From contig OZ024869.1 of the NCBI GenBank assembly GCA_964017185.1, forward strand, positions 62,448,931-62,512,930: a DNA stretch of 64,000 nucleotides, given 5' to 3'. The DNA comes from Rugalucina vietnamica. Lineage: Eukaryota; Mollusca; Bivalvia; Lucinida; Lucinidae. Under the pieces are notes generated by a model. The model was given only the letters and a program-made list of their open reading frames with translations. It had not been told where the DNA came from and ran no database searches. This document shows positions 1-64,000 of this stretch, one piece after another; within the stretch, counting starts at the first letter, position 1; every line of letters begins with the position of its first letter. The position numbers were made by a program, and so were the translations under genes.

Positions 1-70
1 CTGTGACCCAAGTTCTGAACAAAAATTCCCTGTCACTAGCATTAAAAGTGGATTTTTGTGGCCCATATTT

Positions 71-437
71 TAGCTCACCTATGCCCTCACAAGGTGAGCT
101 TATAGGATCAAGGTACTTGAGCCGGCGTGCCTGCATCCGTTTGTGCGTTCATCCGTTTACCCTTTCAAATATGACTATCTCTAAGACCATGCCAAATGCG
201 ATCAAATTTTATCTGAAGCATCATTAAAATGGGGGGAATGATTGCATTAGATTGAAAAAAAAAGTTTTCTAAACTGCAAGGCCCATAACTTTCATATTTA
301 GTGCAAATTAGTGTATAGTACTCCTCTTTATAAATACTGTCAATTGTGCCCATGGGGTCCATACAGACAAGGCTCCAGAGTATCATCGTCTATCTTGAAG
401 CTTACACTGATAAGCAAATCACTAAGGTGAGCTACAG
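71..437 (-). mobile_element. Truncated pearl-like element, reverse orientation
   Basis: Read on the minus strand, this stretch runs from a GGTGAGC-type end near 437 to a terminal hairpin near 71-106 (GCTCACC ... GGTGAGC). That hairpin matches the one closing the larger elements at 762-2760 and 48986-50699. The interior shares phrases with those copies, such as 'cccatggggtcc' and 'tataaatactgtcaattgtgcc'. There is only one core unit instead of many, and the ACGG-type microsatellite is eroded. It looks like an old, short member of the same family. Confidence 0.5.
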
Positions 438-761
438 CACAATTTGGTCTCTCGTTTTCGTTTAAGTCTGTCTATGAGCGCATACATATATAAGAAACGA
501 TGAATGTCATCACAAACAGACATTTTATAACCCACCTATTTCCCAGTCTATGGACACTTTTACTGCTGGCAGGGAACTTTTGTCCGGGTGGGATAGAACG
601 GCATAAGTATTTGTTTCCTATAGCGCTCACAGCCAGACGAAACTGTAAAAATTCTGCAACATTTTCCATAACGTTGGTAATAAGTTCTGTTGCAGCATTC
701 ATCATCATTTTCTACATAGCGATCACAGCCAGATGGAAATAAAATGTAATAATAAAACTAG
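438..761. other. Unassigned DNA
   Basis: Between two pearl-like elements. Only short overlapping reading frames without recognisable content occur here, and no repeat was seen. Confidence 0.5.
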
Positions 762-844
762 AGGACCATTGGTCCTGTAGCTCACCTGAGAGATTATCAC
801 ATTGTAAGCTCATGAGATTTAAATTAATTGAGAATCGACCAATG

Positions 845-2512
845 AAAGTCTATGCATGGACACTATTGACCCCCGGGGCATGGCCAAATTTGACCCAGGG
901 GCATGACTGGCACAATTTATAATGGGGACTACCAAACATTGCTACATACAAAATATAGAAGCTCTGGGCCTTTTGGTTTCAGAGAAGAAGATTTTTGTTA
1001 GTTTTTCCCATTGTAAGTCTATGGAGACTATCTACCCCCAGGGCGTGGCCAAATTTGACCCAGGGGCACGAATGGCACAATTTATGTAGAGGACCATTAG
1101 CCATTGCCACATACAAAATATCAAAGTTGTGTGCCCTGTGGTTTCAGAGAAGAAGATTTTTGATTTTTTTTCCCATAGCAAGTCTATTGAGACTATCAAC
1201 CTCCGGGGCCTGGCCAAATTTGACCCCAGTGGCATGAATGGCACAATTTATGTAGAGGACCATTAGCCATTGCTACATACCAAATATCAAAGCTATGGGC
1301 CTAGTGGTTTCAGAGAAGAAGATTTTTTAATTTTTTTCCCATAGTAAGTCTATGGAGACTATCAACCCCCGGGGCGTAGCCAAATTTGACCCCAGGGGCA
1401 TGAATGGCACAATTTATGTAGAGGACCATTAGCCATTGCTACATACCAAATATCAAAGCTGTGGGCCTAGTGGTTTCAGAGAAGAAGATTTTTTTAGTTT
1501 TTCCTATTGTAGGTCTATGGAGACTATCGACCCCCGGGGCGTGGCCAAATTTGACCCCGGGGACATGATTGGCACAATTTATGTAGAGGACCATTAGCCA
1601 TTGCCACATACAAAATATCAAAGCTGTGGGCCCTGTGGTTTCAGAGAAGAAGATTTTTTAATTTTTTTCCCATAGTAAGTCTATGGAGACTATCAACCCC
1701 CGGGGCGTGGCCAAATTTGACCCCAGGGGCATGAATGGCACAATTTATGTAGAGGACCATAAGCCATTGCTACATACCAAATATCAAAGCTGTTGGCCTA
1801 GTGGTTTCAGAGAAGAAGATGTTTTTAGTTTTTTTCCTATTGTAGGTCTATGGAGACTATCGACCCCCAGGGCGTGGCCAAATTTGACCCCAGGGGCATG
1901 ATTGGCACAATTTATGTAGAGGACCATTAGCCATTGCCACCTACAAAATATCAAAGCTGTGGGCCCTGTGGTTTCAGAGAAGAAGATTTTTTAATTTTTT
2001 TCCCATAGTAAGTCTATGGAGACTATCAACCCCCGGGGCGTGGCCAAATTTGACCCCAGGGGCATGAATGGCACAATTTATGTAGAGGACCATTAGCCAT
2101 TGCTACATACCAAATATCAAAGCTGTGGGCCTAGTGGTTTCAGAGAAGAAGATTTTTTTAGTTTTTCCAATTGTAAGTCTATGGAGACTATCGACCCCCG
2201 GGGCTTGGCCAAATTTGACCCCAGGGGCATGGCTGGCACAATTTATGTAGAGGACCATTAGCCATTGCCACATACAAAATATCAAAGCTGTGGGCCCTGT
2301 GGTTTCAGAGAAGAAGATTTTTTAATTTTTTTCCCATAGTAAGTCTATGGAGACTATCGACCCCCCGGGGCGTGGCCAAATTTGACCCCAGGGGCATGAA
2401 TGGCACAATTTATGTAGAGGACCATTAGCCATTGCTACATACCAAATATCAAAGCTGTGGGCCTAGTGGTTTCAGAGAAGAAGATTTTTTTAGTTTTTCC
2501 CATTGTAAGTCT
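845..2512 (+). repeat. ~166 bp tandem core units of the pearl-like element
   Basis: The phrase 'gtggccaaatttgaccc' recurs about every 166 bp (for example near 1046, 1211, 1543, 1710, 1877, 2042, 2208, 2374), together with 'gtttcagagaagaagat'. The middle units are nearly identical and seem to alternate between two subtypes ('cctagtgg' and 'ccctgtgg'). This suggests a two-unit higher-order period of ~332 bp. Small reading frames on both strands are by-products of the repeat. Confidence 0.85.
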
Positions 2513-2655
2513 ATGGGACCTATCTGTTGCCATGGAAACCACAATTTTGAATCTGCTCCAAAACCTAATGCCATCAATCCCCCAACCCAATTATGGTTAA
2601 CATTAAATTTGATCAAGATCGGCCTACTAGCTTCAGAAATATTCTTCTTTGAAAT

Positions 2656-2708
2656 TGTGGACGGACGGACGGACGGACGGACGACGGACGGACGACGACG
2701 GACGACGG
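2656..2708 (+). repeat. (ACGG)n-type microsatellite of the pearl-like element
   Basis: A run of 'gacggacggacgg' with interspersed 'acg' units lies just before the 3' hairpin. This tetranucleotide tract next to the 3' end is a diagnostic trait of the pearl family. Confidence 0.85.
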
Positions 2709-2888
2709 ATGCCTGCCTATCCTATAAGCTCACCTATGAGCCTTCGGCTCAGGTGAGCTAAAAAAGGCGACAAACATTTCCACTTACATGGAACTTTTTG
2801 TTGAACGTTGGTTGTAGGTGACGTTGAATGGATGTGATTGTGTCATTAATTGTCATTTTCTTATGCGCTATCACCTAGATTAAAGCCA

Positions 2889-3195
2889 AAAACAATCTGC
2901 TACAAAACTGTTCGCTGCAAGCGAAATTGCTGCTTACTTGACTGTTTTTTCGCTGTGGCAAAATAGCTGCTAACTTGACCAATTTCGCTGCAGCAAAATC
3001 CGCTAACTCGACTGTATTTTCTATTTTGCTGCAGCAAATTTAATTCCAACGCTGCAAGCAAAATCGCCCCAAGGCTTAACTTGACTGCTTTTGCTGCAGC
3101 AAAATTGTTGCTACATGTAACATGACTTTGCTGCAGTAAAATGGCTGCTAACTTGACCGTTTTTGATGCAGCAAATTTGCTGCTATTTTGACCGA
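2889..3195 (+). repeat. Degenerate tandem repeat with GCTGCAGC core
   Basis: Roughly 35-40 bp units of the form 'ttttgctgcagcaaaat' + 'gctgctaacttgac' repeat about seven times with many differences. The core TTTGCTGCAGCAAA is a palindrome. The reverse complement of the same unit ('acggtcaagttagcagcaaa') occurs at 34420-34556 and 35690-35785, so this is a dispersed family. Confidence 0.7.
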
Positions 3196-6100
3196 GCTGA
3201 CCTTGTAGGAAAAATAAGTAAAATCAGCTGGTTCTCTGAATCGCTTTATTTTTTTTTTTTTTTTTCGAATGGTACTTTATTGACCTTCTACTGCGGTCAT
3301 GTACCATCAGTAAAGCAAAGAGTTGTTGACAAAGATAGAGGCATTGGCTAACTTATTTAATTAGAAATATTTGAGTGTAGTGTATGGGCTGTATGGTTAT
3401 AAAATGTTTATGTTTTTGTGTGTCTACCATACACTTCACATATTTTGAAATCATTCAGGTGAGACACAGGTATAGCACAAAGACAACAAGCATAGTCACC
3501 TTTACCTCAATTATACATTGTCAGCTATGGGACCCTTTCTCAACAATGAAATCATCCAAGGCTGGGCTTAGCTAAGCCCTGTCCTGCACATTGAAAAAAA
3601 TCCAAGTATACATAGTTGACCGGTTGAACTGGTCCGAACCTGTGCATTATGTAAACCCGGTTCATATATACAACTTACATGTACAGCTAAATCAGTATAT
3701 TCATGTTGCTTAATTTTTATATTTTCATGTACACGTAAGAGCCACTTCAACAGAACCACCTCAGCCTGGCGAGGCGGTTCTAACGAGTACCCACAATCTA
3801 TGTTTCATCATCAGCAGAACAAAACTAAGAAATGCTGCCATTTTTACTTAAATTGGCCATGTTTAGCAATACAACCCTGCTAGTATCTGCAGATGTAATT
3901 TGATAACACATACCGGTTTCCATTGAAAATAATTTATTTACATACATTGTTCAAGAGCAGTTGTTGTATTTCTTTACTCGTAGATCTATACTGACGTCAA
4001 TAAAAACGCCTCATCGAAAATGTTACATAACAGGGCCAATAGATATACAATGTGAACGAAATTTGCATTTTCTTCATTTTTACGTTTTCTCTCATGGTAT
4101 AGCATGAATTGTATTTGGTTAAGATGCACACTTTTCTCAAAACTTGCGTGGGTGCACCATTTTTAAAAATGTACTCTGACGTCTTTATACAGATGTTATT
4201 GACGTGAAAATTCTTGAAAGCCGTGCAAAGTCGTTTTACAAACTTAAGAAGATCAAACTTTTGAAACGTTACAATACTGGACTACGTGAAGTTGAAATAC
4301 TGAAAATAACATAGGGACTTTTCACAAGAAAAGAAACAGACGGAATGATAAAATGATGCTGTTCGGTTTCTGGCGTTCGAAGCGACTCAATAGCCCGGGA
4401 CCATCGTTCGCTTTGGCATAAGATTCCCTCTATCGATTTTTGTTACCGTAGCTCTTTCGCCTACGCTTCTATAGCAAAATCCTTTTGACGTCGACGTCTC
4501 TTATGCTTACGAATTCTGATGATGAAACATTTCAGAAACGATGCCGTTATATTTAAATACACACCGTGAGTTAATTTTCGTAACGTAATCGCATTATTTG
4601 AACTGAATAGCCAAGACTGGAGCAACGGTATTCTGATGCTTAATTCCCTAGACGTCAAATACACGTTATTCGTGAGGACATTGAATTTCGTTTCACGCTG
4701 AAAGGCAGGCCAGGCCAGGATAGCCTTTGAAAACTTTTTGACCATTTTGACGGCGATTACCATTAAAGCATTGATCCTTAGCTGCGGTGACGTCAATAAC
4801 GCTAGAGAACGAAATTCGGTTTTCAAAAAATGTGTTTCAACAACATATGGTCACGTATGGATATCCCACTCTATAGCTTATGTGTTGGTATTGCAATGGT
4901 AACTTTCAGTAATCGAAGGAAGCGATGCCTGATAGACCGGTTCATGAACAGAATAGGGATTCTGCGAGGGGTGTATGTTTTCAACAGCATGTCATTTTTC
5001 AAGCAGCTGTCTGAAGTATTCCATTTCAGCATTTTCGAATGCGTAAAAGGTTAGCAAAATATATGACCAATATTTAAAATAATTAAATTTGTTAATCTTG
5101 GCCAGTTTGACGTGTCAAAGTTGTCTGAGGCGTTTTTTGTTGACCTCAGTATACATTTATACTCAGACTCTTAATTGAGTTGTTGTTTTATGCAAACAAA
5201 AAGCTTATTGCTAAAATGACCGCGTATCTTTCTTTTTTCTGTATTTAAGACACTCAATGATAAAAATCGAATTATAAATTAGTTATGACAGTTATAAACT
5301 TGTGTAATCAAACTGAGTGCGGGTATTTTGTATGTGCGTGAAACCGAATTAATGTATTTACGCATTTGAAAAAGATGCAAACTTTTCATAATTCATTACG
5401 GAAAGTCAGTGTCAACATATGCTTGTCATAAGATTTAATAGCGTACTAGACCCACTCAGTAAGTTTACTATGATACATCTTAGTTAAAAACATGGTGATA
5501 TTCTTTTCTTTACAACATGAAACACGTGGCAAATAAAGCTTTAAAATAGGGACGACAGTTTGAGAAATGACAGGTAATGTTAAGTTTTTACGTTAAGTTA
5601 TTCATTTCCTGTGATCAGAGATCTATTGAACTTCCACAGGGAATATTGAAGAAAAAATGGTATAAATTGCCATAATAAAACAGTGTCTCAGTACTACACG
5701 ATGTGCTTTCGTTATAAACATTTAATCTTAGGATCATAGTAAAACATTGTGTCTCAATACTACTCAATGTGCTTTCATACTTTAAGATAATTAAACATTT
5801 TAGTATCGTTCCCATTTTAATCGGAATTAATTTAAAGTTTGATCGGAAATTCATTTTAGAAGATTGGAAAGAATTGGTCAGATTTTGATTGCGTCTGTAA
5901 AGTTTGCAGGTATGCCATTTGCATACGCAAGGGAACGTGGTCAGCAAAATGTGCATACGCAAGCTGAGACAGCATTTGTGACTACCAGATCTATCCTTAA
6001 CGACCTTTTACTGATACTCGGAAACGACCATGGTCAATTTGCCAATTGAAGTCTCATAAAATTACCGGAGACATGCTTTGATCAAAAATACCTGGTTGAA

Positions 6101-6889
6101 CTCAGATAATGGCTGTCATAAACAATAATATTTCTTAGCCATGAAAAATTCTACTGCTAAAACTGCTACATGTATAAAAATAATATGTATGAAGAAATTG
6201 AAATGCAAAAATTGTCCTAAAGTAAATGTACTTTTGTTCCAGTCACAAACTTTTAAACAGTTCTATTGAGCGATAACAACATAGGGTCATATTTTTGACC
6301 TGACACGATAATATTGTCTTTGCATTTCCAAGATATAGACAATATTAACTTTCTATCCATACAATGTCATTTGGCACAATAAAACAATAGCAATCTGATT
6401 TATGAATTTGATAACGCCGCTTATGCGCGTAAGAAAATACGATACGTTATCGCATCTTGCGTAATCAATTTGCTTTTTGACCATATTCAAATTAAGCACA
6501 GGACGCTTGAACATCTCTCTTGCAATGTGTATGGGAGTGTAGGCACTGAATACAGAAAATAAACCCTGACTAGTCTCCTCGGAGTTTTGTGTGCTGGATA
6601 GAGTCAACAGTGTGGCGGCAATTATGCAGATTGGTAAGTTGTGCTTTACCTGTCACAATGTGTTTAATTTCCTTTTGTATTTACTCAGATCATTGTCTTT
6701 ATTATGGGCGTTGGTTACGGGTTACTTAAAGAATGATAAGAGACACTAACAAAGGCAGGAAGATGATCCGATTAATTAGCATGAAGGTATGTAGTTTTAC
6801 TATAGAAATGATTAATTGAAAAGTACTACGCAAAAGTGCCAAGTATCTTAAATCAATCTCAGTGTATCATGTTAAAAATGCTTCTTAAA
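3196..6889. other. Largely unassigned DNA
   Basis: No exon with convincing borders or known domain was found. A minus-strand frame of 121 codons at 4461-4826 ends in a run of basic residues (HKRRRRQK) but has no recognisable domain. 'TGACGTCAATAA' occurs near 3992 and 4787 on the same strand. A minus-strand frame around 6400-6650 begins with a hydrophobic stretch resembling the end of a signal peptide (ICIIAATLLTLSS) but lacks a start codon and a clear donor. Confidence 0.4.
5676..5812 (+). repeat. Short tandem duplication (~70 bp, two copies)
   Basis: 'gtgtctcagtactac..gatgtgctttc' is followed by a diverged second copy 'gtgtctcaatactactcaatgtgctttc', each trailed by an A/T-rich 'aacattta' segment. 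Confidence 0.6.
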
Positions 6890-7030
6890 GGCCGACTGTC
6901 TACTGGTGGGGGAGGGTAGTTCTCGATGTTAAATCGGGAAATACCCTGTGAAACCAACGCGCCGAGGTATATAGCTAGCCAGAAGCTACCGACGCTACCG
7001 ACTGAGTTATCCCGGCGCTTCGTGCTCAAA
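6890..7030 (-). mobile_element. tRNA-derived SINE remnant
   Basis: On the minus strand the sequence around 7020-6990 reads GCCGGGATAACTCAGTCGGTAG, which resembles the D-arm and A box of a tRNA. A degenerate B-box-like GGTTTCAC follows ~60 bp later and then a non-tRNA body. The cloverleaf is not complete and no poly(A) tail or flanking duplication was found, so this is an old SINE head or tRNA pseudogene. Confidence 0.4.
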
Positions 7031-7325
7031 TAGGCAGGCGCCCGCAAATATAGGGGTGCACCCACATTTAGAGGTCCATGCCTATTTTCAGATACAGAAG
7101 AACCTGTGGTTCACAGGTCGAACTGCAATTTAGAGGTGCATGCCTATTTTAGGGGTGCATGATGGACCCCCAAAATGCAGGTGAATCCGTTTTAGAGCAT
7201 GCCCATTTTAGCGGTTAACCTCTATTTTACAGGTGCATCCCTAAAATACGGAAGCATGACTAAAATTATTTAGGGGTTCACCTCTATTTTAGGTGTGCAA
7301 CCGCATATTTGCAGGGTGCTCTTGT
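7031..7325 (+). repeat. Degenerate ~30 bp repeat ('ggtgcatgcctatttta')
   Basis: Variants of 'aggggtgcatgcctatttta' recur about nine times with loose spacing. It is noncoding and strongly eroded. Confidence 0.45.
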
Positions 7326-7495
7326 ATGTAACGCATTTGGAGTCACCATATACATACATGCAATGCAATTTAATAGGAATCTGAAATCAAAACGGCACTC
7401 ATTTATGCGACCCTCGATCTATAATTATTATAGTAAAATCCGACTACATCCCATAATTCGAAGTGGCTTGAAACACACTCACTCGCTCGCTGGCT

Positions 7496-7497
<2 letters not shown>

Positions 7498-7548
<51 letters not shown>

Positions 7549-7549
7549 G
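7498..7549 (+). repeat. (CA)n microsatellite with GCAC leader
   Basis: 'cacgcacgcacgcacg' grades into an uninterrupted CA run. An A-tract of ~31 bases follows at 7661-7691. Confidence 0.95.
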
Positions 7550-7657
7550 AAGTAAAAAGTAGTGTCAGAGGAACTTAAATGATGCCCAAAAATTACATAA
7601 AATTAAAGGCAATTGTCAAGAAAGTGTGTGTCTATCTTTTAATTTAGTGATCAAATT

Positions 7658-7693
<36 letters not shown>

Positions 7694-8106
7694 CATTAAA
7701 TTTTGAGAGGTCTATACTAATAGCTGCTTAATATGGTAGCGAATCACATGCTAATAATTCCACAGAAATACCTTAAGAAAACATAAATTATATCGTACCT
7801 ATTAAACAAATATTAAATATTGTTGAAATGGGGCGAGAGATCAGTTGGAGTTGTGTCGGATAAGTGACAACTAGTGACATTATTCTGGTAAGTGATATAA
7901 TGACACGTAGACACAGCCAGGACTAAAACCAGCCTTGTCAATGTCTCAGTTTTAAATCTACGGGCACATGCATATCATTATAATGATTAACTGTCTGTAC
8001 AGAATACTTATGATCATTTTACTAACTAGGAGTTTGTATTAAGGTTTGTCATGTTTCGGTACACTCTGATTTCTGAATCTGTGCGTACTCCAGTTGTTCC
8101 GCTGAA

Positions 8107-8494
8107 CAACGTCTAAGTAGCAACACAACGCATCCATGGCATCACGTCTAAGTAGCAACACAACGCATCCATGGCATCACGTCTAAGTAGCAACACAACG
8201 CATCCATGGCATCACGTCTAAGTAGCAACACAACACATCCATGGCATCACGTCTAAGTAGCAACACAACACATCCATGGCATCACGTCTAAGTAGCAACA
8301 CAACGCATCCATGGCATCACGTCTAAGTAGCAACACAACGCATCCATGGCATCACGTCTAAGTAGCAACACAACACATCCATGGCATCACGTCTAAGTAG
8401 CAATACAACGCATCCATGGCATCACGTCTAAGTAGCAACACAACACATCCATGGCATCACGTCTAAGTAACAATACAACGCATCCATGGCATCA
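8107..8494 (+). repeat. 35 bp minisatellite, ~11 copies
   Basis: The unit 'cacgtctaagtagcaacacaacgcatccatggcat' is quoted here by its positions 8141-8175 and key part 'aagtagcaacacaacgcatc'. Copies differ only at two or three sites (acg/aca, caaca/caata, tag/taa). There are no spacers, so it is an ordinary tandem array of recent origin. Confidence 0.95.
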
Positions 8495-10524
8495 CGAGTA
8501 AACACACACGGAAACTCAGTTCAAGCATACAACAGTTTTGTTATTAATGTTGCTACTAACTTAGCCAATATTTACACCGATAATTCTACCAAACTCATTA
8601 ATTCTTCTAGCTGGTTTGATTCTTCTGTGAGTTTCATCTTTAAGTTTTATTTCGAATCGGCTCGTTATTATATTTTTCGATTGCCTCAACCATTTGTTAT
8701 ACCCTCAAACATCAAATTACTAGTCTGCAAAAAATTAACAAACTACCTATTGTTGTGTGAAACTACATATAGATTTATGATCATATACTCATTATTTATA
8801 TATGATTTGCTCGAAATGAGAGAGCGATATTTGAAATACTTTTCTGATTTTATCTCGCAATAAGGTATAAAGTCTTTGACCCAAGACAAACGACTTTTAA
8901 TGGTTTGGAAACAATTTCAGATTGTTTTGTTAATATTGTCTGTCTGTAGTTAAAAAGTTAAATGAGGATCACAATGGAATATTGACAGTTCCTTATTAGC
9001 ATGAGTGATTAGCTCGAAATTTTATTTGAAATGTGACTGGTGGTAATGGCTTGACTCATTGGATTATGATATGGAGAATTCGAGAAAAAGAATAAAAGTA
9101 AAAATAAGCTATGTCCAGGAACTAACAATACATGCTTTAAATGAAGTAAGTAGTCACATACTTTATTTTTCTTGAAAACAGACATTTCTTCACCAGACAA
9201 TTCGAATAAAGCTAGTATGTTTTGATGCTTGAACAATTCAAAATTGTGAGGTAAATGGACAAATCGACCGGATTTTATAGAAACAATTAAGATGTTTTAT
9301 ACACATCATAATCATTTACTGCGTAAGCCCTACATGTTTACCACCGCTTTTGTTTCGCTTGAGGTATACTTCATATTTTAATTCATTTCATATTTATACA
9401 TCAACATTAGTAAACTAGTCTAAAAGTCATCTTCTGGTTTGCAAACCCTTCTATCAAACTACAGTTATGTTTCAGCTTCCGATTGTTTGATCGTTTTAAT
9501 AACTTGATCACATCTACTATATGCAATAACTTTCCAAAATGGCTGAGGATATTAGTATCATCAAAGTATAGACCTGCGTTATATTCCGACACGATGATTC
9601 ATTCAATAACTAGATGTAATAATTGAGTTCGGACAAAAGGGCAGTCTTATGCTATCCCTAATCCTGTTCGCACTGACCATGTACGGAATGCATATTTTCG
9701 TTGTTTTACGTAATGAGCTTAGCCTTTCCTTTTTCGTTTGCTATTGTAAGCCGTATTTAGCACACTGATAATTCGTTCTAAGCCCTACTAATCCAAACCA
9801 GCATAGAATTATGCGGAAACGGGGATTTTGTAAAGCTAATTTTCCATTTAAAATGGAATTTTATATAAAACAAAGAGGTGAGATTTCTTTTCTTCCAACT
9901 GCTATGCTATCTTAGTGAATGTCTTTTCATAATGTTTAAAGGACAGCACAATCAATTGATTTCTTCTTCAACTTTTATCAACATATGGAAACAGTATGAT
10001 TACAAAAATACATCAGTAATTTGTACGAGAGTTCATGAACTTGTAAGATTAAAGGATACAGGATCACAACATCAAATGCGCTCAACAAAAAACATGATCA
10101 TGTTAGGGACCACGATTGCACAATGTCAATCGGTTCTAAACTCTGCGGACCGGATCTGATTCAAGTTGTGAGTGTTCAGTTTGCGTCCATAAGTCAGGTC
10201 AAGGAACTAGCTCCATTGGCCTTAACACATTAGGCACAGCGTAGTTCTTAGCCCCGTCACAGCCTGTTCTAGCCAGTTGAATGTCCATTTCGTCGTCAGA
10301 TTCGTACTTTTGGCTCGAAGTGAAGTGTATTATAAGTATAATTATAACTGAATGTCAAGGAAACGGGCGAAATTTAAGCGGGTAGGCAGCTTACAAGCAC
10401 CACAGGATAGTTCAGCATATCCAGGTAAACAAAGCCACTCGAGCCAACTCGCTGTCGAAGATGGGAATTGAAGTTTAGAGATCAGCCCACTTGGGATTGA
10501 TTGAATCAGTACAATCCATCTTAC
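8495..10524. other. Unassigned DNA
   Basis: A frame of 125 codons at 8486-8863 starts inside the last minisatellite unit and resembles no family. Nothing else stands out except A/T-rich sequence. Confidence 0.4.
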
Positions 10525-10716
10525 TGCAATGGGACCATGTCCGTCAACATTGCAGTTATTATACTCGTTTGGGATATTAGTGGTGACCATCCGTCTAAAA
10601 TAATTGGGTTTCCACGGGTTCTCCGATTTCACCACAAAAACGCCACCATCTCCCGCTAACGAATGCTCAAATAAATTCCAAGAGCCTCCTGAAAGTACAA
10701 TAAATTCTGTTTGACT
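10525..10716 (-). CDS. Candidate internal exon, unrecognised gene, phase 0-0
   Basis: On the minus strand an acceptor (…ctatacag) precedes 64 open codons that end at a donor GTAAGA. The length is an exact multiple of three with both borders at codon boundaries. The peptide begins SQTEFIVLSGGSWNLFEHS and contains the phrase NIPNEYNNCNVDGHGPIA before the donor. No domain was recognised. The upstream candidate exon at 11002-11172 is also phase 0-0, so the two could be joined without a frame change, which supports a real minus-strand gene. The frame stays open past the donor, so an unspliced longer frame (to 10342) remains possible. Confidence 0.4.
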
Positions 10717-11001
10717 CTGTATAGCGATACCATTGCTGGCGCAAATATTCGCACTTCTACAAAAATTATGGGCCCCACACAAAATGGACACCCATTAAAT
10801 CATGTCAAACAATGAAAGCAAAGAATTCTATTAAATGAAGCAAGCTTCTATGCCATTGTCTATATACAATGAACAGAACAGTCTTGCACAGATGGAAGAC
10901 ATATTATTTTGTCATTGGTAAGCTATTTACATATTTTCCCCCAAAATAATAATGATATCATCATCAAAACATGAACGATCTTGCCAGTGACTACATCTTA
11001 C

Positions 11002-11172
11002 CTCGACGTTCTGGAAACCAGAGCTGTGGTAACTAAGCTGGGTGGCTGCTGTGGCCACTCTGAATATATTTGAAATTATCGTTTCAGTTGATAATTCGGG
11101 AGTTACCACAATCAGATTCAACAGTCCAAATGCGTTGCAGGAACATTTTTTTGGAACACGACAGAGCATAAC
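11002..11172 (-). CDS. Candidate internal exon, unrecognised gene, phase 0-0
   Basis: On the minus strand, acceptor …tcgtgacag precedes 57 open codons ending at donor GTAAGA. The peptide starts VMLCRVPKKCSCNAFGLLNL and has three cysteines in its first 12 residues. It ends HSSGFQNVE. The exact codon multiple, both consensus borders and phase agreement with 10525-10716 are the support. No family was recognised, and a shorter exon starting at an internal acceptor (…atattcag) cannot be excluded. Confidence 0.4.
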
Positions 11173-11605
11173 CTGTCACGAAATCAGTTGTCAGACACAC
11201 TAGACGCTAAAGACCTGTATAATGACGACTAGATCTGGTCGCTTTCCAGAACTCTCTAATGACTGGACAGGTAATAAATACGAACTTTTAGGAGATAATG
11301 TAGAGGCCAAGGAAGGAGTCGAATGCACTTTGGTTATTACCCTTCATATTACCCATAATCTCTTTAAGAAGATAATCCTATGATGTGGGGTATTCCATTC
11401 TTTAATAGGCAACCCTACTAATATAAGCAGAAACATTAAGTGAACGGAAACATAAGCGGGTGAGCGACTTAGAAGACCGCTATATCATCGCACTGATCAT
11501 CACTGCAGCATGGGGAGTTGGTAGAAAAGCTCCCCCCACTCACCCCCACCCCCCGAACAATTGAAGTTTCAAACACCACAATCAGTGGTGATCCATCTGT
11601 GGTCA

Positions 11606-11697
11606 AAACAAAGGAAAATTCCAAAGGTGAAATGTCAAATAAAGGAAAATTCCAAAGGTGAAATATCAAAATAAAGGAAAATTCCAAAGGTGAAATA
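11606..11697 (+). repeat. ~32 bp tandem repeat, three copies
   Basis: 'aaaggaaaattccaaaggtg' followed by 'aaat(g/a)tcaaa' is repeated three times almost perfectly. Confidence 0.85.
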
Positions 11698-12086
11698 ACG
11701 AATGGTATTTGTTATTGTTGGATGGGATAAACGTCAGCATAGACTGACCCTTTTTGGTTGACAACTTGGTAGCTCTTGAGATATAGTGATATTGGTGCTG
11801 GCTAGACCGTCTTGTGCAGTAGAAGCAGAATCGTGAAGAAAGTAAAACAAGAACGCCTTTGACAATATATCAATTTTGAACACTGTTGTCTAATGGCATT
11901 GAGACGTACTTTTTCATATGATACAATGCCACCACAATCAGTGCCTACGCACGTAAAGAGACCGGTCATTATAGACGAAGTCAAAGACATGTTTAAGATT
12001 TTAGACAGCTTTTTGTCCGCAACAATCCATCATTCTTGGCTTCTTAAATATCAAAGTTGGTACGCAATACCACATCTGGTATGAAT

Positions 12087-12146
12087 GATAGGTTAAGAAG
12101 ATATTGGAAGATGCAACAACAATGGTATTCTGCCTCTTAAGAAATA
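12087..12146 (+). repeat. Dispersed repeat, copy 1 (second copy at 14860-14919)
   Basis: 'gatgataggttaagaagata' continues for about 55 bp with few differences from 14860-14919, including 'caacaacaatggtat' and 'ctgcctcttaagaa'. Both are on the same strand 2.8 kb apart. One frame of the second copy ends RLRRYWKIQQQWYPAS, but no gene is supported. Confidence 0.7.
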
Positions 12147-12239
12147 TGGAGAATCTTCCAAACACCAACACAATTGTTAAAGAAAGCAAGAGATCCAGAA
12201 TGCATCTACACCAAAGCCTATGTCTTACTATGCAAACAA

Positions 12240-12345
12240 TCCAATGCTTTAGTTCATTATGGCTCCAGCTGCAACATTTTATGTCATCGATCTCGCAAAC
12301 ACCAAGACTGGTTTGACACTAACGATGAATAAATTAGGAGACGAC
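12240..12345 (+). pseudogene. Degraded LINE fragment (endonuclease-RT linker type)
   Basis: One frame reads KHQDWFDTNDE followed by a stop and then IRRRLEGLQHAQC. This resembles the segment between endonuclease and reverse transcriptase in jockey/CR1-like LINEs of invertebrates, where 'DWFDEND.EI..LL..K' is common. Only this short patch is recognisable; the frame is broken by stops and no RT motif was found nearby. Confidence 0.35.
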
Positions 12346-12708
12346 TTGAGGGATTGCAACATGCACAATGCACACCAGGCTGATACAAGCCCAAGAAAAC
12401 AGCTTATTTAAATATTTGTAACACTAGGACATGGAACTCATGAGTGATAGACTACGAGAAAGAAAGCAGAATCTTTACACAGATAAAAAGGACTTGGAGA
12501 AATTCTATGAGAGACTGGTCATGGCCGACCATATATCTGAATCTCTGAATCTGCCAAGTATTCCAAACACCTCCTAAACAGAGTATTACATGGAGCTCCC
12601 ATCATTGAAGTTATCTTTTTGAGAGAAGAGAAGCCAGTGCTTGCCTTATTAATGCTGAGCGCCAAGCAAGGTAGCCACTGGTACCATTTTTAACGTCTTT
12701 GGTATGAC

Positions 12709-12778
12709 GCGGCCCGGATTAGAACCCGCGCCTCCCGCTTCCGAAGCGAACGCTCTAACCATTACGCTATCGGGACCG
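12709..12778 (-). mobile_element. tRNA-like sequence (SINE head or tRNA pseudogene)
   Basis: Minus strand: GGTCCCGATAGCGTAATGG (A box TAGCGTAATGG), an anticodon-arm-like TTCGC-TTCGGAA-GCGGG and a B box GGTTCTAATCC in correct order. The loop would give anticodon CGG (Pro), but the T-stem has mismatches and the acceptor stem pairs poorly. A working tRNA is therefore unlikely. No clear tail or target duplication was seen. Confidence 0.55.
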
Positions 12779-12837
12779 GCTATATTGCCCAAAAATTCTT
12801 CAAGCAATGACACTGCTTAGTGCAGATGCAATAAGAA

Positions 12838-13300
12838 TTAAAGCCGAAATCCTTTAAGAGCAGTGAACATATGAATAAGAAAGGGGTGGGTCATACCGCG
12901 GTTTCGCGTACTCAAGCCTAATCAGTGACCCTTTAGGATTGGCAACCTATAACCAATCAGAATTACTATAAATTTGCAACTTTGAAGGGGGTAGTCAATA
13001 CAAAGACTAGAAAAATGTAAATGGGGCCAATTATATTAAACGTTGGTTAGAAAATGAATCTAACCCGATAATAAATTTTCGACTTCTCAGAAAATCTTCG
13101 CTGATATCTCAAAGACCAAAATAATATGCACTATGGATGAAAGAACTCTTCTTACAGATAAATGTTCTAAGAATGTTGATGAAACACGACAATAATGTGC
13201 TCATCAGTGATTATGCTGTCAAAAATAAAACTGAGATACTTTAAGAGCAGTGAACATATTAATGGGAATGAGGGTGGGCCATACCGCGGTTTCAGGTACA
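12838..13300 (+). repeat. Two diverged copies of an ~75 bp segment
   Basis: The segment containing 'ctttaagagcagtgaacata' and 'cataccgcggtttc' occurs at 12850-12908 and again at 13228-13292, same strand, 378 bp apart. Confidence 0.7.
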
Positions 13301-15870
13301 AGGACAGTGGTCAGTATTCTTCTAGACGAATTTTCAATCGTCATGGAAACAAGACTGTCTGCTGATGTCTATAAGGTTGGAGGGCTCACCGTCGTTGCAG
13401 TTTTTACTTTATTTTAATTATTCCTACAGAATCTAAATAAATGTGCCGAAAAAGAAGCACAGGGGTCATTCTCTTAAAAGACGTAAGTAAAATGCCTGCT
13501 TGTACATCTTGATCATGCTTAACTCGTGCCAGTCAGTGTAGATTCAAAACGACAGAGAAACTTCATAGCGGCAAACAAACTTCGGGAGAAATGTCAAGAA
13601 CAAAACTGAAGCTTTTGAAATACAACATTTGTACTTCATGAAAGCTTTCGGCACAGTAAGTTTTGATGGCATCCGGAAATATCATTACTCGCTTTTGTTA
13701 TAACAACGGATGTTGCAATTTCATGATGGCAGCCAAACTGGCAGAGCACTATGAACAAATGGGGCCAATTTGTGATGTGGTATCGGCGTGGTGTTATCGG
13801 CATGATGTTTTGCTATGCTCACAGATACTTTTCATGACCCCGGTATTGTATTTGTCTATACAGTACCGCCTTGATGACCAATTGTGCAACCTAAAATGTA
13901 TGCAAGGCAAAATATAAGTGCAGAAGGATGTGCTTCTCTGTTCAGATAACAAGTAAAAGTGCCAGCACAGATGTAAAAATGCAAGGGCATACGCATCGAG
14001 TTTCGAAATCATGCCTGACAATCACAATCAGCACAGAAAAGGCAGGTGTATGGATTCGAGCGCATTTGAGGAAGAATCTGTTGAAATATATGGATTGAAC
14101 ACGAGTGACCCAATAGCTCTGTGACGAGAGTAAACGCTAGGTAAGGGCCTTGGTCTGATCACGCGTTTACTTCCATTGTGTCAAACATCATTTTAATTTT
14201 CCCAGGTTTTCGATTACATCTGTGTGTCTGAAAACAATTGTGGCCATGAAGCACCAACTTAAACATTATGCACATCATGCACGTTGATTCCAGTTTCGCA
14301 GTTGATATATATGCTTGTCGCGAGGAAGCAGATCTTTTCCGAGTCTAATCTCAGTACTCTGCGACGGTCGGTTATTATCGTCATGAAAGCATTTAGTGAG
14401 AATCCTGGAGATAGGATTTGTGGCGTGATTAAGTCATTTACGGCATCCCGTGTGCATATTGTCAAAATATGTCCACCTTCATTAAACAAAACAGCCAATT
14501 AGTTAATTTAAACATTTCCTGCCCTGTAATATGATAACGTAATTTGTTTTAGTGAGGCATACTAATATAGAGCTAGTGCACGATGTCAGTTGTTTTCATA
14601 TTTTTCATTTGTTTTGTTTTTAACGTTTGTGGTGTGGGTGGGGGGCATGTACAGCAATGTTTATACTATGTACACGAAGTGCCATCAGTAAAATATTAAA
14701 ATGAAATCCTGTACGAACAATGAAAACATTGAAAAGAATGTGGATTCCCCGACAACATCTGCCTCGATACTCTTCGACTTTCACCATGTCAGGTATGCAC
14801 TAAATGTAATTTTTGTGCACATAATGTTACATACGGGAGACCAGTGCTTATATATATGGGATGATAGGTTAAGGAGATATTGGAAGATTCAACAACAATG
14901 GTATCCTGCCTCTTAAGAATTCAACCACCAAATCCTGCTATGGATCGCATAGCTATGTTCTCGTGTATGATAAAAAGGAAGACTACAAGAGCTAAGAGCT
15001 AAGAACACAAGAGGACGATAGAATGAACGTGCGATTTACGTAAGTCAAGAAAATAACTTTGGTGAAGTTATTTAATGCATGAACCCTATGCGACAGTGAT
15101 ATTCAATCTTAATCAAAAGTATATTGCAACATAAATAAGCCAGAAAGTGGATAAAATAAAACTACAGGTGAAATAAATGACAGCATATTGAGTGAAAATG
15201 TTTCCCGTCGGGAATTTTATGTGGCGCTACAATAATTACTGCGGGAAGAAATTATCGAGACGAATCGTAACAAAAGACAACAATGTGGAAATGCGAGGCC
15301 AATACCCACACTGATTACCCAGACGCTGTAATGGACACGCCTTCCTCTATGGCTGATGCCACAGTGATATGTAATATGAAAATGATGCAGTTGCATGCTG
15401 CAAAGTAAATATTTTGTACATTTTGTTACAAATGTGCAAAAGTGAATATTTTATAGTTGGTCTATAAGTAAACAGCGAAGGCCATGGTGGGACATAAAGC
15501 TATGTTCGACACAGTGAACGAGAACAAGACTCCTTGAGACGGTGGACATTTTTCTCCATTGACTAGAGCTACTGCTCTTGGAACAACCTAGAAAGGATAA
15601 ATACCTGGAGAAATATTTATACGAGTACGAATATGTAGAGACATTTTTGGATACTGTTGTAACGGCAAATTTTTTCCGAACGAGGGTTTCGCGTTTATTA
15701 AATAAAAACGATAATCTCGCTGGGTATTTAAGGACAACTTTCTTTTCATTGCGACAGTACGCGTAGGCGCGTCGCGTGCGTAAAGATAATAAAAAAGAAC
15801 TGGATCGTGAAATTACCTTACAAAGGACAAATTTTACGCTATACACAGAAACAATTATCAGTGTAAGTAA
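13301..15870. other. Unassigned DNA
   Basis: Contains the second copy of the 12087 repeat (14860-14919) and several frames of 60-130 codons on both strands, none with a recognisable domain or good splice borders. The overlapping frames at 15451-15846 (minus) and 15578-15766 (plus) are in A/T-rich sequence and are not supported as genes. Confidence 0.4.
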
Positions 15871-16091
15871 TTAACCCATATTTGGCGAATGGATTTTCCC
15901 ATCATTATCATTAGGGTGAGTCCACTTTCATTTTAGGGGCGTCAGGAACAATTTTTCAATTTTATTCAATTTTTCGACGAAATTTCTCTAAGCAAACAGA
16001 ATAGCCCCAGATGTGTTCTGTGGTGTCACATCTGGGGCTATACTGTTTGCGTATGTCCCACAAAAAGGGACACCAGACTTAAATGAGTTAA
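15871..16091 (+). mobile_element. TTAA-flanked hairpin MITE, copy 1 (most diverged)
   Basis: Bounded by TTAA at 15871-15874 and 16088-16091, with similar ends (TTAACCCAT; reverse complement of the other end TTAACTCAT). TTAA target sites and CCC-type ends fit piggyBac-like MITEs, an inference. The centre is a hairpin: GCAAACAGAATAGCCCCAGA (from 15992) pairs with its complement ending at 16050. No coding capacity. Confidence 0.7.
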
Positions 16092-16379
16092 ACGCAGTAT
16101 AAACATAAACTTAAATGTTATTCTAAAGAGAATCTTTGAACAAGTAAGTAACACTTAAACGCGTATTGTGCATACCTGACACCTAGTATCTGTGAAATGA
16201 CTAAATGTGTTAAAGATCCAAGAAATTAAAACATGTTAAACATAACATGTAAAACATGTTTTCGACGATGCAGTGGTGTATGATATTCGCGTTGCATCAC
16301 GCGACAATGAGATATAGGAAAACAGAAAGCTGCAAGAAAATGTTTTAACAGTAATAACTCCTGCCATTTTGTACAGTCA

Positions 16380-16640
16380 AGAGTCAATAGTACTCCCACC
16401 ACGTCTGAAAGTCCATAGAAAAAAATCATGACTCACTTTTTTAACATACTTTCTTTTGCTTTTGGTATCATTTAAAAGGGAAATAAATAAAGAAAAAAAA
16501 ACAACTGCAAGGAATTAAGGTATTTTTCGTTTAATTGTAATACTGCGTTTTCAAGCTGAAAATGTTAAGCTTCTTGCTTTTTTTGGGGCAACGTCACCAA
16601 TGATGTCAATGAAAAGGTGGCTTTTCTTTTCAAATTCCAC
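16380..16640 (+). mobile_element. Degraded relative of the MITE at 53658-54146
   Basis: Shares in the same order 'aaataaataaag', a T-rich middle and 'gggcaacgtcacca(a/t)tga(t/c)gtcaatg' with the intact MITE at 53658-54146, but with many changes and no recognisable ends. A 17-base C run at 16640-16656 follows directly. Confidence 0.5.
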
Positions 16641-16719
16641 CCCCCCCCCCCCCCCAATTTATTAATATATCTATGATATATGTTTGTTTCAGGTGTGGCA
16701 ATGTATAAGAACGGCTAAC

Positions 16720-16856
16720 CTGTGATGGGTATTGATGGACAACGCGACACGGACTACAGAATTTCCTGGTGCATCTGGGCTTTACTGTTCGATCTACTTC
16801 ATAAAGGTAGGGATCAACTGTTGTATCATTTGGGCAAAGGTTATTTACCAATACAC
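16720..16856 (-). CDS. Candidate Cys-rich exon, unrecognised gene
   Basis: Minus strand, acceptor …gctaaatgtag, then 137 nt open (one split codon plus 45 codons) to CAG|GTTAGC. The peptide includes NNLCPNDTTVDPYLYEV and then PRCTRKFCSPCRVVHQ, a C-x4-C-x2-C cluster typical of secreted disulfide-rich domains. It ends in phase 0, compatible with the phase-0 start of 11002-11172 further downstream on this strand. No family is assigned; a resemblance to the IL-17 cysteine region was considered and is weak. Confidence 0.35.
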
Positions 16857-17058
16857 CTACATTTAGCTTAATTTCAGGGACGCGGATGGCAAAATTTCTC
16901 ATGAATCGTCGTCACATCTTCCGCATATTGATGCTGAAGTTGCAACAATGGCTTAAAGCAAAACAGGCAAACTGAACCCAATGCTATAATTTGGAGAAAA
17001 TGTTAAGAGCTAATTGGGTCATATGAACTTCATATTTATAAATGCAATTCCTTGCACA

Positions 17059-17293
17059 TTAACCCATATATAACGAATGGATTTGCCCATCGTTATCATT
17101 TGGGTGAGTCCACTTAAAGATTTAGGGGCATCAGGAGTGTTTTTAAAATTTTATTCAATTTTTCGATGAAAATCCTCTACTCGTAAGCAAACAGAATAGC
17201 CCCAGATGGGACGCCGCGTTCTGTGGCGTCACATCTGGGGCTATTCTGTTTGCCTATGTCCCATAAAAGGGACGTCAGGCTTAAATGATTTAA
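17059..17293 (+). mobile_element. TTAA-flanked hairpin MITE, copy 2
   Basis: Same element as 15871-16091, with TTAA at 17059-17062 and 17290-17293. The hairpin at 17187-17253 has an extended inner stem (GACGCCGC opposite G(T/C)GGCGTC). Confidence 0.75.
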
Positions 17294-17633
17294 AACTGCA
17301 ACACAAAATTTGATCAGAATCTCGTCCGTCATTATTTTATAATAATGTCCACCAGTCCATCAAATGCTGTATTTGAGAATTCGCTATGTATTTTGAATAC
17401 ATTTCATTTTATTCCTCTGCTATTATAATAAACATGCAGTTTGGCATTTGAAATTGGATATTTGTATTATTATACAGACGTTCAATTATCTGTCATTCCT
17501 CTAAAAGTAGGTATCTGATTTATAGTATAATTGCGCAATTTGCTCAAATTAAGTTCATCTTGACTTAAGTGCTTTTGAATTGAACACTTCAAATAGTACT
17601 TCAACTTGACAGCTTACTGTGAAGAATTAAACG

Positions 17634-17634
<1 letters not shown>

Positions 17635-17701
<67 letters not shown>
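17635..17701 (+). repeat. (CA)n(GA)n compound microsatellite, copy 1
   Basis: An uninterrupted CA run passes directly into a GA run. The paired copy in the duplicated segment is at 18595-18664, slightly different in length. Confidence 0.95.
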
Positions 17702-17706
<5 letters not shown>

Positions 17707-18020
17707 CAGTCGAAAACTGGCATAAAGTGGAAGCATGACAATGACAATACCTCCTTCTTTATCAAATTTGTAAGCGGCAGATGGAAACATCGTATTTAAT
17801 AACTTACACCTACATTAAGATATTTAGCTTCATTTCACGGACGCGGATGGCAAAATTTCTCATGAATCGATCGTCATATCTTCCGCATATTGATGCTGAA
17901 GTTGCAACAATGGCTTAAAACAAAACAGGCAAACTGAACCCAATGCTATAATTTGGAGAAAATGTTAAGAGCTAATTTGGTCATATGAACTTCATATTTA
18001 TAAATGCAATTCCTTGCACA

Positions 18021-18255
18021 TTAACCCATATATAACGAATGGATTTGCCCATCGTTATCATTTGGGTGAGTCCACTTACATTTTTAGAGGCATCAGGAGT
18101 GTTTTTAAAATTTTATTCAATTTTTCGATGAAAATCCTCTACTTGTAAGCAAACAGAATAGCCCCAGATGGGACGCCGCGTTCTGCGGCGTCACATCTGG
18201 GGCTATTCTGTTTGCCTATGTCCCATAAAAGGGACGTCATGCTTAAATGAGTTAA
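18021..18255 (+). mobile_element. TTAA-flanked hairpin MITE, copy 3
   Basis: Carried along by the 960 bp duplication. TTAA at 18021-18024 and 18252-18255. The hairpin at 18149-18215 is the most perfect: about 30 paired bases with a five-base loop (gttct) and one bulge. Confidence 0.75.
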
Positions 18256-18594
18256 AACTGAAACACAAAATTTGATCAGAATCTCGTCCGTCATTATTTT
18301 ATAATAATGCCCACCAGTCCATCAAATGCTGTATTTGAGAATTCGCTATGTATTTTGAATACATTTCATTTTATTCCTCTGCTATTATAATAAACATGCA
18401 GTTTGGCATTTGAAATTGGATAATTGTATTATTATACAGACGTTTAATTATCTGTCATTCCTCTAAAAGTAGGTAGCTGATTTATAGTATGATTGCGCAA
18501 TTTGCTCAAATGAAGTTCATCTTGAGTTAAGTGCTTTTGAATTGAACACTTCAAATAGTACTTCAACTTGACAGCTTACTGTGAAGAATTAAAC

Positions 18595-18595
18595 G

Positions 18596-18664
<69 letters not shown>
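18595..18664 (+). repeat. (CA)n(GA)n compound microsatellite, copy 2
   Basis: Second copy of the compound microsatellite, at the same position within the duplicated unit. Confidence 0.95.
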
Positions 18665-18670
<6 letters not shown>

Positions 18671-19389
18671 CAGTCGAAAACTGGCACAAAGTGGAAGCAT
18701 GACAATGACAATACCTCCTTCTTTATCAAATTTGTAAGCGGCAGATGGAAACGTCGTATTTAATAACTTATGCCAAACGAAGCTATAGGTATAATACTTA
18801 TCTAGACGAAAACAGTAAGATACGTGATAAAATTCGTTCTTTAGATATAAATAGGAATCCACCGTGTTTTGTGTCAGAGGTCTTCAGAGTTGTCAGTCAG
18901 TGTAGAACATTAAACCGATAGTCAATCAACAGAAACGTAACGTTTGTGTGTCAGAGACAGCTCAAATTACTGTCTACTCTAAAGGACGAAACGACCCTGC
19001 TGTGACATATAACAAGTCATATGTATTATTCGGCAAATAAGTTACTGTATGGGCGGCACCTCATGAATACTTTATTAAACCTATACTACTTTTAATATAT
19101 GTAAAAGCTAAAGATATACAGTTAAAAGATTCAACTCACAGTTTTTCTGTTAGCAAATAAGAATGAATTAAGAATTTGCCTAATTCACTGGATTAAACAA
19201 CGTATATGTATCAGATTTCTAACCGAAAATATATGACAGCAGTCTACGCTGACTCTATACAGTCTCTCCCACTTGACGAGCACGCCCTGATATGAATATT
19301 AAAGTTGCCGCCTATACAGTAACCAAATAATAAGTATGATCGACAGATATGTTCCTAAGCCAGTCTAATAATCATGATCTGCATAGCAG

Positions 19390-20045
19390 TATTCATGACA
19401 AAGAAATATTCCCAACTAAAAAGGAGATGTGTGACCTAAATGGTTTAGGAAAAGAACCCTGCATAGCGCGAACAGTATTCACGATAAATAAACTTTACAA
19501 CTATACAGGAAATATGTGACCTACATTGCTTTAGGAACATACTCCTTCATACCATGAAAGAAAATCCGAAACTTTCCAACTACAAAGATGTGTGACCTAC
19601 ATTGCTTTAGGAACAAATTCGTGACCTGCGTTGCTCTGGGAACAAAACGCTTCATACCTCAAACAGTATTCACGATAAATGATATGAACAGCGTAATGAG
19701 AAAACCGGATTTTAGCCTATGCGAAAACTAAGGCGCAGATCAGCTTCTCAGTAACTGCGAAATAACACTATGTCCGTTAGAGAGTAGAACAAATACTGAG
19801 AAATAACACTATGTCCGTCTAGAGAGTAGAACAAATACTGAAAAAGAACACAATGTCCGTCTAGAGAATAGAACAAATACTGAAAATAACACTATGTCAG
19901 TCTAGAGAGCAGGCCAATACTGAGAAATAACACTAAGTCCGTCTAGATATTAGTACAAATACTGAGAAATAACACTACATGTATGTCCGTCTAGAGAGCA
20001 GACCAAATACTGAGAAATAACACTAAGTCCGTCTAGAGAGCAGGC
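19390..20045 (+). repeat. Two adjacent degenerate minisatellites
   Basis: 19390-19690: ~70-110 bp units around 'gtgacctacattgctttagg' and 'cagtattcacgataaa'. 19740-20045: about seven ~43 bp units 'ctgagaaataacactatgtc' + 'cgtctagagagtagaacaaata'. Both are on the same strand and end in unique DNA. Confidence 0.8.
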
Positions 20046-20373
20046 CAAATACAACAAGAGATTAGATGTTTCAAATATAATGTAATATACATCTCTACTA
20101 AAAGACCTCTATACAAACCGGATATACTTTCAAGGATTGCCAAGACAACAGCCACTATTCTATTCTTTAACTTAAAATACTGGATTCTTGATGGCATAAC
20201 ATAGCCATGTGTAACCAGTAACATCGATGGCAGGCAGGTGAGATCGCATTTTGCGATGCACGTACTGACACCATTATATTCCAAAGAGTATATCATATAT
20301 TATATGCAATGTCATTTCAGTGAGCGATACAAGAAGTTAAGAACATAGAAGCCGCTAATGCAAAATAACACTT

Positions 20374-20543
20374 AACATGCCAACTAAATTTCCCCAAGAA
20401 TGCAGCCTATGTTTACTTCTAAGACATGAGACTTAGACATATGAAAATTTTATTTTAAGTCGGAGAGTATAACATTGTCTTATGTCTTAGGACTTAGAAA
20501 TAAACATAGATTGCATTCTAAGGGGAAATTTAGGTTATATGTT
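20374..20543 (+). mobile_element. Foldback MITE (~170 bp)
   Basis: The two halves are inverted copies: 'taaatttccccaagaatgca' on the left pairs with 'tgcattctaaggggaaattta' on the right, and the inner 'ctaagacatgagacttag' pairs with 'cttatgtcttag'. Arms are ~60 bp with several mismatches. No transposase and no certain target duplication. Confidence 0.65.
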
Positions 20544-22081
20544 CTTTGATTTGTGTGTGTGAATTGATGTTTTACATCCATGAATTGTGTTAAGTTGTAT
20601 CATGCAATACGTTGAGTGTACAAGCAAACTGAATAATATGAATCAGAGATACTATCTGTCTTTACATCAGTGTGCACTACTGAAAGAACAAATGTTGAAA
20701 CAATGAATTCATCGGGCTTCTTGATGACAAATGAAATTAAAACCCATGACCTATGATTTGTATACCTACTCAATTCTATAAGATTTATTGTAATAATGAT
20801 TACCAGGTAAACTTACCCAGTTTTGCCCCTTTGAAGTGTCGTCGACAGATGCGAGTTGAAAACAATAACTTAAGTGTTTAGGGATGAATCGAAATACGAA
20901 GGATTGATCAATGGGTAAAGCAGGGTGAATGCGACTCCATTGTTATATGTGTAGCATAAAGACGACAGAAATAAGTTTTATGTCGTCGATAAATTACAAA
21001 CAATTTCTGAAATTAATCTTTTTGACAAAATTAATTTGTATTTTGTCCATGTTTTCATCAGATATTATTTAAAAGTCATTGATATCAAAGCTGGTTATTT
21101 AAAATGAATACACGGTGGTCTAAGTAAAACGTACATGTAGGCAGTCATTTATTCTGCTGGCAGAGGATGAAAAGACCTTCTCACATATCAGTTTCAAATG
21201 GCAACAGTTACAAATTTCTCTGTTCATGTGAAAATACAATCACTTACTCGAATATCGCTCAAAATCTTTGACTTGTTATTATGACTTTTTATTATGGATC
21301 TTGAATAACTTAATAAATTGACCTAACTGAAATCGAGATCGACAGAACAGCAATTAAAATTGATCAAGGTAGGCCTTGAGGGTTAAGGTGATATGTTTGA
21401 AGTGACATTTGGCAATGCGACTTTTACCTTCATGCTTTTCATATTTTGACTAGTGATCTTATGAGATAAACATTCTTTACAGCAATACCGTAACACTTTG
21501 TGCAATATTTCTTTTAGATACGAAATTGAGCCGCCTGGACAGATCCTCTGGTGTAATGTCCGGTCCTTATAATTTCGATGAGTCAACTATCAATAAAATA
21601 TGGAATCGACTCGTACAGCTGTTTACGGTATATTATATGCAAACATCAACAATTTAAATATTATTGATTTTCCCATAAGAAAATCGCATAGGGACTTTCA
21701 AAGTTTCCCATGAGGATTTTGACACTTTATGTAAATAGAAGAGTGGCAAAAACTGCATAAGATGTACTAAAGAGACGTTATATTTTATAAACCAAATTAT
21801 TTGAAGCCTGTGAGTCTTACAGAATTACAAGATGATTTTGCCGAAAACCGGTTTAGTAGATATTTCTATTGGCTGTTTGAGTCTGATTTTAAGAACTTGA
21901 GAAGCTATAGCGACTTTACCTACTTGCCTTAGCTCTACTTGTACATTTTTACCAATATGTAGATGACAAATTCTGCAAATATCATTGCGTAGTATTCGAG
22001 AGTGGGATTTTAGTCTCGCGATTTCATTGTTGTGATAGAATTAAGAATATTTACGTTTTCATAATCCATGTTCAATATAGG
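20544..22081. other. Unassigned DNA
   Basis: No repeat or domain recognised. A plus-strand stretch after an acceptor-like …atttcttttag (near 21520) is open for ~45 codons (TKLSRLDRSSGVMSGPYNF...) but has no donor or family support. Confidence 0.35.
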
Positions 22082-22219
22082 GATCAAATATGATTTTCCA
22101 TTCATTAACATTCGCTAGGTCCCGAGGGGACTTTTGAAAACCGAGGGCGTAGCCCGAGGTTTTCAACACTCCCCGAGGGACCTAGCGAATGTTACTGAAT
22201 GACAAAATCATTTTTGATC
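22082..22219. repeat. 138 bp near-perfect palindrome
   Basis: It starts GATCAAATATGATTTT and ends AAAATCATTTTTGATC. The middle is 'cattcgctaggtcccgaggg' opposite 'ccgagggacctagcgaatg', around a small centre 'gagggcgtagcccgag'. Arms are ~60 bp. It can form one long hairpin or cruciform and is probably a MITE or MITE end. Confidence 0.75.
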
Positions 22220-22221
22220 GC

Positions 22222-22528
22222 TATTATTGCATAAATTCTGCAGAAACGAAAGAAATAAGGTGCAGAAACGAAAGAAATATGGTGCACTATATTTTACAGC
22301 CTCATCACATTTTCATACGCGTAAAAGCTTTCGTTTTTATGCTCGTTCCGGGCGGACTTCAGTTTCTCATTACAAGCACGTGCTTTGCGTGGCGCCCGGT
22401 AACGAGCATAAGTAAAAGCCAAGTATTAACAGCACGTGCGCGCGTGAATTACAATATTAATGCATGGCTTTCTCTTCATTAATAAATGGCTGTTAATATC
22501 GTGTGACACGGTTATTTATGCAATAATA
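22222..22528. mobile_element. Small TIR element
   Basis: TATTATTGCATAAAT at 22222-22236 is matched exactly in inverse at 22514-22528. It abuts the palindrome at 22082-22219 and may form one unit with it. The interior has overlapping frames without a known domain. Confidence 0.5.
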
Positions 22529-23121
22529 AGCAGTAACTTTGAGACAAGTATTTCATAATCAAGAAAGAATACTTTCACAAGTCAGGCGGGGTCGATATGA
22601 GTTAGCTGTGCTCTTCAATTTTGCTTAAACCATCTTAAAGATCAAATCTATTTCGTCAATATTAAACGACATAAATATTATATTACTCTTTGGTAAATAA
22701 TATACTGTATATAGATCATTATTTATATTAAATATTATAGCGTCATTAAGTGTTGATTACTCCTTAACTCTTCAAGATTGTCAAAGTGGTTCACTGGTAT
22801 TTCAATGACTAGTGACCAAATATTGATAGGCTAAAACATCCAAATAAATCCATACACCTGTTATGAAGAAATTTAACCTTAAAACTACATATAAATATTA
22901 TAACTGCGGTGTCTAGGCAGTGTTGGGTCAACCACGGTACTGGTACTCATACACCTTTATCGTGTGCAAGTATGCAAACAAGTAAATACGATTCAAAATA
23001 GCCAAGCAATTGCAAAAGCAGCAGAAAATTGAGTCCTATAACTCCGAATCGAAGGATACGCTCCATGCCAGCGTTAGGCTGTTATAATTGTAGTCAAGAC
23101 ACACTGGTAAAATTGTTTTAG

Positions 23122-23124
<3 letters not shown>

Positions 23125-23172
<48 letters not shown>
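23125..23172 (+). repeat. (CT)n(GT)n microsatellite
   Basis: About 20 CT units followed by a short GT run. Confidence 0.95.
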
Positions 23173-24474
23173 AGCAAGTTTACTCTTTGCATCCATCTCA
23201 TCCAGTTGTAAGTTTTTCCGTCTGGTCGCCCTACGGGACACAACCAGATAAAACCGAGCTGCCGTTTATGTAGGCGTCATACCTAGCCGATTTTAACATA
23301 CGATTGACACACGATTATGGAAATTTTCAAATTCGGCACGGATCATGAAGACATCGGGCCATTCGCGAGTGCATCTTTACCCATCGTGCCGTCGGGAGAG
23401 TTTTTAACCCTTCGACAGCACCATCACGAGCGACACCAAAATAAAATTGACCGCAGGACACACAAAGGTTTAATTTCGTGTTGAATTCGTGAGTACACCT
23501 CGACCTTCGCAAAGCCATCGTGAGGCCATCTTATCAAATCGGGACTACATCGTACTTCTGTCGTGTGATCATACACGAAGGCAATACGAATGAGACATGA
23601 TGTTGCCCGATTGTGTTACGAAGGCAACACGACATCGTATAGCCCTCGCAACGCCATCGCATAATCATTGTATCTGAAAAATTTAGAACACGATGGCATC
23701 TCGATGGGTACACGATATTAACCTAAACTGATCTTTGTGCGTTTCCAATATTTCCAACGGTAACGTGGACATACAAACACAGCATTTTTCTCAGAAAATC
23801 TTGACAAAATTCTGACAAAAACATGGCGTATTTCGGAGACAAGACAATCAGTAAGAAGACGACTGCAGCACTGCTTCTTTACACGCAACTGGACCATGAT
23901 AATAAACACATAATGTAGGAGCAACACCATATCTTACAGGAATTTGGTGTGTTTATTATTCTGTTGTCTTTCAAGCAGCACGTGGTTTTCTTTCTAGTAG
24001 AGTAGTTCCCATTGCAGTATTCGTCAAACGAGCGTTTTTTCTACTAACTCAAGAACAGTTTTGTGTCATTTTCATGCGAGATTCAAAATACAATCAAATT
24101 GTCACCAAGAAGGTTGAACAGTGATGTAAAGTAACTGGCATTACAGTCATGGTAGTAGTAATTATTTTTACCGTGTACGTCAACAACGAAATCGTACAGA
24201 TGAAAATGCTTTCTCAAAGAGACCATGTTTGCACGCAAAGAGGCTCGTTCAATCTCTAGCATACAGTATAGGCAACATGTATTTTATGGATTTGAGTTTT
24301 CGAGTGGAGTCCGGCATGGAGCAGATTCTTGGAGTGAAACCTTGGAGGGAAATTTTGGAGTGGAGCTGACTGGCACGCCCTCTTCCTGGTTGAGGTGGCA
24401 TTTCCAATTTTATTTATGAAAAAAGAATCTGACAAATTTGACGTGTCCTCAGTATCACTGTGTAGTCTCATGTA

Positions 24475-26046
24475 GGCGTCATACCTAGCCGATTTTAACA
24501 CGCGATGGACACACGATTATGAAAAGTTTCAAATTCGGCAGGGATCGTGAAGACATCGGGCCATTCGTGAGTGCATCGTTATCCATCGTATGTCCATCGG
24601 GATATTTTTTAAGCCATCGGCATCACCATCGCGAGCGGCACCAAAATCTTTGACATGCCAAAAAATACAGGAAGGACACACGATGGTTCAATTTCGTGTT
24701 GAATTCGCGAATGCATCGTGGCCTTCGCAAAGCCATCGTGAGGCCATCATATGACATCGGGACTACATCGTACTTCTGTCGTGTGGTAATCGGCACCATC
24801 GGCTAAGTTTTGCTACACGAAGGCAATACGATGGAGACGCGATGCTGCCCGATTGTGTTACGAAGGCAACATGACATCGTATAAGCATCGTATCTAACAA
24901 AAATTAGAACACGATGGCATCTCGATGGAAACACGATATTAACCAAAACTTCATTTTCTGTGTTTCCAATATATCCCAAGGTACATGTAACGTTGACATA
25001 CAAAAACCAGCATCCGCAGACACGCGGCCTTTTTCTCAGAAAATCTTAGGTTCAGTACTGTTGATTCTATTCTGACAAAAATCATGGTGTATTTCGAAGA
25101 CAAGACAAACAGGAAGAAGAAGACTGCAGCACTGCTTCTTTACACGCAACTAGAACATGATAAAATCATCTTCAAGTTGCAGGAGCAACACCATCTCTTA
25201 AAGGTATTTGGTTTGTTTATTATTATGTTGTCTTTCAAGCAGCACTCTGTTTTCTTTCTAGTAGAGCAGTACCCACTGCAGTCTTCGACAAACGAGTCTT
25301 TTATCTACATCTACTATAAACTCAAAGATAGATTGAAATACAACCAAACTGTCACCGAGAAATTTGAACAGTGTTGTAAAGTAACCGACAATACAGTCAT
25401 GGTAGTAATTTTTACCGTGGACGTCAACAACGAAATCATACAAATGAAATACAATGTAACTTCTCAAAAGAGGCCATGTTTGCACGCGAATGAAATTCTC
25501 CCGCCTACAATATAGACACCGTGTATTTTATGGATTGGAGTTTTTGAGTGGAGTCATGGACTGGAGTATTGGAGTGGAAACTTGGGTGGAACTGACAGGC
25601 GCAATCTTCTTCCCACGCCCTCTTCCTGGTTTCGGTGGCATTTCCAGTTTTATTTTATAAAGAAAGAAACTGACAAAGCAATGTTTACTCAACATCACTC
25701 TTTAGTCTCATTAATTGATTTTTACATAACATCGGGAAGAGTCGTTATGCCTTCGGGACACTTTCGGGAATACATTTTACACCTCACGATGGCTTCACGA
25801 TGGCTTCACGACATCGTCAAGCCTTCGCATGCCATTCGCATCAACATCGTATGCAAAACAACCACCTCGTGTATCATTCGTGACTGCATCGGGTATCATC
25901 GTGTGTCCATCGTGTGTCCATCGGTAGGCTTCGTACATGTTTCGGCTCAACATTGGCTTTTTACCAAATTCGTGACGAAAATCGCGCGAAATTGAAAATT
26001 TCATATTCGTGTGGCCATCGTGTCAAAATCGGCTAGGTATGACGCC
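24475..26046 (+). mobile_element. TIR DNA transposon (inner copy, 1.57 kb)
   Basis: Begins GGCGTCATACCTAGCCGATT and ends with its inverse complement at 26046, at least 20 matching bases. It carries 'catcg'-rich subterminal repeats at both ends and one open frame at 25084-25515. It is inserted into an older copy of its own family. It is too short for a full DDE transposase, so it is probably non-autonomous. Confidence 0.8.
25084..25515 (+). CDS. Hypothetical 143-residue protein of the TIR transposon
   Basis: Open from ATG through 143 codons. The N-terminus is basic (TNRKKKTAALLLYTQLEHDK), a hydrophobic stretch follows near residues 42-56 (KVFGLFIIMLSF), then charged sequence (KLKDRLKYNQTVTEKFEQCC). 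The DNA coding that hydrophobic part starts GTATTTGG and ends TTTCTTTCTAG, so it could be a ~58 bp intron rather than protein. The outer copy keeps the same region with breaks. A distant relation to transposon accessory or N-terminal DNA-binding proteins is only a guess; no DDE motif is present. Confidence 0.4.
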   Translation: MVYFEDKTNRKKKTAALLLYTQLEHDKIIFKLQEQHHLLKVFGLFIIMLSFKQHSVFFLVEQYPLQSSTNESFIYIYYKLKDRLKYNQTVTEKFEQCCKVTDNTVMVVIFTVDVNNEIIQMKYNVTSQKRPCLHANEILPPTI

Positions 26047-26277
26047 ACCTTCAACAAATGATTTTTTTCATAACATCGAGAAGTCACGTTATGCCTTCGG
26101 GACACTTTCGGTAATACATTTTACACCTCACGATGTCGAAGCCTTCGTGAAGCATTCGTGTTCCATTCGCTTCAACATCGTATGCAAAACTACAACTTCG
26201 TATATGGTTCGTTAGTACATCGTGTATAATCGTGTGACATTCGTGTGTCCATCGATAGGCTTCGTACATGCTTCGGC

Positions 26278-26328
<51 letters not shown>

Positions 26329-26423
26329 AAATTCGTGACGAAAATCGCGCAACAATCAAAAGTTCATATTCGGCTAGGTATGACGTCAGCATTACCAGGC
26401 TCAGGATTGTTTTTTATTTCCAG

Positions 26424-26520
26424 CGCTGTGTCAGTGCGGTGGATCACCATTGACGTTAACGGCCAGTGCTACATTATCCAAGTTTACGTCACCCGATTAC
26501 ACTACCACTGGCTATACTGA
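26424..26520 (+). CDS. CUB-domain protein, exon encoding the start of CUB 1
   Basis: Acceptor with strong pyrimidine tract (ttgttttttatttccag), donor GTAGGT. 97 nt: 2 nt + 31 codons + 2 nt, so it enters in phase 1 and leaves in phase 2. The peptide LCQCGGSPLTLTASATLSKF, then TSPDYTTTGYT, has the CUB-domain opening: first Cys in CGG, then the SP-x-Y...GY segment. CUB domains (~110 residues, four Cys, beta sandwich) occur in secreted and surface proteins and mediate protein binding. It splices in frame to 27158-27273 (GA+T gives Asp). A transposon end lies only 36 bp upstream. Preceding exons were not found. Confidence 0.85.
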
Positions 26521-27157
26521 GTAGGTACCGTGACGACGTCCATTAGTATGAAATGCGTTCGTTGATCTGACAAACATTCATGACAGACATGTTTAAACTT
26601 AATGACTTCTTGGTGGCATACTTTCTAGCTTCACTTTAGTTACACGTATAACAAAAATTGCATGCACTATTTCTAAAGAGGTACAAGTAGGCAACGATCA
26701 GGAAAAGGCGCAATCAGAAAAAGATTCCCACTCCAAAAACCGAGGCGGGAAAAAACCAAACCAACAACAAGGTACTAAGACCATGAATACATTTAGTAAG
26801 CCGAATGAGCAGCTATTTCCCAATAGGTGGCCACTCAGTTACCTAAACTTAATACATAAGGCGCCAACAGCACAAAAAAAATAAACACCAAGACATAAAA
26901 CAATAAGAACCACAACAGAAGTATCGCCTTGGAACGATCAGTAATATAAAATTACTGGCGGGCTTAAACCGGTTTTACAGGATCCTAACATCACCCTCAG
27001 CTTCTGCAGTGGTTCATAACATTTAGTTAGTTGTTCGATCCTCGTAGTGAAAGACCAGTTTTAAATAAAAGCCACCTGTCTAGTATGGTGAAAATGGTTT
27101 CAGATCCACTTCGAAATATACAAGTCCAATTTAAAATAAACATGTTTTATTTTGCAG
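26521..27157 (+). other. CUB gene intron (637 bp)
   Basis: Starts GTAGGT and ends TTATTTTGCAG. Unique A/T-rich sequence with no repeat or extra exon recognised. Confidence 0.75.
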
Positions 27158-27273
27158 TAATCTATCCTGTGAATGGCTAATAGACTCTGGCGTTGCTGGT
27201 CAGCAAGTCATGGTCTACTCAGATCACTATAATATTCCATGTGCATTAAACGACAACTTAAATATATATGATG
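27158..27273 (+). CDS. CUB-domain protein, exon encoding the middle of CUB 1
   Basis: Acceptor …tttattttgcag, donor GTGAGT. 116 nt: 1 nt + 38 codons + 1 nt (phase 2 in, phase 1 out). The peptide NLSCEWLIDSGVAGQQVMVY, then IPCALNDNLNIYDG, carries the second CUB Cys in the hallmark C-x-W-x-I and the third Cys before the D-x-L-x-I-Y-D-G motif. The final G codon is completed by 57096-57260. Because this motif runs straight into the SSSSD start of that exon, the partner is clear even though it is 29.8 kb away. Confidence 0.9.
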
Positions 27274-27547
27274 GTGAGTATAGTTTTTTTTTCTCCTATA
27301 TTCACTTTAACGACACCAGACACAGCGGTGAGATGATCGAATGGTTTGAGTGAAAAGGATCTTCCGTAGTTTATCACATTTTATAGACAAAAACTAAATA
27401 AATGATGCATTTTCCATGAATATGTTCTCAGATACAGTATAGCAGTATAAACACTGTCTAACGGCTAGTTGATCCACATATGTATATTTTTAAGGATACT
27501 ATACATGTGTTTCACAAATTCGGAAATAATTCGATTTTCTGAAAAAA

Positions 27548-27548
<1 letters not shown>

Positions 27549-27585
<37 letters not shown>

Positions 27586-27650
27586 ACATTTGATTTTTCT
27601 GTATAGGTTTATAATCAAAGACTATTATCAATGGCAAATAAGTAGTCCAT

Positions 27651-27693
<43 letters not shown>

Positions 27694-27695
27694 TT
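27549..27695 (+). repeat. A tract and (ATTT)n microsatellite
   Basis: About 34 A at 27549-27583 and about twelve ATTT units at 27646-27694. Confidence 0.9.
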
Positions 27696-28358
27696 GAATT
27701 ATAGAGGATTTTTACGCATTGGTCTTGCCATGGCAAATATATTTTCTAGTATACCCCCAGTTTTGTATAAAATTTCAAGGGTTAGAAAATGGGTGCCAGC
27801 GTTTGATGGTCAATTTGTTCATGGTCAGGTATCTGATTTAAAACATCTTTGCTTTTATCTTTTCATATTCAGTCAAAATAAAGTCTGGTTTTGTCATTAT
27901 TTAGTTTTAAAACATTAAAATCAAGCTATCAGGAATAGAAAGCAAATTTTGCGCGGAACGAACTTTCTTAACACCCTTTAGTTGAACCTTATTATTACAT
28001 TATTAAGTGGACTAGAAAACGTGTCTTGAGAGGCACGTATACCCCCGGCTGGTAGCCACCAAGCCCCCTCCCCTACACCCTACCTAAACAACCTGGCACA
28101 TGCTCACCACTGACATTGAACCTCACATCACCAATGAAAGACAGTACCCTTATCAAGTACATTTTAGAAATAAGCACCGAAAAGTACTTTGCATACAAAC
28201 ATGGGGGAGTGTAGTTTTAGAATGACATATCTATTTTAGAGCGGTATACAGAGCTGACGTGTATACATACCCAATCTAGGACATAAGCACGGACATTGTG
28301 GGTCAGGTCCTCAGTCCTAGATTGAAATAAAATAAGAATGTCATTCTTAAAAAGAATG

Positions 28359-28389
<31 letters not shown>

Positions 28390-29399
28390 ACCCACCCCCA
28401 TGCATGGACCCTTGGGTCTAGCCCTTATGTGGTATCTATGTTGTGTTGTAAGGATGAACGCTTTCTGACACATAGTTGTCAAGATATAGACATACAGAAT
28501 ATTTATCTTGGTAACCATTGTATTTCATGTGTCCTAGATTTTGACCTCCAGTCCCACCCCTCGAGTTTGGCAGGTACTTCATACTCCCGGTCCCGAAATG
28601 TATCCAGGCATGTGCACATACTGTTTTACTCTGAAGAAAGCACATCTGATTATTTGTCCTGTGCTTATAAGAGCGTCTAATTTCGGGACACGGAGTATGA
28701 AGTACGAAGCCAAACAGCAAACATGTATTTTGTATGGGCCAAAAATTTCGGGACAATCATAGCTATGTAGGTATATAGGGATTGTGTCACACATTTGTAC
28801 ATTTGATGCTGGTGTATACGTAGCTATCTGGCAGTTAAGTTGCCTCAGTTGTGTAAGTTATAACAGTTACCTTTGTTAGGACGACATAATCGAAATGTAG
28901 ATGGAAAAAGCTATAAAAAAACAGACATTTTTGCGTATTGTCATCATGTTTTAAGGCCTTATGATAGTCCTGAAGCTCTAACTGTTCCTTTCCAAGGAAA
29001 CGGCCGTCAAACATACGTATGATAGACCACTATTGTAAGTTAAGTTCTGTAAGTTGTCATAGCTGACAGTGATAAAAGATAAGTTCATTAAGTTGGACTT
29101 AAGAACATTAGATCAAAACAACATGGCAAGACAGTTATACTGTTGCATCCAGGCTGAGCTAAGTTCGATAAGTTACAATAGTTGCACACAATAGCAAAGC
29201 TAAATGCACGTACATGTCTGCATCTAAGTTAAGTTTGATGAGTTGTATAAGTTAAGCAAGCTGAGTTATATAGGTTTTAGATTAATAACTTGGATGAGTT
29301 AAGTTAAGCAAGTCGCAGTCTGGGCTTAATTAGCTATATGAGTAAGATATGTTATGTGTATCACAGGACAAGCTAAGTTTATTAAGTAGAGTAAGTTAA

Positions 29400-32300
29400 G
29401 CAAGCTAAGTTGAAGACTAAGTTTGATGAGCTGCATAAGTTAAGCGATGAGTTGGATAAGTTGAACAGTAAGTTCGATGAGTTGGATAAGTTGACCGATG
29501 AGTTAGATGAGTTAGAAAATTTGAGCGTTGAGTTAAATAAGTTGGATAAGTTGTACATTAAGCTCGATGAGTTGCATGAGTTATACGCTGAGTCAGGTAA
29601 GTAGAGCGACGAGTTGGGTAAGTTGCATAAGTTTAAAAGTAAGTTGGATTAGTTATACCTTGAGTTCGATGAGTTGGATAAGTTGAACAGTAAGTTGGAT
29701 GAGTTGGATAAGTTGTTAGCTGAGTTCGATGAGTTGGATAAGTTGCATGTTGATTTGGATGAGTTCGATAAGTTGAACAGTAAGTTGGATGAGTTGGATA
29801 AGTTATACGCTGAGTTCGATGAGATGGACAAGTTGCATGCTGAATTCGATGAGTTGCATAAGTTGAACTATAAGTTCGTTAAGTTTGATAAGTTGAACAG
29901 TGAGTTGGATGAGTTGGATAAGTTGTAAGCTGAGTTCGATGAGTTGGATAATATGTAAGCTGAGTTGGATGAGTTGGATAAGTTGTAAGCTGAGTTGGGT
30001 AAGTTGCATAAGTTGAACAGTAAGTTCGATGAGTTCGATAAGTTGAACAGTAAGTTGGATGAGTTGGATAAGTTGTAAGCTGAGTTCGATTTGTTGCATA
30101 AGTTGAACAGTAAGTTGGATGAGTTGGATAAGTTGTAAGCTGAGTTGGGTAAGTTGCATAAGTTGAACAGTAAGTTCGATGAGCTCGATAAGTTGAACGG
30201 TGAGTTGGATGAGTTGGATAAGTTGTAAGCTGAGTTCGATGAGTTGCATAAGTTGAACAGTAAGTTGGGTGAGTTGGATAAGTTGTAAGCTGAGTTGGGT
30301 AAGATGCATGTTGAACAGTAAGTTCGATGAGTTCGATAAGTTAAACAGTAAGTTGGATGAGTTGGATAAGTTGTAAGCTGAGTTCGATGAGTTGGATAAG
30401 TTGCATGTTGAGTTGGATGAGTTGGATAAGTTACACAAAGAGTTCGATGAATTGGATAAGTTGCATGCTGAGTTGGATGAGTTGCATAAGTTGAACTATC
30501 AGTTATTTAATTTAGATAAGTTGAACAGTAAGTTGGATGAGTTGGATAAGTTGTAAGCTGAGTTGGGTGAATTGCATAAGTTGAACAGTAAATTGGATGA
30601 GTTGGATAAGTTAAGCTGAGTTGGGTAAGTTGCATAAGTTGAACAGTAAGTTCGATGAGTTTGATATTTCGAACAGTAAGTTGGATGAGTTGGATAAGTT
30701 GTAAGCTGAGTTGGATGAGTTGGATAAGTTGCATGTTGAGTTGGATAAGTTATATGAAGAGTTCGATGAGTTGTATAAGTTGCATAATGAATTGGATGAG
30801 TTGCATAAGATGAACTATAAGTTCGTTAAGTTCGATAAGTTGAACAGTAAGTTGAATGAGTTGGATAAGCTGTAAGCTGAGTTGGGTAAGTTGCATAAGT
30901 TGAACAGTAAGTCGGATGAGTTGGATAAGTTGGGTAAGTTGCATAAGTTGAACAGCAAGTTCGATGAGTTCGATAAGTTGAACAGTAAGTTAGATGAGTT
31001 GGGTAAGTTGTAAGCTGAGTTCGATGAGTTGGATAAGTTAAACGAAATGTTCGATGAGTTGGATAAGTTGCATGCTGAGTTGGATGAGTTACATAAGTTG
31101 AACAGTAAGTTCGATGAGTTCGATAAGTTAAACAGTAAGTTGGATGAGTTGGATAAGTTGTAAGCTGAGTTCGATGAGTTGGATGTTGCATGTTGAGTTG
31201 GATGAGTTGGATAAGTTACACAAAGAGTTAGATGAGGTGGATAAGTTGCATGCTGAGTTAGATGAGTTGCATAAGTTGAACTATCAGTTCGTTAAGTTAG
31301 ATAAGTTGAACAGTAAGTTGGATAAGTTGCATGCTGAGTTGGATGAGTTGCATAAGTTGAACTATAAGTTCGTTAAGTTGGATAAGTTGAACAGTAAGTT
31401 GAATGAGTTGGATAAGCTGTAAGCTGAGTTGGGTAAGGTGCATAAGTTGAACAGTAAGTCGGATGAGTTGGATAAGTTGGGTAAGTTGCATAAGTTGAAC
31501 AGCAAGTTCGATGAGTTCGATAAGTTGAAAAGTAAGTTAGATGAGTTGGGTAAGTTGTAAGCTGAGTTCGATGAGTTGGATAAGTTATACGAAATGTTCG
31601 ATGAGTTGGATAAGTTGCATGCTGAGTTGGATGAGTTACATAAGTTGAACAGTAAGTTCGATGAGTTCAATAAGTTAAACAGTAAGTTGGATGAGTTGGA
31701 TAAGTTGTAAGCTGAGTTCGATGAGTTGAATAAGTTGCATGCTGAGTTCTATGAGTTGCATGAGTTGAACTATAAGTTCGTTAAGTTGTAAGCTGAGTTG
31801 GGTAAGTTGCATAAGTTGAACAGTAAGTTGGATAAGTTGGATAAGTTGTAAGCTGAGTTGGGTAAATTGCATAAGTTGAACAGTAAGTTCGATGAGTTTG
31901 ATAAGTTAAACAGTAACTTGGGTGAGTTGGATAAGTTGTAAGCTGAGTTAGATGAGTTGGATAAGTTGCATGTTGAGGTGGATGAGTTGGATAAGTTATA
32001 CGATGAGTTCGATGAGTTAGATAAGTTGCATGCTGAGTTCAATGAGTTGCATATGTTGAACTTTAAGTTCGTTAAGATCGATAAATTGAACAGTAAGTTG
32101 GATGAGTTGGATAAGTTGTAAGCTGAGTTGGGTAAGTTGCACAAGTTGAACAGTAAGTTGGATGAGTTGGATAAGTTATACGAAATGTTCGATGAGCTCG
32201 ATAAGTTAAACAGTAAGTTCGATGAGTTCGATAAGTTGAACAGTAAGTTGGATGAGTTGGATAAGTTGTAAGCTGAGTTCGATGAGTTGCATAAGTTGCA

Positions 32301-33530
32301 TGCTGAGTTCGATGAGTTGCATAATTTGAACTATAAGTTCGTTAAGTTTGATAAGTTGAACAGTAAGTTGGATGAGTTGGATAAGTTGTAAGCTGAGTTG
32401 GGTAAGTTGCATAAGTTGAACAGTAAGTTCGATGAGTTTGATAAGTTGAACAGTAAGTTCGATGAGTTGGATAAGTTGTAAGCTAGGTTGGAGGAGTTGG
32501 ATAAGTTGCATGTTGAGTTGGATGAGTTGGATAAGTTATGCGAAGAGTTCGATGAGTTGGATAAGTTGCATGCTGAGTTGGATGAGTTGCATAAGTTGAA
32601 CTATAAATTCGTTAAGTTCCATAAGTTGAACAGTAAGTTGGATGAGTTGGATAAGATGTAAGCTGAGTTTGGTAAGTTGCATAAGTTGAACAGTAAGTTG
32701 GATGAGTTTGATAAGTTGTAAGCTGAGTTGGATAAGTTGCATAAGTTGAACAGTAAGTTCGAAGAGTTCGATAAGTTGAACAGTAAGTTGGATGAGTTGG
32801 ATAATATGTAAGCTGAGTTGGATGAGTTGGATAAGTTGTAAGCTGAGTTGGGTAAGTTGCATAAGTTGAACAGTAAGTTCGATGAGTTCGATAAGTTGAA
32901 CAGTAAGTTGGATGAGTTGGATAAGTTGTAAGCTGAGTTCGATTTGTTGCATAAGTTGAACAGTAAGTTGGATGTTATGGATAAGTTGTAAGCTGAGTTG
33001 GGTAAGTTGCATAAGTTGAACAGTAAGTTCGATGAGTTGGATAAGTTGCTTGCTGAGTTGGATGAGTTGCATAAGTTGAACTATAAGTTCATTAAGTTCG
33101 ATAAGTTGAACAGTAAGTTGGATGAGTTGGATGTTGTAAGCTGAGTTGGATAAGTTGAACAGTAAGTTCGAAGAGTTCGATAAGTTGAACAGTAAGTTGG
33201 ATGAGTTGAATAAGTTGTAAGCTGAGTTGGGTAAGTTGCATAAGTTGAACAGTAAGTTTGATGAGTTGGATAAATTGTAAGCTGAGTTCGATGAGTTGGA
33301 TAGGTTGCATGCTGAGTTCGAAAAGTTGCATAAGTTGAACAGTAAGTTGGATGAGTTGGATAAGTTGTAAGCTGAGTTCGATGAGTTGGATAAGTTTTAC
33401 GCTGAGTTCGATGAGTCGGATAAGAAGCATGCTGAGTTCGATGAGCTGCATATGTTATACGCTGGGTTTCGATGAGTCGGATAAGTTGCATGCTGAGTTC
33501 GATGAGTTGCATAAGTTGCATGTAAGTTGG
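29400..33530 (+). repeat. Left-arm minisatellite array, 15/30 bp unit
   Basis: The unit is made of 15-mers such as GAGTTGGATAAGTTG and AACAGTAAGTTCGAT, joined into 30 bp and longer higher-order blocks (recurring 'gttgtaagctgagttgggta'). About 4.1 kb. The left edge decays gradually through 29040-29400 ('taagttaagttcgataagtt'), as expected for an old array edge, and the right edge is sharper. Since 15 and 30 are multiples of three, long frames with LDKLN/FDE-type or QLIQLTV-type periodic peptides appear; these are by-products. Confidence 0.95.
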
Positions 33531-34419
33531 AACGACTGCAATGATTTAGCAAGATTATCAATTTGTAATTAACATGTACCCGGCATCTGGTGTCAAACTA
33601 ATGACCCGTCTAGTAACTATACTGAAAAAAAAAATGAAAACGCCACAATCAGTTTTCTGTAAAATTTGTACATACTATGATTTTATTAAGTACAAATGCA
33701 TGTTGTTTAGATATCAGACGACAAAATGCAAGAAATTTGTTTTTTATTTAACGTGGAAAGCATGTTATTTATTCAATGTCGACCAAAGAAGTGCCAAAGT
33801 AAGTAAATGATGCAACACACGTGCGCAATCATTGTTGGATCAATGAAACGATTAAAATTAGCTATGTGTCCCCATTCCAAACTTCAATATACTGCTCAGC
33901 AGTAAACTGACAGCATGTTTGTACTGCGATTTGGTACGTATTATATTGAGGATGCAAATAAATTTTTAAGTTTTAAAATGTGCGCATGTGCAGTTAATTT
34001 GTTTACTTGCTTGCACTATTTTGGTCATCTCTTTAGTGTTTATCAAGCTGAAAATATGGTTTGTGCATTGTCGGTGTACAAATGACTTTGTGTGATATAG
34101 AGCCAAATCGGAAACTGTAGGTGTTACATCCTTAAATGAGAAAAATGATAGTTTGTTGCATTTTTTTTTTCAGTATAGTTATCTTAGATATTTGGTCATG
34201 TAGGACAGTTTTGGTATTAGACGACCCTACACCTAACAATTACACGTATCACTTCAGCTGGACCACATTTCTGAAACTCTCTGGATCGGTATAATTTAAC
34301 CTGAGGCACTTCAAAAGACCGACTAGCACGTGGAAGGTTAATCAGTACGATATATCGCATGTTTTTCGATACTCTTCGGTTGCTCGCACACTACTGAAGT
34401 ATTTGTAAAGCTGGGTCAA
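33531..34419. other. Unassigned DNA in the foldback centre
   Basis: A/T-rich sequence. A 78-codon frame at 33574-33810 has no recognisable domain. No repeat seen. Confidence 0.4.
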
Positions 34420-34556
34420 GTTAGCAGAAAATTTGCTGCAGCAAAAAACGGTCAAGTTAGCAGCAAATTTGCTGCAGCAATTAACGGTCAAGTTAGCAGC
34501 AAAATTGCTGCAGCGAAAAACGGTCAAGTTAGCAGCAAATTTGCTGCTAGAAGAAA
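34420..34556 (-). repeat. GCTGCAGC tandem repeat, block 1
   Basis: Four ~38 bp units 'acggtcaagttagcagcaaa' + 'tttgctgcagcaa'. It is the reverse complement of the family at 2889-3195. It directly precedes the ~145 bp satellite. Confidence 0.85.
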
Positions 34557-35689
34557 AATAGAAAAAAAAGTCGACTAATTCTTTTGTTTTAGTCTGGCTG
34601 TCATCACTATAGAAAACGATGACGAAGGCCGAAAACAGAACTTTTCTATCTCACCTATGGTTGGATTTATGGTGTACCAAACCCTCCCAGCAGAAAAATT
34701 GAAAAAAAAAAAAAATGTCAAAGATTTTTTTCGTTTTAGTCTGGCTGTGGCTGTCATCGCTATAGAAAACGATGACGAAGGCCGAAAACAGACCTTTTCT
34801 ATCTCACCTATGGACGAAGTTATGGTGTACCAAACCCTCCCAGCAGAAAAAATGAAAAAAAGTTTTGTCAAAGATTATTTTCGTTTTAGTCTGGCTGTCA
34901 TCGCTATAGAAAACGATGACGAAGGCCGAAAACAGAACTTTTCTATCTCACCTATGGGCGGAGTTATGGTGTACCAAACGCTCCCAGCAGAAAAAATGAA
35001 AAAAAAATGTCAAAGATTTTTTTGTTTTAGTCTGGCTGTCATCGCTATAGAAAACGATGACGAAGGCCGAAAACAGAACTTTTCTATCTCACCTATGGGC
35101 GGAGTTATGGTGTACCAAACCCTCCCAGCAGAAAAAAATGAAAAAAAAAATTGTCAAAGATTTTTTTCGTTTTAGTCTGGCTGTCATCGCTATAGAAAAC
35201 AATGACGAAGGCCGAAAACAGAACTTTTCTATCTCACCTATGGGCGGAGTTATGGTGTACCAAACCCTCCCAGCAGAAAAAAATGAATTTTTTTTTCGTC
35301 AAAGATTTTTTTCGTTTTAGTCTGGCTGTCATCGCTATAGAAAACGATGACGAAAGCCGAAAACAGAACTTTTCTATCTCATCTATGGGCGGAGTTATGG
35401 TGAACCAAACCCTCCCAGCAGATTAAATGAAAAAAAAAATTGTCAAAGATTTTTTTGGTTTTAGTCTGGATGTCATCGCTATAGAAAACGATGACGAAGG
35501 CCAAAAACAGAACTTTTCTATCTCACCTATGGACGGAGTTATGGTGTATCAAACCCTCCCAGCAGAAAAAATGAATTTTTTTATAAGGATTTTTTTTTTC
35601 GTTTTAGTCTGGCTGTCATCGCTATAGAAAACGATGACGAAGGCCGAAAACAGAACTTTTCTATCTCACCTATCGGCGGAGTTATGATG

Positions 35690-35785
35690 CAAATTTGCTG
35701 CAGCAATTAACGGTCAAGTTAGCAGCAAAATTGCTGCAGCAAAAAACGGTCAAGTTAGCAGCAAATTTGCTGCTAGAAGAAAAAT
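35690..35785 (-). repeat. GCTGCAGC tandem repeat, block 2
   Basis: Same units as 34420-34556, again followed by 'gaagaaaaatagaaaaaaa' and 'gtcgactaattcttttg', which shows that the two were copied as one block with their flanking satellite. Confidence 0.85.
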
Positions 35786-36856
35786 AGAAAAAAAATGTCG
35801 ACTAATTCTTTTGTTTTAGTCTGGCTGTCATCACTATAGAAAACGATGACGAAGGCCGAAAACAGAACTTTTCTATCTCACCTATGGTTGGATTTTTGGT
35901 GTACCAAACGCTCCCAGCAGAAAAAATGAAAAAAACTTTGTCAAAGATTTTTTTCGTTTTAGTCTGGATGTCATCGCTATAGAAAACGATGACGAAGGCC
36001 GAAAACAGAACTTTTCTATCTCACCTATGGGCGGAGTTATGGTGTACCAAAACCTCCCAGCAGAAAAAATGAAAAAAAAATTCAAAGATTTGTTTTTGTT
36101 TTAGTCTGGCTGTCAGTCCTATAGAAAACGATGACGAAAGCCGAAAACAGAACTTTTCTATCTCACCTATGGGCGGAGTTATGGTGTACCAAACCCTCCC
36201 AGCAGAAAAAATGATTTTATTTTTAAGGATTTTTTTCGTTTTAGTCTGGCTGTCATCGCTATAGAAAACGATGACGAAGGCCGAAAACAGAACTTTTCTA
36301 TCTCACCTATGGGCGGAGTTATGGTGTACCAAACCCTCCCAGCAGAAAAAATGATTTTATTTTTAAGGATTTTTTTGTTTTAGTCTGGCTGTCATCGCTA
36401 TAGAAAACGATGACGAAGGCCGAAAACAGAACTTTTCTATCTCACCTATGGGCGGAGTTATGGTGTACCAAACCCTCCCAGCAGAAAAAATGATTTTTTT
36501 TTTTTGTCAAAGATTTTTTTCGTTTTAGTCTGGCTGTCATCGCTATATAAAACGATGACGAAGGCCGAAAATAGACCTTTTCTATCTCACCTATGGACGA
36601 AGTTAGAGTGTAAAAATAAAAAAAAAAATGTCAAAGATTTTTTTTATTTTAGTCTGGCTGTCATCGCTATGGAAAATGGTGACGAAGGCCGAAAACAGAA
36701 TTTTTCTATCTCACCTATGGGCGGAGTTATGGTGTACCAAACCCTCCCAGCAGAAAAAAATGAAAAATTTTTTGTCAAAGATTTTTTTTCGTTTTAGTCT
36801 GGCTGTCATCGCTATATAAAACGATGACGAAGGCCGAAAACAGAACTTTTCTATCT

Positions 36857-37101
36857 AAAGTATATAAACTTTATTTATTTTACTTCAATTACACAGAAAG
36901 CTCGTTGAACTTATATACGCGTTCTTGAAGGCGCGGATGTTGGCGTTATGTGATCAAACGTGGTGGAGGAAACCGGAGAACCCGGGGAAAACCACCGAAC
37001 CTGGACGGGCGACCACTACCCTGCCACATGCCTTGACCCGGATTCGAACCCGGATCGCCGTGGTGACAAGCGAGTGCGTTATCCACTACGCTATCCAGGC
37101 C
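36857..37101 (-). mobile_element. tRNA-derived SINE with Meta-type core
   Basis: Flanked by an exact 11 bp duplication CTTTTCTATCT (36846-36856 and 37102-37112) taken from the satellite. Minus strand: head GGGCCTGGATAGCGTAGTGG with A box TAGCGTAGTGG, B box GGTTCGAATCC, then a central GGGTTCTCCGGTTTCCTCC segment resembling the Meta domain of MetaSINEs (known from molluscs and other animals). The tail ends with AATAAAGTTTATATACTTT. It appears full length at ~245 bp and moved after the satellite had formed. Confidence 0.88.
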
Positions 37102-38365
37102 CTTTTCTATCTCACCTATGGACGGAGTTAGAGTGTAAAAGTGAAAAATATTTTGTCAAAGATTTTTTTTTTATTTTAGTCTGGCTGTCATCGCTATAGA
37201 AAACGGTGACGAAGGCCGAAAACAGAATTTTTCTATCTCACCTACGGGCGAAGTTATGGTGTACCAAACCCTCCCAGCAGAAAAAAATGAAAAAAAAATT
37301 GTCAAGGATTTTTTTCGTTTTAGTCTGGCTGTCATCGCTATAGAAAACGATGACGAAGGCCGAAAACAGAACTTTTCTGTCTCACCTATGGGCGTAGTTA
37401 TGGTGTACCAAACCCTCCCAGCAGAAAAAATGAAAAATATTTTGTCAAAGATTTTTTCGTTTTAGTCTGGATGTCATCGCTATAGAAAACGATGACGAAG
37501 GACGAAAACAGAACTTTTCTATCTCACATATGGGCGGAGTTATGGTGTACCAAAACCTCCCAGCAGAAAAAATGAAAAAAAAAATTGTCAAAGATTTTTT
37601 TTGTTTTAGTCTGGCTGTCATTCCTATAGAAAACGATGACGAAGGCCGAAAACAGAACTTTTCTATCTCACCTATGGGCGGAGTTATGGTGTACCAAACC
37701 CTCCCAGCAGAAAAAAAATGAAATTTTTTTTTGTCAAAGATTTTTTTCGTTTTAGTCTGGCTGTCATCGCTATATAAAACGATGACGAAGGCCAAAAACA
37801 GAACTTTTCTATCTCACCTATGGACGGAGTTAGAGTGTAAAAATGAAAAAAATTTTGTCAAAGATTTTTTTGGTTTTAGTCTGGCTGTCATCGCTATAGA
37901 AAACGGTGACGAAGGCCGAAAACAGAACTTTTCTATCTCACCTATGGGCGGAGTTATGGTGTACCAAACCCTTCAAGCAGAAAAAATGAAAAAAAAAATG
38001 TCAAAGATTTTTTTCGTTTAAGTCTGGGCGGAGTTATGGTGTACCAAACGCTCCCAGCAGAAAAAATGAAAAATATTTGTTAAAGATTTTTTTCGTTTTA
38101 GTCTGGCTGTCATCGCTATAGAAAACGATGACGAAGGCCGAAAACAGAACTTTTATATCCACCTATGGGCGGTGTTATGGTGTACCAAACCCTCCCAGCA
38201 GAAAAAAATGAAAAATGTTTTGTCAAAGATTTTTTTTCGTTTTAGTCTGGCTGTTATTGGTATAGAAAACGATGACGAAGGCCGAAAACAGAACTTTTCT
38301 ATCTCACCTATGGGCGGAGTTATGGTGTACCAAACCCTCCCAGCAGAAAAAATGAAAATAATTTT

Positions 38366-39140
38366 GTCTCAAATTCGTGGTTCGAGTAGCCTCGGACAAG
38401 CAGTTTTTCTTTGAAGATGGCTGCTCTATTTAAGTTATCGTCATTATTCGTGGATGTCCTAACAAATCTGATCAGTTCACCCTTAATAAGGCCTTTGAAC
38501 ATCGCTTTTGGGTGTGTTGATTGTCTGTGGATGTACTGAAACTTTTCACTTGGTTTGATGTACGGTTTGAAGAGATTTAAATCTATGGCCTTTAAATATG
38601 GTGGTGTCCAAGAATGTTCCCGCGTCTTCAGATATTTCGTACTTAAATTTCAGGCCGGTCGGATGCATTTTATTTGCCGCATCCAAGAATTGTCTAGCTT
38701 CTGTTTCATTTCCCGTATATAAGGCAAACGCGTCATCTCGGAATCTCAGCCATTCGAACATGTTGCAAAATTCGTTTTTCGAGATAGTAGATAACTATGT
38801 CGCAAATTGCAGGAGATGCACTACTCCCATTGACTGGTAGAAGTTTTTACCATTGAAGCGGAAATTGTTGCATTTCACAGCTATATCGACCAACTTACAA
38901 AATGATTCAACTTTCGGGCGCCTGATGCCTTCAACAAAGTTGTGTCGATCTGTCGTTTCCAACGTGTTTCTAACTCCATTGACTGCTTCCTCATGAATTA
39001 TTATTGTGTACATGCTTTCGTAGTCAAGTGTATTGATCATATCAGATGTATCTTTGACTAATAATGAGATACTAGTTTTGAGCAAAAATTTGAAATTTGT
39101 TCCTACCCCACGCCCACCAACTACCAGAGACATCATCAAA
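38366..39140 (-). pseudogene. Penelope-like reverse transcriptase fossil
   Basis: Minus-strand frames show RT features in order: LDYESMYT (first catalytic Asp region), VKCNNFRFNGKNFYQSMG (N-N-x-F-x-F...Q-x-x-G), RFRDDAFAL (catalytic DD), FLDTTIFKG, then KGELIRFVR and RGY of the C-terminal part. This pattern fits Penelope-like elements, in which 'NN.F.F....Q..G' and 'FLDv.i' are typical. The fragment is broken in several places and lacks the N-terminus and any GIY-YIG endonuclease. Its 3' side ends exactly where the satellite begins. Confidence 0.75.
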
Positions 39141-39641
39141 GACTTTGATGACCTGGCGCGCAGAATGCGGACATGACTATGGATCTACATGAAAAAAGCA
39201 AGAAGAAAATAAGATCCTTTTCTGTTGAAAATAACTAAAAAGTCGACATTCAATCGGACAACATAGCCTTAGAGAATTATCTAACTGAAACAAAAATTGA
39301 ACTGGCAAACCTGCATAACAGCAACAAATATAGCAGAAATTTTCAAAATTTCCAGATGAAAATTATAGCACAAATGGTATCAATGATAGCTTTCAAGCTG
39401 TGCAACATCCTTTGTGACTGTCGGGTCTGACCATTGAAGAAAGGTGTCAGCACACCAACACACAAAAACACATGTACAATAACCAAGCCCAATTTTAAAA
39501 GCCTATTATACAGCGGGTGTAACCTAATAAATTATAGTAAAATACTCTACATATACTAGTTTCCAGATAATAAACAATAAAGCAACCAGGAACTCTCACA
39601 ATCAGAGAAAGGTCTTGACCTAACTAGATGTGCTACAGACG
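39141..39641. other. Unassigned DNA in the foldback centre
   Basis: A/T-rich, with no recognisable motif or repeat. Confidence 0.4.
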
Positions 39642-39882
39642 TTAAAGGCCTCGTCACACATAAGCAAAAATCTCTCCACGTAGACTTGCGTTTTATTTCG
39701 AAAAAGGTTATTTGTTTGTTTGATGTATTGCCTTACGTCCCTTTCAACATTCAACTTTCCGTCATGGCCATAGCTGTTGACTGGGACGTAAAGCAATAAA
39801 TCAATTAAACAAAAGCTATCTTTCGCAATTAAACGCACGTTTGCGTCAAGCGATTTTCGCTTAGGTGTGACGGCTCCTTAAG
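39642..39882. mobile_element. Small TIR MITE (~240 bp)
   Basis: Left end AAAGGCCTCGTCACACATAA and the reverse complement of the right end AAGGAGCCGTCACACCTAAG match over ~28 bp with a few differences. The interior has 'gactgggacgtaaagcaata', also found in diverged form at 40045-40085, which resembles the tail of aquatic-animal SINEs. Confidence 0.6.
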
Positions 39883-41039
39883 CAAACGAAACATTTGGTA
39901 GGCCCAGTGAACCGTCCACACATATAAGCCTTTGTGGCTTTGTTGGATGGTTATATTTCAAGCACTTGTTGAATGTCATGACATCCTCATTTTCTGTAAA
40001 AATCCCATAAAGTGGAGGCAACGTTCCGACATGACCTTAGCTATTGACTGGGACGGAAAGCATCAATTCAAACAAACAAACAAACTGAACAGCAGGCCAT
40101 TTTGAGCAGCTATATATGAAACATACGAGGGTCGAGCAAAAAGTTCGAGGACATTCTTGATAATGTTTATTATGGACGTCCGAATGTTTTCGTTTTTTTA
40201 CAAGTGTAATAATGGTCTATCGTCAATATTCATGTAAAATGTTATTTGTCGAATCATATGTTTGAGTGGTCAAATTACATCGACAAACATGAGGGGTTTG
40301 CTACCCCGGAGCACGCCGTAAAATATCTGTTTACGTTTTTATGAATATAAAAATATTTTAAAAATGCGCTTTCCAAACCTCCTTGAATTAAAGAAATATT
40401 GAAAATGTTATAATTTGGCTTGAAATGAGAACTTTCAGTTTATTGCCTTCCTAAGACGACGCTACCGCGACAATTTTTGAAAGTCTAAGCTAAAATTCAG
40501 GAAAAATGACGTTCCTGATAAATGGCGGAAACTTGCACATAGATACAATTTATGTGACACTTTAGAATAAAATCTACAGAAACGTTTAATTTGTTACAGC
40601 CAGCACTGAAGCATTAACAGTGTACAATGATGTGCAAAGTGTTAGTCATGACGAAAGCACCCTGTATACCGTTGATGCAACCAAATTTGTTACGGCATAG
40701 ATTGATGCAACATTTCACGAAGGTAGGGAGAAATTGACCATTAATTCAATTTTACAGGCATTAATGTTAGGATGTCTGGGCCGTGCCTTTGTGGGAAAAA
40801 GAAGTAAGGATACCTTCGGTTTTTTGCCATAAGTAGTTTGTTAAAAAACCTTATCTTGTGACAGAAATAATAAATTCCATTGAAGAAATACACGAAAATT
40901 GATTATGTTTGGCTTGCTAATTGCTCATATCCATCATCGACGAAAGAAGAATGGCCGCAGAAGTATATCATTCTTGCCGGCTAAATTATACCTCAGATTC
41001 ACTTTGAGGGGAAACGAAAACATAGCCACTGTCGGATAA
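39883..41039. other. Foldback centre with a mariner-type end
   Basis: At 40126-40160 'acgagggtcgagcaaaaagt' followed by 'tcgaggac' resembles terminal inverted repeats of mariner elements. No matching right end and no transposase were found, so only a scrap remains. The rest shows nothing recognisable. Confidence 0.4.
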
Positions 41040-44000
41040 TGTTGGAAATGTTTAGCACCAACACAACTTATCCAACTCATAGAACTCAGTGTATAACTTA
41101 TCCAACTCATCCAACTTACTGTTCAACTAATGCAACTTACCCAACTCAGCTTACAACTTTTCCAACTCATCCAACATACTGTTCAAATTGTGCAACTTAC
41201 CCAACTCAGCTTACAACTTATCCAACTCATCCAACTTACTATTCGACTTATCGAACTTAACGAACTTATAGTTCAACTTATGCAACTCATCCAACTCAGC
41301 ATGCAACTTATCCAACTCATCGAACTCATCGTATAACTTATCCAACTCATCGGACTCAACATGCAACTTATCCAACTCATCGAACTCAGCTTACAACTTA
41401 TCCAAATCATCCAACTTACTGTTCAACTTATCCAACTCATCGAACTCAGCTTACAACTTATCCAACTCATCCAACTTACTGTTCAACTTATCGCACTCAT
41501 CGAGTTTACTGTTCAACTTATCGAACTCATCAAACTTACTGTTCAACATATGCAACTGACCCAACTCAGCTTACAACTTATCGAACTCATCCAACTTACT
41601 GTTCAATTTATCGAACTCATCGAACTTACTGTTCAACTTATGCAACTTACCCAACTCAGCTTACAACTTATCAAACTCATCCAACATACTGTTCAACTTA
41701 TGCAACTCACCGAACCTAGCTTACAACTTATCCAACTCATCGAACTTACTGTTCAACTTATCTAACTCATCGAACTTACTGTTCAACTTATGCAACTTAC
41801 CCAACTCAGCTTACAACTTATCCAACTCATCCAACTTACTGTTCAACTTATGAAACTCACCCAACTCAGCTTACAACTTATCCAACTCATCCAACTCACT
41901 GTTCAACTTGTCGAACTTAACGAACTTATAGTTCAACTTATGCAACTAATCCACCTCAGCATGCAACTTATCCAACTCATCGAACTCAGCTTACAAATTG
42001 TCCAACTCATCCAACTTACTGTTCAACTTATCGAACTTAACGAACTTATAGTTCAACTTATGCAACTCATCCAACTCAGCATGCAACTTATCCAACTCAT
42101 CGAACTCAGCGTATAACTTATCCAACTCATCCAACTCAACATGCAACTCATCAAACTCATGGAACGCAGCGTATAACTTATCCTTATCCAACTCATCGAA
42201 CTTACTGTTCAACTTATGCAACTTATCCATCTCATTCAACTTACTGTTCAACTTATCCAACTCATCGAACTCAGCTTACAAATTATCCAACTCTTTCAAC
42301 TTACTGTTCAACTTATCGAACTTACTGTTCAACTTATGCAACTTACCCAACTCAGCTTACAACTTATCCAACTCATCCAACATACTGTTCAACTAATGCA
42401 ACTTACCCAACTCAGCTTACAACTTATCCAACTCATCAAACTTATTGTTCGACTTATCAAACTTAATGAACTTATAGTCCAACTTATGCAACTCATCCAA
42501 CTCAGCATGTAACTTATCCAACTCATCGAACTTATCGTATAACTTATACAACTCATCCAACTCAACCTGCAACTTATCCAACTCATCCAACTCAGCCTAC
42601 AACTTATCTAACTCATCCAACTTACTGTTCAACTTATCCAACTCATCGAAGTCAGCTTACAACTTATCGAGCTCATCGAACTTACTGTTCAACTTATGCA
42701 ACTCATCCAACTCAGCTTTCAACTTATCCAACTCATCCAACTTACTGTTCAATTTATGCAACTTACCCAACTCAGCTTACAACTTATCCAACTCGTCCAA
42801 CTTACTGTTCAACTTATCGAACTTCACGAACTTATAGTTCAACTTATGTAACTCATCCAACTCAGCATGCAACTTATCCAACTCATCGAACATTTCGTAT
42901 AACTTATCCAACTCAGCTTACAACTTGTCCAACTCATCGAACTTGCTGTTCAACTTATTCAACTTACTGTTCCACTTTTCGAACTTAACGAACTTATAGT
43001 TCAACTTATGCAACTCATCCAACTCAGCATGCGACTTATCCAACTCATCGAACTCAGCGTATAACTTATCCAACTCATCCAACTCAACATGCAACTTATC
43101 CAACTCATCAAACTCAGCTTACAACTTATCCAACTCATCCAACTTACTGTTCAACTTATCCACCTCATCGAACTCAACTTACAACTTATCGAACTCATCC
43201 AACTTACTGTTCAACTTATCGAACTCATCGAACTTACTGTTCAACTTATCGAACTCATCGAACTTACTGTTCAACTTATGCAACTTACCCAACTCAGCTT
43301 ACAACTTATCCAACTCGTCCAACTTACTGTTCAACTTATGTAACTTACCCAGCTCAGCTTACAACTTATCCAACTCATCCAACTTACTGTTCAACTTATC
43401 GAACTTAACGAACTCATAGTTCAACTTATGCAACTCATCCAACTCAGCATGCAACTTATCCAACTCATCGAACATTTAGTATAAATTATCCAACTCATCG
43501 AACTTACTGTTCAACTTATACAGCTTACCCAACTCAGCGTATAACTTATGCAACTCATCAAACTCAGCATGCAACTTATCCAACTCATCAAACTCAGCGT
43601 ATAACATATCCAACTCATCCAACTCAACATGCAACTTATCAAACTCATGGAACTCAGCGTATAACTTACCCAACTCATCGAACTTACTGTTCAACTTATG
43701 CAACTTATCCAACTCATCGAACTTACTGTTCAATTTACCCAACTCATCGAACTTATTCTTTAACTTATCCAATTCAGCGAACTCAACATGCAACTTAGCC
43801 TACTTATCGAACTTAACATGGAACTCAGCGTATAACTTATCCAACTCATCGAACTTATTCTTTAACTTATCCAACTCAGTGAACTCAACATGCAACTTAC
43901 CCTACTTATCGAACTTAACATGGAACTCAGCGTATAACTTATCCAACTCATCGAACTTACTGTTCAACGTATGCAACTTATCCAACTCATCGAACTTACT

Positions 44001-47000
44001 GTTCAACTAATGCAACTTACCCAACTCAGCTTACAACTTATCCAACTCATCCAACGTACTGTTCAACTTATCGAACTCATCGAACTCAGCGTATAACTTA
44101 CCCAACTTATCCAACTCATCATGCAACTGATCAAACTCATGGAACTCAGCGTATAACTTATCCAAATCATCCAACTCAACATGCAACTTATACAACTCAT
44201 CCAACTCAGCCTACAACTTATCTAACTCATCAAACTTACTGTTCAACTTATCCAACTCAGCTTACAACTTATCGAACTCATCGAACTTACTGTTCAACTT
44301 ATGCAACTTACCCAACTCAGCTTACAACTTATCCAACTCATCCAACTTACTGTTCAACTTATCGAACTTACTGTTCAACTTATGCAACTTACCCAACTCA
44401 GCGTATAACTTATCCAACTCAACATACAACTTATCAAACTCATGGAACTCAGCGTATAACTTATCCAACTCATACAACTCAACATGCAACTTATCCAACT
44501 AATCCAACTCAACCTACAACTTATCTGACTCATCCAACTTACTGTTCAACTTATCCAACTCTTCGAACTCAGCTTACCACTTATCGAGCTCATCGAACTT
44601 ACTGTTCAACTTATGCAACTTATCCAACTCATCGAACATTTCATATAACTTATCCAACTAATCCAACTCAGCTTACAACTTCTCCAAGTCATCGAACTCA
44701 GCTTACAACTTACCCAACTCATCTATCTTACTGTTCAACTTATCGAACTCATCGAACTTGCTGTTCAACTTATGCAACTTACCCAACTCAGCTTACAACT
44801 TATCCAACTCATCCGACTTACTGTTCAACTTATGCAACTTACCCAACTCAGCTTACAACTTACCCAACTCTTCCAACTTACTGTTCAACTTATCGAACAT
44901 CACGAACTTATAGTTCCACTTATGCAACTCATCCAACTCAGCTTACAACTTATCCAACTCATCGAACTCAGCTTACAACTTACCCAACTCATCTAACTTA
45001 CTGTTCAACTTATCGAACTCATCGAACTTGCTGTTCAACTTATGCAACTTACCCAACTCAACTTACAACTTATCCAACTCATCCAACTTACTGTTCAACT
45101 TATCCAACTTAACGAACTTATAGTTCGACTTATGCAAATCATCCAACTCAGCATGCAACTTATCCAACTCATCCAACTCAGTGTATAACTTATCCAACTC
45201 AACCAACTCAACATGCAACTTATCCAACTCACCAAACTCAGCTTACAACTTATCCAACTCATCCAACTTACTGTTCAACTTATCCAACTCATCGAACTCA
45301 GCTTACAACTTATCCAACTCATCCAACTTACTGTTCAACTTATCCAACTCATCGAACTCAGCTTACAACTTATCGAACTCATCCAACTAACTGTTCAACT
45401 TATCGAACTCATCGAACTTACTGTTCAACTTATGCAACTTACCCAACTCAGCTTACAACTTATCCAACTCATCCAGCTAACTGTTCAACTTATGTAACTT
45501 ACCCAACTCAACATGCAACTTATCCAACTCATCAAACTCAGCTTACAACTTATCCAACTCATCCAACTCACTGTTCAACTTATCCAACTCATCGAACTCA
45601 GCTTACAACTTATCGAACTCATCCAACTAACTGTTCAACTTATCGAACTCATTGAACTTACTGTTCAACTTATGCAACTTACCCAACTCAGCTTACAACT
45701 TATCCAACTCATCCAACTAACTGTTCAACTTATGTAACTTACCCAACTCAGCTTACAACTTATCCAACTCATCCAACTTACTGTCCAACTTATCGAACTT
45801 AACGAACTTATAGTTCAACTTATGCAACTCATCCAACTCAGCATGCAACTTATCCAACTCATCGAACATTTCGTATAACTTATCCAACTCATCTGTTCAA
45901 CTTATGCAGCTTACCCAACTCAGCGTATTACTTATGCAACTCATCGAACTCAGCATGCAACTTATCAAACTCATCAAACTCAGCGTATAACATATCCAAC
46001 TCATCCAACTCAACATGCAACTTATCAAACTCATGGAACTCAGCGTATAACTTACCCAACTCATCGAACTTACTGTTCAACTTATGCAACTTATCCAACT
46101 CATCGAACTTATTCTTTAACTTATCCAACTCAGCGAACTCAATATGCAACTTACCCTACTTATAGAACTTAACATGGAACTCAGCGTATAACTTATCCAA
46201 CTCATCGAACTTACTGTTCAACTTATGCAACTTATCCAACTCATTGAACTTACTGTTCAACTAATGCAACTTACCCAACTCAGCTTACAACTTATCCAAC
46301 TCATCCAACTTACTGTTCAACTTATCGAACTCATCAAACTCAGCGTTTAACTTATCCAACTCATCCAACTCAACATGCAACTTATCAAACTCATGGAACT
46401 CAGCGTATTACTTATCCAACTCATCCAACTCGACATGCAACTTATCCAACTCATCCAACTCAGCTTACAACTTATCTAACTCATCCAACTTACTGTTCAA
46501 CTTATCCAACTCATCAAACTCAGCTTACAACTTATCGAACTCATCGAACTTACTGTTCAACTTATGCAACTTACCCAACTCAGCTTACAACTTATCCAAC
46601 TCATCCAACTTACTGTTCAACTTATCGAACTTCACGAACTTGTAGTTCAACTTATGCAACTCATCCAACTCAGCATGCAACTTATCCAACACATCGAACT
46701 CATCGTATAACTTATCCAACTCATCCAACTCAACATGCAACTTATCCAACACATTGAACTCAGCTTACAACTTATCGAACTCATCGGACTTACTGTTCAA
46801 CTTATGCAACACCCAACTCAGCTTACAACTTATCCAACTCATCCCATTTACTGTTCAACTTATGCAACTTACCCAACTCAGCTTACAACTTATCCAACTC
46901 ATCCAACATACTGTTCAACTAATGCAACTTACCCAACTTAGCTTACAACTTATCCAACTCATCCAACTTACTGTTCAACTTATCGAACTCATCGAACTCA

Positions 47001-47450
47001 GCGTATAACTTATCCAACTTATCCAACTCAACATGCAACTTATCAAACTCATGGAACTCAGCGTATATCTTATCCAACTCATCCAACTCATCCAACTCAG
47101 CTTACAACTTATCTAACTCATCCAACTTACTGTTCAACTTATCCAACTCATCGAACTTATTCTTTAACTTATCCAACTCAGTGAACTCAACATGCAACTT
47201 ACCCTACTTATCGAACTTAACATGGAACTCAGCGTATAACTTATCCAACTCATCGAACTTACTGTTCAACTTATGCAACCTATCCAACTCATCGAACTTA
47301 CTGATCAACTTATCCAACTCATCGAACTTATTCTTTAACTTATCCAACTCAGCGAACTCAACATGCAACTTACCCTACTTATCGAACTTAACATTCAACT
47401 TAGGTTACTCAACTTACTGAACTCATCGAACTTAACTTAAATATTAAGAC
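41040..47450 (-). repeat. Right-arm minisatellite array, inverted
   Basis: Reverse complement of the left-arm unit ('caacttatccaactcatcca', 'acttactgttcaac'). About 6.4 kb, longer than the left arm. Higher-order blocks of about 300-400 bp are visible, for example repeats of 'catggaactcagcgtataac' around 43640, 43920, 44130, 46020 and 46390. It decays toward 47450-47640. Periodic frames on both strands are by-products. Confidence 0.95.
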
Positions 47451-48859
47451 ATATTATAAAGTATGATATCCTAGGTTCCCCAACCTATATGCTAACTATT
47501 ATAACTCATCCAACTCAACTTACATTGTTTAGTATCCATGAATAGTTCGTTCTACAATCAGCTACTATTTGTTATATTAAATGCAACTATAACAACTTAT
47601 CCTACTCAACTTACATCTTTGATCATCCCGTATGGTATAAGTATCTTCAATATATAAGGAATATAACGGTCCACAGAATAAATACGGTAAGCTGCAAGCT
47701 GAGCTAGATGAGTTAAGCTAAGCTGAGAATTCGTTGCGTTTTTTATATGCATACTTTTTGTCCCTATGTGCTGAGCATGATGAGCTGAGTAAGTTGAGCT
47801 GAGTTGAGATGTGACGCTGTACCTTTCAATTGTGTAGATATTCGGGACCGGGAGTATGAAGTATAAGCCTCGAGTTTGGTGCCATGGAATTTAATTCAAC
47901 CCTAAAGGGTATCTATGATACAAATAGGAATACATTCCTATAAGTATTTGTTAAGATATGAACTTAGAGATGAAAAATCACTATGTAAATAGCACATTTT
48001 CAAAGTGACCTAGATTTTGACTTTTAGCCCCACCCCCGGGCATGGACCCAGGGTCCGAACTCACAGAAACAAAGCAAACCATATAGGATAGCTATGTTAA
48101 AATATGAATGGTTTCTGAACGTTGGTTCATGAGATATACACCACCAGAGAAACTTAATCCAAAACTTTGACCCAAATTAAAGGTGACCTAGATTTTGACC
48201 TCTAGCCCCACCCCAGGCATGGGCCCAAGATCCGAACTCACAGAAATAAAGCAAACCCTATAGGGTACCTATGGTTAACATATCAATGGTTTCTGATCAT
48301 TGGTTCATGAGACACCACCAGAGAAACTTTAACAAAAACTTTGACATAAATTCTACGAACGTTCCGGAATAAAGAACGAACGAACTAACGAACATGCGAA
48401 CGGAAAAGCGAAAACTATATACCCGTCGACATAAATGCCGGGGGTATAACAAGAGATCTGATTAATTAGTTGTCGTGGATTTTTAAGTTCACTTCTAGTT
48501 GCAATTACTATGATTTAAAAATACTCCTGGAACTTCAGATGCAGACTGGTTCTTTTGGGAACCTAACGGCCCAGGATTTGCGTATACGCAAATTTTGCAT
48601 ATATGCAAATTTTGCTCACGTGAGTAAAAGTAAATTTTGCTTTGCGGTCACATGAGCTTTTGAGGTCTTGTTATTTCAGTTAAAATTGTCAAAGATGTGA
48701 TTTTTAAATTGGATAAAATTTATATCAGTAAAAGTAGTTAAAATTAATAGACTGTTCAGGTTTAGGAGACGTAGAATGATGCCATACTGCCTTGGATTTG
48801 GGTTTGCAATGGGGTTAGGACATGAAAAGCAGGAATGGCGAACAGAAAGATCTAGTGAT

Positions 48860-48985
48860 TAGTATGATTGGATAGTGCTACAGACATTTACAGGTGAGCA
48901 ATGGGTGGAAAACTTCAGAATGACTAGGCAAACCTTCACTAAGGTGTGCAGGGTTCTTGAACCTGATCTTTCTCCAATGGACAAG
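48860..48985 (+). pseudogene. Harbinger transposase, N-terminal fragment
   Basis: The frame reads YDWIVLQTFTGEQWVENFRM, then TRQTFTKVCRVLEPDLSPMDK. This matches the N-terminal 'F...FRMs..tF..lc..L.P.L' region of PIF/Harbinger transposases. A stop lies just upstream in the same frame (after ERSSD), and the pearl-like insert begins right after MDK. Confidence 0.7.
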
Positions 48986-50699
48986 TAGCCCAAGGGCAAC
49001 GATCGCTCACCTGAGAGTCATCAAGTACAGTCACTAGACAAAGTAATTGGGTTTTTTACCATATATGGGTATGGTGGCCAGCTCAGTCATGTGACCTTGA
49101 AACCCTACTTACATCAACAGAATAGCTCTTGTCTGGATTGTGTATCCTCTTGTCTGCCATTTTTGTTCACTTGAAAAAATCATCTAACAAGGACGGGGTC
49201 CTAGAATGACCCTCGGGGTGGGGCCATATTTGACCCCAGGGGCATGATTGGCAGGATTTATGTAGAGCTCCACATGACATTGTTGTATATCAAATATACA
49301 AGCTTTGTGTCATGCTGTTGCAGAGAAGATTTTTCATGTATTTCCATAATAAATCTATGGTAGATAATGACATGCCTGGGGCGTGGCCTGTATGGACCCC
49401 AGGGGCACCGCTGGCAGCATTTGTAAAGGAGAGTATTAGACATTAGTCCACACAACATATGAAAGCTCTCCCAGGGCCATATGGTTTCGGAGAAGAAGAT
49501 TTTTTTTCCAATTGTAAGTCTAAGGGAGCTATTGACCCCCCCCCACCGGGGAAGGGGGTGCATTTCTGACCCCAGGGACATTCTTGGCAGGATTTATGTA
49601 AAGCTTCACATAACATTGCTGCATACCAAATATAGAAGCTTTGGCTGTTGTGGTTTCAGAGAAGAAGTTTTTTTCATGTATTTTCCATTGTAAGCCTATG
49701 GCAGATAATGATGCCCCAGGGCGGGGTCTGTATGGACCCCAGGGCCACCGTTAGCAGGATTTATAAAGAGGACCACTATACATGTACATTGCTACACAAA
49801 AAAAAATACAAAAGCTATGGGCTTTGCGCTTCCGGAGAAGAAAATTTTTATGTTTTTCCCATGACGCCCCTGGGGCGGGGCCCGTACGGACCCCAGGGGC
49901 ACTATTGGCAGGATTTATAAAGAGGACCACTATACATTGCTACGCAAAATATGAAAGCCCTGGGCCTTGTGGTTTTGGAGAAGTTTTTTTTATGTTTTTC
50001 CCATGACGCCCCCAGGGCGGGGCCCGTATGGACCCCAGGGGCACAGTTGGCAGGATTTATAAAGAGGACCACTATACATTGCTACACATTTAATATGAAA
50101 GCTCTGGGCCTTGTGGTTTCGGAGAAGAAGATTTTTTTATGTTTTTCCCATTGTATGTCTATGGGAGCTAATGACCCCCGGAGCGGGGCCATTTTTGACT
50201 CCAGGGGCAAGGTTGGCAGGATTTATAAAGAGGACCACTATACATTGCTACACACAAAATATGAAAGCTCTGGGCCTTGTGGTTTCGGAGAAGAAGTTTT
50301 TTTTTTTTGTTTTTCCCATGACGCCCCCGGGGTGGGGCCCGTATGGACCCCAGGGGCACCGTTGGCAGGATTTATAAAGAGGACCACTATACATTGCTAC
50401 ACACAAAATACCAAAGCTCTTGGCCTTGTGGTTTCAGAGAAGAAGATTTTTTTTGTTTTTCCCATTGTAAGTCTATGGGAGCTATCTGTTGCCATGGAAA
50501 CCAGAGTTCTGATCAGACCTGGTCCAAAGCCTAATACAACCTTTCCCCCTCCTCAATGATGCTTTAGATAAAATTTGATCACGATTGGCCTTGTTGTCTT
50601 AGAGATATTCAAGTTTGAAAATGTGAACAGACAGACGGACGCCGGCTTGACTACTATACTATAAGCTCACCTTGTGAGCCTTCGGCTCAGGTGAGCTAA
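48986..50699 (+). mobile_element. Pearl-like element inserted in the Harbinger transposase
   Basis: 5' hairpin TAGCCCAAGGGC, then GCTCACCTGAG (49005-49015). 3' hairpin with TGAGCCTTCGGCTCAGGTGAGCTA ending near 50697 (positions 50674-50697). The core has about eight ~150-165 bp units marked by 'gtttcggagaagaagatttt' and 'gaccccaggggca'. The ACGG tract is reduced to 'acagacggacgcc'. Outside the element, codons for MDK and NTVRDV join without a gap, which fixes its borders closely. Confidence 0.8.
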
Positions 50700-51063
50700 A
50701 AATACTGTACGAGATGTAATAGATGTGCAAAAACAAGTAGCACTCACCATCTACTTGCTCTCCACTCCAACTGAGTACAGAACAATTGGGAATTTATTTG
50801 GTGTGGCAAAATCCACTACTCTCAAGTGCATTCACAGGGTTTATGAAGCTTTAGTTGAAAATCACTTGCAGGAGTTTGTAACTATTCCAACTGTTAATGA
50901 TGTAAAGGATGTCATCAAAGGCTATGATGAGACATGGGGATTTCCTAACTGTGGCGGGGCCATTGATTGCACCCACATACCGATCATAGGTCGATCAGAA
51001 GCACATGGTGACTACCTTAAGTTCTTAACCGTAAAGGATATTACTCTCTTATTATGCAAGTAG
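50700..51063 (+). pseudogene. Harbinger transposase, central fragment (DDE_Tnp_4)
   Basis: Continues the N-terminal fragment as NTVRDVIDVQKQVALTIYLL, with EYRTIGNLFGVAKSTTLKCI (helix-turn-helix-like) and WGFPNCGGAIDCTHIPI, the signature of the first catalytic Asp of PIF/Harbinger transposases. After YLKF the similarity stops and the frame ends at a stop. The second Asp and the Glu are missing, so the copy is inactive. Confidence 0.85.
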
Positions 51064-51249
51064 TCTGTGATGATATTTGAAATCCCTTGCAAAGTTAAGC
51101 GATCCCTTTAACCCCTAGGCCTCCAATAGCTTTCTACTGAAAGTTCTAAGGCGGTAGTGTTATTTTTATTAGGTCAGATTTGTTGTATTGTTTTATTCAG
51201 CCATTTTGGGAATAATTGCAGTTTGAATTAATGCATTTATAACACTTTT

Positions 51250-51515
51250 ATGGCACGAATTAAAAAATACTCACGTATGCAAATTTTGCTTTCCGGTCAC
51301 ATGGACAGATTTGCATATATGCAAAATTTGCGTATACGCAAATTGAGATTTGCACTTGGTCTAGACCAAGTGCAAATTTTGCGTATAAGCAAAATTTGCG
51401 TATACGCAAAAGTGGAAAAATTGCGGTCACATGGACAGATTTGCTTATGTGAGTAAAATTTGCGTATACGCAAAATTTGCATACGTGAGTAAATCTGGCC
51501 ATGTGACCGGGGCTT
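51250..51515. repeat. GCGTATACGC-rich subterminal repeats
   Basis: 'aatttgcgtatacgcaaa', 'tttgcatatatgcaaa' and a central palindrome 'cacttggtctagaccaagtg' recur. Related copies lie at 48577-48640. They probably serve as transposase binding sites of the Harbinger element. Confidence 0.65.
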
Positions 51516-52183
51516 AAGAGTTGTTACAAAATAGTATTTCATTGACTAAATGCGACTTCAGGTGGCCCAAAAACCTTTTTCGCTGGGAATGTAATGAAAA
51601 CATGTCATGTCGTTTTTATATTGGGCTGGGTTTCTTGCAATAGGTAGGTAAGGCAATTTTAAGAAAAGAAAACAAAATTTATAATGATTACGTTGCAAAA
51701 TGTAATCATGGTAACATAATAAATGTAAATTCGAAATTAAGAAATGTAACACTTTTGCACTTGCAAACTGTGGGTGATTTACCGAAACATTTTGCAATTT
51801 AATGAATATTCGGATATCTAGGACGCCAGTGCTTGTTCTAAAGATGCGGGACATTGACGTTATATGAGTACCGCCCTATCATTCCCATGTACTCTCAATA
51901 CTTTCCATGCCACTGTATTCAATATTAGTTTAACCATTACAATGATGACAATAAATTGGACCGCTGCGGTACCTCGGTTGGCTCGAGGCCGCTAGGAAAT
52001 GCGACTCTTGACATCCGGAGTACACAACTTCTTGGCTGCAAATAGTGGTATGTTGATTATATATATAAGGTGAAGAGGCGTCCAAAGGCTAGTCAAAACA
52101 CGGTGGCGTGTTTTTTTTTTTTTTTTTTTTTTTTGTTTTTTTTTTAATGTTTAAGTGTTTACAAATTAAAAAAAAAAACAAAA
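51516..52183. other. Unassigned intron DNA
   Basis: No gene or repeat recognised except T tracts at 52109-52134. Confidence 0.45.
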
Positions 52184-52185
52184 TA

Positions 52186-52496
52186 CCCGTAATCGTTCTA
52201 ATTAGCGCACAGTGCGCTTTACTGTTCAAAATATCTTAAAGTTAAGGTAACAAAATATCGTTCTAATTAGCGCACACTAGGAATGAAAACGACCTATAGA
52301 CTGCTGAAATAATCATGCCAAAACATCATTGGTGGTGTCATGTAAAAGTTCCAATCGTCGCGAAAATGTACGTTTTAATATGGTATTAATGTGACAATCG
52401 AGCAGTGTGCGCTTATCCGCATATTTGTTTTTTTTTTTCAGAAACGACAAAGGTGTGCGGTTATTGGAGCATGTGCGCTAATTAGAACGAATACGG
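52186..52496. mobile_element. pogo/mariner-type MITE (311 bp)
   Basis: Flanked by TA on both sides (52184-52185, 52497-52498). Ends CCCGTAATCGTTCTAATTAG and (inverted) CCGTATTCGTTCTAATTAGC match over ~26 bp with small differences. 'GCGCTAATTAGAACGA' ends on TA sites are common in mariner-related MITEs of marine animals. A second internal 'atcgttctaattagcgcaca' at 52258 shows a repeated end. Confidence 0.8.
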
Positions 52497-52499
52497 TAT

Positions 52500-53012
52500 A
52501 ATTGAAGCGTGATTTAAGTCGTTTACGATAAAATACGAAGACTGTCTCAGTAAATCGTGGACTGTGCTTGCTGTATAATAAAACTATCTAATACACAAGC
52601 TTCCATTTTACAAGTATATTACATGTACATAAATATGTTCTGGGTATCCATACAAAATTTCAGAAAAAATACACCTAAGAGTAAAACCTTAGTACACAAT
52701 ACAAAAGTACAAGTAATGCAGAACCGGCGCACGCTGACACGACGTCGTCTACTGTTATAATGTCAACTTCATGTACATGACGTACTCTTCGTAGAGGTGC
52801 GCTCCGTTGTGTGCGATACACTAGCGATGTGAAACGTCACTGAACCAAACACTATGTAATGATCTGTTGAATCGCATACATTATTTTTCTCTTTGTCCTG
52901 AAAACGTTTACCCTGACTGCGGAAAGTACGTTACAGACATTCATGAATGGCTTCCGTCCTCGCTGTGTACTTTCTGTCCATCCATCTCTAAATCGGCCAT
53001 GCTATTTTTAAC
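52500..53012. other. Unassigned intron DNA
   Basis: Nothing recognised. Confidence 0.45.
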
Positions 53013-54841
53013 CAGAGGACCACCACTCATCTGAGATCTGCTGTATATACCAATAAACATGTTTGAATATTATGGAAAATAGTCCCAGTAAATGGGCAGC
53101 TGAAGCCCTGGGGGATAATCAATATCCTGTCCATTTGCCAATTTTCTGCAAGGTTTTTCCTTCAAATGACATTTTAACAGTTTTACCCATTCAAATGCAT
53201 AGATGATCCATGATCTTGCCATAAAATAGGTCAAGGTTATCACAGGGTCATGATTTATGTACACATTGTAGTACTCGAGTCATCGATGATTCATGCCAAG
53301 TTTCGTGAAATCGGGAAATCAGTTCCAGAGAAGGGTTATTACCATATACGGGCATGGCGGCCATCTTGGACATGTGACCTAGATTATCTATAAATGACAT
53401 TGATTCCCCATTTCTATAGATGTTTCATATAAAATTTGGCTTTGATTGGCCAATCGGTATCAGAGATCTGCTCCAACCCGGGGTGGGGCAGATGTGCCGC
53501 TGGTGTCCATTTCTTTTCACAATCATTGATATTCAGTCCTACTGCCCATTTCTTGCAAGAGTTTCCCTTTGAATGACACAGTTTTCCCCATTCAAATGCA
53601 TATGCAACCTATGTTGACCTTAGGTCAAGGTCATCATAGGGTCATGATTTATATATACAGTTACGTGCCAAATTAATGTCTACAACGTCAGAATCTCCAT
53701 AGACTTCAATGTATTTTCACGCTTACAAGAAAATTTATCCTGCCTCTCCTGGTTGACAGATATTCACCATTTTTGTGTCATTTGAAAGGTAAATAAATAA
53801 AGCAATAAACAAGATATTTTCATTTAGTTCTATTTATGCATTTTAAGGCTGCAATTATTTAAAGAAAATGTGATATTATTTTTACAGTTTTTGGGCAACG
53901 TCACCATTGACGTCAATGGGAAAATGTAGTTTTCAACATTTCCTACAGTTTTAAATTGTTGTATATATGAAAAATACAAAGTCAGAAAATCTTATTTATT
54001 GCTGTTTTCATTTACCTTTCAACTGACACCAAAAATACGAAAATATGTTGACCAGGAGAGACAGAATAATTTTTCTTGTGAACGTGAAAATACATTGAAG
54101 TCTACGGAGTTTGTGACGTTGTGGACATTAATTTGGCACGTCACTGTACATTGTAGTACTTGAGTCATCGACGCTTCATGCCAGTTCCGGAGATGAATAC
54201 TTTGAAGGGTTTTTATCATATACGGGCATGTGACCTGGACATTGATTCCCCCTTCTTATTTTGCTTCATATACAATTTGGATTTGATTGGACAAGCGGTT
54301 TCAGAGAAGAAGATTTTTGAATATTATGTTAATATGCGTGTATATTGTCCCGGGGTGGGGGCAGATAAGCCCCTGGTGTCCATTTTTTCAGAACCATCAA
54401 TATTCAGTCCTACTGATCATTTCCACCAAGTTTTTTCCTTTAAATGTCATCTTAATAGTTTTCCCCATTCAAATGCATATGCGGCCTATGTTGACCTTGT
54501 CGTAAAACAGGTCAAGGTCATCACAGGGTCATGATTTATATGCAAATTGTAAGCTTCGTTAAAATCAGTCCACCAGTTCCGGAGATTTTTAAATCAGTCT
54601 ACCCGTTTCTAGAAATCTTTGAAGATTTTTTTTTTACCATATACGGACATGGTGGCCATCTTAGTCATGTGACCTGGATTATTTATATACTTTCGTTCCC
54701 ACTTCCTATAGAGGCTTCCTATGAAATTTGGTTTTGATTGGCCAAGCGGTTTCAGAGGAGTAGATCTTTGAAATTGTGGACGGACGACGGACGGACGCCG
54801 GGTCATGGTCACCTTGGGAGCCTAACGGCCCAGTTGAGCTA
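53013..54841 (+). mobile_element. Pearl-like element, third copy, interrupted by a MITE
   Basis: Starts 'agaggaccaccactcatctgag' (53013-53034) and ends 'cctaacggcccagttgagcta' (to 54841), related to but diverged from the other copies. The core has three ~215-unit segments with 'tcaaggtcatcacagggtca' and 'cccattcaaatgcatatg'; a short 'gacggacgacggacggacg' tract (54778-54796) precedes the 3' end. A 489 bp MITE sits at 53658-54146. Confidence 0.7.
53658..54146. mobile_element. Tc1/mariner-type MITE with long TIRs
   Basis: TA at 53656-53657 and 54147-54148. Ends CAGTTACGTGCCAAATTAAT and (inverted) CAGTGACGTGCCAAATTAAT begin ~135 bp inverted repeats with about 85-90% match. The centre has 'gggcaacgtcaccattgac'. 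A degraded relative lies at 16380-16640. CAGT-type ends and a TA target fit Tc1/mariner. Confidence 0.85.
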
Positions 54842-55343
54842 ACAAGGATCCTCGAAATATCACCGTATCTGTCTGTGCTTTTCAGTTACTTGAATAAATA
54901 ATTTGAGGTCATACCGGTCTGAACAATGAACTGGATTGCCGTTCGTCGAGCTTTCTCTTCCTCTAACGTCCCGTTTTCACTATTATATTGTAGGTTTAAC
55001 AGACACTATTTAAATGTGTGCCATTTTCAAACAAATAATATGTAACATTCAAAATTTTCTCTGGTGTTGCTATAAGTAGACAGCTTGTTTTCGCGCTAAA
55101 CACTGAAATGGCTGAAAAAATATTACTTTATTGAACACACAGAATATTATTTCAATGTGTTGTTGGGTTGCGCCGGGTACGCATATACGGAACTAACAAA
55201 CCATGCACATTTTAGAAGTCGTATACATAAATGCATCTCTTTTACTGAATTTGAATGGCGGGAAAGTTTAACGCCACTAGGGCGTCAAATAATGAAAAAT
55301 CAGCAAAGTTTCATGATTAACTGCGCCATCCCGCGTAACTATG

Positions 55344-55376
<33 letters not shown>

Positions 55377-56076
55377 TAACTCGTGCATAAAAATGCATAT
55401 TAATATCCCGTTCACATTTAAGTAATTCCAGAACCTTCAAATACCATATACATGTAAGTCAGATATTTTGGATAAAAAACAAAAACATAAAAGACAGTCC
55501 TGTATCTTTTCTCGTTTTGAACAAAATAGAACACGGAGTTCTTTTGATTTCAATGAAGAAAATAGAGCATGCATCCTATTTATTTTATAGCACAACTTAT
55601 ACATAATACAGCACACAATCCCACTTATGAACAAAATAAAAAATACTCTCCAAAAGTTCAGTCTTTTGAACAAAATAGAACACACAACCCGATTAATTTT
55701 CCGTCTTAAGGAAAAAATATAAAGCACATACCCATTAACTTTCAGTCTTATGAACACACTCCCCCGTAATGTTGGGTATTCCAATTACCAGTCAAAATAG
55801 TTTGTCAGTCATAATAACAAATACAACACAACCCAGGGGTATTATTACTCGTATCGTAAGTAACACCAAGCATAGAACTGGTGACTATCACAGTGACTAA
55901 CATCCAACAAGACTGGTGGCCTCTGTCAATCAATCAATCAAACATCTTTATTGAATCATCTCAGGTCATTTGACATGTGAGGTTATATGACGACAACAGA
56001 TACTGGTGAGACATACATGCATAAAATACATTTTGTCTATATATTATGTTTGTAAGTCATTATAACGCAAGTGGCA

Positions 56077-56123
<47 letters not shown>

Positions 56124-57095
56124 TTCGGACACTTATGGAGAGCAGAACATGTATCACAAATAACGTATTGAGTGATAATTGATAATAAGAGAGCATAAGT
56201 CTATGCAAAAACAAGAACATAATTCAGACTTTAGTTGCTGAAGCAAATCAACACGTATAACATACGCCTAGTTGTCACAAGGGACGCTAGTGAATAATAG
56301 ATTTACAGCATTCAACTGCTCGGGTTGTTTCCCTTCCTTTTGAGGTATGTAACAAAGACAAATCTTCACATCATCAGGTTGTCAACATGTAGACATATAC
56401 GCAAGAAAACAAGATAAGATAAGAAGATAAAGTAAGGTAAGGATAAGATACGGTAAAGATAAATTAAAGATAAGGTAAAGATTTTAAAAGTATAAAGGGA
56501 AAAGGAGATTAAGAAAAGCCGGTAATAAGCAATAAGTAGGCAATTTAAACTATGCAATGTTGCAACAGTTGACAAATACGATAGACAAACAAATCGTTTA
56601 TACAGGTGCGATCTTATTATAAAGGTGATGTTTTGTTACTCATGACCTATTGAGTTGAGCAATTTTAATTCGCACGTCATTTTACCCAGCACGTGCAGTC
56701 CATGCAAAACTTGTGATCATTCAGACTTAAATTCTGAAGGAATATACATGTATTGCGTTTCTTTTCAAGTTTTTGGAATACTATCTGATTCCATTAATTT
56801 ATGTAAGTATATCGTATATGATGTTTTGCTTCAAGAATTCATGAAACTAAGACCACGCCATGGAGTGTATAAAGACACCGCATATGCGGCAATCGGGAAC
56901 GCCTATACAAGACCAGAGCCCGGTTGTCGCATATTCGATGCAGTAAATTACATGTATAAATGTATTTGCTTTATAATAAAATTTCAAAGTTCTGGCAGGC
57001 AGTTTGTTACCTAATATCAGTGAGTCATTAACAGACTTACTGATGTCAGACTTACTGATGTCCCCACAAGTAATTTGCTTGGCATTGTGTTACAG
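54842..57095. other. End of the giant intron
   Basis: A T tract lies at 55345-55373. At 55925-55960 'aatcaatcaatcaaacatct' + 'ttattgaatcatc' looks, on the minus strand, like a retrotransposon 3' end with an AATAAAG signal and GATT repeats, but no body was found. A 119-codon frame at 56655-57014 has no known domain. The intron ends with acceptor TTACAG. Confidence 0.4.
56079..56121 (+). repeat. (GA)n microsatellite
   Basis: About 21 GA units. Confidence 0.95.
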
Positions 57096-57260
57096 GTTCC
57101 AGTAGTTCTGATACTGTGTTAGACATTAACCTCTGTGGTACAGACCGGTCTACAGTAGAGTATACATCAACAGACCGATATATTCTAGTCACATTTACGT
57201 CGGATAGCTCCGGGACAAGTGAAGGCTTCCAGATGACGTATCTCAGTGTTCCAGACACGT
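57096..57260 (+). CDS. CUB-domain protein, exon encoding the end of CUB 1
   Basis: Acceptor …ttgtgttacag, donor GTACGT. 165 nt: 2 nt + 54 codons + 1 nt (phase 1 in, phase 1 out). The peptide starts SSSSDTVLDINLCGTDRSTV (fourth CUB Cys in LCG), then YILVTFTSDSSGTSEGFQMT (the L-x-V-x-F-x-S-D...GF region) and Y. These are the last three strands of a CUB domain and complete the two exons at 26424 and 27158. It leaves in phase 1 and joins 61308-61398 (T+CT gives Ser). Confidence 0.92.
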
Positions 57261-60200
57261 GTACGTATGACGACATAATATTAATTTTGAAGTATATGTT
57301 TTTTTATTTATGTATTTTTTTTTTATTTTTATTTTTTTTTTGTAAAGGTGCTATACTACTGAGATGAATAATCTATCAAAGAACGACAGCAGCAATGGCT
57401 GTTGGGGGACGGTCGTTAGGTGCCGAAGAGTCCATCACATAAATCTGAGATAATGATAAAGAGATTAGAAAGTCCACCTAGCGGCCACTTTATGATTGTC
57501 GCGCGTGTACCTGTGGCGCCACCTACGATCCGCCGCCATATTGTTTCGAAGACAAAACCAATGCTATAAATATCGGCGTTCATTGGCAATTTCATACATC
57601 CAATGAGATAATATTTTATTCAATAGAAACTGTTAACATTTAATATTTTATTTAGGAACCAGATTTTGATGTTTGTAGTGTTTTTATTGGATTTTTGATT
57701 GTTAATTATACGTTGATAAAACACCTAATTCCTTGTTCGGCGTTTCAAAATGGCGACCAAGCGGATTATAGTCGGTACTTTTTGACTAAAAGGCTTTGTT
57801 ACTGAAAGGCTAGGTAATCTTTAAACAACAAAATATGAAAGAAGAAAGGCATAAAAATCGTTTTATTTGTTGATAGGCACACAATCTCTGACTGTGTTTG
57901 TCTTACGATCGTATAAATCTTGACAATTTTTGTCATTTAAGCAAAAACGGTTTGGCCCGATCTCAAAACGATGTGTAATTGTTTTTATTAAAAAGGCTTC
58001 TATGCATGACTTTTCTTTGGCAAACATGATCAATTTTCTCAAAGAACAATGTCTTACAAATCGTTTTATTGCCCTTCGATGCGGTTTGGGTATTTTTGAA
58101 AGCTTCAAATCGCCCTAATGAATCAGCTGTTTTTCACAACTTTTCGCCGCTTTGGCGTCAAAATGGAGATTTTTCTACACATTGGTTGGCATTGCAAATA
58201 AGACCAAAAAGTTACACTTGAATGCAGAATGACATATCATGCATTTACAGATGATCTCCAGTGATCGGTTGTCTATTTAGCCGATAGTTTATTTTGTATT
58301 TATAACCACATACCCTTCCCATGTGCCGTGCCCGGTACAGGATTTGGGATAGCCGCATGCCCGGAAATGTGATGGGGACAACAGAACAATTAGTTTCCAC
58401 ATTTTTTAGAAATAAAAACAGAGACAAAAGAAGAAATGACATATGCGTAGCAAAATGCAGGAATTTAATTATACGTTAAGCCCGAATTCGAGAAGAAAAA
58501 AAAATAGGATCCGGCGAAAGGCGCTCTGATATGCAGATTGTATTTTGACTTTGATGCTGTTGAAAAACATCCCATTGATGCATTTTCGTGCAATGTGAAA
58601 ACTGCGAGACCGCGCTTGAAAACAGACACCATAGCATCTATTGAAAAGAAATCGTTGCTCAGCACGGGCAAGTATACATATAAAGCTAGAGTATTATCTT
58701 TTCAACATTTTGAGTATGACTATATCATGATGAGAGCTAACATTGCAAGAAAAGTGTGGTTGCATGTTGGCCTAGAGTGTATTATTATTTTTCATTATGT
58801 ATTTATTTCAATTACTTTTCCGAATACAATCTTCAATAAAGTTACATTAAACTGTGTCAGGTATCTGTCATTAATGCGGCACGTGCCTGCAACGTGACAT
58901 AAGTGCGTCTTTAACGGCTCGAAGATCAAACAAGTCGCCGAATCAACAGGTATTGCACGGTGCAATACAGGTAGCTGGTAATAAAAGTGTCATTTTTTCT
59001 TTTGAAATTTCGGCGGCGACTTCTTAGAAAATACATGAATGCAAGTACGAAAGATAGAGGAGAAAAAAAAAAGAAGAATATTCAAATTCATGCCTGACTG
59101 ATTCCATTTAATTCACATAATCCGTTCCTCCACTGCCCTTTTGTAGAGAAAAGTATAAAATATGACCAACAAAACGAAGGGGAAAAAGAAGATAGCAAAA
59201 AGCGAAAATCGTGTGCAATTGAATTATATTCGGATATTGGCGGTATTCTTCATTGAACGTGATAGATAGATGTGGCTAGAATTGATATAGGGCAATCTCA
59301 TTACGCTCATTTACGTCGGGGGACATCAAAATCGTTGTTGTCAGGTCTAAAGCTTAAAAAAGATGCTTTAATTTGAATTGAAGCTTTCACCTTGTTCAAT
59401 AATTATCGCTATTTTTACGGTGTTAAGTATGATTAGAGATACGGCGAGATAAATCAGTTTGCGTTTTCTTTAATCAGATTATCTAAAGATAATCCGTTAA
59501 GAATCGTTGTATGTGTCCAGTAGCGTAGAAAAAAAAAAAAACATAATTATGGGCGTAATTCGTAAGGAAAAAGAACAACAGCTTGTGCAAATCTTTCTGA
59601 CAAAGATGCTGGTGTTTAGTATCTATTTGTTGGAAATTTGAAGCTCTATTTAATAGAAATAAAATCTTTTACTATTATATGAATTATGGTGAAGAAAATT
59701 TAAACGATTTATATTTGCTAATATACAAAAATTCGGACCACATTCAGCGGCCGGTAAAATATTGATTTTTTCACCGATTTACCTGTCTACCTAAGCGACA
59801 GACACAGCGGAGGCAAATATCAATATTCAATAGCAGTTTCATATCTCTTTATCTTTATCTCAGCATAAATATAGTAGTTATAACCACCATGGATTTTCCA
59901 GCATAATAAGTACGAGTCAGTACATGGCTAATATGGAAAAACATCGCAAGTGCCTTTAGCACTGTAGGGCCGATAACCGCAACAACTATTGTCGCGGCCG
60001 CAACGGCAACGATAAATGTCTATTAGACAGGGTCGCACTTGATATAGCCAATCCGATTGATCCGATCGACCTGAGCATAAGAATTCTAAATCAAGTAGTC
60101 GCAATGGAGCGCGACGAAGCGCTCCGCCGTATAGGGGACTGTGAACTAATTATTTATCCCATAGGGTCCAATGCTAAATCCCTGCTCTTTGACAGTTCAT

Positions 60201-61307
60201 CCTGCATTCCAGGTAACACTTAGGCCATCAAAATATGCCTGAATTTCAAGCCAAAAGATGGATAAGAAGATTTAAAATTGAAAAAACGTACCATCACCGG
60301 CTCTTTTCTCAGCTGTTGCATGTTGAAGAATGGCCGTCAATTTTTGGGAAAACCCACCTGACCTCATTTTCAAAATTACTGTTTTTACTTTTTGGACCAG
60401 AAAAATCACAATTTATCTGCGTCAGGTGGTAAATTATATACCAATTTGAAGAAAAATAATTTTTCCAGTTGCTAGAAAGAAAAAATGTATTTTTAGTTCA
60501 CAATTATCACCCAATCATATGCCTCCATTACCAGATAACAGTCTCGGAGCAACCTGCAGATTTTGACTTCTGGGATATGTTGACATAATTAGTTCCCGGT
60601 CTCCTATTCCAAGGTGGTGTGGTCGGAGCAAGTCACGTGACCTGCTCTAAAAAAACATGGCGTCAACATTGTTTCAATGCGAGGAGTGCAAATTTTATTT
60701 CTTCAGCATGGAGGTGTTTGTGAGACATCCATGCGTATTGCAGAGTAATAAACACGCCGTAAATCAAAATCATTTAAAGCAACAATTTGACTTTTTTCTT
60801 TATTGTTTTCCTCACTTGTTTTAGTAATGGGAATGCACTCCGTTTGCCCACTTTCCCTTGATTTAGCGTACTGCCTGGACCAATCCGATCACTCTTAAAA
60901 TTTCTAAATCAAGTACGCCCCAGCAGTCTTTCAACCGTTTCTGTCCAACGAGGGCATTTATCGTTCCTGTGATTGATATCACTTGTTGCTTGTGCGTAAA
61001 GACAGACCAGTATGCACTTGGCGTTGCGGCCGCAACGATAGTTGTTCATGATGGACAGTTACCGTTGTTGAACACTCATCGGTGCTGCACATAATAAAAC
61101 AGAGTAGAACAAATTTATTTCTAAATCAAGGACCCTTTCGGGAAGTTAAAATGTACATATATGATTGTAAAAAGACATATAAATGAAACGTAAGGACATA
61201 AACAAACATTTAGACTTCGCATACATAGCACCTTGTATCTTGTGCATCAAATAATATCTGGTGTCAACATTACAACACGTGAAAACGTCGATATAAACTA
61301 TTTTCAG
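57261..61307 (+). other. CUB gene intron (4.05 kb)
   Basis: Starts GTACGT and ends CTATTTTCAG. T-rich low-complexity DNA lies at 57298-57342. A TIR element occupies 59950-61090. The rest (57345-59949) shows no recognised repeat; frames at 57863-58108 and 58538-58897 have no known domain. Confidence 0.75.
59950..61090. mobile_element. ~1.1 kb TIR element (NotI-site ends)
   Basis: Left 'caacaactattgtcgcggcc' and 'acgataaatgtctattagac' are matched in inverse on the right ('gcaacgatagttgttc' near 61036 and 'gcatttatcgttcctg' near 60956). Both ends carry GCGGCCGC. Direct copies of 'ccaatccgat' with 'tctaaatcaagta' lie inside each end. It has no coding capacity; the superfamily is unknown and exact ends uncertain. 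Confidence 0.5.
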
Positions 61308-61398
61308 CTGGCAGTGGGTGTGTATCCGAGTACCAGCTGAACGCCACCTCGACACCGCAGTATTTAACGTCGGAGGGATTCCCTGGCGGATACTCAAG
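61308..61398 (+). CDS. CUB-domain protein, exon encoding the start of CUB 2
   Basis: Acceptor …aaactattttcag, donor GTAATT. 91 nt: 2 nt + 29 codons + 2 nt (phase 1 in, phase 2 out), the same class as the 26424 exon. The peptide GSGCVSEYQLNATSTPQYLT, then SEGFPGGYS, is a CUB opening (first Cys, then the 'SPgFP.gYp'-like segment). The next exon, expected to begin with an N-x-x-C-x-W motif, was not found before the window ends. Confidence 0.87.
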
Positions 61399-61400
61399 GT

Positions 61401-61533
61401 AATTCTAATCTTACCATCTGTACCTTAAAATTCTAAATAAATATTGTTTGTTGATTCATGACAAACACCTACAAATTCTAATCTTAAATGTTCTAAATAA
61501 ATATTTTTGTTGATTCATGACAAACACCTATAA
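61401..61533 (+). repeat. ~55-60 bp tandem duplication
   Basis: 'ttctaaataaatatt' + 'gttgattcatgacaaacacc' occurs twice, just after the CUB exon donor. Confidence 0.8.
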
Positions 61534-61559
61534 ACTACAGTACTGTATTACTCGAATAG

Positions 61560-62480
61560 TCTAACCAGTTGTTTTTCAAATTTTCTAAAATAGTCCAGCA
61601 GGAATTTGGACCTGGTATTTGGGTATAAAGTTTTTTTCTTGATGGATTCTTGTAGTATATGCATTGCTTTTCAAGAATCTGGCTGATGACACTTTGTCAT
61701 CATTGGGGGTTTTGAAAAATTCAAGATGGCATCCAACATGTTTACCAGATATCATTTCCTACTATATTACAGACTAAACCGAACTCACATTTTCTCTATC
61801 GTTAACTCAAAATAACAGTTTCTCTATTGTTTTCACGTCAAATGATCAAATAAGTATAATGATGTAACACAAACAGTCAATGGAAAAAGATGTTTTCGTC
61901 ATAATATTTAAGATGGTGTCCAACATGGCCGCCAGAATATCATCATGAGCAACAAAAATATTTCATTTTAACTAGTGAGATACAACTATACAATATTTCT
62001 CACTGATTCTTAAATTCTTGTTTCTCACTGATTCATTGTCTCAAAATCATCACAATGATGTCATCTGGTGATCACTTGAGAAAATCAAGATGGCGACCAT
62101 GTGTTCTACAATATAATACAAGTATTCATGTTGTCATATTACTCCAAAATTAATGAAAAGTACATTGTGTTCCTTTAAATAATGTAAATATCAACATATC
62201 TTGGCTGAGCTACATTATCCTGTTTATACTTAAAGATGGCATCCAAAAATGGCTGCAAAAACAATAAAAATGGATTTTCAGTGATTTTTCACAAATTTGA
62301 CTATGAAAAGCATCAGTATTTCTGGTTGATATATCTTTTCTTGACCTTTGCATTATTATGGGTGTCTAAGATGACTAACAGAATGTGTATTTTGTTTTTA
62401 ACAGCTTTCTCAATAAAAATGCATATATCATTGAAACAGGCATTCCTAAGCCTACCCAAAGCTCTTCATTCGTGATAGTG
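61560..62480 (+). repeat. Degenerate ~150-190 bp units with AAGATGGC motif
   Basis: 'caagatggcatccaacatg' (61722), 'aagatggtgtccaacatggc' (61911), 'caagatggcgaccatg' (62088) and 'aagatggcatccaaaaatgg' (62234) recur with similar A/T-rich surroundings such as 'cacaatgatgtcatctggtg'. It is an old tandem repeat. No gene is supported. Confidence 0.5.
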
Positions 62481-62768
62481 TCACCGCTTGCAAAATGAAC
62501 TAACCTTGCTTGTATCTTTATTTTTGTTTTCTGTGGAGCTTCATTTTGTTACCATCCAATGAGTACAGATCAAATATCAGTCATACATCCATGTGCAAAT
62601 TTGCAAATTAGACCAGTTGGCATTACTAGTATTATTGGAGTGGGTACATTTTTGTTGACGATTTTAAAGACAATTGACTGACCTTTACTTTCCAAACTTC
62701 ACATACTTTTATGTCTTGGACATGTCTAACAAAAGAATGTGACCTCCTTAATCACCGCAGTTAGATTT

Positions 62769-63795
62769 GCATATACGAGGTCCGTCCCGGGAAATCATAA
62801 AGATGTCTGATATTTCGTGAACGGTTCATTGAAATTTAAAGATATGTTCATGCGTTTAAACTACATTTGTACTGAGCAATCTGTGAAAATATTACTTCAA
62901 TCGCTTACAAATTGCAAAAGTTATGGAGATTTACATTATGGTGTATCGGCGTTTGCGGAGCACGTTGAAAATCATTTTGCTACGTTTTCGTGGAGGGGTG
63001 GTTGAATGTTTTGAGTGCAGTCTCTTTATTAGAGCCGTAATGGTGATGAATATTATCATCTAAGCATTGATTAAGTCTTCTTAGTTAAAATTATAGTCAA
63101 TAATTTGAGTTATTAATGATAAGTAGAAAAAATAGCATGATCAGTTTCATTTTATATGAGGGAACACTAATTTTATTTTAAACTGAAATAAAACAAAAAG
63201 ATGTCGCTTGTTTAAAATAAAAACAAGAAACGAGCATTTAGAATATTTAAAGAAAAATGCATACAGAATCATCACAGGATTATTAATGACACAACAGAAG
63301 GTTGATTTTATAAATTAATTGTGTTAAATATACTTAACTGGAAAGAAAAGCTTGGGGAAGGACTAATTTTGCGCCGCAAAACTTACATTACGTCACTATT
63401 TTCCAATAAAATAATTGCAGTAGGTTTAAGAAAATTTCTATAAAATCAACGCTGATGGTTGATATTATTTCAAACTTTCAAAAACTTATCTTACATAATT
63501 ACTCGTGCAGCTGATAGTTAGAATTGTGTAACATCACCTGAACTCGCAATTACAGGAACTGTTGAATTTGATCTTGATGAATTTCAAAACACTGTTTTTG
63601 ACGTGCGCCGTAGACACCTACCCCTTTTGGAATAAATGCATATAAATATATCGTGTAAGGGGTGAATTCATCCATATTTGTACGAAATGTTTATTAGATG
63701 TATGCAAACAGATCATATAAATTTCATGAAATTCTGCAGACACATTACTGTTTTATCACAAATGTCTACGTATTTCTGGGACAGACCCCGTATGC
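62769..63795. mobile_element. ~1.03 kb TIR element, mariner-like ends
   Basis: Left GCATATACGAGGTCCGTCCC and the inverse of the right end GCATACGGGGTCTGTCCCAG match over ~25 bp with a few changes. 'ACGAGG.C.GTCC' ends resemble mariner-type termini. No transposase; the interior is A/T-rich. It lies in the next CUB gene intron if the gene continues. Confidence 0.55.
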
Positions 63796-64000
63796 ATGGC
63801 TAAACTGTACTCAGTCCCTGATCTGTATCAATACTAAATTTAATCTGTACCCATAATATTCAGTCTCTGATCTGTACCCCCATCACTGATATGTACACAT
63901 TATTTGTATGACCTCCGATTCAAACCCAACTGCAGTACCCCTTTTATATCCATCTTGCTTACTCCCTAATCTATTAATATGAATGAATATCCTTGATGTG

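Follow-up and report, generated by a model that had tools for sequence, protein, structure and literature searches.

FB of Drosophila melanogaster and the sea urchin element TU combine subrepeat arms with a replaceable middle and short target duplications (9 bp for FB, 8 bp for TU); they measure a few kb, whereas the bivalve family described here reaches 14-37 kb, and they are set apart from it by description and not by end sequence. The duplication made by Galileo is 7 bp. In the portions of the Galileo reports consulted (PMC3573991, PMC3688188), that element resembles the present family in its long, internally repetitive, Foldback-like terminal inverted repeats (TIRs) and in having a known transposase superfamily, and differs in that this is the P superfamily. 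Tetris/DAIBAM, from the Drosophila virilis group, is close in layout and in its spectrum of derivatives. According to the consulted part of its description (PMC4079207), it too has long TIRs with internal tandem repeats, a variable non-coding middle, 8-10 bp duplications and short derivatives that share its ends, and its autonomous partner was not found; its TIRs reach at most 1,735 bp, whereas the arms measured in four giants of the present family are about 3.6-7 kb long, and Tetris/DAIBAM has a 220-bp repeat unit, a tentative Mutator placement and three structurally complete copies (PMC4079207). Unusual in the bivalve family are its size, its number of intact giants and its Merlin-like ends. 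Merlin hallmarks are a terminal 5′-GG, TIRs at least 24 bp long and duplications of 8 or 9 bp in the section of the source consulted (PMC8101967), and in molluscs Merlins are scarce and short, with a mean of 1,635 bp in a curated library, in the consulted part of a further report (PMC10294476).

The window analyzed here is a stretch of 64,000 nucleotides from the bivalve Rugalucina vietnamica (C1:62448931-62512930, assembly of 1.09 Gb), in which an earlier note had described a 19.3-kb foldback-type element with a 12-bp target duplication. Its foldback layout and great length were borne out, as was insertion by duplication of the target, while the length of that duplication was not. The corrected element spans 28569-47869 (19,301 bp, tips GGC...GCC), and its target duplication is 8 bp, TCGAGTTT (Table 1). 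It probably represents a foldback-form DNA transposon of the cut-and-paste type that is non-autonomous, with a Merlin-type transposase predicted from its sequence to act on it in trans. With somewhat less assurance, we favor the wider reading that the foldback family is built on ends of Merlin/IS1595 type and that its minisatellite-armed units of 14-37 kb would be moved whole by the transposase of a transposon about 1.6 kb long. The parts of the element follow in the order B end (837 bp), B arm, core left, 36-/144-bp arrays, core right, A arm, and A end (467 bp).

Table 1. Coordinates of the element, its parts and its target-site duplications in the window.
Feature	Position	Strand	Remark
Left target-site duplication TCGAGTTT	28561..28568	.	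exact match to 47870-47877
B-type terminal repeat GGCAGG + TACTTCATACTCCCGGTCCCGAA	28569..28597	+	89 exact GGCAGGTACTTCATACTCC in genome
B subterminal region	28598..29405	+	common to other copies
Imperfect inward A-type tip inside B end	28682..28711	-	2 mismatches in 23 (28682-28704)
B arm, G-rich minisatellite, 30/90-bp unit	29406..33531	+	tandem array
Core left part	33532..34413	.	common to two other giant copies, 92-93%
36-bp and 144-bp tandem arrays in middle	34414..38368	.	144-bp unit also in C4 and C6 22M copies
Broken open frames	38323..39184	-	Penelope-type look by eye, presumably a retroelement fragment, probably nested
Core right part	39989..41060	.	whole or part in three other giant copies, 92-97%
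A arm, B-arm minisatellite inverted	41061..47402	-	tandem array
A subterminal region	47403..47840	-	common to other copies
A-type terminal repeat, inward GGCTTA + TACTTCATACTCCCGGTCCCGAA	47841..47869	-	139 exact GGCTTATACTTCATACTCC in genome
Right target-site duplication TCGAGTTT	47870..47877	.	8 bp

The 23-bp exact inverted repeat is present as reported (28575-28597, +; 47841-47863, -; a mean of 0.00 matches in 100 shuffles with up to three mismatches allowed), and so are the two oppositely oriented minisatellite arrays that serve as arms, detected at 29446-33531 (B) and 41063-47402 (A) with GC skews of about +0.6 and -0.6, respectively. The 12-bp direct repeat exists as letters (28559-28570 and 47868-47879) and overstates the duplication. 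Comparison with other pairs of the family moves both tips outward by 2 bp. The outer CC is a pair of host bases at the left copy and belongs to the tip at the right one, and the reverse holds for GG; both dinucleotides pre-exist in the host and therefore lie outside the duplication. A 12-bp duplication was thus ruled out by the placement of the family tips, by the host copies, and by the 8-bp rule across pairs. It had been thought longer than is usual for hAT, MULE or FB elements; the actual 8 bp, to which chance-matching bases are added, is of ordinary length.

The insertion lies in a host repeat, whose flanks had been said to read through once the element is removed. Joining the flanks at the 8-bp site gave 2,231 first-look candidates, from which 40 were scored and 12 fetched. 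Each of the 40 scored host-repeat copies matched at 94-95% identity without the element, and all 12 fetched copies were contiguous over the junction, providing the empty site in paralogous host copies that the earlier note had proposed to look for. At the insertion place they read CCTAGAGTTTGG (nine copies), CCTAGACTTTGG (two) or CCTTGAGTTTGG (one), and across the 8-bp empty site CCTAGAGTTTGGTGCCATGG was found in 9 of the 12, with a one-base difference in the other three. The exact 12-mer, whose occurrence in uninterrupted host units had been named as evidence against an insertion, was in none of the 12.

Searching the genome for the 23-bp terminus with up to three mismatches yielded 408 matches (reversed control, 0). 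There are two end types of 29 bp each, both starting with GGC and identical except at bases 4-6, A being GGCTTA+TACTTC... and B GGCAGG+TACTTC...; the family ends read GGCTTA/GGCAGG...TACTTCATACTCC. Exact 19-base copies number 139 for A and 89 for B, compared with 0 for the reversed-pattern control. Pairing was carried out with 100 of the 139 A ends (to C12:19.5M) and 69 of the 89 B ends (through C12:30.0M). Among these tips, 44 neighboring exact-tip pairs lie less than 60 kb apart, and 39 of them are inward A/B pairs (22 B+A-, 17 A+B-); the remaining five (B+B+, A-A-, A+A+, A-B-, A-A+) include no inward pair. A and B ends therefore pair almost only with each other. A single unique giant is ruled out by the 408 terminus matches and the 39 inward pairs, and the element in the window is one copy of many in a multi-copy family. 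Short pairs (103 to 7,838 bp) make up 21 of the 39, and the other 18 are giants of 13,661 to 36,738 bp, 387 kb together.

Other flanked pairs, for which a search had been suggested, were found. With the tip set at GGC, an exact 8-bp duplication was found at 32 of the 38 inward pairs tested (C11:39815324 was left out), and one more pair had a single mismatch, while mismatched (off-diagonal) pairings of the flanks gave no exact 8-bp match in 1,406. The duplication was absent from five of the 38, one of them a giant, and is exact in 17 of the 18 giants. Outside the 39, flanks were without a match in two more giants, whose B tips have decayed (C2:50150490, C8:15279072), and in L013, an inward A/A pair of 1 kb in which one A tip has decayed. 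The 32 duplicated sites favor A at positions 2-4 and T at positions 5-7. Subterminal sequence is likewise held in common. Pieces of at least 290 bp from the B ends of other copies are 93-98% identical to that of the window, and the whole 467-bp A end is matched by five copies at 95-99%, others matching in pieces and down to 88%. Median end identities are 95% (A) and 89% (B), values that take in stretches running on beyond elements that are very short or deleted, and from which no age is drawn. Since an inward A-type tip lies within the B end (bases 1-29 of the A end against bases 143-114 of the B end, 87% identity), the outermost 143 bp look like a whole mini-element, in which that tip would form a hairpin with the B tip.

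The 29-bp ends carry the 5′-GG tip, a TIR of at least 24 bp and a duplication within the 8-9 bp by which Merlins are recognized. Merlins differ in being short and in encoding a DDE_Tnp_IS1595 transposase, whereas in this family, which reaches 37 kb, no such transposase was found. The Merlin/IS1595 transposase domain PF12762 has 56 matches in the genome, and none of them falls within the 39 inward pairs (catalogued to C12); we therefore speak of a non-autonomous element with Merlin-like ends and do not file the family as Merlin. A finder that required GG tips, applied to 31 of the 56 Merlin loci, returned six candidates, one of which (L066) was set aside because it had no exact duplication; the other five are complete local Merlins with GG tips and exact 8-bp duplications. 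Within the first 19 bases, their left and right ends differ at bases 4-6 (L043, L047, L084), 4-7 (L058) or 3-6 (L059), a pattern drawn from five copies of about two related tip families. Without the GG requirement, the finder gave seven candidates in six of 30 loci. Five of these span the Merlin match, four being GG-tipped and the same elements as before, and the fifth, L066, not; at L064, a GG pair lies beside the Merlin match and differs at bases 4, 5 and 7. Judged by sequence, then, the GG tips, the 8-bp duplication and the end-specific bases 4-6 of the family (GGC-TTA-TACTTC versus GGC-AGG-TACTTC) match those of the local Merlins.

Under the reading we favor, a Merlin (IS1595-like) transposase encoded elsewhere would bind both GG-tipped ends, take up the whole unit and insert it at an 8-bp staggered cut. 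Searches by tip, variant tip and PF12762 found no autonomous partner. At the 31 of 56 Merlin loci examined, family ends were absent to a reach of about 1.5 kb beyond the match, and variant-tip searches gave nine and four sites, none near a Merlin by reading. One Merlin situated 7.4 kb away from an A end is bounded by different tips of its own. A candidate partner, the Merlin gene at C12:10613704, was rejected, as it is part of an independent element of 1.6 kb, which has the tips GGATAG/GGAAGT and is flanked by an 8-bp duplication of its own.

The tips of hAT elements are CAG or TAG, and those of P elements CA. The GG tip, together with a base 4-6 pattern equal to that of the local Merlins, makes it unlikely that the family is moved by a different superfamily that makes 8-bp duplications (hAT, P, 8-bp MULE or Zisupton/KDZ), although the search that found no partner transposase covered Merlin only, most foldbacks seem to be Mutator elements, with exceptions, in the part of the source consulted (PMC4079207), and Galileo, as far as its partly consulted reports go, is a P-superfamily element with foldback-like repeats. 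If the ends are indeed of Merlin type, they fit the idea that foldbacks arise independently from different transposons, which the same partial source puts forward citing others (PMC4079207). In a literature search that left most subscription journals uncovered, no earlier case of a foldback tied to Merlin was found, the two words co-occurring in one plant review only; if true, this would be the first within the literature searched, and foldback architecture would gain a possible new superfamily of origin.

The structural features of a foldback element, namely inverted arms of subrepeats, a target duplication and a variable middle with no gene in common between copies, are all present. The inverted arms of the element are about 80% alike. 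Between copies, B arms are 82-93% and A arms 82-86% alike, and A compared with B arms 80-85%, from one element or from different ones. Homogenization of the two arms inside one element was rejected, since the two arms of one element (80-83%) resemble each other no more closely than do A and B arms taken from different elements; the arms thus descend as parts of copies. In the middles, coding content was judged from open frames by eye, with Pfam applied to the window frames only. No gene common to the middles was seen in five of them, including 17 kb of C6 41M, and ten open frames of the window, the Penelope-like ones included, gave only sub-threshold Pfam matches. The middle of the C8 giant has nothing in common with the window core. 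Insertions contribute further variation: the B end of the C8 copy contains a LINE-type open frame of 1,186 aa (by eye), the window middle has the Penelope-like fragment, and the C6 41M copy has gained another inverted minisatellite, whose unit is 40 bp long. A search of the C6 41M middle for further TIRs with 8-bp pairs gave no convincing nested element. Some short copies run from arm to arm without a middle (L010, L011, L012, L016), others have one arm (among them L009, L015, L017), and L018 and L096 are little but tips.

Such a spectrum could also arise if short elements inserted and then grew in place by array expansion, without any 20-kb unit having moved; arrays are prone to length change, and pair lengths span 103 bp to 36.7 kb. 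Growth in place is nonetheless quite improbable. None of the 39 inward pairs is between 7.8 and 13.7 kb long, and the B arms of longer copies align across 3.4-4.6 kb at 83-89%, above the values for B against A. Moreover, the same core pieces recur between the arms of the window, C4, C6 22M and C6 41M giants at 92-97%; the giant layout is therefore older than those insertions. With movement of whole units by a Merlin-type transposase, arm length may still change through slippage, unequal exchange or interrupted gap repair, and these processes would also account for the short derivatives of 0.1-8 kb, whether joined arm to arm or tip to tip. Arms or ends joined by misassembly, or DNA trapped by chance between two small elements, can practically be set aside: such repeats are hard to assemble and assembly sequence alone was examined, yet the exact outer duplications of 17 of the 18 giants each enclose one A and one B end, and the host repeat is continuous at the empty site.

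To our knowledge, the family, if its members moved as wholes, would be among the largest foldback elements, and the 17 giants with exact duplications make the cargo size limits of Merlin-type transposition testable. Its large inverted arms may promote inversions by analogy with Galileo, for which this is reported in the portions consulted (PMC3573991, PMC3688188). The family also shows how a minisatellite can spread genome-wide inside a transposon. The exact 31-base arm monomer has 1,316 copies, 659 forward and 657 reverse; of the 100 copies listed, 97 are located inside family ends or no more than about 5 kb from them (counted by reading), and three, at two places on C2, lie away from them. 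In the three giants among these matches, all left-arm monomers are on the + strand and all right-arm monomers on the - strand, a rule that breaks down at C1:61.48M, where partial copies have monomers on mixed strands, and at C2:22.33M, where they point outward.

At the B end of the giant element, the outermost 143 bp comprise the B tip and an imperfect, inward-facing A tip and look like a complete mini-element, which suggests that the B end may have started as a MITE. One tip-to-tip copy, L096 (C6:67979345-67979447), is 103 bp long and is flanked by an exact 8-bp duplication. Both of its terminal repeats share one identical base change, as if one of them had been copied from its partner.

In the giant copy at 41M of C6 (L039), a further inverted minisatellite, with a 40-bp unit, lies inside the middle of the giant (L039:4304-7652), its C-rich part first and its G-rich part second; no ends were found for this nested array. 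Of the 56 Merlin transposase (PF12762) matches of the genome, 14 fall on contig C11; of the 39 A/B pairs among the tips listed, C11 also has 10.

Beside the giant element, another interval is bounded by a perfect 20-bp inverted repeat, CAAATTTTGCATATATGCAA, and flanked by matching 8 bp. Judged by eye, an open frame within it resembles a Harbinger nuclease; a Pfam search of this frame gave no match above the cut-off. Other tandem arrays also occur in the window.

Positions of features in the window
Feature	Position	Unit length
Outer part of B end	28569-28711	
Tandem array	856-2524	~142-166 bp
Tandem array	49708-50484	~142-166 bp
Related units of the host repeat (insertion target of the giant element)	48005-48352	
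Interval bounded by inverted repeat	48589-51330	
Harbinger-like open frame	50695-51060
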